Shown here: positions 1 through 64,000 of the stretch, piece after piece
Position numbering within the stretch: position 1 is the stretch's first letter
Layout of the letters: each line of letters begins with the position of its first letter
Assembly (NCBI GenBank): GCA_039555135.1
Contig: CP114179.1
Coordinates: 4,526,001 to 4,590,000 of the forward strand
Origin: Phycisphaeraceae bacterium D3-23
GTDB lineage: Bacteria > Planctomycetota > Phycisphaerae > Phycisphaerales > Phycisphaeraceae
Direction: 5' to 3'
DNA length: 64,000 bases
Made by a program: the position numbers and the translations under genes
Notes under the pieces: generated by a model
What the model saw: the letters and a program-made list of their open reading frames with translations, nothing else
Databases searched by the model: none
What the model was told of the DNA's origin: nothing

Positions 1-712
1 GGCAGTGACTTCATCGAGCGGCGCGACCGTGTGTACACCGTGCACGCCACGGCTGCACGCATGATCGAGGCGCTCGACGCGGCGGGGCAGGACGTTCCCG
101 ATTACCTCGACCTGCTCGCGCTGGAACAGTCCGACCAACTCTCCCGCGCGACGTTCGCGATGTTCTGATTCTGGGAAGGCCAGGCCCAGTTGGGCCGGAT
201 CGAAGGCGTTGTCACCGCCCGCGCCGCTTGGAAGGGCCGCGTCGAAGTCGTCGAACTCACCTTCGACCCGGACATCGTCGGCTACGACGACCTGGTCCGT
301 GCCGCCGACACGATGGACTGTGCCACGGCCGTGTATACCCACGACGACGAACAGCTCGCTAGCGCCCCGCGCGCGTGTGGGCGAACGCGCGCAACCCATC
401 GGCGAAGCCAGCGCGGATATCGCAAACACCGACGCCCACCAGTTCCGCCACCTCCGCGCAACACCGATGATCCACCTGCCGCTGACCGAGGCGCAGGCGA
501 ACAAGGTCAACGCCGCACTACAACAAAACCAAAACCCCTCGATGTGGCTGAGCCCGCTTCAACGGGCGTTGCTCACGAAGATCGAGTCCGCGCTCACCGC
601 CAATGCCGACGCCCTGGACGGATTGATCTTCCCAAGCGACCCGGCAGCGCTCCGCGGCTACGCCGACCGACTCGACGCAAAGCTCGCCGAGTTCGTCGCG
701 CCGGGACAGTAA
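1..712 (+). CDS. MsrA-like probable selenoprotein, 5' truncated, one frameshift
   Basis: The gene runs in from before the window. Frame 1 reads ...LSRATFAMF, then TGA at 166-168, then FWEGQAQLGRIEGVV and EVVELTFDP, which matches the start of an MsrA domain. The TGA falls exactly where MsrA has its catalytic Cys (GCFWG), so it probably encodes selenocysteine. A short hairpin follows it at SECIS distance. Near 365-368 (a run of four C) the reading frame moves by +1. Dropping one C gives a continuous protein (ARARVGERAQ... then HLPLTEAQANKVNAAL, WLSPLQ) ending at TAA 710-712. The upstream part (RRDRVYTVHATAARMIEAL) belongs to the same chain. From memory it resembles thioredoxin/MsrA-like selenoprotein families of planctomycetes and proteobacteria; I could not check this. 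The alternative is two fragments of a decayed gene. Confidence 0.68.
180..198 (+). promoter_or_regulatory. SECIS-like hairpin downstream of in-frame UGA
   Basis: The stem GGCCC (183-187) pairs with GGGCC (192-196) around the loop AGTT. CC (180-181) and GG (197-198) extend the stem across a bulged A182. The loop begins 19 nt after the UGA and has G in its second position. Both features fit the general rules for bacterial SECIS elements, which lie within the coding region directly after the UGA. The assignment rests on the UGA sitting at the MsrA catalytic position. The hairpin alone would be common in DNA this GC-rich. Confidence 0.55.
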
Positions 713-737
713 CGCGTCGCCGGGTTATCCTCTGCCC

Positions 738-1496
738 ATGCTCAAACTCACCGGCACCGTCCACGTCGCCCCCGACACGCACCAGCTCTTCGACGACCTG
801 GGGTCGGCTCTCGTCGGCGCGGCGCAGAGAGCCATCCAGGAACGCGGCGTCTTCCACCTCGCGCTCTCCGGCGGCGGTACGCCCGAGCCGTTCTACATGT
901 CGCTCGTCACCGACCCGCGCTACCGCCTGTTTCCCTGGCAGCAGACCCACCTCTGGATCGTCGACGAGCGCCGCGTGCCCGAGGACGATGAGAAGTCGAA
1001 CATCAAGATGATCCGCGAGTCGCTGGTGTACCAGGTGCCGATCCCCGAGCTGTCGGTCCACCCGATGCCCGTCCTGGCCGACGACCCAGCCCTCGACTAC
1101 GAGGCCGCGCTGAGCGCGGCGTTCGGCGGGATGGTCCACCCACAAGTCCCCCGGCTGGACTTTATCCTCCTGGGCATGGGCGGCGACGCGCACACCGCCA
1201 GCTTGTTCCCCCAGTCGCCCGCGCTCGGGGTGGCCGACCGCTGGATCGCGTGCAACGACGGCGAGCGCGTTGTCCCGCCGCCGCGCGTGACAATGACCTA
1301 CCCCCTGATCAACGCGGCACGCGAGGTGGCGGTCCTGCTGGTCGGTGCCGGTAAGCACGCGACGCTGAAACAGATCGAGGCCCAGCTCGCCGACGGCGGG
1401 CCCGACATCGCCGAACTCCCCATCACCGGGATCGACCCCGCGCCCCAAGGCGGCGAGCTGACGTGGTTCCTCGACCACGCTGCGGCGAATGGGTAG
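738..1496 (+). CDS. pgl: 6-phosphogluconolactonase
   Basis: Hydrolyses 6-phosphogluconolactone to 6-phosphogluconate in the oxidative pentose phosphate pathway; cytosolic. The 252-residue protein has the expected family blocks in order: a phosphate-binding loop (LALSGGGTPEPFY, about residues 42-54), WIVDERRVPEDDEKSN, LLGMGGDAHTASLFP, and a C-terminal GKHATLKQIEAQ segment. Length is normal for the Pgl/DevB family. It starts at the ATG 25 nt after the upstream gene, so the two may be co-transcribed. It converges on the oxidase-like gene ending at 1601, with an inverted repeat between them. Confidence 0.93.
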   Translation: MLKLTGTVHVAPDTHQLFDDLGSALVGAAQRAIQERGVFHLALSGGGTPEPFYMSLVTDPRYRLFPWQQTHLWIVDERRVPEDDEKSNIKMIRESLVYQVPIPELSVHPMPVLADDPALDYEAALSAAFGGMVHPQVPRLDFILLGMGGDAHTASLFPQSPALGVADRWIACNDGERVVPPPRVTMTYPLINAAREVAVLLVGAGKHATLKQIEAQLADGGPDIAELPITGIDPAPQGGELTWFLDHAAANG

Positions 1497-1499
1497 CAC

Positions 1500-1588
1500 G
1501 TTTAGCCCGAGCCCCAACGGGGCCGGCGTTCGGACACGTCGGTCTTGCCCAACCGAACGACGCGCCGCCCGTTGGGCGACGGCTAAAC
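1500..1588. repeat. Inverted repeat with GTTTAGCC / GGCTAAAC ends
   Basis: GTTTAGCC at 1500-1507 is matched by GGCTAAAC at 1581-1588. Each arm carries its own small GC hairpin (GCCCCAACGGGGC on the left, CGCCCGTTGGGCG on the right). It fills the space between two convergent genes. The right arm, read on the minus strand, shares GTTTAGCCGTCGCCC with the element at 40546. It looks like a dispersed REP-type element that may also stop transcription from both sides; no T-run is seen. Confidence 0.7.
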
Positions 1589-1600
1589 AGCGTCCGACGA

Positions 1601-2152
1601 TCAGTCCAACGACTTCAGCCCCGGCAGCCCGTCCAAACTCTGCGCGTTCTTCGCACGCTGATACGTCGCGATCCCGTCGGCCCCCTTCTTCGCGGCCCAG
1701 TCCGTCAGCGTATCGCGTTGGCCCTTGTACTCATAGAAAGGCACGCCGAAGCCGCAGGTGTCCGACACACGCTGGGCCGTGACCTTAATGATCGACCGCA
1801 CACCCGGCATGTCGGGGAAGTGCGCCGCCAGTTCCGCATACCCCGCGTCGCCCGGCTCAACGGCCTCGCCCTTGCCCTGGATCCGCAGGATGTTGGGCGG
1901 GCCCTCGAACGCATTGAACATGAGCACGATCCGCCCGTTCTCCCGCAGGTGCGCAACGGTCTCGATCCCCGAGCCGGTCAGGTCGAGGTACCCAACGGTC
2001 GTGTCGTCGATCACCGCGAACGTCCCGTCGAGCCCCTTGGGCGATACGTTCACCAGCCCGTCCCCGGCCAGCGGCGCGGTCGCGACAAAGAACATCCGCT
2101 GCTTCGAAATAAAAGCGCGGTCCCGATCGGTAATCGTGCTGCGGTCTGCCAT
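1601..2152 (-). CDS. Pyridoxamine 5'-phosphate oxidase-family (FMN-binding split barrel) protein
   Basis: A 183-residue single-domain protein of the general PNPOx-like type. Recognisable parts are an N-terminal ITDRDRAFISKQRMFFVATA strand, DGLVNVSPKGLDG, TVGYLDLTGSG, LRENGRIVLMFNAFEGPPNILRI, and a C-terminal CGFGVPFYEYKGQRDTL segment. Such proteins bind FMN or F420 and reduce or oxidise small substrates. The substrate cannot be read from sequence, and it is not PdxH itself. I chose the ATG at 2150-2152 (MADRST...) because the longer upstream reading runs through the divergent promoter region of the next gene and has no family similarity. Confidence 0.85.
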   Translation of the reverse strand: MADRSTITDRDRAFISKQRMFFVATAPLAGDGLVNVSPKGLDGTFAVIDDTTVGYLDLTGSGIETVAHLRENGRIVLMFNAFEGPPNILRIQGKGEAVEPGDAGYAELAAHFPDMPGVRSIIKVTAQRVSDTCGFGVPFYEYKGQRDTLTDWAAKKGADGIATYQRAKNAQSLDGLPGLKSLD

Positions 2153-2330
2153 GCCCCGATTGTAGACCTCCCCCGGCCTGATTGCTTCAGTAACCCGGAG
2201 GAAACAAACGCAACCCACCCAAACGAAAACAACATCCGCGGAACTCAACCCTCTCTCGCGCGTCCAACCCCTCACTGATGCACCTATCTTGTGCGCGGCC
2301 CCAACCCCCCAACCCGAGGAGCTCATTTTG

Positions 2331-4187
2331 ATGCGACGCTACCCCCATCGTTTGCCGTGGGCAGCCGTCCTGGCTGTTCTTCTGCTCGTGACCTATTCGA
2401 CCGCCGCGCAGGAAGCGCCCCGAGTCGAGAGCAAGGTCACCGAAGTCACGCTGTACCGTGACCAGGCGCAGATCACCCGGACACTGGAGGTCCCGGCCGG
2501 GGAGGGCCCGATCGAGATCGTCGTGCCGGGTATGCCCGACCAGATCATCACGAGCAGTCTGTTTGCCGAGGGCGGCGACGCGGTCGATGTCCGCGCGGTA
2601 CAGACCCGTCAGCGGGTCGTCGAGCAGGAGCCGCGCGAGGACATCCGCGAACTTGACGAGCAGCTGCGTGTGATGGACGAGGAGATCGAGACCAACACCG
2701 CGATGCAAGCGTTGATCCAGTCGCAGCTCGACTACCTCGAGAAGCTCGAAGGGTTCGTCGCCCCGACCGCGACGACGGAGCTGTCGCAGGGCGTGCTGGA
2801 CGCGGCCCAGCTGCGCGAGACCACGCAGTTCATCTTCGAACAACGGACCGAGTCAACGCAAGCCCTGCTCGCGCTGCGCTCGGAGGCGCGGGCGCTGCAG
2901 CGCGAGAAGGCGACCTTGCAGGGCCGACGCAACCTCGCGGCCGGCCGCTCGCAGGACATCGTGCGCGACGCGGTGCTGTACCTGGACCGCCGGCAGGCCG
3001 GGGCCGCGACCGTCCGGCTGACGTACCTCGTGCGTGAGTGCGGCTGGGCGCCGAGCTACAACGTCCGCGGCAATCTCGCCGACGGGACGGTCCGCCTCGA
3101 ATACAACGCGCTGATCCGCCAGCGCACCGGCGAGGACTGGTCCGGCGTGACGCTGACGCTCTCGACGGCCTCCCCGATGATCAGCGCGTCGGGCCCGGCG
3201 ATGGCGTCGTTCCCCGTGATGCTCCAACAGGTCGCGGGTGGCGGACGGCCCGGTGCAGGAGGCCCGGGGGGAGCCGGCGGCCGTGCCGATATCGCCTACG
3301 CCGAGATCCAGAACCGCCAGCGCGACGCGATCACCCGCAACAACAACGCGATGAACCTGAGTGACAACCTCGACGCGAGCTGGCAGGGCAACTCACTCGC
3401 CGCGCAGGCGCAGGTGCTCGAACTCAGCGCAGGGCTCGCCGCACTCGAGCAGCAGGTCGCGGGCCCCGGCGGCGGCGGGCCGGTCCACGCCCTCAGCATC
3501 AGCTACACGCTCGACGGCCCGGTAACACTCGAAAGCCGGAGCGACCAGCAGATGACGCGCATCATGCAGGCCGAGCTGGAAGGCGATTTCTACCACGTCG
3601 CCAGCCCGGTGCTCACATCGTTTGTCTACCGCGAGGCGGAGATCGCGAACAGCTCGGGGCGTGATCTCCTGGCCGGGCCCGTGAGCGTTTACCTCGACGG
3701 GCTTTTTGTTGGGCGGACCGAGATGGTTAGCGTGACGCGCGGGCAGGGTTTCGTGCTCGGCTTCGGTGCCGACCCGCAGCTCCACGCCAAGCGGCAACTC
3801 GTGTCGCGCGACGAGGATGCGCAGGGCGGGAACACGCTGCTCGCCTTCGAGTACCGCCTGTCGATCGAGAACTACGGCGACCAGCCCGCCGACGTTCGCG
3901 TCATGGACCGCATCCCGACCTTCCGCGACGGCGACGATGTCAAGGTCACGATCGGCGCGATGTCCGAAGACCTCAGCGAAGACGCCGCGTATCTCCGGCT
4001 GCGCCGGCCCGACGGCATCCTCCGCTGGGACACCACCGTCGCCGCGAACGCGTCGGGCGAAGACGCCCACGTCGTCCGCTACGAGTTCGACCTGGCCTTC
4101 GACCGAAACTTCGGCCTGTCCACGGGCGACATGGACGCGCTGCGTGGCGAGTTCGAGGAGCAGGAGCGTAACCGCCGGGGCCGTTAG
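2331..4187 (+). CDS. DUF4140/DUF4139 (mucoidy inhibitor A-like) secreted protein
   Basis: 618 residues. The start is the ATG after GAGGAG (2315-2320). It has a signal peptide (RRYPHRLPWAAVLAVLLLVTY) ending near the AAQEA site. The N-terminal domain begins VTEVTLYRDQAQITR, the hallmark of DUF4140. A coiled-coil stretch follows (about residues 100-215, rich in Glu, Gln and Leu), then the beta-rich DUF4139 domain (from about VRLTYLVRECGWAPSYNVRG to the end). A Gly-rich linker (GGGRPGAGGPGGAGG) and a second helical insert interrupt DUF4139. The family is linked by name to mucoidy inhibitor MuiA; its biochemical role is unknown. Its position outside the cytoplasm is inferred from the signal peptide. 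Confidence 0.85.
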   Translation: MRRYPHRLPWAAVLAVLLLVTYSTAAQEAPRVESKVTEVTLYRDQAQITRTLEVPAGEGPIEIVVPGMPDQIITSSLFAEGGDAVDVRAVQTRQRVVEQEPREDIRELDEQLRVMDEEIETNTAMQALIQSQLDYLEKLEGFVAPTATTELSQGVLDAAQLRETTQFIFEQRTESTQALLALRSEARALQREKATLQGRRNLAAGRSQDIVRDAVLYLDRRQAGAATVRLTYLVRECGWAPSYNVRGNLADGTVRLEYNALIRQRTGEDWSGVTLTLSTASPMISASGPAMASFPVMLQQVAGGGRPGAGGPGGAGGRADIAYAEIQNRQRDAITRNNNAMNLSDNLDASWQGNSLAAQAQVLELSAGLAALEQQVAGPGGGGPVHALSISYTLDGPVTLESRSDQQMTRIMQAELEGDFYHVASPVLTSFVYREAEIANSSGRDLLAGPVSVYLDGLFVGRTEMVSVTRGQGFVLGFGADPQLHAKRQLVSRDEDAQGGNTLLAFEYRLSIENYGDQPADVRVMDRIPTFRDGDDVKVTIGAMSEDLSEDAAYLRLRRPDGILRWDTTVAANASGEDAHVVRYEFDLAFDRNFGLSTGDMDALRGEFEEQERNRRGR

Positions 4188-4226
4188 ACCCGCGGTTTTA
4201 CGGTTGTCAATCGGATGCACAACGGG

Positions 4227-4259
4227 AGCCCACGCTCGACGAGCGTGGGCTTCGTTTTT
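4227..4259 (+). terminator. Intrinsic terminator after the DUF4139 gene
   Basis: An 11-bp perfect stem (AGCCCACGCTC, loop GAC, GAGCGTGGGCT) is followed by TCGTTTTT, 40 nt after the DUF4139 stop codon. Good stem, short loop and T-run. Confidence 0.85.
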
Positions 4260-4353
4260 ACACCTATCGGTGGTAGAATCCCAACGGGCGGTCGTGTGTC
4301 GCCCGACATCTCTCGCCCGCGTCGTGCCCGGCACGCCGCCAAGGAAACACGTC

Positions 4354-4947
4354 ATGAAAGTCGTCAAGTGGCTCGCGATAGTTGTTGTGGTATTGGTCGT
4401 TGCATTCGTGGTGGTCGGCCTCTTCCTGCCCAATAAGATCCACGTTGAACGCAGCTTGGCAATCGATGCTCCCCCGGAAGTCGTGTTCAAGTACCTCAAC
4501 GACTTAGAGGAATGGGAGCATTGGGAGCCGTTCTCGAAGGGTGACCCGTCGATCGTCACGACAATCGGCGAACCCAGCGCGGGCGTGGGCGCGACACAGT
4601 CGTGGGTCGGCGATAGCGGGACGGGCTCGCTTACGTTCACGATGGCCGACCCCGACAAGGGGATCGCATACGACCTGCAGTTCGATGACTTCGAGCCCTC
4701 GACTTCGGAGATGACGTATGAGGTCGTCGATGGGAAGACCGTGCTGACTTGGACGATGGATGGCAGCGTGGGTGTGCCGGTGATCGGCGGCTACTTCGCC
4801 ATGATTATCGAAGGGATGGTTGGCCCCGAGTATGAGAAGGGGCTGGGATTCCTCCGCGACGTCGCTGAGGCGGATACGGCTGGCGAATCGACGGATGAGC
4901 CCGATGCGACTGACGAATCGGGGGAACCCGATGACTCTGGCGTGTAA
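4354..4947 (+). CDS. Membrane-anchored SRPBCC (START-like) protein
   Basis: 197 residues. One N-terminal membrane segment (about 5-25, VVKWLAIVVVVLVVAFVVVG), then a START/polyketide-cyclase-like fold beginning IHVERSLAIDAPPEVVFKYLNDLEEWEHWEPF, the usual opening of this superfamily. The C-terminal 25 residues are acidic and repeat-like (ESTDEPDATDESGEPDDSG). It probably binds a hydrophobic ligand at the membrane face; no specific ligand can be named. The start is the ATG at 4354, after AAGGAAAC. It is flanked by terminators on both sides, so it is a single-gene unit. Confidence 0.85.
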   Translation: MKVVKWLAIVVVVLVVAFVVVGLFLPNKIHVERSLAIDAPPEVVFKYLNDLEEWEHWEPFSKGDPSIVTTIGEPSAGVGATQSWVGDSGTGSLTFTMADPDKGIAYDLQFDDFEPSTSEMTYEVVDGKTVLTWTMDGSVGVPVIGGYFAMIIEGMVGPEYEKGLGFLRDVAEADTAGESTDEPDATDESGEPDDSGV

Positions 4948-4983
4948 AGCCACGCCCGACTGTAACACGACTCACGAACAGCG

Positions 4984-5008
4984 GGCGGCCTACGGACGCC
5001 GGTTTTTT
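4984..5008 (+). terminator. Intrinsic terminator after the SRPBCC gene
   Basis: GGCGGCC and GGACGCC pair with one mismatch around the loop TAC, followed by GGTTTTTT, 36 nt after the stop codon. The first 15 nt (GGCGGCCTACGGACG) are identical to part of the long inverted repeat at 47837, so this terminator may derive from that repeat family. Confidence 0.65.
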
Positions 5009-5095
5009 AGGTGCATTGGGCACGAACCCTACGCGACTGTTTTGTTCGATCCGCGCAGCAGTTTGCTGCGGGCTATGGCGAGAGCGTGTGTCTGG

Positions 5096-6007
5096 TCACT
5101 CCGCGAGCGCCAACGACTCGTACCGCAGCGGCATTGTGGCAACCAGCGCCTGGTCAACCATCAGCCGGCCCTGAGTCAGTTGGAGCTTGGGGCGGAGCGT
5201 GCGCAGCTCGGCGAGCGCGGGGCCGACCGCGTGCTCGTCCGCGTTGTCGGCGAGCCACTCGACCGACCAGTGGTCGATGGCTTCGAGCCATTGCTGCGCC
5301 GCATCGAGCCGGGCCTCGATCTCGGCGGCGAGCGCGTCGAGCTTTCGGATCAGGCGTTCACCTTTTTCGAGGTAGGGCTTGAGCGCCTGTGCGGCTTCCA
5401 TGTACGCGGCGATCGTCTCGGCCGAGGGATTCCCCTTGGCGGCGTTGTAGGCATCGGCGTAATCTTCCCACGGCTCGGTCGCGCTCTCGATCCATGCACC
5501 GAGTTCTTCGGCATTCGTCGCCAGGGATTCGGTCCACTGGTCGGAGGTCTCGATGACAAAGACCACGCCCGCTGCGGTGACGCCGACACCCGTCACCGGG
5601 TCGGCCGCCGCGACGCCCCCGGCGGTGAGGACGATCAGGTCGGCCGCACGTTTGCCGACCCAGTGCTCGTTGAGCAGGTAGTCGAGCTCGCGGAGTTTCT
5701 CGGCGGTGAGGGTCGTGACCGCCTGGCAGTCGTTGCCCGTCTCATCGACCCAGGCCGCGAATTCGTCGGCGTTGCTCAGCCAGGGGCTGCTCTCCAGCTC
5801 CGTCTCGATCGCGCCCCACACGGCCTCGGGCCCGACAAACCGGACCAGCGCATCGCTCGCGCCGGGCTCGGTCAACGCCGACAGACGAGAGGGCGGTTGC
5901 TCATTGTCGGCGTGGAGGGCGCTGCCCCAGAGCACGCACGTCAGCGTGAGTGCCGTCAACAACGTACACCGCATCCATCGGCCGAGCGTCGTCGCGTCCT
6001 GTGTCAT
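5096..6007 (-). CDS. Hypothetical secreted helical protein
   Basis: 303 residues. I do not recognise the family. There is a signal peptide (about residues 12-33, hydrophobic CTLLTALTLTCVLWGSALHA). A second hydrophobic patch lies mid-protein (AADLIVLTAGGVAAADPVTGVGVTAAGVVFVIE, about 120-152) and could be a membrane hairpin. The rest is predicted helical and rich in Ala, Glu, Leu and Trp, with a heptad-like region (LKPYLEKGERLIRKLDALAA). No catalytic motif is visible. The coding strand keeps the local GC bias, so I consider it real. Confidence 0.7.
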   Translation of the reverse strand: MTQDATTLGRWMRCTLLTALTLTCVLWGSALHADNEQPPSRLSALTEPGASDALVRFVGPEAVWGAIETELESSPWLSNADEFAAWVDETGNDCQAVTTLTAEKLRELDYLLNEHWVGKRAADLIVLTAGGVAAADPVTGVGVTAAGVVFVIETSDQWTESLATNAEELGAWIESATEPWEDYADAYNAAKGNPSAETIAAYMEAAQALKPYLEKGERLIRKLDALAAEIEARLDAAQQWLEAIDHWSVEWLADNADEHAVGPALAELRTLRPKLQLTQGRLMVDQALVATMPLRYESLALAE

Positions 6008-6173
6008 CGGGTTCCTTTCACGGGAGGGGTCGGCACGAACGGGTCCATCTGCGTTAGTCGATCTCGACGGACTCCCACCATGCTAGGCCGGAGCATGTCG
6101 CAGGGGCGGGAAGGCCGGGTGCGTGATTCGCAGGGCTGAAACTCAACCGATCTCATGAGCCACGAATCCCGGG

Positions 6174-6271
6174 TGCCACACAACTGCCCGAAGGGCTGCT
6201 GTGTGAGCTGAATCGACAAGGGTTGGAGTCCCGGCACACAGCAGCCCCCAGAGCAGGGCAGTTGTGTGGCA
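6174..6271. repeat. Nested two-step inverted repeat, about 98 bp
   Basis: The outer arms are TGCCACACAACTGCCC (6174-6189) and its exact complement at 6256-6271. The inner arms are GGGCTGCTGTGTG (6193-6205) and its exact complement at 6235-6247. The whole unit could fold into one long hairpin with a 29-nt loop and small internal bulges. It lies between two minus-strand genes. No coding capacity is seen. Confidence 0.85.
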
Positions 6272-6293
6272 TCCGGCACATCGCGTGTTCGCG

Positions 6294-7544
6294 CTACCCG
6301 CCGATCGGCCCGTCCCACGCCGACCCGCCGGGGTGGGGGTTGTCGGCGTTGATTTCGTCGAGTCCCTGCTGCACTGCCTGCTCGGCGAGCGTCGTAACTT
6401 CGCCCACGGCTTTGCGGCCCGGCTTGCCCTCCGCGACGTAGGGCGTCAGGTCGATCGGGGCGCCGAAGCGGACCGTCGCGGCACGGTCGCTCGTGGCGGG
6501 CAGCATCTCGCGCGTGAGGTCTTCGTGCAGCTTTTCGACTGTCTCGGCGACGCGGTCGACCGTGGGCTTCTCGGCCACGTACGACCCCGAGTAGCTCGCG
6601 AAGCGCAGCGCGAGCATCGCCGCGTCCGCCCAGGTCGCCGCGGCGGCGTGGTCGGCGACGCGCGCCGTGTCGGTGCGTACCTCGTGGATCACCCGGCGGG
6701 CCTTGCGGATGCGGTCGGTGATCGAGTCCTTAGGCCGGGGCTTGACCTCCAGCTTGTGTTCGAGCTTGTCGAGCACCGCGCCTGCGCCGTGCGCGATCAG
6801 CGCGGCCAGGTCGTCGGTCTCGGGCGCATCGAGCCCGCGCTGCTTGAGGTTGCGGTGCAGCGCGGCGATGCCGATGCGTTTGAGCGCGCTGCCCGGCGTG
6901 TCGTCGGCGGCGACTTCGACATCGACCATCGCGCCCGCTTCTTGCAGGCGTGCCGCCACGGCGGGGCGGATGTCGGTCGTGTGGGTCACCTTGATCGAGA
7001 CGGGGACCACGAGCGTGCGTTTACCGTGGGCGTGGAGCTGCCGGGCGGCGCGCAGCGCGAGGAAGGCCGCGCCCTCGTTGAAGGGGGTGACGCGGTCGTT
7101 TTCGAGGTAGACGTTTCCCTCGGGGAAGACGACCAATGCGTGTCGGCCGCGCTCGATGACGCCGAGCGCCTGCTTCATCGCGCGGGGGTCGCTGCCCTCG
7201 CGATCGACGGAGAAGGCACCGAGCTTCTGCATCACCCATGCGTCTTTCTTGCTGCGGAGGAAGACGTCGTAGGCGGCCATAATCTGTGTCGAGAGTCGCG
7301 CCTGCCGGGTCGCTTCGAGGAGGATCGCGGCGTCGGCGTGGGTCGGGTGGTTGGGCATGAGCACCAGCCGATCGCCCGCGCGGCGGCGGTTGATGAGCTC
7401 CCCGTGCCCGGCGGCGTTGACTTCGACGATCCGCAGCCCGCGCGGCAGATACATCAGCCGATTGTGCCAGCACAGCGCCCACCGCGCCAGCCGGCTGGAC
7501 TTGGGCGGGAACCACTGATAGGGCTGGTCGGAGAAGTCGAGCAT
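6294..7544 (-). CDS. PlsC-type lysophospholipid acyltransferase family protein
   Basis: 416 residues. It has the acyltransferase motifs NHPTHAD (the catalytic NHxxxxD box, about residue 80) and FPEGN (the glycerol-phosphate binding block, about residue 155), with SVDREGSD between them. It probably transfers an acyl chain to lysophosphatidic acid or a related lipid at the inner membrane. It is longer than typical PlsC (about 250 residues): the C-terminal half is helical, with no known domain, and may be specific to the group. It is divergent from the polymerase gene at 7678, with about 130 bp between them. Confidence 0.85.
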   Translation of the reverse strand: MLDFSDQPYQWFPPKSSRLARWALCWHNRLMYLPRGLRIVEVNAAGHGELINRRRAGDRLVLMPNHPTHADAAILLEATRQARLSTQIMAAYDVFLRSKKDAWVMQKLGAFSVDREGSDPRAMKQALGVIERGRHALVVFPEGNVYLENDRVTPFNEGAAFLALRAARQLHAHGKRTLVVPVSIKVTHTTDIRPAVAARLQEAGAMVDVEVAADDTPGSALKRIGIAALHRNLKQRGLDAPETDDLAALIAHGAGAVLDKLEHKLEVKPRPKDSITDRIRKARRVIHEVRTDTARVADHAAAATWADAAMLALRFASYSGSYVAEKPTVDRVAETVEKLHEDLTREMLPATSDRAATVRFGAPIDLTPYVAEGKPGRKAVGEVTTLAEQAVQQGLDEINADNPHPGGSAWDGPIGG

Positions 7545-7677
7545 GGGGAGGGCAGTGAACAGTCAATGGTGAACAGTAAACAGTTGTTGCAAGAGTATCG
7601 GCGGTGGGGTGGGGTTCCGGGTAGTTCTGTCGTAGTGCCATTTGCATCGGTATAAGATGTTAGGTATATGTACGCAT

Positions 7678-8907
7678 ATGCTTGGCCCCCTCCGCTGGCT
7701 GTTTCTGGACATGGACAACTACTTCGCGTCGGTCGAGCAGCAGGACCGGCCGGAGCTGCGCGGTCGGCCCGTCGGCGTGATCCCCGTCAAGAGCCGGGGC
7801 ACCTGCTGCATCGCCGCGAGCAAGGAGGCCAAAGCACACGGCGTCAAGACCGGCACCGGCGTGCGCGAGGCCAAGCAGCGCTGCCCCGACATCGAGCTCG
7901 TCGTCGCCCGGCCCAAGTTCTACGTCGAGATGCACAAGCGGATCTACAACGCGATCCAGAACGTGATCCCCATCGACAAGGTCTGGTCGATCGACGAGGT
8001 CGCGGTCCGGCTGATGGGGCGCGAGTGCGAGGTCGATGGAGCGATGGACATCGGCCGACGCGTGAAGCGGGCGGTGTGCCCGGGGGTGGGCGAGGCGCTG
8101 TCGTGCAGCGTCGGGCTCGCGTCGTCCCGGCTCATGGCGAAGGTCGCGTCGGAACTCGGCAAACCCGATGGGCTAACGGCGCTGCCCCCCGACGACCTGC
8201 CGGCAAAAATCGCGCACCTGTCACTCGTCGACCTGCCGGGCATCAACGTCGGCATCCGTGCTCGGCTGCACAAGCACAACATCCTCACCATCGAAGACCT
8301 CTGGGCGATGACCGCCCAGCAGGCGCAGGAGGCCTGGGGCTCGGTCGAGGGCCGGCGGTACTGGATGGGGCTGCATGGCCAGGACCCGAAGGTGCATGCC
8401 GAGCACCGGCGGATGTTCACCCACGCGAACGTGCTTGGCCCAAAGCTGCGCACGCCGCAGGGCGCGCACGCGGTGATGACCCGGCTCTTGCACAAGGCCG
8501 CGGGCCGGCTGCGGGCGCACGGCTACTTCGCGCGGTCGCTCAGTGCCTCGATCAAAGACGAGTCGGGCACGCGCTGGCGCGACGGGATCGACCTGCCCAC
8601 GTGCCAGGACACGATCACGGTCATCGAGCACTTCGAGCGGTTGTGGAATCGTCGGCCGCCCCATGCGACCCCGATGCCGAAGAAGGTCGGCATCACCCTC
8701 GGTGGGCTGACCCCGACGAAGAGCACCTCGGGCCTCTTGTTTGATGAGCCCAACACACGCAACGCCTTGGGCCACGCCATCGACGCGATCAACCAGCGCT
8801 TCGGCGGCCACGCGATCTACCTCGGCGGGATGCACGAAGTCGCCAAGCTCGACATGCCCGACAAGATCGCGTTTGGCCGCATCCCGGATGAGAAGGTCCC
8901 GATGTAA
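7678..8907 (+). CDS. dinB: Y-family DNA polymerase (DinB-like, Pol IV)
   Basis: 409 residues. The palm motif DMDNYFASVEQ lies near the N-terminus. The second catalytic motif VWSIDEVAV is intact. The thumb and little-finger regions follow (LSLVDLPGINVGIRARLHKHNI is the helix-hairpin-helix; AGRLRAHGYFARSLSASI is the little finger). It is a translesion polymerase, usually induced by DNA damage. I preferred the ATG at 7678 because the catalytic domain begins immediately; earlier ATG (7657) and TTG (7642) codons in frame are possible. No beta-clamp-binding QLxLF motif is obvious at the C-terminus. Confidence 0.87.
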   Translation: MLGPLRWLFLDMDNYFASVEQQDRPELRGRPVGVIPVKSRGTCCIAASKEAKAHGVKTGTGVREAKQRCPDIELVVARPKFYVEMHKRIYNAIQNVIPIDKVWSIDEVAVRLMGRECEVDGAMDIGRRVKRAVCPGVGEALSCSVGLASSRLMAKVASELGKPDGLTALPPDDLPAKIAHLSLVDLPGINVGIRARLHKHNILTIEDLWAMTAQQAQEAWGSVEGRRYWMGLHGQDPKVHAEHRRMFTHANVLGPKLRTPQGAHAVMTRLLHKAAGRLRAHGYFARSLSASIKDESGTRWRDGIDLPTCQDTITVIEHFERLWNRRPPHATPMPKKVGITLGGLTPTKSTSGLLFDEPNTRNALGHAIDAINQRFGGHAIYLGGMHEVAKLDMPDKIAFGRIPDEKVPM

Positions 8908-9028
8908 CGCTACGCGGTTTCCCTAGCAAGAGGGCGGGTTTTTGACGCGATACATGGGTTTCACTACCCTGTCGGGCTTTGCCTTTACGCCCGCAATCCC
9001 CACCCGACGAAGAAAGAGACGACCCACG

Positions 9029-10033
9029 ATGGCGATCGAAACGCTCTACGACAAAGACGGCTCCCTGCAACCCCTGTCCAGCAAGACCGTCGCCGTCCTC
9101 GGCTACGGCAGCCAGGGCCACGCCCACGCCCAGAACCTGCGCGACTCGGGCGTCAACGTCATCGTCGCCAACCGCGCCGAATCTGCCAACGGCAAGCTCG
9201 CCGCCGAGCACGGCTTCACGCCCATGTCCGTCGCCGACGCGGTCAAAGAAGCCGACGCCGTCGTCATCGCGCTCCCCGACGAGGCCCAGCCCACCGTTTA
9301 CGCCGAGTCGATCGCCCCCAACCTGACCGACGGCATGACGCTCGTCTTCACCCACGGCTTCAACATCCACTTCAAGACCATTGAGCCCCCCAAAGGCATC
9401 AACGTCATCATGGTCGCGCCCAAGGGCCCGGGCCACACCGTCCGAAGCGAGTTCGAGCGCGGCGGCGGCGTGCCCTGCCTCATGGCCATCGAGCAGGACG
9501 CGACCGGCGACGCCAGTGACCTCGCATTGGCCTACGCGATCGGCGTGGGCGGCGGCAAGGGCGGCACGCTCAAGACGACCTTTGCCGAGGAGTGCGTCAC
9601 CGACCTCTTCGGCGAGCAGGTCGTGCTCTGCGGCGGGCTCAGCGAACTCATCAAGCACGGCTTCGACACGCTCGTCGAGGCGGGCTACCCGCCGGAGCTG
9701 GCGTACTTCGAGACCTGCCACGAGGTCAAGCTCATCGTCGATCTGATCGTCAAGGGCGGGCTCAAGTACATGCGCTACAGCATCTCCAACACCGCGGAGT
9801 TCGGCGACTACTACACCGGGCCCAAGATCATCGACGCCGACACCAAGGAGCGCATGAAGACCGCCCTGAAACACATCCAGGACGGCGGCTTCGCCAAGGC
9901 CTTCCGCGACGACTACGCGGACGGGTTCAAGTGGTTCAAGCAGCAGCGCGCACGAAACGCCGAGCACGGCGTCGAGACGGTCGGCAAAGAGCTGCGGGCG
10001 ATGATGCCGTGGCTGAACCCCATCGAGATGTAG
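9029..10033 (+). CDS. ilvC: Ketol-acid reductoisomerase (NADP+)
   Basis: Converts acetolactate or acetohydroxybutyrate to the dihydroxy acid, the second step of valine and isoleucine synthesis. 334 residues, the short class I form. The Rossmann motif is VAVLGYGSQGHAHAQNLRDS. The metal and substrate region includes ETCHEVKLIVDLI and YSISNTAEFGDY. The ATG at 9029 fits the family N-terminus (MAIETLYDKDG). It stands alone, with no ilvB/ilvN alongside, and has its own terminator. No attenuator peptide was seen in the 120 bp upstream. Confidence 0.95.
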   Translation: MAIETLYDKDGSLQPLSSKTVAVLGYGSQGHAHAQNLRDSGVNVIVANRAESANGKLAAEHGFTPMSVADAVKEADAVVIALPDEAQPTVYAESIAPNLTDGMTLVFTHGFNIHFKTIEPPKGINVIMVAPKGPGHTVRSEFERGGGVPCLMAIEQDATGDASDLALAYAIGVGGGKGGTLKTTFAEECVTDLFGEQVVLCGGLSELIKHGFDTLVEAGYPPELAYFETCHEVKLIVDLIVKGGLKYMRYSISNTAEFGDYYTGPKIIDADTKERMKTALKHIQDGGFAKAFRDDYADGFKWFKQQRARNAEHGVETVGKELRAMMPWLNPIEM

Positions 10034-10066
10034 GCCAGTACCTCCACGGCAGACCCCATTCATGAG

Positions 10067-10098
10067 AAAGCCCGCGTCCTGCAGACGCGGGCTTTTCT
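10067..10098. terminator. Bidirectional intrinsic terminator between ilvC and a PEP-CTERM gene
   Basis: A 12-bp perfect stem AAAGCCCGCGTC / GACGCGGGCTTT with a 5-nt loop, followed by TTCTGTT on the plus strand. On the minus strand the stem is followed by a short T-containing stretch. It sits between convergent genes. Confidence 0.85.
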
Positions 10099-10128
10099 GT
10101 TATCTGCGGATCAACCGGTCAGCACATC

Positions 10129-10992
10129 CTATCGGCGGCGTCGGCCGACCAGGGCGAGCAGGCCGAGGGCTAGCGTCGCGGTGCCCGGCTCGGGGATAGT
10201 GAGGTGGACCGCGTCGATGGTGGGCGGGTTTGCGAAGACAACGTCGCCATCGAAGCCCAGCGTTGCGGTGCCCGTAGTGAGGTTGTAGAGCACGACGTCA
10301 GCACGGGTGAAGGTCTGTCCGCCGAGCATGATGTCGCTGGCACCGCCGGACGCGACCGACAGCGCGAGGATGTCGCCATCGACGCTTGCCCCCTGGACGT
10401 TGTTGAACTGATCCCCGCCTGTGATCAGGTCGCCATCGAACAAGAGCTGGACATTCGTAACGGTACCGGCGACAGGGGTGAACTGGATGACATCCCGACT
10501 GCTGAAGGTCGTCGCGCCGATCGTAACGTCGTTGAGGTTCGAGAAGATGATGTCACCGTTGGGCAGGACCGCCACAGCGTCGATATCCAAGTCGCTGCCG
10601 CTAACACCCGGGGCCGCGCCGAAGTCAAAGAACGAGCTGACGATGTCCGTGTTCGGGTTGTACTCGACGACATGGTCGTCGTCGAAGACGAAAGCGTTGG
10701 ACCCAAAGGTAGAACCCGTCTGTGCCGAAAGCAGATAATTGCCGTTATCGAGGATGTGGAATGCGTTGAGGTTTCCGATGGTGAGCTCGACGAGCTTCGT
10801 GGCCCCGGCCGGGTTGTTGCTGTTAAAGGCATACGCCTCGCCGGGACCGATCCCGGGGCCACCGGTGAAGCCCGCCGAGTTCGCTGTCGAGACGGCGAAA
10901 TCTTGGGCCGTCACGGGCAAGGCGGAAACTGAGACCGCAGCGAGCAGTGCGCAAGCGTAAAAACCACCGTTGGGTTTAGTCCGATTCTTCAT
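10129..10992 (-). CDS. PEP-CTERM sorting domain protein, beta-propeller-like
   Basis: 287 residues. Signal peptide (FYACALLAAVSVSALPVTAQ). A beta-rich body has repeated short units such as NAFHILDNGNYLLSA, DIDAVAVLPNGDIIFSN and GASVDGDILALSV, suggesting blades of a propeller. It ends in the exosortase signal: IPEPGTATLALGLLALVGRRRR (motif PEP, a hydrophobic span, an Arg cluster). Proteins of this type are cut by exosortase (EpsH/XrtA-like) and placed at the cell surface with exopolysaccharide. No exosortase is in this window. Confidence 0.88.
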   Translation of the reverse strand: MKNRTKPNGGFYACALLAAVSVSALPVTAQDFAVSTANSAGFTGGPGIGPGEAYAFNSNNPAGATKLVELTIGNLNAFHILDNGNYLLSAQTGSTFGSNAFVFDDDHVVEYNPNTDIVSSFFDFGAAPGVSGSDLDIDAVAVLPNGDIIFSNLNDVTIGATTFSSRDVIQFTPVAGTVTNVQLLFDGDLITGGDQFNNVQGASVDGDILALSVASGGASDIMLGGQTFTRADVVLYNLTTGTATLGFDGDVVFANPPTIDAVHLTIPEPGTATLALGLLALVGRRRR

Positions 10993-11168
10993 GCGTTTCT
11001 CCGTTCCAAGGCTACAATTCGATGAGAGATGGGGCTATACACCTCACGGAGGGCATCTCATAGTCCAGCGTAGCGAGAGTAGTATCATGGTGCAAGAGGA
11101 AGATAGGGAGTTTACCCGACCTCTCCGGCCAATTGGCATGCAAGGTTTTATTGGAAAGTCACTTAGCC

Positions 11169-13565
11169 ATGCCCCAAGACCACAGCCACCACCCGCACCA
11201 TGCCGAACTGGTCAACGCCGACGGCTCGTGGAAGTACACCAACCGGCTGGCCGATGAGACCAGCCCGTACCTGCGTCAGCACGCGCACAACCCGGTGGAC
11301 TGGTACCCGTGGGGCGAGGAGGCGTTTGCCGAGGCGGCGCGGCGCGGCGTGCCGATCTTTCTGAGCATCGGGTACTCGACGTGCTACTGGTGCCATGTGA
11401 TGGAGCGGCAGGTCTTCGAGAGCCCGGCGATCGCCGAGCAGATGAACGAGCTGTACGTCTGCGTCAAGGTCGACCGCGAGGAACGGCCCGATGTGGACGA
11501 CATCTACATGACGGCGACGCAGTTGATGACCCGCCGCGGCGGCTGGCCGATGAGCGTTTTTCTGACCCCGCCGCGCGCCCCAGGGACGCCCGGCGGCGAA
11601 GACCCCGGGCTCAAGCCGTTCTGGTGCGGGACGTATCTGCCGCCTGAGCCGATGCAGGGGATGCCGAGTTTTTCGCAGGTGTTGGAAGGGCTGAGCCAGG
11701 CGTGGAACGAGCAGCGCGGCGAGGTGCTGGGGCAGGCCGAGCGTTTAGCGCAGGGCGTGATCGAGCAGCTCAGTGAGCAGGCCGAGCCCGGGCCGATCAA
11801 CCCGCTGGTGCTCAACCAGGCCGCCAACGCGATGGTGCAGACCTACGACCCCGAGCACGGCGGCTTCGGCGGTGGGCCCGGCGCGGCGCCCAAGTTCCCC
11901 CAGCCCGCGACGCCCACGTTCCTGCTCGCGCTGCAGACCGACAGCGGCAGCGCAACACTCTGGCAGAAGATCGAGCACACGCTGGACCGCATGGCCCGCG
12001 GCGGGATGTACGACCAGGTCGGCGGCGGGTTCCACCGCTACAGCGTCGACACGCACTGGCTCGTCCCGCACTTCGAGAAGATGCTCTACGACAACGGCCA
12101 ACTCGCGGAGCTCTACGCCAACGCCTACGCAAGCCACCCCGACAGCGACTTCCAGTACGAGTTCGGCTGGACCGCGAAAGGTATCTGCGACTATGTGCTG
12201 CGTGAGATGACCGACCCGACCGGCGCGTTCTGGTCGGCGCAGGACGCGGAGGTTGATGCGCAGGAGGGGCTGAACTATCTCTGGACGCCCGAGCAGGTCC
12301 GCGAAACGCTGGGCGACCCTACTATGGCGGGGTTTGTGGAGTCGCTCTACGGCCTAGGCGCGGGCCCAAACTTCCAGGACCCGCACGCCCCCGATGCGCC
12401 ACCTAAGAACGTGCTATACCTGCCGCGCCCGCTGGCAAAGTTCGCGGCGGATGAAAGGCTCGATCTGGAGCGTGTGCGCCAGTCGCGCGACGAAGCGAAC
12501 GCGGCCTTGTACGAAGCCCGCATGCAGCGCGACCAGCCCGGCACCGACGACAAGGTATTGACCGCGTGGAACGGCATGATGATCGCCGGGCTCGCGGCGG
12601 TGGGGGGGACCCTCGACGAGCCGAGCTATCTCGAAGCCGCCGCCCGCGCCGCGAACGCCATCGCCGAGCACCTCGCCATCCCCGACGACCCCGGCAGCAC
12701 TTCCGGGGGCGGCTTGTACCGCACCTACCGCGACGGCGTCGCCAAGATCCCCGGCTTCCTCGAAGACTACGCCCACTACGTCCACGGCCTGATCCAGCTC
12801 CACCGCTACAGCCCCAACGGCGACGACTACCTCGACTGGGCCGAGCGCTACACCGCGTTCGCCATCGAGCACTTCGCCCACGATAACGGCGGGTACTACG
12901 ACACATTGGCCGACCAGCAAGACCTGTTCGTCCGAACGCGCGGCACATACGACGGCGCGGTGCCCTCGGGCAACAGCCAGATGATCCATAACCTCGTGGA
13001 CCTGTTCGAGCTGACAGGCAACCGCGATTACGCCGAGCGTGCGGCGCGCGACCTGATGAGTTTCGCAACGCCCATGCGCCAGCGCGGCGGGGCGATGATG
13101 CACATGCTCCACGCGCTACACCGGCTGATGAAGGCGGCCCCCGGAGTCCTCGATACCGATGGACAACCCGCCGAAGACGCGGGCCCGGTTCAATTGGCGG
13201 TTGCCCCCGAAACGCTCGCGCTGCAAAACGGGGCCGGCACACTGACCGTCACGCTCACCATCGCCGAGGGCTACCACCTGGGCTCGGGCGTCGCGGCGGG
13301 GGATATCGTTCAGGCGACCACGCTGAGCGCTGTCGCGGCCGACAACGTCACGCTCCGCGTCCACTGGCCCGACGGTGAACGTAAGCGATACCCCTTCGCG
13401 GATGTCCCGCTGGATGTGTACGAAGGCGAGGTCGCCGTACGCGTCGAGGTCGCGGTCCAGGGCGATGCGCCCGAATCGTTGACGCTCCAACTCGGCTACC
13501 AGGCCTGCACCGACCAGCTCTGCGAACAGCCCGCGACGCGATCGATCGCAGTGGCCTTACGGTAG
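11169..13565 (+). CDS. YyaL/SPATA20-type thioredoxin-domain protein with DsbD-like C-terminal domain
   Basis: 798 residues. The N-terminal DUF255 thioredoxin-like domain has [20 protein letters not shown] and a CYWC motif at residues 72-75 (STCYWCHVM). An (alpha/alpha)6-barrel-like region follows, with [17 protein letters not shown] and [11 protein letters not shown], as in the YyaL/spermatogenesis-associated 20 family. The last 125 residues differ: a beta-sandwich with [12 protein letters not shown], which resembles the N-terminal periplasmic domain of DsbD. The CxxxxC pair suggests thiol exchange. I chose the ATG at 11169 ([11 protein letters not shown]) because the upstream ATG at 11133 adds 12 unconserved residues. 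No signal peptide is visible. Confidence 0.85.
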
Positions 13566-13603
13566 GGTGGGTATCGCTCGCGGACTCGCTCCACCCACCC
13601 TAC
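13562..13603. repeat. Inverted repeat GTAGGGTGGGT / ACCCACCCTAC
   Basis: Perfect 11-bp arms (13562-13572 and 13593-13603) around a 20-nt loop containing CGCGGACTCGCT. It overlaps the stop codon of the thioredoxin-domain gene and ends just before the TatD gene. The same arms and a similar loop occur at 47293-47465, so this is a dispersed element. Confidence 0.8.
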
Positions 13604-13615
13604 GATGCCGACCCC

Positions 13616-14419
13616 ATGATCGACACCCACTGCCACCTCACCTTCGACAAGCTGCACGGCCGGATCGACCAGGTCCTCGCCGATGCCGATACCGCCGGCG
13701 TCGACCGCATGATCTCCGTGGGCATCACCCCCGCCGACGCGACCCGCGCCCTTGCGCTCGCCCACCGTTTCCCGCGGGTTTACGCCACCGCCGGGGTCCA
13801 CCCGCACTACGCCGCGCAGTTCATCGACGGCCCCGCGCTGCGCGATGCGCTCAACGACAAGCTCGCCGACCCGCGCTGCGCCGCCATCGGCGAGATGGGG
13901 CTCGACCGGCACTACCCCGACCCGCCTATTGAAGACCAGCGCCGCGTCTTCGCCTGGCAGCTCGAACTGATGAACGACCCATCGTCCCCGGCCGCGCATC
14001 TCCCGGCCGTCATCCACAACCGTGAGGCCACCGACGAGACCCTCGCCCTGATCCGTGAGCACAACCTCCCCGGCGAACGCTTCGTCTTCCACTGCTTCAC
14101 CGGCAGCGCAGCGGAGCTCGACATGATCCTCGACCTCGGCGCCCATATCAGCTTCACAGGCATCGTCACCTTCCCCAGCGCCCGAGCCCTGGCCGAGGCA
14201 TCCGACCGCGTGCCCTTGGATCGGCTGATGATCGAAACCGATTCGCCGTACCTCACGCCCGAGCCCCACCGCAAGGTGCGCCCCAACGAGCCGAAGTACG
14301 TCGCCGACATCGCCCGTTTCCTCGCCGACCGCCGCGGGCTCGACCTCGACACCTTCGTGAAGCAGGTCGACACGAACGCCGTCGCGTTCTTCAACCTGCC
14401 CACGCAAGGCAATCCGTAA
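13616..14419 (+). CDS. TatD-family metal-dependent hydrolase (nuclease)
   Basis: 267 residues, normal for TatD. Metal-binding motifs are IDTHCHL at the N-terminus, IGEMGLDRH, PAVIHNREA, VFHCFTGS and IETDSPYL. The family are metal-dependent DNases of the amidohydrolase superfamily, active in DNA repair or degradation. It follows the thioredoxin gene by about 50 nt, with the repeat between them. It is not next to the ebo genes further on, so I do not call it EboB. Confidence 0.9.
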   Translation: MIDTHCHLTFDKLHGRIDQVLADADTAGVDRMISVGITPADATRALALAHRFPRVYATAGVHPHYAAQFIDGPALRDALNDKLADPRCAAIGEMGLDRHYPDPPIEDQRRVFAWQLELMNDPSSPAAHLPAVIHNREATDETLALIREHNLPGERFVFHCFTGSAAELDMILDLGAHISFTGIVTFPSARALAEASDRVPLDRLMIETDSPYLTPEPHRKVRPNEPKYVADIARFLADRRGLDLDTFVKQVDTNAVAFFNLPTQGNP

Positions 14420-14428
14420 CAAACCCTG

Positions 14429-14452
14429 GCCTGCTGGCTTCAGCCAGCAGGC
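14429..14452. terminator. Strong hairpin between convergent genes
   Basis: An 11-bp perfect stem GCCTGCTGGCT / AGCCAGCAGGC with the loop TC, 10 nt after the TatD stop codon and facing the convergent gene ending at 14488. No T-run follows, so termination is inferred from position only. It could also be a small dispersed repeat. Confidence 0.5.
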
Positions 14453-14487
14453 GCGCCACCCAAGATTCCAAAAAGCGCACGCCTCGC

Positions 14488-14850
14488 TTACGGGATATCA
14501 ATCAACCGTGGCCTCCGCTCTTCCCGCTCGTCCTGATAGACGTGCGAGAATACCTTTCGGTTGGGCACGATGACCGTGCCGTCGCGGTGGACCACATTGA
14601 TCTTGCCTTCCTCATCGATGAGGACCGCGAAGCCGTCGGGGTTCTCAACGCCGACCATCTGCTGCGCATCGCCGACTTTGTTGATATCGACCGTGACCCG
14701 GTTGCCGTTGGGGTCGTCGGGGTTGTGGGGCGGCGGGTCGTTCTGGCCCTGTGCCAGCGCGAAGCCGGCAATCGCAAAGACCGCGAGGGCGGCGTAGCCG
14801 AAGGTGAGCAGACGGTTCTGTTGGCGGAGATTGTTTTCGGTGTTGGACAT
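14488..14850 (-). CDS. Small membrane-anchored protein (paralogue of neighbour)
   Basis: 120 residues. Family unknown. One membrane segment (LLTFGYAALAVFAIAGFALA, about 14-33). A soluble tail follows, with a Pro/Asn/Asp-rich linker and NPDGFAVLIDEEGKINVVHRDG. This matches the upstream neighbour (DPDGFAVFVRRDGNVVIVKEDG) closely enough to suggest a tandem duplication. The type II orientation suggests the tail is outside the cytoplasm. The two genes are 39 bp apart and probably form an operon. Confidence 0.7.
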   Translation of the reverse strand: MSNTENNLRQQNRLLTFGYAALAVFAIAGFALAQGQNDPPPHNPDDPNGNRVTVDINKVGDAQQMVGVENPDGFAVLIDEEGKINVVHRDGTVIVPNRKVFSHVYQDEREERRPRLIDIP

Positions 14851-14889
14851 GGTTTGCCTTTCGAGTGAGGGGAAACAAATCGGAGCGGT

Positions 14890-15183
14890 TTAGAAGCCGA
14901 TCGCCATCGGCTGGTTGTTGGTACGGATGATGGTGCCGTCTTCCTTCACGATGACGACGTTGCCGTCGCGGCGGACGAACACGGCGAACCCGTCCGGGTC
15001 CGAGACGGCCTGGGAGTCTTCAATCAAATCACGGCTGCTGACATCGATGTCACGGCCGATGCCGTCCTGCATCGCCATGCCCGCGCCGAGCATGACCACG
15101 CACGCCAACGCGGTGGCAATCCACCGCCATCGGCGTCCGGTCTTTTCAAGTCGTTCGATCCTCGATTCAAGAGCGGTTGTCAT
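14890..15183 (-). CDS. Small membrane-anchored protein (paralogue of neighbour)
   Basis: 97 residues. The start is the ATG at 15181-15183, preceded by CCGGAGAAC, a good ribosome site; the longer reading from 15213 lacks one. The N-terminal ESRIERLEKTGRRWRWI is basic and coiled-coil-like. A membrane segment follows (ATALACVVMLGAGMAM), then a tail with DPDGFAVFVRRDGNVVIVKEDG. That motif is shared with the downstream gene, whose N-terminus differs. Function unknown. Confidence 0.7.
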   Translation of the reverse strand: MTTALESRIERLEKTGRRWRWIATALACVVMLGAGMAMQDGIGRDIDVSSRDLIEDSQAVSDPDGFAVFVRRDGNVVIVKEDGTIIRTNNQPMAIGF

Positions 15184-15347
15184 CAGCGTTCTCCGGGTAG
15201 AGTGAAGTTTCACAGGGAAGGACGTTCCATCGCGTCGGGCGTATCAACGCCATCGAAGATAACCGCAACTTGCCGTCACGCATACAAGAAAAAACCCGCA
15301 CACCGGCGGGCTCATGTCGTTCGTTTGTTTTCGTGTCCGATCTTCGG

Positions 15348-15755
15348 CTACGCCGCGCGGGCCTGCGGTTCCTGATGCTCGTACACGCCGCGGGCCCGGA
15401 GATACGCCAGCAGCCGCTGGTAATCCATCGGCGAGCGGAACTGCTCGAACATCATCCCCATCACGGCCGGGCCCAGGTCCTCTTCATCCGAGTGCAGCCG
15501 GACGACCCGGCCCGTCGCGCGGAACGACGTGTGGTCCTTGCCCGGCAGCATCCCCCGGACCTCGATCTGCGCATCGATGTCGAGTGGCATGTCCAGCTCA
15601 AACCGCATACCCGTGACGCTGATGTCGTAGAGGTGGCCGGTCCAGGTGTATTTGCTGCTGCCGATGACGCGGGCGCGGACGAGGGTGTACGCGGCGGGCA
15701 GCTTGAGACGGGGCTCGGACCGCTGACTGGATTCGGGCATCTTGAACGTGGACAC
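15348..15755 (-). CDS. PilZ-domain protein
   Basis: 135 residues, nearly all one PilZ domain. The c-di-GMP binding signatures are present: RSEPRLKL near the N-terminus (the RxxxR box) and DISVTGMRFEL (the (D/N)xSxxG box). The domain continues with GRVVRLHSDEED and GMMFEQF. It probably binds cyclic di-GMP and relays it to a partner; no output domain is attached. It is divergent from the CapD-like gene at 15893, which suggests a link with surface polysaccharide, but that is inference. Confidence 0.87.
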   Translation of the reverse strand: MSTFKMPESSQRSEPRLKLPAAYTLVRARVIGSSKYTWTGHLYDISVTGMRFELDMPLDIDAQIEVRGMLPGKDHTSFRATGRVVRLHSDEEDLGPAVMGMMFEQFRSPMDYQRLLAYLRARGVYEHQEPQARAA

Positions 15756-15892
15756 GGTGGGGCTCCTGGACGGGTGGGTTTGGCTACCCCATTGATCGGC
15801 CCGATTGCCGGGTCCACTTAATCGCTACGACCTGTAAAAACCGCGCAAGCAGTGGCTGCAGCCCCCGGCCGCCACAAGCCGATAAGGCGGGC

Positions 15893-17455
15893 ATGAGCCA
15901 CCCGTTCCCGATCACTCTAGAGCCCGCAAAAACCACGCCGAGCGCGGTTCAGCGCCCCCGGACCCTGCTCGTCGGTACCGCTCGGTCTGCCACGCAGCTC
16001 GCCCATGTCCTCGCGGTCGCCGAGCCTGTGCCCGAGCTAATCGGGTGCGTCCTACCCGACACCGCGACAGAATTGGCCGAGCGACAGCCCGGACTGCCCT
16101 GCGCCGTGCTGGGCCGGTTGAGTGATCTGCAAACGATCGTCGCGCAGCATACGCCCGACCAGGTCCTCGTCATGCTCCCGCTCGCGATGCAGGACGCCAT
16201 CGGCCAGGCCGCCGCGACCCTCGAACGCGCGGGCGTCACCTGGCGCTTCCTCCCGACCCTGGGCGACCAGCTCGCCGGCCGCACCACCAGCCGGATCACC
16301 GGCGGGCTGCCCACCAAGGTCGGCCTCACGACCGGCGCGTTCGTCTGCTCACCCATCGACCCGACCCGGCTCATCGACCGCCAGCCCCGCCCGCTCGACG
16401 AGGCGGCCCTGCGCGATGTGCTCACCGACCGGGTCGTGATGATCACCGGGGCGGGCGGATCGATCGGCTCCGAACTCACCCGAATCGTCGCGCGCTTCGG
16501 CCCGCGCAAACTCGTCCTGGTCGAACGCAGCGAGAACGCGCTCTTCGAGATCGACCGCGAAATCGCGCGCGTCTACCCCCGGCTGGATCGCGCGACCGAG
16601 CTGCACGACGTCACCCAGCGCGACCGGACGTTCGACATCGTCGCCCGACACCGCCCGCACGCGATCTTCCACGCCGCGGCGCACAAGCACGTGCCGATGA
16701 TGGAGACCCACCCCGCGCAGGCGGTCGAGAACAACTTCTACGGCACCCGCGCGATCGCCGACGCCGCCAATGCTGCGGGTGTCCGGCGGTTCGTCATGAT
16801 CTCGACCGATAAGGCCGTGAACCCCTCGTCCGTGATGGGCGCGACCAAGCGCTTGGCCGAGCGATACATCCAGCACCAGAGCACGACCAGCGACACCGTT
16901 TACTCAATGGTCCGCTTCGGCAACGTGCTGGGGTCGGCGTGCAGCGTCGTCCCGATCTGGACCCGCCAACTCGAGCACGGCGGGCCGATCACCGTGACCC
17001 ACCCGGACATGACGCGCTACTTTATGACCATCCCCGAAGCCGCGGGGCTGGTCCTGCAGGCCGGGGCGCTGTCTTCCGGGGGCGAGGTATTCCTGCTGGA
17101 TATGGGCGAGCCGATCCGCATCCTCGACCTGGCCGAGCGATTTGTCCGGCTCCAGGGGTTCGACCCCGGCGTCGATGTCGAGATCAAGCTCACCGGCAAA
17201 CGCCCGGGCGAAAAGCTCTACGAGGAACTCGCGTACCACGGCGAGGACATGCTGCCCACCCTGCACGGCTCGATCCGTGTCTGGAAGACCCGGCCACCGA
17301 CGAGCTCCGAGGTCGAGCAGACGCTCGCGACGTTCGACCGGCTGCGGAACAAGTCGGGCGACGCGAGGCGGACGTGGCGCGACGCGACACCCGAAGCGAT
17401 CATCCATGCGCTGCGTGCGGCGGTCCCGGAGATGGTCCACGCGGTTGCGGGGTAG
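15893..17455 (+). CDS. CapD/FlaA1-like nucleotide-sugar 4,6-dehydratase/epimerase, without the usual membrane domain
   Basis: 520 residues. The C-terminal two-thirds is a full extended SDR of the polysaccharide biosynthesis (CapD/FlaA1) type: ITGAGGSIGSEL (about 184-195), FHAAAHKHVPMMETHP, ISTDKAVNPSSVMGATKR (the catalytic Lys in MxxxK form), MVRFGNVLGS, and KRPGEKLYEEL. The N-terminal 170 residues form a CoA-binding-like Rossmann fold (LLVGTARSATQLAHVLA). Long family members carry four membrane helices before this; here there are none, so the enzyme should be soluble. It acts on a UDP-sugar for capsule, O-antigen or glycan synthesis. The exact sugar is unknown. Confidence 0.88.
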   Translation: MSHPFPITLEPAKTTPSAVQRPRTLLVGTARSATQLAHVLAVAEPVPELIGCVLPDTATELAERQPGLPCAVLGRLSDLQTIVAQHTPDQVLVMLPLAMQDAIGQAAATLERAGVTWRFLPTLGDQLAGRTTSRITGGLPTKVGLTTGAFVCSPIDPTRLIDRQPRPLDEAALRDVLTDRVVMITGAGGSIGSELTRIVARFGPRKLVLVERSENALFEIDREIARVYPRLDRATELHDVTQRDRTFDIVARHRPHAIFHAAAHKHVPMMETHPAQAVENNFYGTRAIADAANAAGVRRFVMISTDKAVNPSSVMGATKRLAERYIQHQSTTSDTVYSMVRFGNVLGSACSVVPIWTRQLEHGGPITVTHPDMTRYFMTIPEAAGLVLQAGALSSGGEVFLLDMGEPIRILDLAERFVRLQGFDPGVDVEIKLTGKRPGEKLYEELAYHGEDMLPTLHGSIRVWKTRPPTSSEVEQTLATFDRLRNKSGDARRTWRDATPEAIIHALRAAVPEMVHAVAG

Positions 17456-17461
17456 CGGGCC

Positions 17462-17860
17462 TTATCGCGTCATCGTGTCAAACGCCCTGCGTGCATCGTC
17501 GTCGAGCGCATCGACCATGCCGTTGTAGGTGTCGGCATCGACGTAGGGCTGGATCGAGAACACCGCCGCCGCGCGGGTCGCGGGGGGCTCGTCGCCGACA
17601 GCGATCTCCTTGATCTTGTCGATCACCGCCTCTTCGCCGTACTGGCCGACGAGCGGGTCGATCTGCGACTTGAGCGACGACGCGTCAAGCGGCTCGCCTG
17701 TCACGGTCGCGGCGGCGTAGATCTGCGTCAGGGCGTAGTCGTTGAGCTTGTCCTCGGTCCGCTGGATCGACTTGGTCGGCGATTCGCCATCGCAGCCGAC
17801 GAGCGGCACGGCAGACATCGAGGCAAGCACAACAGCGGCGAGGGAAGTGGCGGGTTTCAT
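17462..17860 (-). CDS. Hypothetical lipoprotein
   Basis: 132 residues. The signal peptide ends in a lipobox (VPLVGC), so it is likely lipid-anchored. The mature part is small, acidic and helical (RTEDKLNDYALTQIYAAATV, PLVGQYGEEAVIDKIKEIAV), with no known domain. I chose the ATG at 17858-17860; the longer reading would overlap the upstream gene and lose the signal peptide. It lies just downstream of the lipoprotein hydrolase at 17913 on the same strand. Confidence 0.75.
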   Translation of the reverse strand: MKPATSLAAVVLASMSAVPLVGCDGESPTKSIQRTEDKLNDYALTQIYAAATVTGEPLDASSLKSQIDPLVGQYGEEAVIDKIKEIAVGDEPPATRAAAVFSIQPYVDADTYNGMVDALDDDARRAFDTMTR

Positions 17861-17912
17861 CGCGTAATCCTGGATGGGCGGGGCACCCCAGTATACGCCG
17901 GGACGTAGTTTA

Positions 17913-19211
17913 TCAATCCCCGTTTTCGGCACGTGGCGGGTAGATCATCCTTGCGGTTTCGCGGATGCGGGTTTCGTAGTCGTCGTCGAAACGCCAGATG
18001 AGTTCTTCGGGCTCGCGGGTGAGGGCACGCTGCTGCGGCGTCAGGTCGCGCCTGAGCATGAGGAGGATGTCGCTGCTCACCGTCGGGTTGTAGCGCTGGT
18101 GCATGTGGCCGATGAGCGTGCGGGTGGGTTGCTTGTCGATGTCGACGATGGTGACGTTTTCGAGCGCCCTGAGCCAGCGCAGATCCGCCTCGCCCAAGGC
18201 ATCACTGCCGAGCGAGCCCAGGCGCGGATAGTGGTAGAGGTTCCGCGCCGCGTAGCGCAGGGCGTAGTCGAACTTCGAGCTGTAGATCGTGAGGTGGTCG
18301 AACAGGTCGGCCGATCCTTCTTCGAGCACGCGCTCGCGCGCGACATCGACGTTGATATCCGGCGCAACGAGGAAGACCTGCCCGATCCGGAACCGCTCGC
18401 GTGCTTCCTCGGGCGTGAGGTGGTTAGTAACCAGCCGAAGCTCGCGCAGCAGCGTGCCGAAGACCTGGCAGCCCGAGCTGTGGCAGACGAAGTTGATCTT
18501 CTTCGCGTCGGTGTGTTCCGCGAGGAAGCGGACGAACTGGCGCAGGTGCGTCCCGGTGTATCGGGCGGAGTCGATGTCGTGGTCGTAGCGCCAAATGCTG
18601 TCGTAGGACGGCCAGGAGTAGCAGACGAACGCGCCTTGGTTGCCCGCGTAGTGGGCGTACTCGGCGATGGACAGCGCGGCCTCGCCGAACCCGGTGTTGA
18701 AGCCGTGGATGTAGATCGTGATCTCTTGCTGCGAGCTGGCTTCGAGGGTCGCGTTGAGCTCGGCAAGCCAGTGCTGCGCGGTCTCGTCGGGCGTCGCCGG
18801 GGTCGGCTCGGGCATAGGGACACGGCGGGTCGTGAACAGGTCGCCCATGCGGTGGGTATGCGCGAGCCGGACGTCAGGCTTCGTCGGGTGCGGGCCGTCG
18901 GCGGTGAGCTGGACAAGCCGGCCCCAGCCGTCGTCGTCGCCGATCTGCACATCGCAGGTGCCCACGTCGAGCGTGTCGCTCCGGTGTCGGCCGTAGTCGC
19001 CCTCGCCGGGGCTATCATCGAGGCGGTCGGTGGCGTAGTAGATCGTGACCAGGTTGGTGCGCTGCGCGGGGGCCAGTTCGAAGAACGGGTCGACCTCGCC
19101 GGCGTCAAAGATGGTCGGTGTGACCATCAGCGGTCGGCCACAGCCCTGCGCGGCCGCGACGGTAATCACGAGTAAAGTCAACGCAAAGAGACGGCACGGC
19201 GGACACAACAT
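17913..19211 (-). CDS. DUF900-type alpha/beta hydrolase lipoprotein
   Basis: 432 residues. A signal peptide with a lipobox-like AAAQGC points to lipid anchoring. The hydrolase core has IYIHGFNTGFGEA (the oxyanion region), FVCYSWPSYDSIWRYDHD, and a nucleophile elbow FVCHSSGCQVF, where CHSSG takes the place of GxSxG. The Asp in VAPDINVDV and a C-terminal His (IGHMHQRYN) could complete a triad. The N-terminal VTIYYATDRL is typical of DUF900 proteins. Substrate unknown. It is divergent from rph, 64 bp away. Confidence 0.85.
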   Translation of the reverse strand: MLCPPCRLFALTLLVITVAAAQGCGRPLMVTPTIFDAGEVDPFFELAPAQRTNLVTIYYATDRLDDSPGEGDYGRHRSDTLDVGTCDVQIGDDDGWGRLVQLTADGPHPTKPDVRLAHTHRMGDLFTTRRVPMPEPTPATPDETAQHWLAELNATLEASSQQEITIYIHGFNTGFGEAALSIAEYAHYAGNQGAFVCYSWPSYDSIWRYDHDIDSARYTGTHLRQFVRFLAEHTDAKKINFVCHSSGCQVFGTLLRELRLVTNHLTPEEARERFRIGQVFLVAPDINVDVARERVLEEGSADLFDHLTIYSSKFDYALRYAARNLYHYPRLGSLGSDALGEADLRWLRALENVTIVDIDKQPTRTLIGHMHQRYNPTVSSDILLMLRRDLTPQQRALTREPEELIWRFDDDYETRIRETARMIYPPRAENGD

Positions 19212-19275
19212 GCGGGTAGTGTAGCCGTGCCGAATCGTCGCGTCGCCGGGGCGCTTTGCCCGCTACACTCTTGCG

Positions 19276-19983
19276 ATGAGCAAACGACGCAACAACCAAC
19301 TTCGGCCGACGACGATCAAGCCCTTCAAGACCAACGCGCCTGGCAGCGTGGTCATCGCGATGGGCAACACGCGGGTGCTGTGTACCGCCTCGATCGCGGA
19401 CCAGCCGCCGCGCTGGATCAAGCGTGACGACGAGGGCAACCCGGTCCACGGCTGGGTCAGCGCCGAGTACTCGATGCTGCCCGGCTCGACACCCGACCGA
19501 AAACGCCGAGGCACGGACGGGCGCTCGACCGAAATCCAGCGGCTGATCGGCCGGGTGCTCCGCGCGGGCGTCAACATGGACAAGATGCCCGGGCTGTCGA
19601 TCACCTGTGACTGCGACGTCCTGAGCGCCGACGGCGGGACGCGCACTGCTGCAATCACCGGCGCGTGGGTCGCACTGGCCCAGGCGATCAACCATGCCCG
19701 CAAGGAAAAACGCATCACCACCCAGCCGCTGCTGGGCCCCGTTGCGGCCGTCAGCGTCGGCGTCATCGGCCGCAAGGCGTACCTCGATCTCGATTACCCG
19801 CTGGACGTCAAGGCCGAGGTCGATATGAACGTCGCGATGAACCACAAGGGCCAGTTCATCGAGGTGCAGGGCACAGGCGAGCAGGGCACGTTCAGCCGGG
19901 ACGAGTTGGACACGCTGCTCGACCTCGCGGGCAAGGGGATCAAGAAGCTGATGACGATCCAGCGTGCGGCGGCGAAGGCATAA
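19276..19983 (+). CDS. rph: Ribonuclease PH
   Basis: A phosphorolytic 3' exonuclease that trims tRNA 3' ends. 235 residues, the usual length. Hallmarks are GNTRVLCTASI, the PGSTPDRKRRGTDGRSTEIQRLIGRVLRA block (phosphate-binding Arg), ITCDCDVLSADGGTRTAAITGA, and the C-terminal FIEVQGTGEQGTFSRDELD. The ATG at 19276 leaves 64 bp to the divergent lipoprotein gene. Confidence 0.95.
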   Translation: MSKRRNNQLRPTTIKPFKTNAPGSVVIAMGNTRVLCTASIADQPPRWIKRDDEGNPVHGWVSAEYSMLPGSTPDRKRRGTDGRSTEIQRLIGRVLRAGVNMDKMPGLSITCDCDVLSADGGTRTAAITGAWVALAQAINHARKEKRITTQPLLGPVAAVSVGVIGRKAYLDLDYPLDVKAEVDMNVAMNHKGQFIEVQGTGEQGTFSRDELDTLLDLAGKGIKKLMTIQRAAAKA

Positions 19984-20154
19984 CGCTGGCGCGGGCTAAC
20001 TAGCCACGCCGCTACGCGGTGCCGGGGCATCGCTATTGGTTCAGTTTGGACGGGGCACCGGCGTTGTGTACCGACGCGGCGATCGGATGCTCGCGCCGTA
20101 TTGGATTTTCTGCGATAATCCGCCCTCACGACCGCGCCGGATAACAGCCCGCCC

Positions 20155-21894
20155 ATGCCCTGGACCCTGTACCGCTACATCCTGCGAGAGCTGCTCAAGG
20201 TGCTGGTGCTGACCTCGGTCGTGCTGGTGACGGTGATGAGCTTTGGGGCGGCGATCAAGCCGATGCAGGACGGGCTGCTGGGCCCGGGGTCGCTGGTAAA
20301 GTTTGTGCTGTTCACGATGCCGACGGTGTTGGGGTTCGCGCTGCCGTTTGCCGGGGCGTTCTCGGCGACGCTCGTGTTCACCCGGCTGGTCGCGGACAAC
20401 GAGGTTCTCGCGTGCTGCGCCGGCGGGCTGAGCTACCGCAAGGTGCTGATGCCGACCTTCGGGCTCGGGCTCGTCCTGATGCTGTCGATGCTCGTGCTGT
20501 CCAACACCGTGATCCCCGGCTTCTGGAAGGCGGCGCGCAACACGATCGAGGGCGATGTGCTCGGCGTCCTGGTGAGCCAGCTTAATCAAAACCAGCCGTA
20601 CGTCTTCCGCGACGAGGGGCTGGTGCTGTATGCGCAGTCCGCGCGGCAGCGCACGCCGACCCAGACCGAGACGGTCATGGGGCTCATCCCCCAGCAGTAC
20701 ATCGAGTTGCAGGGCGTCGCGTTCGGGCAGTTCGACAAGAACACCGGCGAGGTGTTTAACGACACGACCGCGAGCCGGGCGGGCGTCCTGCTGATCCGCG
20801 ATGAGGATTCGGGCCGGTCGTACATCACGCTGCGGCTCCAAGACCCGATGTTCTACAACGCGCGCACCGGTGAGCTGCGCAGCGACCAGGCGCAGTTCGG
20901 GCAGATCGATTCGGACCCGATCTACCTGCCCAACCCGGTTGAAGATAAGGCGGTGTTCTTCAACCTCAGAGAGCTGATCGATCTATACGGGCACCCCGAC
21001 CGCTACGACCAGGTGCGCGAAGCGAAGGTCAATCTGACCGCCGCGGTGGAGCGGCAGGAGATGCGGCTGGCGCTGATCGAAGCGCTCTCGGCCGGCCGGC
21101 CCGGCGAGGGGTTCATCATCCTCGAAGGCGGCATCAGCGGCGATCACTATATGCTCTCCGCGCCGAGCATCACGCAAAACGGGCAGGGGCTCCAGCTGGA
21201 TGCGGCCGAGGGCTTCAAGGTCACGGTCGACCGCTACAACAACGCCGAACTGCGAGGCGTCGCCGAGCTCCGCTTCGAGGCGGAGTACGGCGAGATCACG
21301 ATCGAAACCAGTGAGTTTTCTGGCGACACCGAGGCGAAGCTCACACTGCTCAACGTCGTGGTCACCGACCCGATCCTCGACGACTCTGCGAACGATAAGA
21401 AGCGCCACGAGTTCGCCCCGATGGGATGGGTCGGTGAGTTGTTGCCCGATCAGAACCTCGAATCACTGTCGGCCCGCGAGCTGGGCGTCCTCGCCAGGCA
21501 GGAACGCTACAGCGCGGATGTCCATGTTCGCGAGGGGACAAACCGGCTGGCCTACGAGATCCAAAAACTAACGCTGGGCATCAGCGCCCAGGCACACACC
21601 CGCGCCGCGACGGCGGTGGCGTGCCTGCTGCTGATCGTGTTGGGCGCGGTGCTTGCGATCCGGATGAAGGGCCGTATCCCGCTGATTGTGTTCTTTTGGA
21701 GCTTCCTGCTCGCGATGCTCACGCTGCTGATGATCTACGCCGGCCAGAATATGGCCAACGAGCTCGACCCCGACCTGCTGAAAACCGGCGCGTTCAACTG
21801 GCAACAAGTCACCGGGCTCGGCGTGCTCTGGGGCGGCAACCTCGTCACGCTCGTTGTGATCGGTCGAGAGTATTGCCGGATCGCACGGACCTGA
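20155..21894 (+). CDS. lptF: LptF/LptG-family permease, long form (probable LptF)
   Basis: 579 residues. LptF/G permeases pull lipopolysaccharide from the inner membrane and pass it to the periplasmic bridge, driven by LptB. The N-terminal part has the first helices (LYRYILRELLKVLVLTSVVLVTVMSF), PTVLGFALPFAGAFSATLVFTRL and LMLSMLVLSNTVIPGFW. The C-terminal trio is TAVACLLLIVLGAVLAIRMKGRIPL, VFFWSFLLAMLTLLMIYAGQNM and GLGVLWGGNLVTLVVIG. The periplasmic middle is about 370 residues, over 200 longer than usual. It is followed after 67 bp by lptG, as is typical. Confidence 0.87.
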   Translation: MPWTLYRYILRELLKVLVLTSVVLVTVMSFGAAIKPMQDGLLGPGSLVKFVLFTMPTVLGFALPFAGAFSATLVFTRLVADNEVLACCAGGLSYRKVLMPTFGLGLVLMLSMLVLSNTVIPGFWKAARNTIEGDVLGVLVSQLNQNQPYVFRDEGLVLYAQSARQRTPTQTETVMGLIPQQYIELQGVAFGQFDKNTGEVFNDTTASRAGVLLIRDEDSGRSYITLRLQDPMFYNARTGELRSDQAQFGQIDSDPIYLPNPVEDKAVFFNLRELIDLYGHPDRYDQVREAKVNLTAAVERQEMRLALIEALSAGRPGEGFIILEGGISGDHYMLSAPSITQNGQGLQLDAAEGFKVTVDRYNNAELRGVAELRFEAEYGEITIETSEFSGDTEAKLTLLNVVVTDPILDDSANDKKRHEFAPMGWVGELLPDQNLESLSARELGVLARQERYSADVHVREGTNRLAYEIQKLTLGISAQAHTRAATAVACLLLIVLGAVLAIRMKGRIPLIVFFWSFLLAMLTLLMIYAGQNMANELDPDLLKTGAFNWQQVTGLGVLWGGNLVTLVVIGREYCRIART

Positions 21895-21961
21895 CCCCCG
21901 AAACTTCGTCACGCAACCTGCCTCGCTCGCAACAAACCCTATTCGGACCGCCAGGCCTCAC

Positions 21962-23074
21962 GTGAAACTACTCGACCGCTACATCATCAAGCAGTTCGTC
22001 CTGAACTTCGTCATCCTTAGCGTGGTGATGATGGGGCTGTACGTGCTGGTCGACCTGATCGTGGACCTGGACGAGTTCATCGAGGCGGGCCAGGAGCTTG
22101 CAGACGAGCGGGGCGGGGCGTTGCTCGCGACGCTGTGGGTGTTGGGCGATTACTACGGGCCGTTCCTCCTGCTCGTGTATGTCGCGATGTCGGGGCTCAT
22201 CGTCGTCGCGGCGATGGGGTTCACGATCGCGCAGATGCAACGCAACCGTGAACTGATCGCGCTGCTGGCGGGGGGCGTGAGTCTGTACCGTGTCGCCGCG
22301 CCGATTCTGGTGGCAGGGTTTATGTTCAACCTATTGGCGATGCCCGTGCAGGAGATGCTCATCCCGCCGCTCGCGGAAAAGATCGTTCGGCCCAAGTCAC
22401 AGGCGGGCTCGCTGACGATCAAAGATAAGCCCGTCCACTACCTCAAAGACGAGTCCGGGGCATTGATCAGCGCGTCCTCGTTCAGCGCCGAGCGTGGCGA
22501 GATGAAGGACGTCAGGATCATCAAACTCAACGCGGAGGGCCGGCAGGTCTCACTGATCCGCGCATCGCTGGCGACATGGGACGGCGCAAGCGGGCAGTGG
22601 ATCCTCCGAGACGGCCGGCGGTTTGATCCCGGCGCTGACGTGTCCGACCCCGATGCGCTCGCGGGCAAGCCGGTCACGGCCTACGCGACCGAGTTGTCGG
22701 CGGAGGTCTTGATTGTGCGTCAGGCGTCGCTCTACCTCCGGCTGCTCTCGATGCGCGAATTGGAGAACATGCGCGGCAACCAGGCGCTGACCGCCAAGGC
22801 CCGCGCCAGCGTCACGCAGATCATCTGGAGCCGGTTCAGCACGGTGGTCCTGTCGGTGCTGATCTTGCTGATGGGGCTGCCGTATTTCTTGTCGCGCGTG
22901 CCGGGCAACCTGCTGATGAACGCGACCAAAGCGGCGGGCATCACCGTCGGCGCGTGGGCGGGGGGTCTCGTGCTGCTGCAGGTAGGCAACCTCAACCCGG
23001 TCACGGCCGCGTGGCTTCCGGTCATCATCTACCTCCCGGTTTCTTTCTGGCTGGTGACGAAGATCGAGACTTGA
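21962..23074 (+). CDS. lptG: LptF/LptG-family permease (probable LptG)
   Basis: 370 residues, the usual length. It opens with LLDRYIIKQFVLNFVILSVVMMGLYVLVDL. A second helix pair follows (YGPFLLLVYVAMSGLIVVAAMGFTIAQMQRNRELIALLAGG), where RNRELIALLAGG is the cytosolic LptB-contact region. A periplasmic beta domain and three C-terminal helices complete it. The start codon is GTG at 21962. It forms the partner of the long LptF upstream in the LPS export complex. Confidence 0.9.
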   Translation: MKLLDRYIIKQFVLNFVILSVVMMGLYVLVDLIVDLDEFIEAGQELADERGGALLATLWVLGDYYGPFLLLVYVAMSGLIVVAAMGFTIAQMQRNRELIALLAGGVSLYRVAAPILVAGFMFNLLAMPVQEMLIPPLAEKIVRPKSQAGSLTIKDKPVHYLKDESGALISASSFSAERGEMKDVRIIKLNAEGRQVSLIRASLATWDGASGQWILRDGRRFDPGADVSDPDALAGKPVTAYATELSAEVLIVRQASLYLRLLSMRELENMRGNQALTAKARASVTQIIWSRFSTVVLSVLILLMGLPYFLSRVPGNLLMNATKAAGITVGAWAGGLVLLQVGNLNPVTAAWLPVIIYLPVSFWLVTKIET

Positions 23075-23077
23075 GTA

Positions 23078-23152
23078 TTGGGGGCTGGGAGTTAGGGGTA
23101 GTGAACACGCGCGGCCTTTGTTTTATCTGTCCCCCCAACTCCCAACCCCAAA
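23078..23152. repeat. Imperfect G/C-rich inverted repeat
   Basis: The left arm begins TTGGGGGCTGGGAGTTAGG (23078 onward). The right arm (23132-23152) is its near complement (CCCAACTCCCAACCCC), with a few mismatches. The arms are separated by about 33 nt. It lies between lptG and trpA, so the two are probably separate units. It resembles text-like low-complexity repeats scattered through related genomes. Confidence 0.6.
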
Positions 23153-23185
23153 CTTCTAAATCCCAACCCTTGCTATCCTGTACCG

Positions 23186-24001
23186 ATGAATCGGATCGAT
23201 CAAATCTTCGGCGACCTGCGGGCGAGCGGGGCCAAGGCCCTGATGCCTTTTATCACGGCCGGCGATGGCGGGCTCGACACAACTGCGCGGGTGATCCCCG
23301 CGCTTGAGCGCGGCGGCGCATCGGTGTGCGAGGTCGGCATCCCGTTCTCGGACCCGATCGCGGACGGCCCGGTGATCCAGGCGTCGATGACCCGTGCTCT
23401 CGACGCGGGCACCCGGCTGGCCGGCGTATTCGAGACGATCGCCGCCCTGCGCGGCAGCGTCTCGATGGGGCTGGTTGCGATGGTCAGCTACTCGATCGTC
23501 TACCGCTACGGGCTCGATCGGTTTGTGAAGGACGCGGGCCAGGCGGGGTTTGACGGCCTGATCCTGCCGGACCTGCCGATCGACGAGGCGGCCGCGGCGC
23601 GCGATGCGGCGGGAGCGGGCGGGCTGACGCTAAGCATGCTGATCCCGCCGACGACCCAGATCGAGCGTGCCCGCCGGATCGCCGAGGGCTGCACGGGGTT
23701 TGTTTACGTCGTCTCGCGCGGCGGGATTACCGGCGAGCGCAGTGCGCTGCCCGAGGAATTGCCCGGCCGGCTCCGTGAGCTACGGGGCGTAACCGACGCA
23801 CCGATGGCCGTCGGTTTTGGCATCTCGACCGCCCCGCAGGTGCGGTCAGTCGTCACGGTGGCCGACGCGGCGATCGTGGGCTCAGCGATGGTCCGCCGGC
23901 TGCACGAACAGGCCCAGGCGGGCGAAGACCCGGCCCAGGCGGCCGAGCAGATGACCCGGGAGCTTGCCGCGGGGCTGGTCGGCACGCCCGGCGCGGGGTA
24001 G
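23186..24001 (+). CDS. trpA: Tryptophan synthase alpha subunit
   Basis: Cleaves indole-3-glycerol phosphate to indole, which is channelled to the beta subunit. 271 residues. The catalytic Glu and Asp are in CEVGIPFSDPIADGPVIQ. Other family blocks are ALMPFITAGD, DGLILPDLPIDEA, TGFVYVVSRGGITGER and VGFGISTAPQV. The beta subunit gene is not next to it in this window. The ATG at 23186 matches the family N-terminus. Confidence 0.95.
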   Translation: MNRIDQIFGDLRASGAKALMPFITAGDGGLDTTARVIPALERGGASVCEVGIPFSDPIADGPVIQASMTRALDAGTRLAGVFETIAALRGSVSMGLVAMVSYSIVYRYGLDRFVKDAGQAGFDGLILPDLPIDEAAAARDAAGAGGLTLSMLIPPTTQIERARRIAEGCTGFVYVVSRGGITGERSALPEELPGRLRELRGVTDAPMAVGFGISTAPQVRSVVTVADAAIVGSAMVRRLHEQAQAGEDPAQAAEQMTRELAAGLVGTPGAG

Positions 24002-24127
24002 GTGTGTAACCCAGACAGACGTGCTGTATCCCGCCAGGCCCGCCGAGCGTCCTCTACAATGCTTGCGTGCGCGGTTCTTACGCGGGATCGCCCAAGCCCG
24101 CAGCCCGATCCATACGATAGACCCACT

Positions 24128-26584
24128 ATGAAACAGATTGCCGCCCTGATTGTGACTCTTTTCGCGCTCACTTGGTGCGCGTCGCCCGCGCTGGCGCAGG
24201 AAGCTGTCGAGGCCGAGACCAACACGCTGCTCGCCGACGAATTCGCCCGCGCGGCATTGACTCTGCTCGGCCTGCCGCAGACCGGCGACGACGGACACCC
24301 CTTGGCGCTCGCCGTGATCCTGCTGGACCAGGCCGTCGAGCTCGACCCAAGCAACAGCCAGGCCTGGACCTTACGCATGGAGCTCGCCCAGCAGATGGGC
24401 GACGCCGAGGCGCACGAAACCGCACTGGTCGGCTACCTCGCCACGGGCATCGACGACGAACGTGCCCAGTACGACCTGATCCGTATCAACCTCGCCAAGC
24501 ACCAGACGCTCGACCAACAATTCGACGCGCTCGAACAGCTGCTCAACTCCGAGGGCTCGCGCCGCCTGTCCGATCCGCTGCGCTCGCGCCTCGCCTCCTA
24601 CGCCGCGTCACTCGCCGAGGAACTCGTCGATCCCCAGGCCCAGGCCCGCTGGGTCGTCGAGGCCGCCCGGCTCGACCCTGCCAACGGCGAAGCCGCCAGC
24701 ATGCTCTACGCCATCGTCGTCGAGCGCGGCGGCGACGACCTCCGCCAAGCTACCGCACTGGTCAACGTCGTCCGCGCCAGCCCGATGGACCCGTGGTCCC
24801 GGCTCGAGCTTGCCGACGCACTGGCGTCCCAAGCCTCCTACGACCGCGCGCTCCAGCAGTACCAGCTCGTCGATAACTGGATCGGCAGCTCGCCCTTCGT
24901 CGTCGGCGACAAGGTCTTCCGCCAACTGCTGCCGACCGACATCTACCGAAACTGGCTGCACAGTCTTGCGACGACCGGCGCCGACCCGCTCGCGCTGCAG
25001 ATCGTTGAGGCACTCGACGGCTACTACACGGCGTATCACATCGCACTCGCCGCCGTCGCCGAATCGGGCGCCGACATCAGCGAGGCCCCCGAGGTCCCTC
25101 AAACGCTCCCGCTTGATTTCGAGGTGATCCGGCTGGCGATCCTCGACGGGCCCTCGGATACCGAGGCCGCCGCCGCGTCGTTTGGCCGTATCCAGGCGGG
25201 CTTTGCCCAGGTCGACCAGGAAGGCCAGACCGCCGGCCGACTCGCACTGCTCGCCGCGGTGTTCGGCCCGGACCTCGACCAGGCACAGGCCCTCGCCCAG
25301 GCCTTGGCCGAGGATGACCCCGACAAGGCGACTGCACTGGGCTGGGTCGCGGCCCGCCAAGGGAACTCGGCTCAGGCGATCGAGTCCCTCGGGCCGCTGG
25401 CCGACAGCGATGCGCTCGCGGCATGCGGGCTGGCGATCGCCGAGGACCTCGACGATGCGGGCCGAGCCCGCCGGCTGCAGGAAATCATCCACCGCGGGCC
25501 GCTCGACCTCGCCGCACTCGCCGCCGGGCGTCGCCTCTCACGCGACGGCCGCGACATCCCGCCCAGCCGCGTGGGCACGGCGCTGCTCGAACGCATGTCT
25601 AAGTTCCCCGAGTCGCTCTGGCTCGCCGACCTGAACCGTACACCCTGGATCGACGCCCGGCTGCGCATCCGGCCCGCACGATTCAATCAGCTCGACCCCA
25701 TCAACGCCGAGATCACCCTCTGGAACACCTCACGCTTCCCGATCGCGATCGGCGACAACGAGGTCATCCGCCCCCGCGCGATCCTCCAGATCACCGCGAG
25801 CATCAACGGCCGGCCCGCACCGCCGCTGCAGCCCATCGTCGTCGACTTGGGCCGCAAGCTCACCCTCGGCCCCGGCGAACGCCTCATCATCGACACCCGG
25901 CTCGATTACCACCAGTTCGGCGCGCTCCGCGCGCTCAACCCCGGCATCGGTGTCCTCTTCGACACCCGCCTCATCGTCAACCCCGCCGTCGGGCCCAACG
26001 GATCGTTCATCCCCGCCGCGACCGGCGGCGTCAGTACCGTCCGAGATTGCATCGTCCAGGGCGCACCTCCCAACGCCGAGCGTATCGAAGAATGGCTCGG
26101 CACTATCGATAGCGCGGAGACCCTGACACGCCTCATCACGGTCACACGACTAGCCGTGCTCGACCGCGAGTCGTTCCCCGAGATCGTTACCCTCGAACTC
26201 GTGGCCCGGCTTCGCGGCGCGATGACCGAGCAGCTTTCGCGTTGGGACGAACACGGCCAGGCCTGGGCCATGATGTTCATGCGTAACGCTGCGGCATCCG
26301 ACTCGACCTACGGCGCAATCGCGATCGAGCACCTCAAGAACAGCGACTCCGAGCTGGTCTGGCTCGCCTTCCTGGCGCGGCAGGTCAAGGAGGCCGACTC
26401 GGAGATGCTGGGTGAAGCGATCGGCCGGCAGGACCTCGCCCGCGTCGCACGGTTTGCGGAGACCTACCGCCGAGCCCTGCGCGAGGCCGAGGCGGCCATC
26501 GCCGAGCAACAACGCGCGTTCGAGGAGCAGCAGCGCCAGCTCGAAGAACAGCAGCAGCAACAGCCGGGCGGGCGGGGCCGCTAA
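24128..26584 (+). CDS. Large secreted protein with TPR-like repeats
   Basis: 818 residues. Signal peptide (KQIAALIVTLFALTWCASPALA). The N-terminal half is helical with tetratricopeptide-like units (LALAVILLDQAVELDPSNSQAWTLRMELAQQ; ARWVVEAARLDPANGEAASM). A beta-rich section lies around residues 520-660 (LRIRPARFNQLDPINAEITLWNTSRFPI). The C-terminal tail is a Glu/Gln-rich coiled coil (AIAEQQRAFEEQQRQLEEQ). It is probably periplasmic; function unknown. The ATG at 24128 follows a short leader and gives the signal peptide at the N-terminus. The downstream HAD gene begins 15 bp after it, so they may form an operon. Confidence 0.75.
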   Translation: MKQIAALIVTLFALTWCASPALAQEAVEAETNTLLADEFARAALTLLGLPQTGDDGHPLALAVILLDQAVELDPSNSQAWTLRMELAQQMGDAEAHETALVGYLATGIDDERAQYDLIRINLAKHQTLDQQFDALEQLLNSEGSRRLSDPLRSRLASYAASLAEELVDPQAQARWVVEAARLDPANGEAASMLYAIVVERGGDDLRQATALVNVVRASPMDPWSRLELADALASQASYDRALQQYQLVDNWIGSSPFVVGDKVFRQLLPTDIYRNWLHSLATTGADPLALQIVEALDGYYTAYHIALAAVAESGADISEAPEVPQTLPLDFEVIRLAILDGPSDTEAAAASFGRIQAGFAQVDQEGQTAGRLALLAAVFGPDLDQAQALAQALAEDDPDKATALGWVAARQGNSAQAIESLGPLADSDALAACGLAIAEDLDDAGRARRLQEIIHRGPLDLAALAAGRRLSRDGRDIPPSRVGTALLERMSKFPESLWLADLNRTPWIDARLRIRPARFNQLDPINAEITLWNTSRFPIAIGDNEVIRPRAILQITASINGRPAPPLQPIVVDLGRKLTLGPGERLIIDTRLDYHQFGALRALNPGIGVLFDTRLIVNPAVGPNGSFIPAATGGVSTVRDCIVQGAPPNAERIEEWLGTIDSAETLTRLITVTRLAVLDRESFPEIVTLELVARLRGAMTEQLSRWDEHGQAWAMMFMRNAAASDSTYGAIAIEHLKNSDSELVWLAFLARQVKEADSEMLGEAIGRQDLARVARFAETYRRALREAEAAIAEQQRAFEEQQRQLEEQQQQQPGGRGR

Positions 26585-26599
26585 GCCCTGACGCGCGTG

Positions 26600-27286
26600 A
26601 TGGACCACACCCTCTTCCTCTTCGATATCGACGGCACCCTGCTCGACACGGGGGGCGTCGGGCAACGCGCCATGCGCACCGTCGCGACACAATCGTTCGG
26701 CGGCAAACTCGACTTCGGCCCGATCCGCTTCGGCGGGATGCTCGACCCCGACATCTTCCACGAGGCGGCGGGCCACGGCGGGCTCGAAGACGCCGCGTCC
26801 CATCACCAGCGTTTCCACGACGCCTACCTCCCGCTGCTCGCCGCCGAGCTGGCGCAGATCGATCGCAGCTCGACGCTGCTGCCCGGGGTCATCGATCTGC
26901 TCGATCGCCTTGAACGCGAGGTATCCGCAGTCCTCGGGGTCGTCACGGGCAACTACGCTGCGGCCGCGCCGATCAAGCTCGAACACGCGGGCATCGCCAC
27001 CCAACGCTTCACCGTCACCGGCTTCGGCGACCAGGCCCCCACGCGGCCGCTGCTCGTCCGCCACGCGATGGACCAGTACGCAATGCTGCACGGCCAACCC
27101 GCCCGGCCCGAACGCACGATCGTCATCGGCGACACCCCACGCGACATCGACTGTGCCAAAGCCAACGGCTGCGTTGCGGTCGCCGTCGCCACCGGGCGTT
27201 TCCCTGCCGAGGAACTGCGCACACATGGCGCGGATATCGTGCTGGATAACCTCAGTGATCCCAACGCGATCCTGTCTCTGCTCTAG
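26600..27286 (+). CDS. HAD-family hydrolase (phosphoglycolate phosphatase-like)
   Basis: 228 residues. HAD motif I is FDIDGTLLDTGG, motif II is VVTGN, and motif IV is IVIGDTPRDIDCAKANG. The alpha-helical cap domain sits between I and II. It probably removes phosphate from a small metabolite; Gph-like is the nearest description, but the substrate is not certain. A GTG codon directly before the ATG could also serve as start. It is convergent with nuoN. Confidence 0.87.
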   Translation: MDHTLFLFDIDGTLLDTGGVGQRAMRTVATQSFGGKLDFGPIRFGGMLDPDIFHEAAGHGGLEDAASHHQRFHDAYLPLLAAELAQIDRSSTLLPGVIDLLDRLEREVSAVLGVVTGNYAAAAPIKLEHAGIATQRFTVTGFGDQAPTRPLLVRHAMDQYAMLHGQPARPERTIVIGDTPRDIDCAKANGCVAVAVATGRFPAEELRTHGADIVLDNLSDPNAILSLL

Positions 27287-27289
27287 CGC

Positions 27290-27303
27290 AGCCGCTTGCG
27301 GCT
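27290..27303. terminator. Small hairpin between HAD gene and nuoN
   Basis: AGCCGC, loop TT, GCGGCT, between two convergent stop codons. There is no T-run and the stem is short, so its role as a terminator is a guess. Confidence 0.3.
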
Positions 27304-27323
27304 TGTGCGTGAACGATGCACGC

Positions 27324-29030
27324 CTACTCCACTGTCCCAACCACCCGACCCGGTTCACGGGTCGGCTTGACCTCGCCCCCGTCGTCGATCGTGGGCCGGC
27401 TGTTGTTCGGCTTCGCGATGGTGGCCTTGACCTCCGCCGCGTCGCGCGACGACTCGACCAGCAGGTTGCCCGGCAGCCCACCCAGCAGCAGCGCGGCGGC
27501 GGCGGCGATCGTCGCGCCCCAGACGCGGACGGGGAGCTTGAGTTGCACGGTCTGCTGCTTGTCCTCGCCGAAGAAAGCCACCGACGCGATCCGCAGGTAG
27601 TAGCCCGCCGAGATCGCGGAGTTGAGGACCATGATGACGACGATCGTGGGGTAGACCCAGCCCGTCGCCGAGCCGACACTCGCCGCCGAGTAGGCCGAGC
27701 CGATCAGGTAGAGCTTGCCCAGGAACCCGACCAGCGGCGGAAGCCCGACCAGCGAGATCACGCTGACCAGCAATACGGCCGCGAGGAACGGGTGGCGTAG
27801 CCGCATGCCCGCGAGGTCGTCGTAGGTCTCGACCTCCGAGCCGTCGGGCCTGGACATGCAGGCGATGACGGCGAACGAGCTCACCGTGCTCAGCCCGTAG
27901 GCGACGAGGTAGAACAACACCGCGGCGAGCCCGTTGGAGAGCAGCGTGTCTTCCGTGCCGCTGACCGCCTGCGCGGCGGCTGGGCCGACGAGGAGCCCGA
28001 CGAGCATGTAGCCCGAGTGCGCGATCGACGAATACGCCAGCACGCGCTTGATGCGGTCCTGCATCAGCCCGAGCACGTTGCCCACGGTCATGGTCAAGAC
28101 CGCGATCAGCGCAAGGAGGTAGACGAGCGGCGCGGGCAGCTCGGTCGCCGCGCCGCCGTTGCTGTGGCCCCAGCCCACCAGCCCGAGGAGTGCGATCAAC
28201 GAGACGAACCCTGCGGTCTTGGGGACAAACGCGAGGAAAGCCGTCACCGGCGTCGCCGCGCCCTCATACACATCCGCAGTGTAGAAGTGCATCGGCACGG
28301 CCGCGATCTTGAAGCAGATCCCGACGACGGCGAGCACCACCCCCGTCATCATCAATGGCGAGACGCCGACCGTCTGGACGTGCTCGGCGATCGGGCCGAA
28401 CTCGGTATAGCCCGTCGCGCCGTAAATCAATGCGAAGCCGAAGAGGAAGACCGCCGCCGACATCGCGCCCAGGAAGAAGTACTTGACCGCCGCCTCCTGC
28501 GCCGCGGGCTTGTCACGCGAGGTCGCGGCCATGACATAGGTCGGCAGCGAGGTCAGCTCGAGCGCAAGGAACAGCCAGGCCAGGTCCGACGCCCCGGCGC
28601 AGAGCATGACACCGGTCAGCGAGAACAGCATGAACGCGTAGAACTCGCCGCGGAAACAGTCGCCGGGCTCAAAGGCCTTGCCCTGTGCCGAATCGGCCGA
28701 GATGATCTGCTTGAGCGCATCGGGCGTGCCGGTCGCGACCATGACGAGGATGAGCCCGATCGCCAGCGTCGCGAGCTTGGCGAAGCCGACCATGCCGCCC
28801 AGGTGCATGAAGTGGTGCGGGTCAACGCCGGAGGCGAACCCGGCCCCGCCATAGGGGTTGACAAAGCGTAGCAGCACCGCCGCCACGACGATCGATAGCA
28901 TCGCAAACCCCGGGGTCGCCTTACGCAGCGTCTGGCTGCCCGACAGCCCGGTCACGAGGCACACACAAGCCCCCACGAGCATCGCGATCTCGGGCCAGAG
29001 CAAGGCGAGTTTTTCGGAGAGGGCGGTCAT
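27324..29030 (-). CDS. nuoN: NADH-quinone oxidoreductase subunit N
   Basis: An antiporter-like membrane subunit of complex I that moves protons. 568 residues, about 14 hydrophobic helices. It carries the conserved proton-pumping core: SDLAWLFLALELTSLPTYVM, KYFFLGAMSAAVFLFGFALIYGATG, KIAAVPMHFYTADVYEGAATPVTAFLAFVPK and RIKRVLAYSSIAHSGYMLVGL. The ATG at 29028-29030 overlaps the nuoM stop by ATGA, so translation is coupled. The C-terminal 45 residues are soluble and Glu/Pro-rich. Confidence 0.95.
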   Translation of the reverse strand: MTALSEKLALLWPEIAMLVGACVCLVTGLSGSQTLRKATPGFAMLSIVVAAVLLRFVNPYGGAGFASGVDPHHFMHLGGMVGFAKLATLAIGLILVMVATGTPDALKQIISADSAQGKAFEPGDCFRGEFYAFMLFSLTGVMLCAGASDLAWLFLALELTSLPTYVMAATSRDKPAAQEAAVKYFFLGAMSAAVFLFGFALIYGATGYTEFGPIAEHVQTVGVSPLMMTGVVLAVVGICFKIAAVPMHFYTADVYEGAATPVTAFLAFVPKTAGFVSLIALLGLVGWGHSNGGAATELPAPLVYLLALIAVLTMTVGNVLGLMQDRIKRVLAYSSIAHSGYMLVGLLVGPAAAQAVSGTEDTLLSNGLAAVLFYLVAYGLSTVSSFAVIACMSRPDGSEVETYDDLAGMRLRHPFLAAVLLVSVISLVGLPPLVGFLGKLYLIGSAYSAASVGSATGWVYPTIVVIMVLNSAISAGYYLRIASVAFFGEDKQQTVQLKLPVRVWGATIAAAAALLLGGLPGNLLVESSRDAAEVKATIAKPNNSRPTIDDGGEVKPTREPGRVVGTVE

Positions 29031-30982
29031 TGTGTGCCCTCCCCATCGCTGTGCTCTTCTTGCATCGGTCGCCAATCCATATCCACGACTTCGGATATCG
29101 GCCTCAGGCCTTGATCTAAACCGACTTGATGGACGGCGATGCTTGAGGTCGGGTTCAGCGGACTAGCCAACGAAATTTGATCCGAATGATTGGCTGGAGT
29201 TTCATTTTCGACAACACCGTTCGCGTCCTTGGCGTCTTGGCGACTTGGCGTCTTGGCGTTAAGAACTTCCGCCTCACCGTTCTCCACTTCGATCTGTGCG
29301 TTGACCGCCTTGTTCATCTCGGCGACGGACGGCTCGAGTGAGCGGAGGATCGGGAAGGGGAACAGCCCGATCACGAGGCACGCCACGGCGAGCGGGGCGA
29401 CGGTCATCGTTTCGCGGTACGAGAGGTCGTGTTCGTGCTTGCCGCCGATGCCGGTCTCGCCGGTATCTTCCCAGTGCGGGAGCAGGACGGGGCCGAAGAC
29501 GATCTTGCCCACGAGGTAGAGCAGGTAGATCGCGGCGAGGATAACCCCCGAGCCGGCGATGATCGCGTACCACGGCCCGAGGATCGGCTTGCCGTGGATC
29601 TCCTGCGAGTTGAACGTGCCCAGCATCGTGAGGAACTCGCCGACAAAGCCGTTGAGCCCGGGGAGCCCGACGCTGGCGAAGATGAAGACGCAGAAGAAGA
29701 AGGCCCAGAGCGGCATGATCTTGGCGAGGCCCGACATGCGCTCGATCTCGCGGGTGTGGAAGCGGTCGTAGAGCATGCCGATGCAGAGGAAGAGCCCGCC
29801 GGTCGCCAGGCCGTGGGAGATCATGTAGATCATGGAGCCGGTCGCGCCGATGTGGCCTTTGTCGAAGGCGAAGAGACCGAGGATGCAGAAGCCCATGTGC
29901 GAGACGGAGGAGTAGGCGATGAGTTTTTTCGCGTCGCGCTGGACCCAGCACACGAGCGCCGCATAGACCACGCCGAACACCGCGAGTGCGCCGAGGTAGG
30001 GCGCGATGGCGAGCACCGCCAGCGGGAGCATGGGGATCGCGAGCCGCAGCAGGCCGTAGGGCCCGAGCTTCAGGACCAGCCCGGCGAGGTCAACAGACCC
30101 GGCGGTCGGCGCCTCGGTATGCGCGAGCGGCAGCCAGGTATGGAACGGGAACAGCGGCGTCTTTGCGCCAAAGCCCGCGAGCAGCGAGAGCATCACGAGG
30201 ATCTGCTGCCACAAAGGCATCACCCGGCCCGCCGCCCAGAGCGCCTTGATGTTGAAGGTCCAGTGCCCGGCGTAGGTTTCCTGGGCGTAGTACGTGGTGG
30301 CCTTGTACTCCGTGCCGCTGGCGACGTAGTCGCCGGGGGCGTCAAAATCGATCGTCTCATATGCCGCGATCAACTCGGGCATCGCCGGGTCGAGTGTCGT
30401 GTTGAACCAGGCCACGTAGAGCATCCCCGCCATCGTCAGGAGCGACGCGGTGAAGGTGTAGTAGAAGAAGACCTTGGCGGCCTTGAGTTTCTCCCCGTGG
30501 CCGAAGATCCCGATGAGGAAGAACAGCGGGATGAGGGTGAACTCGAAGCAGACGTAGAAGAAGACGATGTCGCGTGCGATGAACGTGCCGATCAGCGCGG
30601 CTTCGAGGATGTGGAGCCAGAAGTGGAAGGTGCGCATATCGCCCTTGACCTCGACGAGCGAGCCGAGGACGACGATGGGCATCAGGAACGTGGTGAGCAG
30701 GACGAGCCAGAGCGACATCGAGTCGAGCCCGTAGCTGAATTCGAGCCCGAAGCTCGGGATCCACAGGATCTTGCCGACGTAGTGCAGCGTGCCGGGCTCG
30801 GCCCAGTTGAAGTGGTACGCGACGTAGAGCGAGAAACCGAAGGAGAACGTCGAGGTCGTCGCCGAGTAGATCCACGCCCCCTTGCGGGTACCCAGGAACT
30901 TGAAGGGCAGCAGCAGCCCGACCGCGAAGAGCGCGGGGAGGATGAGCTGGAACGGGATGGTCAGGTGTTCGGGGAGCTGCAA
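29027..30982 (-). CDS. nuoM: NADH-quinone oxidoreductase subunit M with C-terminal extension
   Basis: 651 residues, over 100 longer than usual. The membrane core has FEFTLIPLFFLIGIFGHGEKLKAAKVFFYYT, GFGAKTPLFPFHTWLPLAHTEAPTAGSVDLAGLVLKLG and DAKKLIAYSSVSHMGFC, as in NuoM. After about residue 545 comes a soluble tail. Part of it (TPSRQDAKDAN) is encoded by four copies of an 8-nt repeat at 29228-29259, so the tail probably grew by repeat insertion. The start codon appears to be TTG at 30980-30982; no ATG lies nearby in frame. Confidence 0.92.
   Translation of the reverse strand: MQLPEHLTIPFQLILPALFAVGLLLPFKFLGTRKGAWIYSATTSTFSFGFSLYVAYHFNWAEPGTLHYVGKILWIPSFGLEFSYGLDSMSLWLVLLTTFLMPIVVLGSLVEVKGDMRTFHFWLHILEAALIGTFIARDIVFFYVCFEFTLIPLFFLIGIFGHGEKLKAAKVFFYYTFTASLLTMAGMLYVAWFNTTLDPAMPELIAAYETIDFDAPGDYVASGTEYKATTYYAQETYAGHWTFNIKALWAAGRVMPLWQQILVMLSLLAGFGAKTPLFPFHTWLPLAHTEAPTAGSVDLAGLVLKLGPYGLLRLAIPMLPLAVLAIAPYLGALAVFGVVYAALVCWVQRDAKKLIAYSSVSHMGFCILGLFAFDKGHIGATGSMIYMISHGLATGGLFLCIGMLYDRFHTREIERMSGLAKIMPLWAFFFCVFIFASVGLPGLNGFVGEFLTMLGTFNSQEIHGKPILGPWYAIIAGSGVILAAIYLLYLVGKIVFGPVLLPHWEDTGETGIGGKHEHDLSYRETMTVAPLAVACLVIGLFPFPILRSLEPSVAEMNKAVNAQIEVENGEAEVLNAKTPSRQDAKDANGVVENETPANHSDQISLASPLNPTSSIAVHQVGLDQGLRPISEVVDMDWRPMQEEHSDGEGTQ
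29228..29259. repeat. Four tandem copies of CTTGGCGN inside nuoM
   Basis: CTTGGCG occurs at 29228, 29236, 29244 and 29252, each followed by one variable base; on the coding strand this is NCGCCAAG. It encodes part of the soluble C-terminal tail of NuoM. The period of 8 is not a multiple of 3, so copy-number change would shift the frame. Confidence 0.8.
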
Positions 30983-30996
30983 GGGGTCGTGTTTCG

Positions 30997-31040
30997 GGGT
31001 TCGGGTCTAGGGTTCAGGGTCTGGGGTTCAGGGCCTGGGT
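30997..31040. repeat. About three copies of a 13-14 nt G-rich repeat
   Basis: Units GGGTTCGGGTCTA, GGGTTCAGGGTCTG and GGGTTCAGGGCCTG lie in the 66-bp gap between nuoL and nuoM. G-rich on the plus strand and C-rich on the coding strand. It occupies the region where a nuoM ribosome site would be expected. Confidence 0.7.
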
Positions 31041-31048
31041 CGTGCAGA

Positions 31049-33400
31049 TCAGCGATTCATGAAGAGGAATAGGAGCAGGGCGATCGCGGCGACGCCGACG
31101 AGCATGCCCAGGCCGTAGCCCTGGAGCTTACCGGCCTGGGTCTTGCGGAGCTCTTTGCCGACCTGGCCTGGCAGGAGGCCCACCCCCATGACGGTCGCGT
31201 GGATGACGAGCTGGTCGATGAGGAACAGCACCTGGCTGACGATGTTGAGCGGCTGGACAACCGCCTTGTCGTAGAGCTCGTCGATGTAGTACTTGCCCCG
31301 GAGCGTGTCGGTCAACGATCCGAACCCTGCCGCGATCTTGGTCGGGATGCTGCGGTCGCCTTTGTAGAAAACGAACGCGAGCGCGATGCCGAGGATCGCG
31401 ATGACGCTGCTGAGGAGCATCATAAACAGGTGCGCATCGATGCCCAAAAGAGTGGCGTGGTGCCCGTCGTGGCCGACGTGTTCTTCGTCGGCAACGTGCG
31501 TTTCAGCATGCGCGTCGCCGAGGTCGGCTTGGACGGCGGGGTGGTCGTCGGGGACGACGGGGTGGACGGCCGCGAGGTCGCTGGACGTCATGACGAAATC
31601 GCCGGGGATGTAGGCCGAGGAGTCGTGCATCACGTTGTGCATGACCTGCGGCATGACGTCTTTGACAAGAATTTTCGGCGGCGCGAGCAGGAAGCCCGCG
31701 ATCAGCGCGCCAACGACAAGCACGACAAGCGGGGCGTTCATCGGCCAGAACGGCATCTCGTGCGGTTCGTGCGCGTGATGGTCGTCGTGGCCGTGGGCAT
31801 CGTCGCCGTCTTCGCTGTGGTGCTCATCCCCCATCTCGTACTTGGTTTCGCCGGTGAAGACGATGCACCAGAGGCGGAAGGTGTAGAACGCGGTGAGGAA
31901 GGCGGTGAGCAGGCCGAGGATGGCGAGGATGAAGTAGAAGACGCCTTCGCCGCTGCCCCAGTGTTCGCCGGTGCCCTTGATCATGGCGGCGGCGAGGATC
32001 TCGTCTTTCGAGAAGAACCCGGCCGTGAGCGGCGCACCCGCGAGCGCGACACAGCCCGCGAGCATGAGCCACTTGGTCAGCGGCATGTGCTTACCCATGC
32101 CGCCCATCTTGCGGATGTCGAGCGTGCCGGCCAGGGCGTGCATCACGCTGCCGGCCGTGAGGAACAGGAGCGCCTTGAAGAACGCGTGGGTCACGAGGTG
32201 GAACACGCCCGCGGTGGCCGAGATCGCGCCCAAGCCGAGGAACATGTACCCCAACTGTGACACGGTGGAGTAGGCGAAGACGCCCTTGAGGTCGTTGCTC
32301 GTGAGCGCGATCGTCGCCGCGAAGAGGGCGGTGACGCCGCCGACGGCCGCGACGACGTAGAGCGGCGAGAGGAAGCCGTCACGCAGCGCGTCGTTGTGGG
32401 TGAGCACAAAGATCGGCATGCAGCGGGCGATGAGGTAGACCCCGGCCGTGACCATCGTCGCGGCGTGGACGAGCGCGGAGACGGGGGTCGGCCCCGCCAT
32501 CGCGTCGGGCAGCCAGACGAACAGCGGGATCTGCGCCGACTTACCGAACGCGCCGACCATCAGGCAGAACGGGATCGCGTAGAACAGCCAGGGCGAAGTA
32601 TCCGCGCTGTAGAGGACGCTGCGCAGGCCGCTGAGCGCGGCCTCTGCGCCGGGAGCGAGTTCCGGGTTGGTGCCCAGCATCCCGAGCTGCGCCTGCACCG
32701 CCGGGATAATGTCGGCGAACTGGAGTGAGTCGAAGACCTTGTAGCACAGGAAGATGCCCACGAGGAAGCCGAGGTCGCCGATTCGGTTGACAATGAAGGC
32801 CTTCTTCGCGGCGTCGACGGCCGTGGTCTTGCCGTAGTAGTACCCGATCAGCAGGTACGAGCACAGCCCGACCCCCTCCCAGCCCAGGAAGAGCAGGACG
32901 AGGTTGTCGGCCATGACGAGCGTGGTCATCGCGAAGATGAACAGCGACATCGCGGCGAAGAACCGCGCGACGCCGGGGTCCCCCTTCATATAGCCCACCG
33001 CATAAATCGCGATCAACATGCCGATGCCGCAGACGACGAGCAGCATGGTGAGCGTGAGCCCATCGAAGTAGTAGCCGAAGTCGACCTGGAGCCCGCCCTT
33101 GTAGCCGATGATCTCGCCGTTTTCGCCCGGGACGTTCTCACCCCCGACCTGGATCCACGGGCTGGCGGTGACGACCTCGGCCTGGACGATGTGGTTGTCG
33201 CCGAGGTGGTTGAAGTGCGTCTTGCCGGTCGCCCAGGGCAGTACGGCGTTGGCCGTCAGCCCGAAGCCGGCCGCGATCGCGAGGACGCACACCCAGCCCG
33301 CCCAGCCCTTGAGCGCCGGGCGGATGCACAGCACCCCGCACAGCACCGCGCCCAGCGCGGCGATCCAGGGGATGAATTTGAGGGTTTCGAGTCCTATCAC
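31049..33400 (-). CDS. nuoL: NADH-quinone oxidoreductase subunit L
   Basis: The distal antiporter-like complex I subunit with the long lateral helix. About 783 residues. It has AVGYMKGDPGVARFFAAMSLFIFAMTTLVMADN, LFLGWEGVGLCSYLLIGYYY, KSAQIPLFVWLPDAMAGPTPVSALVHAATMVTAG and LKGVFAYSTVSQLGYMFLGLG. Two His/Asp-rich loops (DEHHSEDGDDAHGHDDHHAHE and a second near VGHDGHH) are unusual. I favour a GTG start at 33398-33400, which puts the first helix at the N-terminus. An ATG at 33428-33430 is possible but lies in a repeat. Confidence 0.92.
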   Translation of the reverse strand: MIGLETLKFIPWIAALGAVLCGVLCIRPALKGWAGWVCVLAIAAGFGLTANAVLPWATGKTHFNHLGDNHIVQAEVVTASPWIQVGGENVPGENGEIIGYKGGLQVDFGYYFDGLTLTMLLVVCGIGMLIAIYAVGYMKGDPGVARFFAAMSLFIFAMTTLVMADNLVLLFLGWEGVGLCSYLLIGYYYGKTTAVDAAKKAFIVNRIGDLGFLVGIFLCYKVFDSLQFADIIPAVQAQLGMLGTNPELAPGAEAALSGLRSVLYSADTSPWLFYAIPFCLMVGAFGKSAQIPLFVWLPDAMAGPTPVSALVHAATMVTAGVYLIARCMPIFVLTHNDALRDGFLSPLYVVAAVGGVTALFAATIALTSNDLKGVFAYSTVSQLGYMFLGLGAISATAGVFHLVTHAFFKALLFLTAGSVMHALAGTLDIRKMGGMGKHMPLTKWLMLAGCVALAGAPLTAGFFSKDEILAAAMIKGTGEHWGSGEGVFYFILAILGLLTAFLTAFYTFRLWCIVFTGETKYEMGDEHHSEDGDDAHGHDDHHAHEPHEMPFWPMNAPLVVLVVGALIAGFLLAPPKILVKDVMPQVMHNVMHDSSAYIPGDFVMTSSDLAAVHPVVPDDHPAVQADLGDAHAETHVADEEHVGHDGHHATLLGIDAHLFMMLLSSVIAILGIALAFVFYKGDRSIPTKIAAGFGSLTDTLRGKYYIDELYDKAVVQPLNIVSQVLFLIDQLVIHATVMGVGLLPGQVGKELRKTQAGKLQGYGLGMLVGVAAIALLLFLFMNR

Positions 33401-33416
33401 GGCGGAGTCGGTTCTT

Positions 33417-33504
33417 CGTAGGACAGGCATTCCTGCCTGTCACAGGCCAAAGGCCTGCAGGGGTCAATAGGTTGTCAAAGACAGGCGGGGACGCCTGTCC
33501 TACG
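33417..33504. repeat. Inverted repeat CGTAGGACAGGC / GCCTGTCCTACG with internal hairpins
   Basis: The 12-bp outer arms (33417-33428, 33493-33504) are exact. Inside are two further hairpins built on the same GACAGGC word (33422-33441 and 33480-33499) and an AGGCC-AA-AGGCCT type hairpin near 33444-33456. It fills the gap between nuoK and nuoL within the operon. Confidence 0.8.
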
Positions 33505-33511
33505 TTCAGCA

Positions 33512-33829
33512 TTATCCGCGCATCGTCTGCCACGCCTCGACGTCGAGGGTGCCGCGTCGTCTAAAGAGCATTACGACCAGGCCCAGCGCCAGCGCCGCCT
33601 CGGCAGCGGCGATCGTCAGTACAAAAATCACAAAGGTCTGCCCCGTCACGTTGCCGTGAAACTTCGCAAACGCGACGAGCGACAGCGCGACGCCCTGAAA
33701 CATCATCTCGGTGCACAGGAACATGACGATCAGGTTCCGCCGCGTGACAAAGCCGATGAGCCCGAGCACGAACAGGATCGAGCTCGTCATCAGGAAGTGC
33801 GACAGCGCCAGGGGGGTCAGCGTCTCCAT
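33512..33829 (-). CDS. nuoK: NADH-quinone oxidoreductase subunit K
   Basis: 105 residues, three membrane helices. Family features are LALSHFLMTSSILFVLGLIGFVTRRNLIVMFLCTEMMFQGVALSLVAF (with the conserved membrane Glu in CTEMM) and FVIFVLTIAAAEAALALGLVVMLFRRRGTLD (the second conserved Glu). The ATG at 33827-33829 lies one base after the nuoJ stop, so the two are coupled. Confidence 0.95.
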   Translation of the reverse strand: METLTPLALSHFLMTSSILFVLGLIGFVTRRNLIVMFLCTEMMFQGVALSLVAFAKFHGNVTGQTFVIFVLTIAAAEAALALGLVVMLFRRRGTLDVEAWQTMRG

Positions 33830-33830
33830 G

Positions 33831-34727
33831 CTAAGCCACACCCTCCTGCCGCTGCGCGGCCTTCGCCACGGCGGACTCGGCGTCCGTGTGCTGCGGCCCC
33901 GGCGGGATGTGCGTCTTGGCGATCACGACCGCGCCGATCAGCGAGACCAGCAGGATGACGCCCGCCAGCTCGATCGCCAACGGGTGCTTGTTAAATAGAT
34001 CGAGCCCGACGCGTTCGACGTTGCTGACCCTGCCCGCGGTGAACTGCGGGGAGGAGGCGAGCTCTTCGTCGTTCTCCGTATCGAGCCCGCGCTCGGTAAG
34101 CTGGGTCGCGATGACCTCGGCGTCGCTCGCCATCCTCGCGTCCGGGTTCGCCAGCATCGTCGGCCGATCCGGGCTGTCAAATCCCACCGAGAGCAGCACC
34201 GACAGCAGCAGAAACCCCGCGACGCAGGCCCATAGCGGGTCCTTGCTAAACCGGTCATAGCGCGGGGCCTCGTCTTCTTTGCCCGGCTCAAGGGGCTGGC
34301 TGGCGAGCATGATGACGAACATGTAGGTGACGAGGATCGCGCCGCCGTAGATGATAATCATCGCGAAGGCCATGAAGTCGGCTGCGAGGACGAGGAACAT
34401 CCCGCCGCCGGCGAGGACGACCATGATGAACCAGAGCGCGGAGTAGACGGGACGGCGGTGCGTGATGACACGGACGGCGGCGGCGATGGCGATCGCGCTG
34501 AAGACGTAGAAGTAGATGAAGGTGGTGGCGGGGAGGCCGAGCGTATTGGCGGAGAAGTCGTGGATGAGCCCGGTGTTGAAGGCGATCGCGAGCCAGCACC
34601 CGCCGAGCGTGGCCGCGCCGAGGAGGGCACCGAGGGGCGCAAGCCGGCTGCCGGGCCTGGGCATCATCAGGACCAAGGCGATGGCCCCGAGCACCGACGC
34701 GATGTAGAGCAGCAGTGGGGTGGACAT
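33831..34727 (-). CDS. nuoJ: NADH-quinone oxidoreductase subunit J
   Basis: 298 residues, longer than the usual 170-200. Five helices are expected; FMAFAMIIIYGGAILVTYMFVIML is the NuoJ signature. A soluble loop of about 65 residues (PDRPTMLANPDARMASDAEVIATQLTE...) is inserted before the last helix. The C-terminal ESAVAKAAQRQEGVA is also extra. The ATG at 34725-34727 gives the normal N-terminus; the longer upstream reading is not hydrophobic. First gene of the nuoJKLMN run; nuoI is not adjacent. Confidence 0.92.
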   Translation of the reverse strand: MSTPLLLYIASVLGAIALVLMMPRPGSRLAPLGALLGAATLGGCWLAIAFNTGLIHDFSANTLGLPATTFIYFYVFSAIAIAAAVRVITHRRPVYSALWFIMVVLAGGGMFLVLAADFMAFAMIIIYGGAILVTYMFVIMLASQPLEPGKEDEAPRYDRFSKDPLWACVAGFLLLSVLLSVGFDSPDRPTMLANPDARMASDAEVIATQLTERGLDTENDEELASSPQFTAGRVSNVERVGLDLFNKHPLAIELAGVILLVSLIGAVVIAKTHIPPGPQHTDAESAVAKAAQRQEGVA

Positions 34728-35007
34728 CAGTGGCCGTGGTCTTCCGGGGGAAGCCGGGATGAGAACACGCCTGGGCGGCGTTTGGGCCGGTGTGAACGGC
34801 CCCTGATCGATGGGCGTCGCCGCCCGTCCAGAGCAGGGGACAGGATAGACGCGCACCGGAGCGCGAGCAAGTTGTGGATAGCTCGAAAACGCGATGAGAA
34901 CGCCATGACACGAGACGAACGATGTCAAAACCCCCGAAGCCCACGGATTCCATCCGTGGGTGATCCAGCGCACAGGCCGAGCGGGAAGTAGAAAAAAAGA
35001 CCCCGCC
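34728..35007. other. Intergenic region upstream of nuoJ, with a hairpin
   Basis: No gene is seen here. It must hold the promoter of the nuoJKLMN unit and the end of the GH15 gene. A perfect 8-bp hairpin CCCACGGA, loop TTCCA, TCCGTGGG lies at 34940-34960, between the two minus-strand genes. It could end transcription of the GH15 gene, but there is no clear T-run after it. Confidence 0.5.
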
Positions 35008-37221
35008 TCACACCGGCAGCGGCATCACCGCGTCGCGCTGCGCCACCGGCTCATCAGGACCCGGCTCAACCGGCTCCCCCGCGCGCTTTGCCTCCCGGAT
35101 CGCTCGCAGCTTGTTGCGGTAGTTCACCACCGTCGCCACCACCGTCGCGTGGCTCCATGTCAGCGGGCTTACCGACAGCGGCGCGTTCGTCTCCGGATGC
35201 ACCTGCTCGGCCAGGACGCCTGAAGGCAGCGCCCGCTCGGCGACCCAGTCCAGATACACCCGCGCCTCCTCAAGCTCCGGCTCGGTCCGCGCACACGCGA
35301 TCCGGTAGTCCGCCATCCAGAGCGTGCAGATGAACCACGGGTTGCCGGGGATGTTCTCGGTGTCCTGGCTGACCTGCTGGTAGTAGTCGTTGACGTACCG
35401 CGCGACCCCGCCGACAGGCGTCTTGATCGTGAGCCGGTCTTCGACCGCCTTCATCGTCGCCTTGACGCGCTCGTCGTCCGCAGGCAGCAGCCCCATCGAG
35501 AAGATCGCAAACATCGATGCGTCGACGTTCAGATCCGGTTCGTACCAGACCGTATCGCCCAGCGGCGCATCCGCGTGAGTCGGCTGGGGTTCGCGCCCAT
35601 CGAACAGGTCGGCCATGAACCCCGCGACACGGTCGGTGTCGATCGGATTGATCCGCCGGAGGAATCGGCCGTGGTCCTTGGACCACAGGTACCCGCAGAA
35701 GGCGTCACGGACTTCCTCGGCCGCCTGGTTGTATTTGGACGCCCGCTCGTTGTCGCCGAAGCTCTCGGCAAACTTGCACGCGGCGCGCAGGCCGCCGTAC
35801 ACCGTCGCGACCGTAAAAGCGTGGACGCCCCAGCGTTCCTCCCACAGGTCGTAGCTGGGCAGGGGCAGCTTCGTGTCCGGGTCGCGGTACTTGCACATAA
35901 AGTCTGCGGCCGGCTGGATCATCTTGACCCACAGCGGGCGGACAAACTCGATATCGCGGTTGCGCGCATAGTGACGCCAAAGCGACCAGATGACCAGCGC
36001 CGTCTCGTCCTCCTGGATCGGCATCTGGGGCTGGCCCTTGGCATCGACCCAGGGGTGCCAGCTCGAGCCCGGCGAGCCGTCGGGGCAGTACTTGTGGAGG
36101 AACATGCCGCGCTTGTTGATGACCCGGGCGCAGAAGGCATAGAACCGACGCGAGACATCCGGGAAACCGGCCGCGTCCATGGCGTCGGCGACGAACGCGC
36201 CGTCGCGCGGCCAGAGGTACGAGTAGGTGTCGCGGTTGTACTGCAGGTAGTCGCTGTCGTTCGCGGCGAGGATCGCGCCGCCGCTGTCGATCTGCGTGCG
36301 TACGACCAGGAGCGAGCGCTTGTAGAGGTCGTCGACGCGCTCACTCAACGCGGGGCTCGGCGTACCGTTCTCGATATCGCTCTGGCGTCGGGGCTCGCCG
36401 GTGCGTGCGGCCGTGAGCCAGAGCTTCCAGTAGGCCTCGGTGCGGTCGATGACGTGCTGGGGGCCGTGCTCGTGGAGGAACGCGTTGAGCTCTTCGCAGT
36501 CGTTGTAGCTGTGCCCGCAGCCGATGACGAGGTACGCCGTGCGTGTCTCGTGGGGCGCGAGCTTGACCGAGCAGAGGATGGTCGAGTCGACCGAGCCCTG
36601 CGCGATTGCGTTCATGCCGAGTTGGCCGTCCTCGGCGTCGCGCCAGGTGCCTTCCGCGCCGCCGAAGCCCGAGTTGCCCGTGGCGTACTGGTCGGTCCGC
36701 TGCTCGGAGTCGAGGTAGAAGCCGCACATGATGTACCGCTCCTTGCGGTAGTGGATCATGCACTTGAGTTGGGGGTCGTAGTACGCGGTGTCGCCGACAT
36801 CCGTGCCGTAGAGGTGGAAGTTGTGGTGGTGGAGTAGCCGGACCTCGCGTTCCTCGTCGCTTTGGTTAGCGACCTCGATCCGGCGGACCATCACTGGCCG
36901 GTGGTAATCAACCACATCCGAGCAGCGCAGCTGGACCATCAGGTCGTCGCACGTCATCTCGACGTCCGTCGCCAGCGTATCGGGCCGGTACTTGAGCGAG
37001 CGGTCCCAGCCCGAGTCGGACCAGTAGACGTGCGACCGCCGGCGTTCGTTCTTATTCTTCAGCCGCTCGGCCGGGAGCTTGCCCCAGACGCCGAACTTGC
37101 AGGGCCGCTCATCGACCTGGTTTTCCTGGCCGACGAAGGGGAAGTAGAGGTCGCGGATCTGGTACTGGTCGTCAAAGGCGACCAGCATCTGGCCGTTACC
37201 GACGGGGATATTGCGTGGCAT
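35008..37221 (-). CDS. Glycoside hydrolase family 15 (glucoamylase-like) protein
   Basis: 737 residues. The N-terminal beta-sandwich (about 1-265) begins MPRNIPVGNGQMLVAFDDQYQIRDLYFPFVGQENQ. An (alpha/alpha)6 barrel follows, with YNRDTYSYLWPRDGAFVADAMD, SYDLWEERWGVHAFTVATVYGG (a catalytic acid candidate) and LPSGVLAEQVHPETN (a catalytic base candidate). It probably releases glucose from alpha-glucans or trehalose-like sugars. No signal peptide is seen, so it is cytosolic, which suggests turnover of stored glycogen. The ATG at 37219-37221 follows GGAGCACGG. Confidence 0.88.
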   Translation of the reverse strand: MPRNIPVGNGQMLVAFDDQYQIRDLYFPFVGQENQVDERPCKFGVWGKLPAERLKNKNERRRSHVYWSDSGWDRSLKYRPDTLATDVEMTCDDLMVQLRCSDVVDYHRPVMVRRIEVANQSDEEREVRLLHHHNFHLYGTDVGDTAYYDPQLKCMIHYRKERYIMCGFYLDSEQRTDQYATGNSGFGGAEGTWRDAEDGQLGMNAIAQGSVDSTILCSVKLAPHETRTAYLVIGCGHSYNDCEELNAFLHEHGPQHVIDRTEAYWKLWLTAARTGEPRRQSDIENGTPSPALSERVDDLYKRSLLVVRTQIDSGGAILAANDSDYLQYNRDTYSYLWPRDGAFVADAMDAAGFPDVSRRFYAFCARVINKRGMFLHKYCPDGSPGSSWHPWVDAKGQPQMPIQEDETALVIWSLWRHYARNRDIEFVRPLWVKMIQPAADFMCKYRDPDTKLPLPSYDLWEERWGVHAFTVATVYGGLRAACKFAESFGDNERASKYNQAAEEVRDAFCGYLWSKDHGRFLRRINPIDTDRVAGFMADLFDGREPQPTHADAPLGDTVWYEPDLNVDASMFAIFSMGLLPADDERVKATMKAVEDRLTIKTPVGGVARYVNDYYQQVSQDTENIPGNPWFICTLWMADYRIACARTEPELEEARVYLDWVAERALPSGVLAEQVHPETNAPLSVSPLTWSHATVVATVVNYRNKLRAIREAKRAGEPVEPGPDEPVAQRDAVMPLPV

Positions 37222-37365
37222 CCGTGCTCCTGGCATCAGGCGAAACGGGTAGTGAAAGGCCCCACCAAACAAACGGCGGGGCATGCATTGGATATCGGCC
37301 GTCCGGTGGCCTGTCGTTAATCCGTGCGGGAGTGTAGCCGCAACCCGGAGAGGGTGATAACCGCG

Positions 37366-37776
37366 CTAGTCTCGGGGCAGGTAGCCGCGGTAGCTGTCGG
37401 GGAAAGGCCAACTCCCCTCGGTGCTAGAGCCTCCGCCATCCACAATGATGCCCTGGGCGTCCGTATACAGCCAGAACTTGCGGTAGTGTCGCTCGGTCCG
37501 CGCGGGGATTACACGCGATGTCCCGACGAACGTATCGCCTTCCATCTTCCCCTTGAGCTCGGTGTACTCTTCGAAGTGCTCTTCCCACTCGTTTTCCCAG
37601 ACATACGAGCCCGCACCGGAGGGGCTGATTCGGACCTCTGGCGTGTTATGGAACTGCGCGAGCGCGGTGTCGATATGCCGGCCCTTCCATGCGGCCCCGG
37701 CATCCTCGGCGGTGACGCAGGCGGTGAGCAGCAACACGCACGTGGCGGCAAGGACGATGTGTTTTACGTTTTTCAT
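37366..37776 (-). CDS. Hypothetical lipoprotein
   Basis: 136 residues from the ATG at 37774-37776 (MKNVKHIVLAATCVLLLTAC). The lipobox LLTAC gives a lipid anchor. The mature part reads DTALAQFHNTPEVRISPSGAGSYVW...EGDTFVGTSRVIPARTERHYRKFWLYTDAQGIIVDGG, a small beta fold of the kind seen in lipoproteins that test a conserved core for modulation of an outer membrane complex. No specific family is recognised. It lies 20 bp downstream of the phosphoesterase on the same strand, so they are probably co-transcribed. Confidence 0.75.
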   Translation of the reverse strand: MKNVKHIVLAATCVLLLTACVTAEDAGAAWKGRHIDTALAQFHNTPEVRISPSGAGSYVWENEWEEHFEEYTELKGKMEGDTFVGTSRVIPARTERHYRKFWLYTDAQGIIVDGGGSSTEGSWPFPDSYRGYLPRD

Positions 37777-37796
37777 CACAGGCTCCTGCATTCACT

Positions 37797-38720
37797 TTAC
37801 CGGTACTCGATCTCCACCCGCTCGCGGTGCTGGGCGTGTCGGCGGTCGCAGCAGTTAAGCCGGAGGTCCAGCCCATCTGTTTTCTGGTGACAGTCGACCC
37901 AGCCGTTGGGGTGGGCGCGGTCGAAGACGTAGCCGGTCGGCGGGAGGTTGACGAGGTAGATACCATCGTCGCGCTGGCTGTGCTGCCAGTTGTGAGAATG
38001 GCCAAAGAAGATGCTCTTGACTTTGTTGGCGGGGGAGATGACCTCAAAGAACGCGTCCGCGTCGCGCAATCCCCAGTTCGTGCCGTCACGCTGGGTCCAG
38101 TCGAAGTTGTGGTGGACCATCAGGTTCACCGGCTTGTCGTCAAGGTCGTCCAGCGTTTCGGCGATCCAGCCGATCTGTGTCTCACCCAGCCGGCCCGACA
38201 CGACACTGGTCTCCTGCAGCGAATCGAGCAGCAGCCAGTTCGCCCGCGCGGTCTCGACCACCGTCACGTGCTTGTTCGTCACCGGCGGCGTCTCGGGGGC
38301 GCGGGCGACGCCGGCCTCGTAGAAGTTCTCGGTGTTGTCGTGGTTCCCCAGCACACAGTGCACCGGGACACCCTGCTCCAACATCGCCACCGTGAGATTC
38401 AGGAACTGCTCATAATCACCGGGTCGGCCAACATCCAGTGCACAGTCGCCACAGACCAGTGCGTACGCGGGCTTGCGTCCGGCCATCGCCTCGCGGATGC
38501 AGCGGGCGAAGAGGTCGTAGACGTTGACGCGCTGGTTGCCGCCCAGCGTCGCGCGGTTGCGGTCGATGTGCGTATCCGAGAACAGAGCCAGCCGATGCGG
38601 GTCGGGCCGTTCATCATCCTGCAGCGCCCAGACGCTCTGCGGCAGCGCGGCGGCCCCCGCGAGCGCGGCGGCCGAGTGGATAAAGCGGCGGCGAGAGATC
38701 GGCGGCAGTGAAATCGGCAT
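37797..38720 (-). CDS. Tat-exported calcineurin-like phosphoesterase
   Basis: 307 residues. Twin-arginine signal (SRRRFIHSAAALAGAAALPQ). Metallophosphoesterase motifs are FSDTHIDRN, VCGDCALDVGRPGDYEQF (GDxxD region), VLGNHDNTE (GNHD), VHHNFDW and FFGHSHNWQ (GHxH). Two metal ions are expected at the active site. Substrate unknown; it should act outside the cytoplasm. It is divergent from nuoG with about 180 bp between them. Confidence 0.88.
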   Translation of the reverse strand: MPISLPPISRRRFIHSAAALAGAAALPQSVWALQDDERPDPHRLALFSDTHIDRNRATLGGNQRVNVYDLFARCIREAMAGRKPAYALVCGDCALDVGRPGDYEQFLNLTVAMLEQGVPVHCVLGNHDNTENFYEAGVARAPETPPVTNKHVTVVETARANWLLLDSLQETSVVSGRLGETQIGWIAETLDDLDDKPVNLMVHHNFDWTQRDGTNWGLRDADAFFEVISPANKVKSIFFGHSHNWQHSQRDDGIYLVNLPPTGYVFDRAHPNGWVDCHQKTDGLDLRLNCCDRRHAQHRERVEIEYR

Positions 38721-38901
38721 GCTCGGGGCTCCTCAGGGGCTTGCGGTACCCCATCATACGCCTCTACCCAGCCCGCCGACCAGCCCCTTGTGCTTTGATC
38801 GCACGCGCCCACGGCCATACACTGAACCCCACGACTGACACGACGCCGGGCCGAGCGAAACCAAAACCGCACGACGCCCGCCCAAGCCCACGGACCTCCC
38901 C

Positions 38902-40542
38902 ATGCCCACCATCACCATCGACGGCAAACCCTGCGACTTCGAGGGCAGCAAAAATATCCTCCAGGTCGCACTCGATAACGGCATCGAGATCCCGCACTAC
39001 TGCTACCACGACGGGCTCAGCGTCGCCGCCTCCTGCCGCATCTGCCTCGCCGAGGTCGCAAGCCCCAACCCCCGCAACGACAACAAGGTCGAGCTGATCC
39101 CCAAGCTCATCCCGACCTGCCAGACGCCCGCCGCCGACGGCATGGAGGTCCACACCCAGAGCCCCAAGGCGATCGCCAACCAAAAAGCGATCATGGAATA
39201 CCTCCTCATTAACCACCCGCTCGACTGCCCTGTCTGCGACCAGGCCGGCGAGTGCCTGCTCCAGGACTACTCCTACAAGTACGGCAGCGGCGCATCACGC
39301 TTCGAAGAAAACAAGATCAAGCAGCCCAAGAAAGACATGGGCCCAACGATCCTGCTCTATTCCGACCGCTGCATCATGTGCTCGCGATGCGTCCGCTTCA
39401 CGCAGGAAGTCACCGGCACCAACGAGATCGGCATCTTCGGGCGCGGCTCCTCCGAACAGATCGACATCTTCCCCGGCAAGCCGCTGGACAACGAGCTGGC
39501 GGGCAACGTCGTCGATATCTGCCCGGTCGGCGCGTTCCTCGATAAAGACTTCCTCATGTCGATGCGCGTCTGGAACCTGACCAGCACCCCGAGCATCGAC
39601 GGCATCACCGCGTCGGGCGACAACCTGATGCTTGAGCACAACGAGGGCACGATCTACCGCGTCAAGCCACGCACAAACCTCGACGTCAACCAATGGTGGA
39701 CCAGCGACGAGATCCGCTACGGCTGGAAGTTCGTCCACTCGGAAGACCGCCTGACAAGCCCGTCGCTCCCCCCGGAAGGCGGGTCGGAGTTGGAGCAGCG
39801 TCGGCCGGTCGACTGGAACGAGGGGCTCAACGCGGCCGCGGCGGGGCTGCGGGACATCGCCGACCGCTTCGGCGCGGGGTCGCTCGCGCTGGTCGTGAGC
39901 CCGATGCTCACCTGCGAGGACGCGTACGAGCTTGCGCAGCTCGCCCGCGCAATCGACCCGAGCGCACACCTCGCCGTCGGCCCCGTGCCGTTCGAGGGCG
40001 AAGACAAGACCTTCCCCGGCAACTACACGATCTACGCTGAAAAAGCCCCCAACGCCCGCGGCGTCCGCCGAGCGCTCGGACTCGTTACCGACAACGTGCT
40101 GGAGTTCGACCCGCTCGCCGAAAAATCCAGCGAGTTCTCCGCGCTTCTCCTCACCGGCAACTACGCCAGCAACTGGACCACGCCCGGCATCGTGGACCTG
40201 GTCAAAGACAAGTTCTCCGTCGTGCTCGACACACTGCCCAGCGCGATTACGAATAGCGCCGATGTCCTGCTCCCGTCCGTTACCTGGGCCGAGAAGGCCG
40301 GCACGTTCGAGAACGTCAACAACCGCCTGCAGAGCTTCGGCCCCGCGGTCCCCGCCGTCGAGTTCGCCCGGCCCGAGGCGCAGATCGCGCTCGACCTGCT
40401 GCACTTCACGACCGATGCCCAACGCCGCGTCTACGACGCCGACCAGACCCGCGCCGCGATGGGCGGGGCGTTCACCACCGACGTCCACCCCCCGCCCGCC
40501 GCGCCCCAGGCCGCGAGCGACGTGCAGTACGTCGCGCTCTGA
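38902..40542 (+). CDS. nuoG: NADH-quinone oxidoreductase subunit G
   Basis: 546 residues. The electron-transfer subunit of complex I. The 2Fe-2S ferredoxin domain has IPHYCYHDGLSVAASCRICLAEV and LIPTCQTP. The His/Cys3 cluster is HPLDCPVCDQAGEC. The two-cluster segment has DRCIMCSRCVRF and GNVVDICPVGAF. The C-terminal molybdopterin-oxidoreductase-like domain is short (about 300 residues). It lies 4 kb from nuoJ, on the opposite strand and without other nuo genes around it, so its place in the operon is broken. Confidence 0.92.
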   Translation: MPTITIDGKPCDFEGSKNILQVALDNGIEIPHYCYHDGLSVAASCRICLAEVASPNPRNDNKVELIPKLIPTCQTPAADGMEVHTQSPKAIANQKAIMEYLLINHPLDCPVCDQAGECLLQDYSYKYGSGASRFEENKIKQPKKDMGPTILLYSDRCIMCSRCVRFTQEVTGTNEIGIFGRGSSEQIDIFPGKPLDNELAGNVVDICPVGAFLDKDFLMSMRVWNLTSTPSIDGITASGDNLMLEHNEGTIYRVKPRTNLDVNQWWTSDEIRYGWKFVHSEDRLTSPSLPPEGGSELEQRRPVDWNEGLNAAAAGLRDIADRFGAGSLALVVSPMLTCEDAYELAQLARAIDPSAHLAVGPVPFEGEDKTFPGNYTIYAEKAPNARGVRRALGLVTDNVLEFDPLAEKSSEFSALLLTGNYASNWTTPGIVDLVKDKFSVVLDTLPSAITNSADVLLPSVTWAEKAGTFENVNNRLQSFGPAVPAVEFARPEAQIALDLLHFTTDAQRRVYDADQTRAAMGGAFTTDVHPPPAAPQAASDVQYVAL

Positions 40543-40545
40543 CCC

Positions 40546-40620
40546 GTTTAGCCGTCGCCCATCGGGGCGCCGCATCGAGACACGTCACGCAAACGCGCCG
40601 CCCATCGGGCGATGACTCAC
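40546..40620. repeat. Degenerate copy of the GTTTAGCCGTCGCCC repeat
   Basis: Begins GTTTAGCCGTCGCCC (40546-40560), identical over 15 nt to the minus-strand reading of the 1500-1588 element. The right part (GCGCCGCCCATCGGGCGA, about 40595-40612) corresponds to the other arm, but its end has decayed. It lies between nuoG and a lipoprotein gene. Confidence 0.6.
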
Positions 40621-40647
40621 ACAATGGATCGTTCAACGAAGGACGCC

Positions 40648-41100
40648 ATGACTCCGCACTTCCGCATTACGCTACTGCTCATCGCGGGCCTGTTCTTCCT
40701 CCCCGCCTGCGGCGCCAAAAAAACCACCGACCAGGGCGCGATCGACGCGTTTGTCGCGCAGTACGAAAAGGCATACAAAGCCAACGACCGCGGCGCGATC
40801 CTGAACCAGGTCGATTGGCCGGCCGTGAACGAAGAGCTGCGCGATTTCACGAAGGGCTATGTCTACCCGTACCTCGGGCAGGTGCCGCTGGAGTCGATCC
40901 AGGCCGTCGCGTACGAGCCGTCACCCGACGACCCAACGGAGCACGAAGGCAAGGCGATCATGCCCAGCCCTGAGCCGACGCACCGTGTCGTGCTCACGTT
41001 TGAGCCGGCGGATGCGTACACCGACCCTGAGACGCTCGCTATCCTGATCGTCGAGCGCGACGGCAAAGTCCACCTCTGCGGGTGGTCGTTCGCGGACTAA
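40648..41100 (+). CDS. Hypothetical lipoprotein
   Basis: 150 residues. The ATG at 40648 follows GAAGGA at good spacing. The signal peptide ends in a lipobox (LFFLPAC). The mature part (TDQGAIDAFVAQYEKAYKANDRGAILNQVDWPAVNEELRDF) resembles NTF2/SnoaL-like folds that hold small ligands or mediate dimers; this is a weak guess. Otherwise unknown. Confidence 0.72.
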   Translation: MTPHFRITLLLIAGLFFLPACGAKKTTDQGAIDAFVAQYEKAYKANDRGAILNQVDWPAVNEELRDFTKGYVYPYLGQVPLESIQAVAYEPSPDDPTEHEGKAIMPSPEPTHRVVLTFEPADAYTDPETLAILIVERDGKVHLCGWSFAD

Positions 41101-41142
41101 GAGTGTTGCAAAGCGTGACGCGGCCGATGCGCCGGTGCGTGG

Positions 41143-41359
41143 TTAGCGGGCCATGTCTTCACGGAGCTGCGCGACCTGCGCCTCGCTGAGCCGGGCCGGG
41201 CGGTCCCAGACGTCGCTCAGCGACGGGGGCGGGCGTGTCGCGGTGGGACCAAGTAGGCTCGATGCTGCGGCGGGGGGTGCGTTCGGTCACGCAGCCGGTC
41301 GCGAGCGTGAGGGAGGCAAAGGCGAGCAGGGCGAGGGTGGTACGAATGATGCCTGACAT
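41143..41359 (-). CDS. Small lipoprotein, frameshifted
   Basis: The start is ATG 41357-41359 (MSGIIRTTLALLAFASLTLATGC), with the lipobox LATGC. The N-terminal frame runs on to a poor C-terminus (stop at 41159). If one G is dropped from the run of five at 41225-41229, the reading becomes DTPAPSLSDVWDRPARLSEAQVAQLREDMAR, ending at TAA 41143-41145. That tail is a plausible helical end and better than the unshifted one. A +1 indel is therefore likely. Function unknown. Confidence 0.45.
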
Positions 41360-41650
41360 TGATTCTCCAAACCCCCTTGCTTGCTTTCTCTGGCCACCCG
41401 CTTCATCGGCGCGGCCGGGATTCGGCTCCCAGCCGGTTTTGGGGTTGCCCATTTTATCGGCCCGGGGCCACAATTGAAAGACGTTCATAATCTTTTTAAG
41501 GTTACGGCAGCCAGCGGCCCTCCAGGGGCTTTCCAAGAGCTATCTGAGGGCCTCAGCGTGGGAATGGTCCAGTTTTCAGGTACAAAGCTTGATGGAAGCG
41601 TCGAATTCACGCGCTGGAGATGCCACCCGAACAGACCCCCATCCCCGGAC
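41360..41650. other. Divergent intergenic region
   Basis: It separates the small lipoprotein gene (minus) from the MBL-fold gene (plus) and must hold promoters for both. It is less GC-rich than its surroundings in parts (for example GTTCATAATCTTTTTAAGG near 41484). An open reading frame continues upstream of the MBL start through this region but has no recognisable protein features. No RNA gene is seen. Confidence 0.4.
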
Positions 41651-42613
41651 ATGCCTGGCCAGCCCCCGCTACAACCCGTGCTGTTTGACGCCGAGCAGGC
41701 CCATGAGCCCCCTGCGCGGGCTGCCCGCCGGAGAAGTTTGGACCCCCGGCCCGGGGTCCGGCTGTGCGTGCTGGGCAGCGGGTCGGGCGGCAACTGCACC
41801 GTCGTCCAGCTCACCGGGGCCGACGGCCAGCGCGACGCCGTCCTGCTCGACGCCGGTTTCGGCCCACGCCGCACGACCCGCAAACTCGCCGAGGCGGGGC
41901 TTGGCTTCGAAGACCTCCGCGCCGTCTGCGTGACGCACTTCGACCAGGACCACTTCAAGCCCTCGCTCATCAAGACCCTCGTCGCGTACGGCATCGCGCT
42001 CCACTGCCACCACTGGCACCTGCCCGACCTCAACAAAGTACGCGGTGCGCAAAAACTCTTCGACGCCGGGCTTGTCGAGCCGTTCGGCGACGGGCTCTTT
42101 GTCCCCGTCCCCGGCTTCACCGCGACGACCACCCGGCTCCAGCACGACCGCCAGGGCACGATCGGCTACCGGCTGTCCTCACGCTTCGGCGACGTCGGCT
42201 TCGCCACCGACCTGGGCCACGCCCCGGCCGCGCTCATCGACCACCTCGCCGGCGTCGACATCCTCTGCATCGAAAGCAACTACGACGAACGCATGACCAC
42301 CCAAAGCAGCCGGCCCGTCTGGGTCAACCGACGAAACCTCTCCGACTCCGGGCACCTGAGCAACGAACAATCCTTCGCGGCAGTGTGCGCAATCCGTGAC
42401 CGCAGCCCGCACGGCAACCCGCGGCACGTCGTCCTGCTCCACCGCTCGTCGCAGTGCAACCACGCGACCAAAGTCCGGCGCGTCTTCGAGCGCGACCCGC
42501 AGATCGCCAAACGTACCACGCAGACCAACCAGCGCACCCGCACGCGCTGGATCAACCTGCGTCCCATGCACCAGGTCAAGCGCCGACAGCTCTGCCTCGC
42601 CACCGCCGTCTAG
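41651..42613 (+). CDS. MBL-fold metallo-hydrolase (YycJ-like)
   Basis: 320 residues. The metallo-beta-lactamase fold begins RLCVLGSGSGGNCTVV, as in the YycJ/WalJ group. The metal motif is HFDQDH (residues 96-101); the usual HxHxDH has Asp in place of the second His. Further ligands are GFATDLGHAP and the Asp/Glu in CIESNYD. The end has HVVLLHRSSQCN. It is probably a nuclease or phosphodiesterase; the family has links to DNA repair and cell wall control. The ATG at 41651 is the last in-frame start before the conserved fold, so the start is uncertain. Confidence 0.8.
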   Translation: MPGQPPLQPVLFDAEQAHEPPARAARRRSLDPRPGVRLCVLGSGSGGNCTVVQLTGADGQRDAVLLDAGFGPRRTTRKLAEAGLGFEDLRAVCVTHFDQDHFKPSLIKTLVAYGIALHCHHWHLPDLNKVRGAQKLFDAGLVEPFGDGLFVPVPGFTATTTRLQHDRQGTIGYRLSSRFGDVGFATDLGHAPAALIDHLAGVDILCIESNYDERMTTQSSRPVWVNRRNLSDSGHLSNEQSFAAVCAIRDRSPHGNPRHVVLLHRSSQCNHATKVRRVFERDPQIAKRTTQTNQRTRTRWINLRPMHQVKRRQLCLATAV

Positions 42614-42676
42614 CTCAAAGCGTAACGCGCCCCAGGCCGACGCTGAGTCCGCGAAGCGTCTGGTTCCTCCAAGGCC

Positions 42677-44014
42677 TCACTCAAACATCGCCTCGAGCAC
42701 GACATCCCGCACCGCCGTGCAGGGCAAGGCCTCCCCCGCTCGCCCCGCGCCGATCATCACGGGCTGAAGCTCCGGCGGGTTGTCCACCCGCCCGTGCGTC
42801 CCGCGCACGAGCGACGTATCGAGCGGGATCACATCCATCAACTGCCGAAACCCCAGCTTCTTCCGAAGCAGCTTCCACGCGATCGCGGGCTTCGACCTGT
42901 CCGTAAACAGCTCACGCGGGTCGTAGCCCGGCTTGCGGTGGATATCAACCGTCCGCGCAAAATCGGGCAGGTGAACCGGGCCGGCCGCGCCACTCCCGGG
43001 GGTGGGCCAGTAGTCGTAGGTAAACCAGTAGCCCGGGTCGGCGACCAGCACCGTCCGCCCCGCGCGTTCGTGGTCGATCGCCGTGGCGGTGCAGTGCGGG
43101 ATGTCGGGGAGCGCGACGCCGGCATCGTGGTACACATGCGCGACCTGATGGTCCGCCACCGCAAACGCGCGCGAGGCCCCGGCATCGAGGAGTTCGCTAT
43201 CGCCCTCAAGCCGGGTCGCCAGCAACCCCGCATTGCGCAGATGCCGATTCACCGCAATCGCGCCGTCACCGGCTACGCAGTCTTCGATGCCGTACTCGCT
43301 GACGATGATGACTTTCGTATCGCGTCCGTGGAAGTAATCGATCAGATCGCCGACCACCGCGTCGACCTCCGCGACGTGCTGCGGGATATCCGAGTGCGAA
43401 GGCCCGAGCTTCTGCAAGCCATAGTCCAGGTGCGGCAGATAGCACAGCGTCAGCGTCGGGCCGTACTTCGCATGCGCGAGCTTCGTCGCCTCGGCGATCC
43501 ATCGCGTCGATGCGATGTCCGCCATCGGCCCCCAGAACTTGAACAGCGGGAACATGCCGAGCCCCTCGGAAGTAGACGCCTGTAGTTCATCGCGCAGGTC
43601 GGCGGGGTGCGAATAGCAGTCGGGGACCTTGCGGCCATCGGCCTTGTACTGCGGACGCGGCGTCACCGACCAGTCGGCCGACGAGTACATGTTGTACCAC
43701 CAGAACATATTCAGGCAGGTCGTCGAGGCGTCACGTTTTCGTGCGGTTTCCCAGACCTTCTCGCCGTGGACCAGCTTATTGGACTGCTTCCAGAACTGGA
43801 CTTCCTGCTGGGCGTGGTTGAACCAGCCGTTGCCGACGATGCCGTGCCCGGAGACGGGGAGCCCCGTGAGCATGGACGACTGCACCGAGCACGTCACGGC
43901 CGGGAGCACCGGCGTCAGCGTCGCGTGGTCGCCCAGCGCATGGATGCGCGGCGCATGCGCCAATAGCGAAGGCGACAACCCCACCACATTCAAGACCGCA
44001 ACAGCGTTTGGCAT
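42677..44014 (-). CDS. Alkaline phosphatase-superfamily phosphodiesterase, probable EboF
   Basis: 445 residues. An alkaline-phosphatase/nucleotide pyrophosphatase fold: the nucleophile is the Thr in LPAVTCSVQSSMLTG, metal ligands are in YLPHLDYGLQKLGPSHSD and VSEYGIEDC, and the C-terminal block is RTVLVADPGYWFTYDYW. It lies downstream of an EboC-like prenyltransferase and an EboE-like protein. In ebo clusters a phosphodiesterase of this superfamily, EboF, is found in the same position. The family and cluster calls are from memory. No signal peptide is visible. Confidence 0.75.
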   Translation of the reverse strand: MPNAVAVLNVVGLSPSLLAHAPRIHALGDHATLTPVLPAVTCSVQSSMLTGLPVSGHGIVGNGWFNHAQQEVQFWKQSNKLVHGEKVWETARKRDASTTCLNMFWWYNMYSSADWSVTPRPQYKADGRKVPDCYSHPADLRDELQASTSEGLGMFPLFKFWGPMADIASTRWIAEATKLAHAKYGPTLTLCYLPHLDYGLQKLGPSHSDIPQHVAEVDAVVGDLIDYFHGRDTKVIIVSEYGIEDCVAGDGAIAVNRHLRNAGLLATRLEGDSELLDAGASRAFAVADHQVAHVYHDAGVALPDIPHCTATAIDHERAGRTVLVADPGYWFTYDYWPTPGSGAAGPVHLPDFARTVDIHRKPGYDPRELFTDRSKPAIAWKLLRKKLGFRQLMDVIPLDTSLVRGTHGRVDNPPELQPVMIGAGRAGEALPCTAVRDVVLEAMFE

Positions 44015-44027
44015 GGGCAGATTGTAG

Positions 44028-44116
44028 TTAGCCGCCGCGTCACACGCGGCGGGATTCCCCTTAGCCGTCGCCGCCGCGGCGACGCGCAGTCTCCCCCGTG
44101 TATGACGCGGCGGTTA
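44028..44116. repeat. Inverted repeat with CCGCCGCGTCA arms between two ebo genes
   Basis: TTAGCCGCCGCGTCA at 44028-44042 pairs with TGACGCGGCGGTTA at 44103-44116 (one mismatch and one missing base). Within it are a CCGCCGCG hairpin (44032-44051) and a TTAGCCGTCGCC word (44061-44072) like that of the 1500 and 40546 elements. The right end includes the stop codon of the UbiA-like gene. Confidence 0.7.
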
Positions 44117-44956
44117 CGACCCCGCGATCCGCCGATGCCCGAGCTTCGTCAGCCCCGCACACCCCACACACACCAGCGACGCCGGCCAAAGCCCCATCAA
44201 CACCAGCCACAACGCATCCAGCAACGGCATCGCCGCGATCATGTTCATGATGGTCTTTGGGCCATCGAACCATCTCCGACATCTCGGGTCGGCTTCCCGG
44301 CGGGCCGCGGCCGAGATAAGACCCGTGTATGCAAACGCGGGTATCGCTACGCCGACCACAACGAGCCAGAACGCCAGGACGGCCTTCGGTAACGACTCAT
44401 GGATGGGCAGTGGTACGAAGGCCAACGCTGCGCAGGTCAGTACAAGCAGCGACCGGCAGGCCCCCATAAGCATGACAGTAAGCGCAGATTTCTGGTGCAA
44501 GATGTTGTAAAGAAACACTATCACGACCAGACCTAATGCCAGGAGGACGGCAGGGCTCAGGAATAGTTTTGCACCGTTCGCTTGACTGAGTCGATCGGTG
44601 AGCACGACACATGCAAGGCCCAGCAGCAGCATAAACACCGCAAGTGCTCTGGCCGCCGGGATGCTGATACGGCCCGATGGGATGGGCCTGCCGGGGCGCT
44701 CAAGCGCATCCACATCGCGATCGATATAGTCGTTCATCACCATCCCGCCGCTATAAATCAGACTCATGGCGAGCGCGGCGAGGACGCCAATCCCCGAGAG
44801 GTAGTACCAATTCTCGAAGAAGACCGGAGCGTCTTCGCCGAGGCCAGAGGTGAGCATGGCGGCATAATTGCCCGCCAACCAGCCCATCCACGTGTTGCTC
44901 CACACCGTCGGCAGGTTCGACACGCGCATCAATTCAAGCAGGGCGCGGAACTTCAT
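44114..44956 (-). CDS. UbiA-family prenyltransferase, probable EboC
   Basis: 280 residues, about eight membrane helices. It begins FRALLELMRVSNLPTVWSNTWMGWLAGNY. The Asp-rich diphosphate motif is NDYIDRDVDALERPGRPIPSG. The second Asp motif of classic UbiA is weak. UbiA-type proteins attach prenyl groups to ring compounds; EboC-type members accompany a metabolite transport function. The start overlaps the end of the EboE gene by 4 bases (ATGA), so they are translated together. Confidence 0.82.
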   Translation of the reverse strand: MKFRALLELMRVSNLPTVWSNTWMGWLAGNYAAMLTSGLGEDAPVFFENWYYLSGIGVLAALAMSLIYSGGMVMNDYIDRDVDALERPGRPIPSGRISIPAARALAVFMLLLGLACVVLTDRLSQANGAKLFLSPAVLLALGLVVIVFLYNILHQKSALTVMLMGACRSLLVLTCAALAFVPLPIHESLPKAVLAFWLVVVGVAIPAFAYTGLISAAARREADPRCRRWFDGPKTIMNMIAAMPLLDALWLVLMGLWPASLVCVGCAGLTKLGHRRIAGS

Positions 44957-46194
44957 GCGGGTTCGGCTCCGTCACGTACCCAAGCCAGCTCGTCCGCAAT
45001 CCCCTCGGCCAGCGTGTCCCGCTTCAACGCCTCGGGCAGCACACCCCACGCGTACGTCTCGACCTCGTAATGGTTCACGTGGTCGGCGCGACTGCCGGCG
45101 GATTGTCGGCCGAGTTGGCGCAGGCAATCCAACACATCACTCCGCGTCGTTTCGATGGCTCCGAAACGTTCGAGGTACACCGGGACGTGGAAATGCACAC
45201 GCCACTCGCCGCGCGGCTCGTCATTGACGGATTCGACCGCCGCGATCGCGTCGGGCAGGTCGGCGTAGAACGCGGTCTCGCCATACGCGTAGCGGATCGA
45301 GGTCTGGTGCTGGTAGCGGTCTTCGCACAGCGACTTGAGCTGCGCGAGAGCATCGTCGCGCTCGGCACCCACAAGTGCATCGAACGGGACACGAACGGCG
45401 CTGCTGAGCTGTACCTTGCCGATGCGGAGCCCGGCCTGGGCGTAGGCCCGGAGTGCCTCAACCTGCGGCTCGAACATCACGGCCGAGTGGCATACATCAT
45501 GACACACACGCAGGTAGCCGCGGATCGTCTCGTCATCCGGCGTGCCCAGCAGGTAACGCTCGAAAAAGTCCGCCATGCCGGGCGCAGTATCGATACAGCA
45601 GCCGGGCTCGGGCTCGAGGTCGATGTGGATGCACTTGCCGGTGTCGAGCTCGATGCGGGCGAGGTAGTGCGTGAGGTCGGTGAGCTGCGCGGCGCATTGC
45701 CTGGCGAAGTCGGGGTCGAGCGTTGCGGGGGTCTCCAGGTTGTGCCGGAGCCCACCCTCTACGGGCCAGCCCAGCGGGAGGGTCGAGATGCTGCCCTCTG
45801 CAGCGTCGTCGGGCAAGAGCTCGCTCAGGATCGTCGCGAGCGCCAGCGTGTAGTCGTAGCGTTCGCGCACCGCCCAGGTCGGTTGGTAGACCTTTGTCTT
45901 GACACGGGGCTGGTGGAAGTCGCTGAACGGGAAGCCGTTGAGCGTGTAGGGCAAGAGCCCTTGGTCGAACATCCACTTGCGCAGGTCGGCGATCGCGCCG
46001 GGCTGCGCGAGCGCCTGCGCGGCCGCGTCGAAGGCGAACCAAAGCCCGACGCCCATCGGCGACTCGGGGGAGAAGCGGCGTTTGACCGGCAGGGCGTGCG
46101 CAAGGAGGTTGGCACGCACGGCGTCGAGGGTGACGCCGGCATGGACGTTGGTGCAGTAGCCGAGGATGGTGCCGGGGCCGAGCGTGGGGTGCAT
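44953..46194 (-). CDS. EboE-like TIM-barrel protein
   Basis: 413 residues. A xylose-isomerase-like TIM barrel: LGPGTILGYCTNVHAGVTL at the start, GLWFAFDAAAQAL, LPYTLNGFPFSDFHQPRVKTKVYQPTW, CIHIDLEPEPGCCIDTA, LRVCHDVCHSAVMFE and VHFHVPVYLERFG. His, Asp and Glu residues at strand ends can form a metal site. EboE is needed in cyanobacteria to move scytonemin precursors to the periplasm. No eboA, eboB or eboD gene is next to it. An earlier ATG at 46224 is possible. Confidence 0.82.
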   Translation of the reverse strand: MHPTLGPGTILGYCTNVHAGVTLDAVRANLLAHALPVKRRFSPESPMGVGLWFAFDAAAQALAQPGAIADLRKWMFDQGLLPYTLNGFPFSDFHQPRVKTKVYQPTWAVRERYDYTLALATILSELLPDDAAEGSISTLPLGWPVEGGLRHNLETPATLDPDFARQCAAQLTDLTHYLARIELDTGKCIHIDLEPEPGCCIDTAPGMADFFERYLLGTPDDETIRGYLRVCHDVCHSAVMFEPQVEALRAYAQAGLRIGKVQLSSAVRVPFDALVGAERDDALAQLKSLCEDRYQHQTSIRYAYGETAFYADLPDAIAAVESVNDEPRGEWRVHFHVPVYLERFGAIETTRSDVLDCLRQLGRQSAGSRADHVNHYEVETYAWGVLPEALKRDTLAEGIADELAWVRDGAEPA

Positions 46195-46268
46195 GATTGA
46201 AGTGTAACCGCCGAATGCGTGCATGGGGCCAGCCGATCGATGTGGGTCGCCGGTGCTAAACTACGCAG

Positions 46269-47296
46269 ATGCCTGACGCTCTTGATCCCGAGCCGCTTGA
46301 CCTGCCCAGCCGTCCGCGCCGCAACCGCCGTTCGCCCGCGATCCGTGGGCTGGTGCGTGAGACGACGCTTGCCGTGTCGCAACTGATCTACCCGATGTTT
46401 GTCCACGACAAGGCCGACGCGCCGATCGACGCGATGCCGGGGCAGACGTCCTGGTCGCTCGACGGGCTGGTGGATGAGGTGGGGCGGGCGCAGGCGCTGG
46501 GGGTCGCGGCGGTGCTGCTGTTCGCCAAGTGCCCGGCCGCGCTGAAAACCCCGGCCGGCGACGAGGCGCACAACCCCGACGGGCTCATGCAGCGCGCAGT
46601 GCGCGCGGTCAAGCGGGGGCACCGCGACATGTGCGTGATGACGGATGTCGCGCTGGACCCGTACAGCAGCGATGGCCACGACGGGCTCGTGTCGGACACC
46701 GGCGAGGTGCTCAACGACGCGTCGATTGAAGTGCTGTGCGCGCAATCCGTCTCGCACGCCGAGGCCGGGGCCGACGTGGTGGCGCCCAGCGACATGATGG
46801 ACGGCAGGGTCGGCGCGATCCGCAACGCGCTCGACGGCGCAGGGTTTACGAACACCGGCATCATGAGCTACACCGCGAAGTACGCCTCATCCTTCTACGG
46901 CCCGTTCCGCGGCGCACTGGACTCCGCGCCCCAGCAATCGACGGCCGGCAAAGTCATCCCCGGCGATAAGTCGACGTACCAGATGGACCCGGCCAACGCG
47001 CGCGCGAGGCGCTGCGCGAGCTGGACCTGGATACCGAGGAGGGTGCCGACATCGTGCTGGTCAAGCCGGCGGGGCCTTACCTCGATGTGATCCACCGGCT
47101 GCGCGGCGCGACGGACCTGCCGATCGCGGCGTACCAGGTGAGCGGCGAGTATGTGATGATTAAAGCCGCTGCGGCGGGGGGCTACCTCGACGAGCGGGCG
47201 GTCGTGATGGAGACGTTGCTCGGTATCCGCCGGGCGGGCGCCGATATGATCCTGACATACTTCGCGCCGCAGGTCGCGGCGTGGCTGAATGAGTAG
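46269..47296 (+). CDS. hemB: Delta-aminolevulinic acid dehydratase (porphobilinogen synthase), frameshifted
   Basis: Joins two ALA molecules into porphobilinogen in haem synthesis. The N-terminal part has [47 protein letters not shown] (first active Lys) and [12 protein letters not shown]. The C-terminal part has [14 protein letters not shown] and [13 protein letters not shown] (Schiff-base Lys). Between them the frame shifts by two bases in a (CG)5 stretch at 46997-47006; removing one CG gives the expected [17 protein letters not shown]. The lack of the Cys triad (DPYSSDGHD) means it is the Mg-dependent, not the zinc-dependent, type. Confidence 0.9.
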
Positions 47297-47465
47297 GGTG
47301 GGTGGGGCAAGTCCGCGAACGATACCCACCGAAGACCACAGAGCACGAAGCGTTAGCGAGTGTCTGGCTCACGGGGCATCATCACTTGTTCACGCTTCGT
47401 GCGCTGACCAACCCACCCGACGGGTTCGGTGAAAATCGCCCACGGACTCGCTGCACCCACCCTAC
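47293..47465. repeat. Long inverted repeat GTAGGGTGGGTG / CACCCACCCTAC
   Basis: 12-bp exact arms at 47293-47304 and 47454-47465, about 150 bp apart. GCGAACGATACCCACC lies near the left arm and CACGGACTCGCTGCACCCACC precedes the right one; the latter matches the loop of the 13562 element. It begins inside the hemB stop codon. It may be two copies facing each other with foreign DNA between. Confidence 0.7.
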
Positions 47466-47483
47466 GAAGACATGGAGATTGTT

Positions 47484-47807
47484 ATGCCGGTTTATGTCTA
47501 CGAAGTGGTCCGTGACGATGCCCCCGACGGGCTGGCGGGGCATCGGTTCGAGGTGGTGCAGGGGATCAAAGAGCCGGCGCTCTCGGCCCACCCGGTCACG
47601 GGGCAGCCGGTGCGGAGGGTGGTTCAGCCGATCGCGCTGGCGGGGATGCACAGCGACCTCAAGACGGCGGGGAAGCTGGAAGAAAAAAACCTCGCCCGCC
47701 ACGGGTTTGCGAAGTACATCAAGGTCGGCGACGCCACGTACGAAAAGATGGTGGGTGATGGGCCCGACCGGCTGTCGGCGGAAGAGCTGCAAGAGCGGGA
47801 TCGCTAA
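47484..47807 (+). CDS. FmdB-like small protein without zinc-ribbon cysteines
   Basis: 107 residues. The start is the ATG at 47484 after GGAG. It reads MPVYVYEVV... HRFEVVQGIKEPALSAHPVTGQPVRRVVQPIAL. This follows the FmdB zinc-ribbon layout (MPxYEYxC..C..xFE..q.i.ep....CP.C...v.rv), but all four Cys are replaced. After it comes MHSDLKTAGKLEEKNLARHGFAKYIKVGDATYEKMVGDGP. It therefore cannot hold zinc in the usual way. It stands alone between two repeat elements. The assignment is by layout only. Confidence 0.65.
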   Translation: MPVYVYEVVRDDAPDGLAGHRFEVVQGIKEPALSAHPVTGQPVRRVVQPIALAGMHSDLKTAGKLEEKNLARHGFAKYIKVGDATYEKMVGDGPDRLSAEELQERDR

Positions 47808-47836
47808 GCACCTATTGAACCAACGGTCAGCGTGGG

Positions 47837-47913
47837 ACAGCCGGCGGCCTACGGACGACGGTCATGCCGCTTGTCCTGACGCAAACGTCCGGCGTCCGTA
47901 GGCCGCCGGCTGT
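47837..47913. repeat. Long perfect inverted repeat, 21-bp arms
   Basis: Arms at 47837-47857 and 47893-47913 are exact complements (left begins ACAGCCGGCGGCC), separated by 35 nt. It lies between convergent genes and could stop transcription on both strands. GGCGGCCTACGGACG from the left arm recurs at 4984. Confidence 0.85.
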
Positions 47914-47925
47914 AAGGGAGTACAA

Positions 47926-49399
47926 CTAGCGCCCGGAGAGTTCGCGCTGGCGGTTTTCGACGCGTTGCCTCAGGTCGGCGAGCATCGCTTCGAGGATCTC
48001 GGCCTGGACCTCGGGGTCGCCCGTCACGTTGATCCGGAAGTTTCGGGTGTCGGCGTAGATCGTCTCGATCAGCCCGTCGGCGAGCACCTTGGTCCGGCTG
48101 GCCTGCCAGATCTCGTTGGCGGTGAGCTGGGGCTGGGCGGTGAAGAGCGCGCGGTAGGAGTTGAAACGCTTGTACTCGCTCTCGATACGTGCCACGGCCT
48201 CCGTCTGGTAGGTCTGCGCGCTGTTGATCGCGCGGGCGACCTCCCCGCCGATGGGACGGCCGCTGCGTTCTTCACGCGGGGCGGCGGAGGCCTGGGCGAG
48301 CGCCGCGAGCAGCTCGGCCCGTGCGGCGCTACGCGCCGCCTGAAGCTCGGCCTCGCTGGCCGCGTCGGGCGCGGTCTGGGTCATCGCGTCGAGGTAGTCG
48401 ATAACGCGTCCGTCTACGGGCGCGCCGAACATCTGCAGGTCGACAAACGAGCGGTCGATCTCGGCGCGGAGCGCGGGGGGCGAGCTCGGCATCGTTCGCG
48501 CCGCCCGCGGTCTCGAAGGCGCGGATCATCGCCGTCAGGTCGCGGTGCGCGCCGCCGGCGACGCCGTTGAGTGTCTCGGCGGCAGACTGACGCGCGTTCT
48601 GGATCACGGTGCCACGGTCCTGTTCGGCGGCGGAGACCAGCCGATAGGCGGACTCCTGGATCTGCACCGGCGGCGAGGGGCTGTCGACACGGATCTGCTG
48701 GATCACAAGCCCGGTGTTCAGGTCGGAGAGCACTTCGTTGGCCAGCCGCAGGGCGACCGTGACCTGACTGGCGGCCTGGCGGTTGATGACCTGCTTGGCA
48801 TCGGCGGAGGCCATGGCGATGACGATGCCGCGTTCGGTGGCCATGCGGACGATCTGCTGGGCGCGTTCGGTGTCGCCGACATTTTCGATGTAGTCGCCGA
48901 CCCCGGACTGCCCTTCCGCGTCCGCGATCTTGAAGCTGACGTTGAATTTCATGTGGACGACGTTGGCGTCGCCGGTGATGAGGAAGCCGTCCGTCAGCGG
49001 GTTGAGCGGTCGGCGGGCGGCGGCGGCCGCGCCGTTGCCTTCGGGGTCGTCGTACCAGAAGGACTTGTCGATCGTGAGCTGCTGCTCGGTGACGGGCACC
49101 TGCACGATTTCTTCGATCGGGAAGGGCAGGCCGAAATGCCAGCCCGGCTTGTACGTGCCGATGCGTTCGCCGAAGCGTAGGCGGACGGCCTCGTTGCCTT
49201 CGCTGACCTGGAAGATGCCGCTGAGCAGGTACACGACGATCAAGACAAAGAGCAGGCCTTTGAGCACGGTGAAGCTGACGCCCAGCGCGTCGGACAGCGA
49301 CTGCTGGGCCGTGTCCAGGCCGGGCTCGCCCGCCGCGTGGGTATGCGGCTTGGCGGCGTGGTCGTGGTCGTGGTCGTGCGGGGGGGTCGCGTCGCTCAC
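47926..49399 (-). CDS. SPFH-domain protein, HflK-like, frameshifted
   Basis: The SPFH/HflK family forms cage complexes with HflC around FtsH and controls membrane protein turnover. The N-terminal 30 residues are His/Asp-rich (HDHDHDHAAKPHTHAA), then comes one membrane helix (FTVLKGLLFVLIVVYLLSGIF) and the SPFH domain (EGNEAVRLRFGERIGTYKPGWHFGLPFPIEEIVQVPV). At 48475-48480 a run of six G shifts the frame; dropping one gives AELAPALRAEIDRSFVDLQMFGAP and a normal coiled-coil C-terminus to 47926. The full length would be about 490 residues. The start overlaps the HflC-like stop by 4 bases. Confidence 0.85.
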
Positions 49400-50421
49400 T
49401 GCCCGGCCCCCGTCGTGGTAGTCGTGGGTTCAACCGCGTCGGGACGCAGTGGCGAGAGGTGGGACGCTTCGGGGTTGCCCAGTGCGCCCAGCCGGGAGAC
49501 ATCGCCGCCTGCGCCCGGCCCCATGAAGTAGACGTTGAACGGGTTGAGCTGGGTGACGTCGATGACGAGTGTCGAGCGGTTGCCGAGGATCATCTCGGCC
49601 GCCTCGATCTGACGGAGGAAGATCGCGATGGTTTCGTCCTCTTCGCTCTGCGCGAAGCGGGACATGTACTCGGCGACTTCGTCTTCGCCGACGGTGCGGA
49701 TCTGCTGGGCGACCTGGCCGGCGAAGGCGATGACGATCCCGCGGGCGGCCTCGGCCTCGCTGGTGATGTTGCCGGCCTCGGCGGTGCCCTCGGTGAGGAT
49801 CACGGCGGCGAGGGCGGACTGCGTCGCCGACATGCGCTCGTTGACCTTGGTCGCGGTGGACTCGGTGTAGAGCAGCCGGCCCATCGAGACACGCTCGATC
49901 GTGATGCCGTAGCTGGGCTGGATCGCGTCGATCTGCGCCTGGAACTCGGCGGCGACGTCGGCCTCGAGCTGTGCCATCTGCACCTTGCTCGGGTCGGGGT
50001 TGACCAGTTGATCGAAGTTGTACTGCGTGATGACGCTGCGCAGGTTCTGCATCAGCGACTTGAGCGTGTCGTTCGCGCCGTTCTCGCCTTCGATGGTTCG
50101 CAGGCTCCTGAAGAAGTCCAGCGGGTTGCTGATACGCCAGGCGACGGACATGTTGACGATGACGGTGTTGCCGTCGGGCAGGAGGATTTCCTCGGGGTTG
50201 TCCTGGAGGACCTGAACCTGCTTGGGGTAGGTCTCAACACGGTCGATGGGCCAGGGTGCCCGGAAGTGCCAGCCCGGCTCTTCGATAACCGCGTTGTCGC
50301 CGGCCTTGCCGAAGCGGGTCTTGACGGCGGTCTCGTTGTAGGCCACGGTGTAGCTCACCATGTAGGCGAGGAAGACCAGTGCGATGAAGATGGCCAAAGC
50401 GGCGGTTGAAAAGCGTCTCAT
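49396..50421 (-). CDS. SPFH-domain protein, HflC-like
   Basis: 341 residues. One N-terminal helix (STAALAIFIALVFLAYMVSYTV), then NETAVKTRFGKAGDNAVIEEPGWHFRAPWPIDRVETYPKQVQVL, the SPFH start. A long helical region follows (AQLEADVAAEFQAQIDAIQ, ATKVNERMSATQSALAAVILTEGTAEAGNITSEAEAARGIVI), as in HflC. The C-terminal extension (about 60 residues) is Pro/Thr-rich and soluble. It is the middle gene of three SPFH genes on the minus strand. Confidence 0.85.
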   Translation of the reverse strand: MRRFSTAALAIFIALVFLAYMVSYTVAYNETAVKTRFGKAGDNAVIEEPGWHFRAPWPIDRVETYPKQVQVLQDNPEEILLPDGNTVIVNMSVAWRISNPLDFFRSLRTIEGENGANDTLKSLMQNLRSVITQYNFDQLVNPDPSKVQMAQLEADVAAEFQAQIDAIQPSYGITIERVSMGRLLYTESTATKVNERMSATQSALAAVILTEGTAEAGNITSEAEAARGIVIAFAGQVAQQIRTVGEDEVAEYMSRFAQSEEDETIAIFLRQIEAAEMILGNRSTLVIDVTQLNPFNVYFMGPGAGGDVSRLGALGNPEASHLSPLRPDAVEPTTTTTGAGQ

Positions 50422-50486
50422 GGCGGGTACGTCTCGGGCGGGTCGTGGATCAGGGATGGATAAATGCGTGGGTATCGTCGCGTTGC

Positions 50487-52577
50487 TCAGCGGCCGCCGG
50501 GCCCGCTGATCGCGGGCTGGGGCATGTCGAGGACGATGTTGGGCTCCGCGCCTTCGGCGGGGAGGATAAAGATCTTGGGCCGGTCGGTGATGGTCGCGGC
50601 GAGCATGTCGAGGTAGCGACGCATCGGGTAGTAGCGCGGCGCGTTGTGGAACGCGCGGATCTCGGACTGGCGACGCAGCGCCCGGGCCTGGGCGTCGAGC
50701 GAGAGCGACCAGCGGTCGGCCCGGGCCTGCATGATGAGCTGCCCGGAGTTGCCGCCCGATTCGAGCAGCAACAACTCGACCGAGGCCTGCTTCTCGGGGA
50801 TCAGCGTTTCGAGCTCGGCCAGCCGATCGGCGTCGGGGTTGTCTGCGTTACGCAAGGCGACCGCTTCGTTTTCCAGTGCCTGGAGTTGGCGGATCTGGTC
50901 GGCGATCTCGAGCGCCGCCTCGCGCGACCCCGCGACGGTGGCGAGCATCACCGCGGCCTCCTGCCGGGCCTGCTGGATCGTCGTCTGCTTTTCCTGCAAC
51001 GCGTTGACGCGCTGGTGGTACTGGTCGGCCACGTCCTGGGGTGGGTGGACGCCCGAGACCGAGACGAACACGACCTCGAGCCCGACCTGGTACGTGTCGA
51101 GCTGTTCTTGGATGCGCCGCTGGATCGTCTCGCCCGAGGTCATCCGGCCGGTGGTGAGCAGGGTCTGCGTGTCGTGCGTCGCGAAGAAGAGCGTCACCTG
51201 CTGCTCGGCGATCGCACGGAGCAGTTCCTCGGGCGACTGGGCGCTGGCCTCGGGGTTCGAGATGCCCAAGTACTGCCGGAGATCGGTGATGCGGAAGCGG
51301 ATGTCGATGTCGGCCCCGAGCATCTCGCCCAGCGCGCTGTCGGTGCGCCCTGCGTCCTCGGCGTTGGGCGTCGGCGCGGTCACGAGGAGCTGCTCGCTCG
51401 CGCCTTCACCGACGTGGGCGTTGGTCCAGAGGATGGGGCCGTCAATCGCTTCCTCCACGTGGGCCCGCGAGCCCAGGCGGATCGTGTGGACGCGGTTGAC
51501 GTCGTACTTCGTTGCCCGGCCGATCGGCCAGGGGAGCTTGAAGTTCAGCCCGGGCTCTGCGATCTTCGTAAACGCGCCGTTGGTCGTGACCACCGCCTGC
51601 TGGTGGGGCTCGACGATGACCAGACTCGACATACCGACCACGATCATCACACACACGATGCACAGCGGCACCAGCGACTTGCCCAACAGCTGCATAAACC
51701 AGCTGCGCGAGATCTCGAAGCCGAACTGGTAGTTGAGCGTCTCCGAGAAGATCTTGCCCATCGACTCGGGCCGGGTCAGCCAGCCCAGCACCCGGCTGTC
51801 AAACGCGGGTCGCACAAACTCGTCCGCCTTGCGTGGGCGGTAGAGCCCGAACACGAACCCGAGCACGATCTCAATCCCCAGCAGCACCATAATGCCTGGC
51901 ACGACGACGGCCAGCACCGCGAGGATCGATTTGGCCCCGACGGCGAGCCCGATCGTGCCGATGAGTAGGGGAAGGACGCCGAGGAACACGTTGCCGATGA
52001 GGAAGCTCGCCCCGCCGCGCAGGCCCTGCCAGGCATCGACCCGAGTCATGCCCGCGACATAGCGCGAGACGAGGAAGCCCATCAGCCCGCAGGTGACGAG
52101 CAGCAGGGCGACGAACGCGACGTTGAGGTCGGGGTTGGCCGGGTTCTCAAACAGCCCGCCGTCCTGGAGCGCGGGCATGTTGCGGTAGAGCAGGAACACG
52201 CCCAGCCCGAGCAGGTACAGCGCGGTGGCCGCGCTGACAATCGGGAGCCCCCACTTGTAGAGGTTGTCCAGCCGGGTGCGGGACTGCGCGAGCTGTGCGC
52301 CGGCCTCGTCGAAGATCGCGGCCGAGGCGGCGTCGGAGTCCGCAAGCCGGGCGGCTTCGAGCGACTCGACGCGCTCGTGTCGGTGCTGATTAAACAGAAG
52401 CCAGAGCACCGCCCAGATGGCGAGCCCGGGCAGGAGGTACCACGTCACGGCATGGAACGCGGGCGAATCCGCGTACACGCCGAGGATCGCGATGAACAGC
52501 GTCAAGACCACATGGGTCGCAAAGCCCACGAGGGCGGCGGTGGTTGCGCGTTGATACGTCTGCTGGTCCTGGTTCAT
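50487..52577 (-). CDS. Multi-spanning SPFH-domain protein
   Basis: 696 residues. Unlike its partners it begins with about seven membrane helices in roughly the first 310 residues (for example ALVGFATHVVLTLFIAILGV, TWYLLPGLAIWAVLWLLF, LPIVSAATALYLLGLGVFLLY, FLIGNVFLGVLPLLIGTIGL). The SPFH domain follows (VIVEPHQQAVVTTNGAFTKIAEPGLNFKLPWPIGRATKYDVN), then a coiled coil (NALQEKQTTIQQARQEAAVML). It is the first gene of the operon. The ATG at 52575-52577 is used here; one further upstream is possible. It could be an anchor for the HflK/HflC-like pair. Confidence 0.82.
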   Translation of the reverse strand: MNQDQQTYQRATTAALVGFATHVVLTLFIAILGVYADSPAFHAVTWYLLPGLAIWAVLWLLFNQHRHERVESLEAARLADSDAASAAIFDEAGAQLAQSRTRLDNLYKWGLPIVSAATALYLLGLGVFLLYRNMPALQDGGLFENPANPDLNVAFVALLLVTCGLMGFLVSRYVAGMTRVDAWQGLRGGASFLIGNVFLGVLPLLIGTIGLAVGAKSILAVLAVVVPGIMVLLGIEIVLGFVFGLYRPRKADEFVRPAFDSRVLGWLTRPESMGKIFSETLNYQFGFEISRSWFMQLLGKSLVPLCIVCVMIVVGMSSLVIVEPHQQAVVTTNGAFTKIAEPGLNFKLPWPIGRATKYDVNRVHTIRLGSRAHVEEAIDGPILWTNAHVGEGASEQLLVTAPTPNAEDAGRTDSALGEMLGADIDIRFRITDLRQYLGISNPEASAQSPEELLRAIAEQQVTLFFATHDTQTLLTTGRMTSGETIQRRIQEQLDTYQVGLEVVFVSVSGVHPPQDVADQYHQRVNALQEKQTTIQQARQEAAVMLATVAGSREAALEIADQIRQLQALENEAVALRNADNPDADRLAELETLIPEKQASVELLLLESGGNSGQLIMQARADRWSLSLDAQARALRRQSEIRAFHNAPRYYPMRRYLDMLAATITDRPKIFILPAEGAEPNIVLDMPQPAISGPGGR

Positions 52578-52787
52578 GGCAAGATCGGCTGGGCCCACGA
52601 AGGGGCGGGCGACTGGGTACGGCAGCCCGGTGGGGCGGCTGCCGGGACGACAACGGTATCGCTAACGGCTTTCTTCCCGGGCCCAACGGGCCCTCCACGC
52701 GAGCCGATTATCATAGCCCCCACGCTACTACGCCGCCAACGAGCACCGCGTTCAATCCACCAACGTCCGATAGCCCGGCCCAGCCGC

Positions 52788-53246
52788 ATGAACCCACCCC
52801 GCATCCAACCCATCGCCGCCCAGCAGACCCACGCACTCCGCCACCGCGTGCTCCGACCCCACCAGTCCCGCACCGACATGGCCTACCCCGGCGACGACGA
52901 CCCGGCCACGATTCACCTCGGGGCGATCGACGAAGAATACTCGGTCGTCGGCATCGTCTCGCTCTACACTGCACCCCTCCCCGCAAACGCCGGCCTCCCC
53001 GCTGGGCCCGGCGACTGGCGGCTGCGCGGCATGGCGGTTGACCCCGCGTCCCGGGGCAAGGGCTACGGCAAGCTGCTCGTCGCCAATGGCCTCGCCGCCG
53101 CCAAAGCCGCCGGCGCGACCCGCGTCTGGTGCAACGCCCGCACCTCCGCCGCAGGGTTCTATCAACGCCAGGGCTTCACCACCGCCGGCCAACCCTTCGA
53201 CCTCCCCGGCATCGGCGAACACTACGTCATGTGGATCGCGGTATGA
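52788..53246 (+). CDS. GNAT-family N-acetyltransferase
   Basis: 152 residues. The acetyl-CoA binding motif is LRGMAVDPASRGKGYGKLLV (V-x-P-x-x-R-G-x-G-x-G type), followed by AAKAAGATRVWCNARTSAAGFYQRQGFTTAG. The start of the domain is IQPIAAQQTHALRHRVLRPHQ. It probably acetylates an amine on a small molecule or protein. Its stop overlaps the start of the phosphatase-like gene by ATGA, so they are coupled. Confidence 0.88.
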   Translation: MNPPRIQPIAAQQTHALRHRVLRPHQSRTDMAYPGDDDPATIHLGAIDEEYSVVGIVSLYTAPLPANAGLPAGPGDWRLRGMAVDPASRGKGYGKLLVANGLAAAKAAGATRVWCNARTSAAGFYQRQGFTTAGQPFDLPGIGEHYVMWIAV

Positions 53247-53797
53247 GCAAGACGCATCCCGACATCGTGATCCTCGGCTACTCCGAAGCAGCCATGCTCC
53301 TGAAACAAAAAACGGAAATCAATCTCGTCGGGCTTGTCTCAATCAGCGGCCAACGCGACCCGCAACTCGTAGCAGCCATTCTGCCCCGCCTGGACCTCTC
53401 CTTCGACGATACGCCTGTGATCGACGACACCGACGCGGTCGGTCAGTACCGTCTCCGTGAACAACGACGCAAAGCCGCCGAGATCGGCCTCAACCTACAG
53501 CCACCGACCGCCCAAGACGCGCGCGCGATCATCGAGTTTATAGAACCCATGTCCGATCCGACCGGCACGCTCATGTTTCAATGCTTCGCGGGGATCAGCC
53601 GATCAGCCGGCGCAGCCCTGCTGGCGCTGGCACAGTGGCACGGCCCAGGCGAGGAGGAGCAATCGGTGCGAGATCTGTTTGTGGCAAGACCTGCCGCCCA
53701 ACCGCATACCGGACTGATTCGTTACGGCGATCTGGCCTTGGGCCGCGGGGGCCGACTGATCGAAGCACTCGCGGCCGAGCAGCGTAGGCGGATGTAA
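53243..53797 (+). CDS. Tyrosine/dual-specificity phosphatase-like protein
   Basis: 184 residues. The catalytic P-loop is CFAGISRSAG (Cys114 to Arg120, CxxxxxR form). A possible general acid is the Asp in SFDDTPVIDDTD. The body is short and close to bacterial tyrosine-phosphatase-like proteins. It may remove phosphate from proteins or inositides. Translation is coupled with the GNAT gene before it. There is no signal peptide, so it is cytosolic. Confidence 0.75.
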   Translation: MSKTHPDIVILGYSEAAMLLKQKTEINLVGLVSISGQRDPQLVAAILPRLDLSFDDTPVIDDTDAVGQYRLREQRRKAAEIGLNLQPPTAQDARAIIEFIEPMSDPTGTLMFQCFAGISRSAGAALLALAQWHGPGEEEQSVRDLFVARPAAQPHTGLIRYGDLALGRGGRLIEALAAEQRRRM

Positions 53798-53862
53798 ACT
53801 GCACCAACCCCCGCTAAACTACCCGGCTTCGACCACCCCCATACGCAACAAGGAGCCCGACC

Positions 53863-54690
53863 ATGGGCCTATTGACCGGCAAAAAAGGCATCGTCTTCGG
53901 TGTCGCCAACGAACGCAGCTACGCCTACTTCATCGCCAAGTCCCTCGTCGAACAAGGCGCTGAAGTCGGCTTCACCTTCCTCCCGATGGGCAAGATGGAG
54001 CACCGCGTCGGCAAAGCCGTCCAAAAGCTCGGCATCGAGTCGCCCTGGCTCGTCGCGTGCGACGCCAACGACGACGCCTCGCTCGACAGCGTCTTCGCCC
54101 AGTGGGAGAAGGACCACGGCACGCTCGACTTCGTCGTCCATTCGATCGCCTTCGCCGACAAGGACTACCTCAAGCCCGACACGTTCCACACGACCCCGCG
54201 TGAGGTGTACCGCAATGCCGTCGACACCAGCGCCTACACCCTCCTCGCGATGGCGCAGCGCGCGCTGCCCATCATGCAGAAGACAGATGGCAACAAGACC
54301 CAGCCCGGCGGGTCGATCTGCAACCTCTCCTACTACGGCGGCGAAAAAGTCACGCCCGGCTACAACGTCATGGGCATCGCCAAGGCCTGCCTCGAACACA
54401 CCACACGCTACCTCGCCTACGAGCTGGGCCAGCCCGACCGCAACGTCCGCGTCAACTGCATCTCCGCCGGCCCGTTCAAGACCCTCGCCGGCGCGGGCGT
54501 TGGCGGGATGGACAAGATGATCGCCTACCAGGAGTACGCCGCGTCCATGAAACGCTGCAACACCGGCGAAGAGGTCGGCGACACCGCCGCCTACCTCCTC
54601 AGCGACCTCAGCTCCGGCGTCACCGGCGAAACCATCCACGTCGACTGCGGCTTCAGCATTGTCGGCGTCCCGCCCCACAAAGAAGACTGA
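53863..54690 (+). CDS. fabI: Enoyl-[acyl-carrier-protein] reductase (NADH)
   Basis: The last reduction step in the fatty-acid elongation cycle. 275 residues. The Rossmann start is KKGIVFGVANERSYAYFIAKSL, as in FabI. The catalytic region is NLSYYGGEKVTPGYNVMGIAKACLE (Tyr and Lys in Y-x6-K). SAGPFKTLAGAGVGG is the substrate loop. It begins with ATG after AAGGAG. It stands as a single gene. Confidence 0.95.
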   Translation: MGLLTGKKGIVFGVANERSYAYFIAKSLVEQGAEVGFTFLPMGKMEHRVGKAVQKLGIESPWLVACDANDDASLDSVFAQWEKDHGTLDFVVHSIAFADKDYLKPDTFHTTPREVYRNAVDTSAYTLLAMAQRALPIMQKTDGNKTQPGGSICNLSYYGGEKVTPGYNVMGIAKACLEHTTRYLAYELGQPDRNVRVNCISAGPFKTLAGAGVGGMDKMIAYQEYAASMKRCNTGEEVGDTAAYLLSDLSSGVTGETIHVDCGFSIVGVPPHKED

Positions 54691-54749
54691 CCCGCATAGC
54701 CCAACCGCAACAGCCAGCTGCCGAGCTGTCGTGTGCGCATCACCGCCGT

Positions 54750-56348
54750 TCAATCGCGATAGCCCAGCGCATCGAGAAACGGCGCGAGCGTCGGCATGGC
54801 CGGCTCGAACGCATCCGCAAACTCGCGCCAGCCGCCGATCGCGTCGCGCGTGGGAAGGCTTGCGACCGCGGTGTAGCTCGGGGTGGAGATCAGCCGTTGA
54901 GCCGAGGCGTCTTGGTAGGTGAGCACCGCGGGGTCCCATTCCAGGCCAAGGAACGAAGTGATCTCCAGGGCGGCGGCCTCAAAGTCACTGACCAGCGATT
55001 CATACCGTACCTCATGCCAGGTCGACTCGGGCAGGCGTTGTTTCAGTTCAAGCCAGTGCGCCATGAACCAAGCGTAGTACCGGCAGGTCGATGCGATGGA
55101 ATGGAACTGGGCGCTGATCACCCCAAGCTCAAACCCCTGGCGGTAGCAGCTCGCGCAGACATCGCGTGGGTCGCGGATCACGACCAGCAACTTACTCGCG
55201 GGCATCGTCCGCAGGATGGTCGGCCACATCAGCAACGAGTCGGGGCGTTTATCGACTAACAGCTTGTCGCCGATCGGCTCGCCGAGATACCGCTCGGACT
55301 CCTCGCGGTACATACACACAAACTGCCTGCGTTGCTGGGGCGAAAGGCGGTCGAGTTGACGGGCCGTCGGCGTGCTGCCGAACGCACTGGCCTCGATGTG
55401 CGGGAGCGCCTCTCGTTCGTCGAGCGTCAGCACGTCGGGGTGCGCCGCAAGCACCTGCTCGGTGAGTGTCGTGCCCGAACGCGGATGGCCGACGATGAAT
55501 GCCTGCCGCAGAGCGGGATCGTCGCCGCCCCCCAACCTGGCTTGATGCCAAGACCGCGCAACCTCCACATCGAACCCTGCAAATCGCCGAGCGACTTCGC
55601 GCTGATAACCCGCAAACGCGTTGAGGTACGACGCACGAAGCGGGGCCTGTTCATCCTTAGCGGTTGCAAGCGCCCGGCGTGATGCTGCTGCATCGCCGTC
55701 AGCGCGATGTAGCAGCGAGAACTCGCGCCACACGAGGTAACGCATCGCGGCGTCTCGTGCCGGTGCATCCCTCAGCACACTTTCCTGAATGCGCATCGCC
55801 TCTTCCGTACGAGCCAGGCGCCGAAGAATCACGCCGCGACAATGCACTAACAGATACGACTCGGGAAGCAGGGCGATCGCCTTGTCGATCGCGTCGAGCG
55901 CCGCGTCCTGCCGATGCAATCGCTCGTGCACCTGTGCGATCGCCGCCCAGGCGTGCGCGGAGTCGGGTGCCAATGCGAGCGACCGCTGGTAGGCTTCGAT
56001 CGCTCCATCCGCTCGGCCGACCTTCTGCCGCGCATGCCCTAGCTGCAGCCACACCGCAGCGTCCGTCGGGAAACATTCACTTGCCCTGCCCACAAACGCC
56101 TCGGCCTCCGCCAACGCGCCGCGCTGGAACAACACCTGCACAAGTTCGGGCACCAGGGACGCCCCGCCCGGGCGGGCAAAGATCAGCGACCGATAGATCG
56201 CATAGCCTTGCACGAACTGGCCAGCCTGCATCATGCTGCGGGCGGCAGCGAGGCGTGAGGCATCCGCCCGGCCATGACCGGCCGATGACCGATCGACTTT
56301 GCGTTGCCCCCGGGCCTTGGCCTGGGCTCGCCGCTGCTTGCGTGACAT
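54750..56348 (-). CDS. TPR-repeat sulfotransferase-family protein
   Basis: 532 residues. The N-terminal 250 residues carry tetratricopeptide repeats (AAVWLQLGHARQKVGRADGAIEAYQRSLALAPDSAHAWAAIAQVHERL). The C-terminal part is a sulfotransferase-like domain: FIVGHPRSGTTLTEQVL (the PAPS 5'-phosphosulfate loop), VVIRDPRDVCASCYRQGF (the 3'-phosphate loop) and a long helical end. It would transfer sulfate from PAPS to a carbohydrate or protein. The protein begins with a basic stretch (SRKQRRAQAKARGQRK). Two-part proteins like this are common in planctomycetes. Confidence 0.88.
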   Translation of the reverse strand: MSRKQRRAQAKARGQRKVDRSSAGHGRADASRLAAARSMMQAGQFVQGYAIYRSLIFARPGGASLVPELVQVLFQRGALAEAEAFVGRASECFPTDAAVWLQLGHARQKVGRADGAIEAYQRSLALAPDSAHAWAAIAQVHERLHRQDAALDAIDKAIALLPESYLLVHCRGVILRRLARTEEAMRIQESVLRDAPARDAAMRYLVWREFSLLHRADGDAAASRRALATAKDEQAPLRASYLNAFAGYQREVARRFAGFDVEVARSWHQARLGGGDDPALRQAFIVGHPRSGTTLTEQVLAAHPDVLTLDEREALPHIEASAFGSTPTARQLDRLSPQQRRQFVCMYREESERYLGEPIGDKLLVDKRPDSLLMWPTILRTMPASKLLVVIRDPRDVCASCYRQGFELGVISAQFHSIASTCRYYAWFMAHWLELKQRLPESTWHEVRYESLVSDFEAAALEITSFLGLEWDPAVLTYQDASAQRLISTPSYTAVASLPTRDAIGGWREFADAFEPAMPTLAPFLDALGYRD

Positions 56349-56576
56349 CTGCGGGTTCTTTCATTGCGAAAGTGACTGAATCTCGTATCGCTACCGTGGG
56401 AAGGTAGCACTTCCTTCCGACGATCGTCCAGCCGGATCATCGCAACTGTATCCTCCATTTCGTAAGTGTATTGTTAGAGACCCCTGTCGTAAGTGTTGAA
56501 GCGGTGTCTAAAAAAAACTTGTGCCGAGCATGCAAACATCCACGGCCAACGGTGGATACCTGGTAGGAGACTCGTT

Positions 56577-57131
56577 GTGTCTAGCCCAAACGAAAATCAG
56601 ATCGACAAGCGGATCGAGCAGATATCGAGGATGTGGACCCGGTCCCAGCCTGCGGTCGCCGCGTATCTGGCTTCGCTGGTGTATGACCACCACGACGCCG
56701 AGGACCTGCTCCAGCGGACGGCAGTCGCGGCGGTGCGTAAGTTCGAGGATTTTGATGAAGCCCGGTCCTTTACGACCTGGGTGGTAGGGATCGCACACAT
56801 CGAAGTCATGCGGTATCGGCGAGAAAAAAGCCGTGACACACGCTTGATATTTTCGGAGAGCGCGGTCGAAGCGCTGGCAGAAGTCCACAAGCAGCTCGGT
56901 GATGACACGGGTTCGGAGATGCGGGCCGCGCTGGCGCAGTGCATGGGCCGGCTGCGTGGGCGAAGTAAACAGGTCGTCGAACTGTTCTACCGCGACGGCA
57001 AAAAGCTGGACACAGTCGCCGCGCAACTCTCCATCGCCCGTGGCACGGTCGGCTCGATCCTCCACCGTACGCGCAAGCTGCTCCGGGAGTGCGTCGACTA
57101 TGAGCTTGGCCGAAAGGAGGCCGGGCGATGA
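56577..57131 (+). CDS. ECF-type sigma factor (Rhodopirellula/Verrucomicrobium type)
   Basis: 184 residues. Region 2 is YLASLVYDHHDAEDLLQRTAVAAVRKFEDFDEARSFTTWVVGIAHIEVMRYRRE. Region 4 is LRGRSKQVVELFYRDGKKLDTVAAQLSIARGTVGSILHRTRKLLREC. It directs RNA polymerase to a limited set of promoters. The start is GTG at 56577, after TAGGAG; earlier starts would run through AT-poor leader sequence without a ribosome site. The stop overlaps the FecR-like gene (ATGA), so the two are translated together. Confidence 0.9.
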   Translation: MSSPNENQIDKRIEQISRMWTRSQPAVAAYLASLVYDHHDAEDLLQRTAVAAVRKFEDFDEARSFTTWVVGIAHIEVMRYRREKSRDTRLIFSESAVEALAEVHKQLGDDTGSEMRAALAQCMGRLRGRSKQVVELFYRDGKKLDTVAAQLSIARGTVGSILHRTRKLLRECVDYELGRKEAGR

Positions 57132-58837
57132 GCAGACACGACCCGCATATCGATGCGTACCTCGACCGGACGATGGACGCGGCAACGATGGCGCGGTTCG
57201 GCGAGCGTCTTGCGGCCGATCCTGCTTTGGCGCAAGCGTTTATCAGAGCGGTCCGTTTCGATGTTGCCATGCGTGACCAGTGCCGAGGCGCGGTTGAAGT
57301 CGACGACCTGCTCAGTGCGCAGGATGACCAAGACATGCTCGGGCTGGAAGACGATCGCGACCCGGGCGCATGGCTTGATGAGCTTGTTGCGCTTGAGGCG
57401 TCCTCTGGTCATGCCCGGCTTGTCGATGCAACAGAACTCGTGCGCGAGCGCGAGTCGGAAGAGAAACGGCAACGTCGTCGGCACGCCGCAATGCATGCCC
57501 GCCGGCGCGAGCGGATGGACAGCCCTGCTCGCAAGACGATGTCGCGCCTCTTGGTCGCTGCCGTCGTTGCGTTGCTCGCGATCCTTGCGGTCTGGTTCAC
57601 GACGGATCGATCAGACAAGGCTGCCCCGCAGGTCGTTGACGGCGGCGCACTGCCGAACACTTCGGTTGGCGAGACCGAACCCGCCGACAGCGGGGTGGTG
57701 CTGACGCCGCGATCGACCGCGAAGTGGGGCCTGCGTCCCGATGCGTTGCCGACAGCCCAGGCCACACTGACCACGGGGACCTATCGCCTGACGCAGGGCG
57801 TTGCGGAACTGGTCTACCCGGGCGGCACGGTGGTGACGGTGCTTGCCCCGGCAGAGATTACGGTGTCTCAGCGTAACGGGCTTTCGATCGCCAGCGGCAA
57901 AATCCTGTGCGAGATCCCCGCCGATTCTGGCACGTTCCAAATCGATTCGGGGGCTCGCCAACTCTCAAGCCGAGGCGCGCGCCTAGGGATGCATGTCGGC
58001 ACGGGCCAGGTCGCGTCGTACGTCTTCTCCGGAACGGCCGAGTATCGGCATGGCCACGAACACATCGACATCCGGCAGGCCGACCGCCTCATGGCTCGCG
58101 GCGACAGGCCGACACTTGTGCAGGCCGACACCCCCAAACCCAACGACCTGCCCGCAGATTTCGCCAGCTTTACCGGGTTCGCACAGAACCACGTCCAGAT
58201 CGCCGAGACGTTTGACGAGTCCGCCGTCCTCGAACGGTTCGTGGTGGGGCAGGGCTACATCGCCAATGGCAGCACACCGGGCCGAGCGCGGATTGTTTCG
58301 GGCCGGCTCGAGCTTGAGCCAGGTGGAGACAACACCGTGTGCTGCTACCTGGAGCCCGGCGAGCAAACCCTGCCGGTGGGGATGCGGTGGGTGGTGGATT
58401 GGGTATCCGACCCGAACGACCCCGAGAACGACCTGCGTACCGTGTTCCTGGCAATCTCGACATCCGCCGCGCAGCCCGGCCCGGCCGCCGCAACGAACCC
58501 GATGCGTAACGGCTCGCGGGGGTTTCGGCTGCGGTGGGAGTTTGGCAAGCAGAAGTTTCGCATCGAGGACGACGGCTCCCCGCCCAGCGAAAGTGACCCC
58601 TACGACCTCGACTGCACCGGCGTCCCCGCGCGGCTCGCGATCGGTCGCATCAGCCCACACCGCTTCGCCTTTTGGGTCATGTACCAAGGCGAGAGCGAGT
58701 GGCGGTTGATCGGCGAACGCTCACACGATCATCTCGGCGCGGAGCTACCGATCAGTGTCGGCGTCGAGGCCTACTCGTGGTACCGCAGCCGTACATTCCG
58801 CTTCGACAACCTCCGGCTGGAGTCGATCACAGACTGA
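57128..58837 (+). CDS. FecR-like transmembrane regulator
   Basis: 569 residues. A short cytosolic N-terminus (residues 1-136) with HIDAYLDRTMDAATMARFGERLAADPALAQAF, of the anti-sigma type. One membrane helix (about 137-158, RLLVAAVVALLAILAVWF). Then a FecR domain: GVAELVYPGGTVVTVLAPAEITVSQRNGLSIASGKI. The C-terminal 200 residues are a LamG/concanavalin-like beta-sandwich ending RTFRFDNLRLESITD. It probably senses a signal outside and controls the sigma factor just upstream, whose gene it overlaps by 4 bases. Confidence 0.85.
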   Translation: MSRHDPHIDAYLDRTMDAATMARFGERLAADPALAQAFIRAVRFDVAMRDQCRGAVEVDDLLSAQDDQDMLGLEDDRDPGAWLDELVALEASSGHARLVDATELVRERESEEKRQRRRHAAMHARRRERMDSPARKTMSRLLVAAVVALLAILAVWFTTDRSDKAAPQVVDGGALPNTSVGETEPADSGVVLTPRSTAKWGLRPDALPTAQATLTTGTYRLTQGVAELVYPGGTVVTVLAPAEITVSQRNGLSIASGKILCEIPADSGTFQIDSGARQLSSRGARLGMHVGTGQVASYVFSGTAEYRHGHEHIDIRQADRLMARGDRPTLVQADTPKPNDLPADFASFTGFAQNHVQIAETFDESAVLERFVVGQGYIANGSTPGRARIVSGRLELEPGGDNTVCCYLEPGEQTLPVGMRWVVDWVSDPNDPENDLRTVFLAISTSAAQPGPAAATNPMRNGSRGFRLRWEFGKQKFRIEDDGSPPSESDPYDLDCTGVPARLAIGRISPHRFAFWVMYQGESEWRLIGERSHDHLGAELPISVGVEAYSWYRSRTFRFDNLRLESITD

Positions 58838-58926
58838 ATCACACGGGCAATGTCGCCCACCCACCGCACTGCGGTTTTCTCTGACCCGGGCCCAGCGCCC
58901 ATCCACACTCTTTAGGAGCGATTGAA

Positions 58927-59625
58927 ATGTTTAGTAAGACCACACCCCTGGCTCTCGGACTCGGTGCCCTCGTCGCGCAGCCCGCACTTGGCGCGGCCTT
59001 CTTCGACGACTTCTCGTCCGACACCTCGGCGAACTACACCGGCACCGTGACCTACGGCGCGGCCGGCGGGGGGTTCGACGTCACTGGCGGGACGCTTAAT
59101 GTCGATTCGTCCGGCGGGCGGACCTTCGACGTCTTCCACAGCACCGCCAACCTCGAAGCCGGCGAGTACGTCAGTGTCGATGCGCTTCCCGGCCAGCCCA
59201 ACAACTTCTACCTGACCGTCTCCACGACCACACGCCACCCCGGCACCGGCAGCGAAGACGGCATCCGCTTCGCATATACCGGGTCCAACACCCTTGGCTC
59301 ACGGCCTTATGAAAACGGCGCGTCATCCGGCACGATCGCCTACGCCCCGGTCTTCACCGATACAGCCATCACGATGTACATCCTCCGCAACACCGACACA
59401 AGCTTCTCCCTGGGCTACGACGACGGGAGCGGATTCACGGTGCTTGACACCTACTCGCTCGCTGCGGTCGGGTCGCAGGACCTGTTCATCGGCGTCGAGG
59501 ACTTTGGCTCGACCATGTCCTTCGACAACCTGACCATCGACAGTATCTCCAACATCCCCGAGCCCGGCTCGCTCGCGCTGCTGGGCCTCAGTGCACTAGC
59601 CATGCTGCGACGTCGCCGTGCATAG
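58927..59625 (+). CDS. PEP-CTERM protein with LamG-like beta-sandwich
   Basis: 232 residues. Signal peptide ([18 protein letters not shown]). The body is a jelly-roll: [22 protein letters not shown]..., [39 protein letters not shown], and [15 protein letters not shown] near the end. It closes with [24 protein letters not shown], the exosortase signal. The body layout matches the ectodomain of the FecR-like protein just before it. Likely attached to the cell surface or matrix. Confidence 0.88.
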
Positions 59626-59702
59626 CCCGCTCCTCCTTCGCCGCGTCGCCGTTTGCTCGGCGGTGCGGTTTTGTACCTCACCATCCCATCTTGGAGTCTG
59701 CT

Positions 59703-60449
59703 ATGCGTCGCCCTCACGGCTTCACCCTTATCGAACTGCTCGTCGTCATCTCAATCATCGCGCTGCTGATCGCGATCCTCCTCCCTGCCCTGGGGGCGGC
59801 GAGACGCTCCGCACGCATGACCCAGTGCCTGAACAACCACAAGCAGGTCGGCATCGGACTCACCGGCCACGCCGTTGAAAACAAAGGCAACTTCCCACCC
59901 AATCCCGGCACCGGCGGAAACGGCCTGCCGTATTTTTACGCGTTCACTACGCTGAACTCTGACGGCACGCTGTTCAACCTCGCCGACGTCCTGCTCGACC
60001 ATCTCAGCGAATCCCCCGAGGTCTTCGTCTGCCCGGTTGCCCCACCCCACGAAGCGCCTGACCCCGAGGGCAACATCAGCGCCCGATGGAACTATGTCTA
60101 CATGGCAAACTACAACAACTCGGGCTACGTCTCGCCCATCAAGAACCTGACCGCATCGTCCGACGACGCGCTATGGGCAGAGCACACCGCCTTCGTCGCA
60201 GGCTGGGGTAACATGCGTGCCAGCCATGTCCGCCGCGCCTCGGGCGTGTGGGACGAGACAGGCGACTCTTCGCTCGGGCCGTCCTACGCGCAGTGGTCCA
60301 CCGATACCACTGCAGACGTGGAAAATGTCGCCAATGTTTTTGCCGACGGCAGCGCACAGTTCCTACAGCTCGAGGAGATGTATAGCCGGCCCACAGGCTT
60401 TGGACAGATCTACCTCCCACCCAACAGCGAGTACCCCGCCAGCAACTGA
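59703..60449 (+). CDS. Type II/IV prepilin-like protein
   Basis: 248 residues. The N-terminal type III signal is [18 protein letters not shown], with predicted cleavage after Gly and methylation of Phe, followed by a hydrophobic helix. The C-terminal part has the DG motif seen in planctomycete pseudopilin-like proteins ([16 protein letters not shown]). There is a Cys pair near [16 protein letters not shown] and QCLNNHKQ. The ATG at 59703 follows GGAG. It is probably assembled by a type II secretion-like machine, which is not encoded here. Confidence 0.87.
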
Positions 60450-60516
60450 TCCGCTCGCCACGCATCAACATACCCGCGTCCTCACGCTTGTTTGTATTCT
60501 CGGAATGGAGCCCTGT

Positions 60517-61434
60517 ATGCCGCTGATCGAATCACACTCCACCCGCCGATCCTTCCTCGGCCGCACCGGCCTGGCCCTGGCCGGCGGCTGCCTGGCGGGG
60601 CGTCTCCCGCTCGCGTTTGCACACGCCGATGATGATGCCCCATCGCCGATCATCCGCCTCGGGCTCATCACGGATGTCCACTACGCCGACATCGACACCC
60701 GCGGCAACCGCCACTACCGCGACTCGCTGGGCAAGATGCGCGCCGCCGTCGCCGGGCTCAACGAGCTGGGCATCGATCACGCCGTCGTCATGGGCGACCT
60801 CATCGACTCCGCCAACGACCTCGAAGGCGAAATCAACCACCTCCGCACGATCGACGCCGAGTACGCCCGGCTCGACGCCGAACGCCACTACATCCTCGGC
60901 AACCATTGTGTCCACACACTGACCAAAGACGAGTTCATCGAGAACAGCGGGATGGAATCGCCCCACAGCGCCTTCGACCTCGCCGGCGTCCGGTTCATCA
61001 TCCTCGACTCCTGCTTTACCTCCGAGGGCGAGCCGTACCAGCGTGGGAACTTCGACTGGACCGATGCGAACCTGCCCGAGGAACAACTCGACTGGTTCGA
61101 GGCGCAGCTCGACGATGCCGCCGGCCCCGTCGTCGTCCTCACGCACCAGCGTATCGACGGGCTCGACGTCCACCACAACGTCCGCAACGGCGCGGCCGCC
61201 CGCGCCCTCATGGAGGCCTCGGGCAAAGTCGTGCTTGTCATGTCCGGCCACTCGCACACAAACATGCACGAGCAGGTCAACGGCATCGACTACGTCGTCG
61301 TCCGCGCGATGGTCGAAGGCGCGGGCGAAGACAACAACAGCTTCGGCCGGCTGCTCGTCTACGAAGACCACTCGCTGAAGATCGAGGGCCACGTCCAGCA
61401 GGCCGACGTCGAGCTGACACCGGCCGAAGACTAA
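60517..61434 (+). CDS. Tat-exported calcineurin-like phosphoesterase
   Basis: 305 residues from the ATG at 60517, which follows GGAG at good spacing. The twin-arginine signal is TRRSFLGRTGLALAGGCLAG. Motifs are GLITDVHYADID, VVMGDLIDSAND, ILGNHCVHTL (GNHx, with Cys in place of the usual Asp), VLTHQRIDGL and VMSGHSHTNMH. The metal ligand change in GNHC is unusual. It is an extracytoplasmic phosphatase or phosphodiesterase, next to a second phosphoesterase. Confidence 0.87.
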   Translation: MPLIESHSTRRSFLGRTGLALAGGCLAGRLPLAFAHADDDAPSPIIRLGLITDVHYADIDTRGNRHYRDSLGKMRAAVAGLNELGIDHAVVMGDLIDSANDLEGEINHLRTIDAEYARLDAERHYILGNHCVHTLTKDEFIENSGMESPHSAFDLAGVRFIILDSCFTSEGEPYQRGNFDWTDANLPEEQLDWFEAQLDDAAGPVVVLTHQRIDGLDVHHNVRNGAAARALMEASGKVVLVMSGHSHTNMHEQVNGIDYVVVRAMVEGAGEDNNSFGRLLVYEDHSLKIEGHVQQADVELTPAED

Positions 61435-61503
61435 CCCGCCGCCGACACACGCCCCAAACCCTTGGCGGTTTACAAGTTGTTCTGTCCACTGGAGAAGATA
61501 CCG

Positions 61504-62640
61504 ATGCAGTATTCCGCGATCGTTGCAGCCGTCCTTTCGTCGTCCGTCCTTTGCCACACGGCCAGCGCCCAGCAGCCCTGGACCCTCGTGGGCGTGGGCG
61601 ACACCCAGGTACAGGTCCAGACCCTTGCGGGCGGCCAGGTCTTCCGCAACAACATGCAGTGGGTCGCCGACCACTACGCCGACCATAACATCGCGTTCGT
61701 CACGCAGGTCGGCGACATCGTTCAGGACGGGGGCTACGGTGCGCCCAATACCCCCGCGCCGACGCTCAACAATCTCCAACAATGGCAACGCGCCGACGCC
61801 GCGATGTCCATCCTCGACGCGACACCCGTCGGCTGGGGCACCGCCGTGGGCAACCACGAACTCGACTGGGTCGATGTCCGGCCGGGACTCGTACCCAGCT
61901 CCAACTGGTGGGCCGGCGCAAACCCGGGCATGAGCACACCCGCCAGCGGGTTCGAGGTATGGAAGTCGTACTTCGGACCCGAGACGACCGGCCGATTCGA
62001 CGGCATGTCGCAGTTCGGCGGTGCCGCGCCCAACGACCTCGATTCCTACTACCTCTACGACGGCGGCGGCCGGCAGTACCTCCACCTCCACCTGCAGCTA
62101 GACGTCCCCGACGAGTCGCTCGCCTGGGCCCAGAGCGTCATCGACGCCAACCCCGGCGTCGCCACGATCATCACCACCCACGTCTTCGAGGGCACCAGCT
62201 TCGGCCCGCCCAACAACCCCTACCTCAGCGGCCCGGGACGAAACAGCGCCAACGAGGTCTGGGACCAGCTCATCACCGAGAACGACCAAATCTTCATGGT
62301 CCTCAGCGGCCACACCGGCCAGGCCATCGACCAGACCCGCATCAACGACACCGGCAACGAAGTCTTCACCATCGTCCAGGACTACGCCGGCTACGACCGA
62401 AGCGGCACGATCGAAGGATACATCCGCCTCTATGAATTCGACGAGGCCAACGGCGTCATCCACGTCCAGACCTACTCGCCCACACTCGACACCTACCTCA
62501 CCGGCCCCTCCCACGAGTTTGACCTGCCCCTGGATTTTGCAGACCGCTTCGGGCCGATCCCCGAGCCCGCGACGGGCGCGCTGCTCCTGACAGGGCTCGT
62601 GCTGGCCCACCGCCGACGCGCCTGGCGCGGCGCTAACTGA
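61504..62640 (+). CDS. PEP-CTERM metallophosphoesterase
   Basis: 378 residues. A short signal peptide (QYSAIVAAVLSSSVLCHTASA). The calcineurin-like fold has VGVGDTQVQVQ, VTQVGDIVQDGG, GTAVGNHELDWV, IITTHVFEG and MVLSGHTGQ. It ends GPIPEPATGALLLTGLVLAHRRRAW, an exosortase-type signal. The ATG at 61504 follows GGAGAAG. It should sit at the surface and release phosphate or cleave phosphodiesters there. Last gene of the co-directional locus that begins with the sigma factor; the stop overlaps the convergent hydrolase gene by 8 bases. Confidence 0.87.
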   Translation: MQYSAIVAAVLSSSVLCHTASAQQPWTLVGVGDTQVQVQTLAGGQVFRNNMQWVADHYADHNIAFVTQVGDIVQDGGYGAPNTPAPTLNNLQQWQRADAAMSILDATPVGWGTAVGNHELDWVDVRPGLVPSSNWWAGANPGMSTPASGFEVWKSYFGPETTGRFDGMSQFGGAAPNDLDSYYLYDGGGRQYLHLHLQLDVPDESLAWAQSVIDANPGVATIITTHVFEGTSFGPPNNPYLSGPGRNSANEVWDQLITENDQIFMVLSGHTGQAIDQTRINDTGNEVFTIVQDYAGYDRSGTIEGYIRLYEFDEANGVIHVQTYSPTLDTYLTGPSHEFDLPLDFADRFGPIPEPATGALLLTGLVLAHRRRAWRGAN

Positions 62641-63949
62641 CGTCCCCCAAACCCAGGCCCGCATACAACGCCGTGAGCAACGGGAGCATCCGCCGCTGGT
62701 GCTTCGCCTCGCCGGGCATGCCGTTGAGCACGATCGCCACCGCGAGGTCGTTGCCCGGGTCCGCGAAGCCGACCGACGACTGCGCCCCGCTGTGGCCAAA
62801 CGTTTCGCGCGACGCATGTGGCCCGTAGCCGTAGGGGATCCTCGAGAGGTCGGGCACGCCGTCACTATTCCGGGGGGCGTGCTGGGCCGAGTTCATCACA
62901 AAGCCCAGCCCCCAGTCGACCGTGGCCTTGAACGTGTGGTCGTACATGCCTTCGCGCTGGCGGGACGTGAACAGCCCGACGGTTTCGGGTTGCAAGATGC
63001 GTACGCCGTCGAGTTCGCCGCCGCCCAGCAGCATGCGATAAAACCTCGCGAGTTCGCGGATCGGGCCCATGCAGTTCCCGCCGGGGCGCGGGCGCGTCGA
63101 CCAGTCCTTGCTCATCAGCGCGCTCTTGCTGGGCTTGCTGCCGGGGCCACTCGCCGCCGTGTTGGGCATCATCATCAGCCGGCCCTGCTCGGCATACCCG
63201 TCGTACACGGCCGGGGGCATGCCCATCCACGAGTCGTTCATCCCGAGCGGCTCGAAGATCATCTCGCGCACGTATTGATCGATCGGCCGACCATCGACTA
63301 AACGAACCAACTCGCCGAGGATGAACCACGTCGTCTGCGTGTGGTACCCGGCCTTTTCGCCAGTCACCCACCCGTCTTCCGGGGGGCGGTCGCAGACGGC
63401 GGCGATGATCGTGTCCCAGTCGTCGCGCGGGTAGCGGAAGTCGGCCGTGCGCAGCCCGGCCGTGTGCGTGAGGAGATGCCGCACCGTGATGTCCTCTTTC
63501 CCATGCGGCGCAAACGCCGGGATAAAAGCTGCGATTTCATCATCCAACTCCACCTCGCCGGCTTCGACCAGTTGCGCAATCGCCACCGCCGTGACGGGCT
63601 TCCCGCTGCTCATCCAAAGCGCGATGGAGTCGGGCCGAATCGAATTGCGCTCTGACGAGCCGCGACCGTCAGGGAGCGGACCCTGGGATTCGTCAACACC
63701 GCTGCGTGGGTCCGCTCCCTCACGGTCGCGGCTCGTTGATGGCGCTGCTCCACCGCCCGCCGCGACATCAACCACCCCCACCCCCGCGACATCAACCACC
63801 CCCACCCCAAAATCCGCCACACATCCCTCCCCACGCCACACACAAACCTGCCCCCCGACGTGCAGCCCGTCCGCCATCCCCCGCTCGATCAGTTCACGCA
63901 CCCGTGTCAGCATCCAAACATCGTAACGCGATCCCAAACCAAGGTTCAT
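62633..63949 (-). CDS. Beta-lactamase-family serine hydrolase with repeat-derived insert
   Basis: 438 residues. The class C-like serine hydrolase has the nucleophile SxxK in WMSSGKPVTA, a Tyr motif in GYHTQTTWFILGEL, and a GHSGAQSSVGFADP block near the C-terminus (KTG-like position). Substrates are esters, D-amino-acid peptides or similar, not necessarily beta-lactams. About 50 residues near position 50-105 (VGVVDVAGVGVVDVA and SRDREGADPRSG...LPDGRGS) are coded by a tandem repeat and an inverted repeat, and break the expected strand between the start and the SxxK motif. The start could also be the ATG at 63911-63913. Confidence 0.85.
   Translation of the reverse strand: MNLGLGSRYDVWMLTRVRELIERGMADGLHVGGQVCVWRGEGCVADFGVGVVDVAGVGVVDVAAGGGAAPSTSRDREGADPRSGVDESQGPLPDGRGSSERNSIRPDSIALWMSSGKPVTAVAIAQLVEAGEVELDDEIAAFIPAFAPHGKEDITVRHLLTHTAGLRTADFRYPRDDWDTIIAAVCDRPPEDGWVTGEKAGYHTQTTWFILGELVRLVDGRPIDQYVREMIFEPLGMNDSWMGMPPAVYDGYAEQGRLMMMPNTAASGPGSKPSKSALMSKDWSTRPRPGGNCMGPIRELARFYRMLLGGGELDGVRILQPETVGLFTSRQREGMYDHTFKATVDWGLGFVMNSAQHAPRNSDGVPDLSRIPYGYGPHASRETFGHSGAQSSVGFADPGNDLAVAIVLNGMPGEAKHQRRMLPLLTALYAGLGLGDVS
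63655..63736. repeat. Inverted repeat inside a coding sequence, 29-nt arms
   Basis: Left arm 63655-63683 (begins ACGAGCCGCGACCGTCAGGG) and right arm 63708-63736 are complements with one mismatch, 24 nt apart. The whole element reads through in frame within the serine hydrolase, coding SRDREGADP and LPDGRGS. Confidence 0.85.
63762..63809. repeat. Two copies of a 24-nt tandem repeat in the serine hydrolase gene
   Basis: GCGACATCAACCACCCCCAC and four more bases occur at 63762-63785 and again at 63786-63809 (last base differs). The coded peptide is GVGVVDVA twice. Being a multiple of 3, copy number can change without a frameshift. Confidence 0.8.
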
Positions 63950-64000
63950 TGCTTCCCAAGTTCAATGACACGAACCCACACACGCGGGAACTCCCGAAAC

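Follow-up and report, generated by a model that had tools for sequence, protein, structure and literature searches.

EboG stands in for EboA in many bacteria. The ebo operon of Cyanobacteria and Bacteroidota has the composition ABCDEF, and homologues of its EboB, EboC, EboD, EboE and EboF are likewise all present in the genome described here; it differs from this genome by having EboA where the host has EboG, and in gene order. In Deinococcus (NZ_CP097151, NZ_CP140100), the EboG-type operon is made up of the six families of the host, likewise in the order D-G-B-E-C-F, but in the host the order is cut between eboB and eboE, giving two loci. In the mutant work on Nostoc reported in PMC6282210, ebo mutants retained the scytonemin monomer in the cytoplasm. 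In the founding ebo paper, EboF was called a putative hydrolase (PMC5133447, section 3.4.3), and section 3.2 of the same paper reports no ebo clustering for the three planctomycetes of its survey. For the EboC proteins of Maribacter, Zobellia and Algoriphagus, preferential farnesylation of quinoline derivatives was described (PMC9235831). In the literature examined, measured activity among the pathway enzymes is confined to such EboC proteins of other phyla, acting on non-cyclitol acceptors.

We analysed a stretch of 64,000 nucleotides from a planctomycete (hereafter the window), in which eboE, eboC and eboF lie together. Probably, genome rearrangement has split a complete ebo pathway of the EboG type into two loci, and this trio is one of the halves; the pathway would be a prenylated-cyclitol one serving metabolite export. 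The EboG-type gene set itself is already a known kind; here it is broken into two places. Sequence comparison establishes the parts, their family membership and the split, and, through the EboE and EboC trees, its derived state.

The ebo trio and a second locus in the same genome

According to the list of open reading frames, the three genes adjoin on the minus strand (46194-42677, Table 1). The eboE reading frame opens at 46224, and the start at 46194 gives the better match to the protein of a congener (G131). eboE and eboC share 4 nt where the former ends and the latter starts, and eboF follows downstream of eboC after a spacing of 99 nt. The trio is flanked by hemB, divergently oriented, and by a convergent gene for an MBL-fold protein, both of them unrelated to ebo in profile searches; eboA, eboB and eboD do not adjoin the trio. 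The sequence-only reading, which had described a partial cluster of three ebo genes between unrelated neighbours, was correct in these respects. If eboE has a promoter of its own, it would be expected in the gap toward hemB or inside hemB; no sigma-70-like promoter site was found in 42000-47300.

Table 1. Features of the trio locus, in coordinates of the window
Feature	Position	Strand	Evidence
eboE	44953-46194	-	NCBIfam NF035939, 395 bits (curated cut-off 250); structure model; tree
eboC, UbiA-superfamily membrane prenyltransferase, 280 aa	44114-44956	-	PF01040 above cut-off; DxxDxxxD motif; tree
eboF, alkaline-phosphatase-fold protein of PF01663, 445 aa, non-canonical metal site	42677-44014	-	PF01663, 190 bits; identities; ligand positions
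eboE-hemB gap, 74 nt	46195-46268		ORF coordinates

In the host genome, which is 98% complete and consists of a single contig, eboD and eboB flank a 102-aa gene at C1:627.7-630.3 kb; should this contig be circular, the distance to the trio would be about 0.68 Mb. The earlier suggestion that the remaining genes might lie elsewhere thus proved right for eboD and eboB, which cluster with eboG at this second locus, but EboA (NF035938) was not found in the host's own genome. The protein encoded at C1:627993, a second sugar-phosphate cyclase, scored 504 bits on NF004852 (cut-off 333; labelled 3-dehydroquinate synthase by NCBI) and only 200 bits on TIGR01357 (cut-off 305), on which a separate gene, the housekeeping AroB, reached 363.5 bits. 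These scores point to EboD, an NF004852-type sugar-phosphate cyclase that is separate from AroB. The TatD protein at C1:629632 is EboB-like, with 67-75% identity to the EboB of eight relatives of the class, 55-57% to those of Gemmatirosa and two Deinococcus, and 41-43% to four of family f14. A profile made from the 102-aa protein and eight relatives gave 92.5 and 73.4 bits on the proteins encoded between eboD and eboB on two Deinococcus plasmids and about 0 bits on EboA proteins, which argues that the 102-aa gene is eboG, homologous to the Deinococcus protein at the eboG place. These small Deinococcus genes are equated with the eboG described in PMC5133447 on the grounds of their position and taxon. 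Against solved structures, EboG gave nothing below E 0.03, and a structure model of the homologue from the Phycisphaeraceae relative L083, with three helices (pLDDT 69.7, pTM 0.40), was too weak for a fold search.

The EboC of the window scored 81.9 bits on the NCBI equivalog NF035940, nearly tied with the SCO3242 model (81.6 bits), and is not filed under this equivalog because the score is below the cut-off of 250. That cut-off is likewise missed, at 106.9 bits, by EboC from a complete operon of Deinococcus. On Pfam UbiA, the window protein scored 57.6 bits (cut-off 34.2). It has DYIDRDVD at residue 76, corresponding to the Asp-rich DxxDxxxD motif found in 72 of 79 EboC sequences, and MGACR at residue 164; no second UbiA DxxxD motif was found within 90 residues downstream of MGxCR in the 60 of the 79 EboC that have MGxCR. 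In the EboC tree, the window protein pairs with that of G131 (100/91, starred), joined next by that of L083 (99/95, starred), and a weak branch (79/70) parts 41 EboC from 13 UbiA paralogues. We therefore regard it as a probable EboC in the wide sense, grouping with the EboC of complete EboG-type operons.

The fold of EboE was modelled with high scores (pLDDT 93.6, pTM 0.93). By sequence, solved structures gave nothing convincing (one match, E 0.61), and only fold searches returned neighbours. The best neighbour by VIA-align was a ketose 3-epimerase (Z 24.2, rmsd 2.4, 257 aligned, 8% identity), about 1 Z apart from the xylose isomerases, and Foldseek placed xylose isomerases first; the substrate of EboE can thus not be read from the fold.

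Gene order in relatives and the origin of the split

A contiguous D-G-B-E-C-F order was seen at L009, L015, L017, L029, L031, L035, L036, L083, L084, L105, L106, L115, L119 and L155, and such a single operon occurs in some relatives, in two Deinococcus and in one Thermomicrobiales MAG. The ebo genes of the host lie at two loci and do not form a single operon. Congener G131 is also split, with its eboF not together with eboE-eboC. At L010, D-G-B and E-C are 2.7 kb apart on one 22.5-kb contig, and eboF was not found in the L010 genome. The nearest named relative of the window EboE comes from a Phycisphaeraceae MAG. In the EboE tree, the window and G131 form a pair (99, starred), followed by L083 (98, starred), in which the whole operon is joined, and then by L010 (98, starred). 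The phylogeny check proposed in the sequence-only reading hence places EboE and EboC with the Ebo proteins of complete operons rather than outside the Ebo clades. Because the window stands beside a split congener and then a relative with the whole operon in both trees, the split is derived. The joined/split label required 6 changes on the EboE tree, of which 4 were forced by starred branches, and 29-31 of 500 shuffles were as low; this was a quick tree with 28 rows without a joined/split label, and L036_E was left out as its reading frame of 607 aa exceeded the length filter. Splitting has likely occurred repeatedly, the number of events being uncertain.

Alternatively, the trio could be a fragment gained by horizontal transfer, independent of the resident eboD, eboG and eboB, as ebo genes occur on plasmids in other phyla and the cluster is stated in PMC5133447 to move between lineages. 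We consider this origin extremely unlikely: both trees give G131 and then L083 as neighbours of the window, the congener keeps the same neighbours at both loci (a GroES-like gene, aroA, eboD, eboG and eboB at one, and hemB beside eboE-eboC at the other), and the GC content of the trio (0.65-0.66) is that of the window.

The co-occurrence of the genes was surveyed in one draw of 150 genomes of the class. EboB was present in all 63 genomes with EboG, in 30 of the 31 with EboE over the cut-off, in all 31 with a strong EboD and in 80 of the 85 with EboF; the probability of these overlaps by chance is at most 3e-8 if the genomes are independent, which they are not. We limited the EboE count to the 31 genomes over the cut-off since, of 76 class genomes with an EboE match, 45 scored only 19-36 bits, and the weak match in L046, the one examined, belongs to a cluster of the inositol-synthase type, where it is a shorter TIM barrel.

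These data bear on the proposal, also raised in the sequence-only reading, that eboE, eboC and eboF are a self-sufficient minimal set with a function of its own, with eboD, eboG and eboB doing something else. The trio does adjoin, with eboE and eboC overlapping, five class genomes have EboF without an EboB match, and the position of D-G-B next to aroA in both congeners could mean a separate role in a shikimate context. However, the host has its separate AroB, the eboF of G131 lies away from eboE-eboC, so that the three genes are not conserved as a unit, and EboB accompanies EboE and strong EboD nearly without exception. Moreover, 14 class genomes have all of EboD, EboG, EboB, EboE and EboF, and in 6 of these 14 they lie together on one contig. 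A minimal set is accordingly very unlikely, and with the second cluster in the same genome and the six-gene operon of the relatives, a tempting wrong lead is removed. The split shows that the genes of ebo can lie apart from one another, in keeping with the remark on the three planctomycetes in the survey section of PMC5133447.

EboF and a proposed pathway

The window EboF can be aligned with other EboF proteins: identity is 49-62% with seven from ebo loci of the class and drops to 35-37% with four that are more distant. Together with the PF01663 membership, this suggests that it is the EboF of ebo operons. We take D54, T90, D210, H214, D257, H258 and H363 of the Xanthomonas enzyme to be the reference positions of a di-metal nucleotide pyrophosphatase/phosphodiesterase (NPP). 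All 74 EboF sequences compared have V, I, L, A, M or C in place of D54, Q in place of H214 and Y in place of H258, thereby lacking three of the six metal ligands; D257 is replaced by E in 66 and is D in 8. T90 and D210 are kept in all 74, and H363 in 72, with a gap in the other 2. EboF thus shares with the Xanthomonas enzyme (2gsn) the fold family, the nucleophile Thr and, in the metal site, an Asp and a His, whereas three ligand positions are changed throughout and a fourth in most sequences. A canonical di-metal NPP was rejected as the identity of EboF on the loss of these three ligands, which also argues against a plain hydrolase step.

For the complete gene set, we propose the following steps. 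EboD would convert a sugar phosphate into a cyclitol, which EboE, with its ketose-epimerase/xylose-isomerase fold, and EboB, with its TatD/amidohydrolase fold, might reshape or trim. In the membrane, EboC would join the cyclitol to a prenyl chain. EboG may be a small helical accessory protein replacing EboA. EboF, with the nucleophile kept and the usual two-metal site lost, might handle a phosphate-bearing intermediate or merely bind it. The lipid-linked cyclitol could then allow a cytoplasmic metabolite to be moved across the inner membrane, as proposed for Nostoc.

A complete set of genes could also make a soluble or lipid cyclitol for its own sake, for instance a protective compound, instead of an export carrier. 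An isoprenoid-cyclitol compound was proposed in section 3.7 of the paper naming ebo (PMC5133447), and no scytonemin-type gene was seen among the examined neighbours of the trio in the window. This reading is possible but doubtful, given that single ebo gene losses in Nostoc block the translocation of another compound and that no intermediate specific to a gene was seen there (PMC6282210).

Variation of ebo components among bacteria

The place of eboA is occupied by eboG, which the sequence-only reading had overlooked. EboA (NF035938) was found in none of the 150 class genomes; the model recognised an Azospirillum EboA protein at 150.6 bits, and the built-in genome controls gave no match. Among 88 loci with EboB, 39 have EboG, 36 have EboA, none has both and 13 have neither, counts that include some repeats of one genome: L013 and L085 stem from contigs that are both 211,130 bases long, and their coordinates agree. 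In two of the 13 (L047 and L058), EboG is found elsewhere in the genome. Of 66 EboG matches, 56 sit immediately upstream of eboB, and the other 10 are in the same genome as EboB but away from it. A remote kinship between EboA and EboG was also considered, but an hhalign comparison of 36 EboA with 41 EboG sequences gave a probability of 0.3% (self-control 100%), in agreement with the published negative result.

The first enzyme seems to be exchanged as well. In Streptomyces, an annotated inositol-3-phosphate synthase heads the cluster at 5 of 5 plasmid loci, and EboD is annotated in none of the stretches; Gemmatirosa and the planctomycete loci L046 and L049 have a similar arrangement. This variant, found in Streptomyces plasmids, Gemmatirosa and the planctomycete families f7 and f18, is like the host in having EboB, EboC and EboF, together with EboA or EboG, in the genome, but differs in an inositol-3-phosphate synthase homologue, mostly with a sugar-phosphate-isomerase-like TIM barrel, and in the lack of EboD from the stretch. 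The presence of such a homologue in EboD's stead in some clusters supports a cyclitol product. On the curated model, which has a cut-off of 638 bits, the annotated synthases reached no more than 43-47 bits, and the gene of Streptomyces L037 had no match to it at E 1e-10, so that their product may differ from inositol phosphate.

Among the 84 genomes of the class survey that have EboB, 53 are without a strong EboD. An ebo-type inositol-synthase homologue is present in 8 of these 53, and nine EboB genomes have neither a strong EboD nor any inositol-synthase match; the cyclitol step is therefore not uniform. Strong inositol synthase (8 of 150 genomes) and strong EboD (31 of 150) never overlap, which by itself is weak because only about 1.7 joint genomes are expected by chance. 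Weak inositol-synthase homologues (59-89 bits) are the sole ones in 65 further genomes, a strong EboD and a weak inositol-synthase match occur together in 8, and an inositol-synthase match occurs without EboB in 21. The choices between EboA and EboG and between EboD and inositol synthase appear independent, as all four combinations were seen: EboA with EboD in Nostoc and Bacteroidota, EboA with inositol synthase in Streptomyces, EboG with EboD in the host, and EboG with inositol synthase in Gemmatirosa and families f7 and f18.

We put forward a joint proposal only tentatively: EboD and the inositol-phosphate-synthase homologues may be interchangeable first enzymes, the product an inositol-type prenylated cyclitol, EboA and EboG interchangeable accessories, and EboF, rather than a textbook hydrolase, a phosphodiesterase fold that is inactive or re-tooled and by which the phosphate of this lipid is read. 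Two handles on the chemistry of ebo emerge: an inositol-phosphate-synthase homologue taking the place of EboD in nature, and an EboF metal site unlike that of known phosphodiesterases. A swap of EboD as part of ebo was not found in print in a search outside which preprints and most subscription papers fall, and the word inositol is absent from the main texts of the main ebo papers and of PMC8879130. SCO3242 and the adjacent SCO3243, a myo-inositol phosphate synthase, are listed in PMC3610822 among the CDA cluster genes of Streptomyces coelicolor, where the part concerned does not name ebo; the gene pair itself was thus already known.

Two ebo loci in one genome

The genome, a single 4,619,879-base contig that is 98% complete, carries eboE, eboC and eboF consecutively on the minus strand, with a 4-nt overlap between eboE and eboC and 99 nt between eboC and eboF. 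Their presence together was confirmed by the ORFs, by an EboE model score over its cut-off and by the PF01040 and PF01663 matches. On one side of the trio is hemB, divergent, and on the other an MBL-fold gene, convergent. Judged by EboE, L083, a Phycisphaeraceae MAG with 62% identity, is the closest named relative, in a search that may omit records very close to this genome.

Coordinates and loci of ebo features (trio in window positions)
Feature	Position or locus	Strand	Identification
eboE	44953-46194	minus	NF035939 395 bits, cut-off 250
eboC	44114-44956	minus	UbiA protein, PF01040; 81.9 bits on curated EboC model
eboF	42677-44014	minus	PF01663
eboB, eboG, eboE-C, eboD, eboF of class genome G149	C1 352312, 888885, 2034007, 2259401, 2503772		
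Loci of planctomycete family f14	L019, L022, L024, L027, L028, L030, L032, L034		
ebo clusters with inositol-3-phosphate-synthase homologue and extra TIM barrel in EboD's stead	L046:5839-12076, L049:1441-10173, L039:6313-13438, L037:3408-10448		

The sequence-only reading had offered the partial cluster either as a minimal set or as a part whose remainder lies elsewhere, and the latter was borne out. Of two sugar-phosphate cyclases in the genome, the first is AroB (TIGR01357, 363.5 bits; cut-off 305), and the second, at C1:627993, belongs to NF004852 (504 bits, cut-off 333) and reached just 200 bits on TIGR01357. An EboB-like TatD protein is encoded 1.6 kb beyond the second cyclase, with a 102-aa gene in between. 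The 102-aa protein had no match in Pfam and NCBIfam searches. With a profile built from this protein and eight relatives, the small genes that separate eboD from eboB on two Deinococcus plasmids gave 92.5 and 73.4 bits, and EboA proteins about 0 bits. Because of the cyclase, the TatD protein and this match to genes of Deinococcus, one of the groups for which a passage of PMC5133447 defines eboG, we identify the second locus as eboD-eboG-eboB. It lies 3.94 Mb from the trio as numbered, or about 0.68 Mb should the contig be circular. The genome-wide search thus recovered eboB and eboD and did not recover eboA; by profile search EboA was found neither in this genome nor in any of 150 genomes of the class, with a model that recognised an Azospirillum EboA at 150.6 bits, a control at the protein level and not on a genome. 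The idea of a minimal set did not hold, as eboD-eboG-eboB is elsewhere in the genome and the operon is whole in relatives. The trio is an ordinary representative of the known ebo kind, split by rearrangement, and we are almost certain of this anatomy of the ebo set.

Beside the trio, hemB (46269-47293) is split over two frames, changing near 46997-47003: residues 1-245 of HemB from the congener G131 align to one frame and 243-341 to another. A sequencing error could account for this, or else the frameshift is real, in a gene that one would expect to be important. Adjoining the ebo locus, a minus-strand series at 47926-52598 looks HflK/prohibitin-like by eye, one protein having 703 aa; its first ORF, the sole one searched, scored 21.9 bits on the HflK model, far under the cut-off of 159.4.

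Gene order in relatives and timing of the split

In G131, eboD-eboG-eboB is flanked by a GroES-like gene and aroA (TIGR01356 in both genomes) as in the window's genome, with neighbours 82-94% identical, and eboE-eboC adjoins hemB as in the window. Because the two genomes keep the same neighbours at both loci, the split between eboB and eboE is common to the genus. The G131 eboF (84% identical) is on a contig separate from eboE-eboC, beside an MBL gene, a lipoprotein gene, nuoG and GH15, which also border eboF on that side in the window; most simply, eboF separated from eboC later, in the G131 lineage.

Phylogenies of both EboE and EboC joined the window with G131 and then with L083, whose entire operon stands in one run. 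The EboE tree, by a quick method, placed G078 next (support 99*, 98* and 98* for G131, L083 and G078 in turn); G078 carries eboD-eboG-eboB and eboE-eboC 2.7 kb apart on one contig, and eboF was not found in that genome. Since the trees of these two proteins, agreeing in branching order for the window, G131 and L083, nest the congeners beside a whole operon, the split is derived.

Two surveys gave the gene order: tblastn over the surroundings of EboE in class genomes (28 loci), and HMM scanning of 137 loci. The order D-G-B-E-C-F was uninterrupted in G072, G107, G137, G008 and G106 (L009, L015, L017, L029 and L031), in L083, L084, L105, L106, L115 and L119 and also in L155 (Thermomicrobiales) and both Deinococcus plasmids, whereas the window's genome is cut between eboB and eboE. 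Fourteen of the 150 class genomes have all of D, G, B, E and F. Judged by coordinates, the genes are close together on one contig in six (G008, G072, G106, G107, G137 and, with insertions, G084) and apart in six (G000, G131, G066, G125, G149 and G053, in which eboD alone is displaced, by 15 kb); two (G039, G102) are too fragmented to judge. One 3.8-Mb contig of G149 bears the genes at five places. Loci of family f14 are arranged B-C-F-D-E, and neither EboA nor EboG was detected in them; another replacement may be hidden there.

Co-occurrence and the inositol-synthase variant

A single draw of 150 class genomes, with EboE counted over its cut-off and strong EboD defined as >400 bits, gave EboE in 31, EboG in 63, EboB in 84, EboF in 85 and strong EboD in 31. 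EboB was present in 63/63 EboG genomes (the EboG match lying directly upstream of eboB in 56 of 66 hits), 31/31 strong-EboD, 30/31 EboE and 80/85 EboF genomes, and EboE in 26/31 strong-EboD genomes; the co-occurrence probabilities assume independent genomes, an assumption that does not hold here. Of 88 EboB loci (loci rather than genomes, with some repeats), EboG was found in 39, EboA in 36, both in none and neither in 13. Eight of the 13 belong to f14, and two others, L047 and L058, have EboG elsewhere in their genomes.

All five Streptomyces plasmid loci read, from the 28 records of Streptomyces among the EboE matches, contain a gene annotated as inositol-3-phosphate synthase, together with an SCO3242-type EboC, a sugar-phosphate-isomerase-like protein, EboA, EboB, EboE and an EboF-type protein; no cyclase is annotated in the stretch of any of them. 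Gemmatirosa has G-B-F-C followed by an inositol-synthase homologue and a TIM barrel. In planctomycete loci L046 and L049, one strand carries inositol synthase, a TIM barrel, EboC, a second TIM barrel and EboF, and the other strand EboB and EboG. Ketogulonicigenium has EboD. A strong homologue occurs in 8/150 class genomes, none of which has strong EboD. PMC3610822 names SCO3242 and SCO3243 (myo-inositol phosphate synthase) of S. coelicolor next to each other among the CDA cluster genes.

On the curated inositol-3-phosphate synthase model the homologue scored just 43-47 bits in two loci, and that of Streptomyces L037 gave nothing at E 1e-10. Because these scores are low or absent, the product may be a compound other than inositol phosphate. 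On the simplest interpretation, both routes yield a cyclitol. Strong EboD and inositol-synthase matches of any strength are both absent from 9/84 EboB genomes, so there must be a third route as well, or loss. The inositol-type cluster of the Streptomyces plasmids L037, L177 and L181 is flanked by a ScyD/ScyE-family gene and a multicopper oxidase, a hint, by analogy with scytonemin, that the product is an oxidised aromatic compound dealt with outside the cytoplasm.

Protein sites and a possible pathway

The predicted EboE model (pLDDT 93.6) is a xylose-isomerase-like barrel. Ketose 3-epimerases came top by VIA-align (5h1w_A, Z 24.2, rmsd 2.4, 257 aligned, 8% identity) and xylose isomerases by Foldseek, the two families being about 1 Z apart. 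The closest solved protein to EboB by sequence is AF_1765 (3guw; E 7e-36). EboD matches dehydroquinate synthases, the cyclase 4p53 and other proteins about equally well, which singles out no substrate. EboC retains DxxDxxxD and MGxCR motifs; a preference for farnesylating quinoline derivatives is described for EboC of Maribacter, Zobellia and Algoriphagus in a passage of PMC9235831.

Gene content and order, the split, the co-occurrence, the predicted EboE fold, the EboC motif and the altered EboF site are established here, and the biochemical steps are inferred. In the pathway that we envisage, EboD would make a cyclitol, EboE and EboB would reshape it, EboC would prenylate it, EboG would be accessory and EboF would handle or bind phosphate, the prenylated product serving as a carrier. 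The prenylated cyclitol is proposed in PMC5133447 and the carrier idea in PMC6282210. This full mechanism is tentative, somewhat less probable than its opposite, and the overall statement of a split ebo pathway together with its mechanism is fairly probable. The EboD exchange and the EboF site outweigh in value the initial observation of the trio.

EboF is a putative hydrolase in the founding ebo paper (PMC5133447). It can be aligned to Xanthomonas NPP 2gsn. The metal ligands of that enzyme are D54, D210, H214, D257, H258 and H363, beside the nucleophile Thr90. The equivalents of D54, H214 and H258 are lost in 74/74 EboF proteins, so that three of the six metal ligands of the Xanthomonas enzyme are missing; D257 is Glu in 66/74, Thr90 and Asp210 are retained in 74/74 and His363 in 72/74. 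EboF likely has a different site or has lost activity. Other His and Asp residues of EboF are near-invariant, with D288 and H289 in 74/74 and H293 in 73/74.
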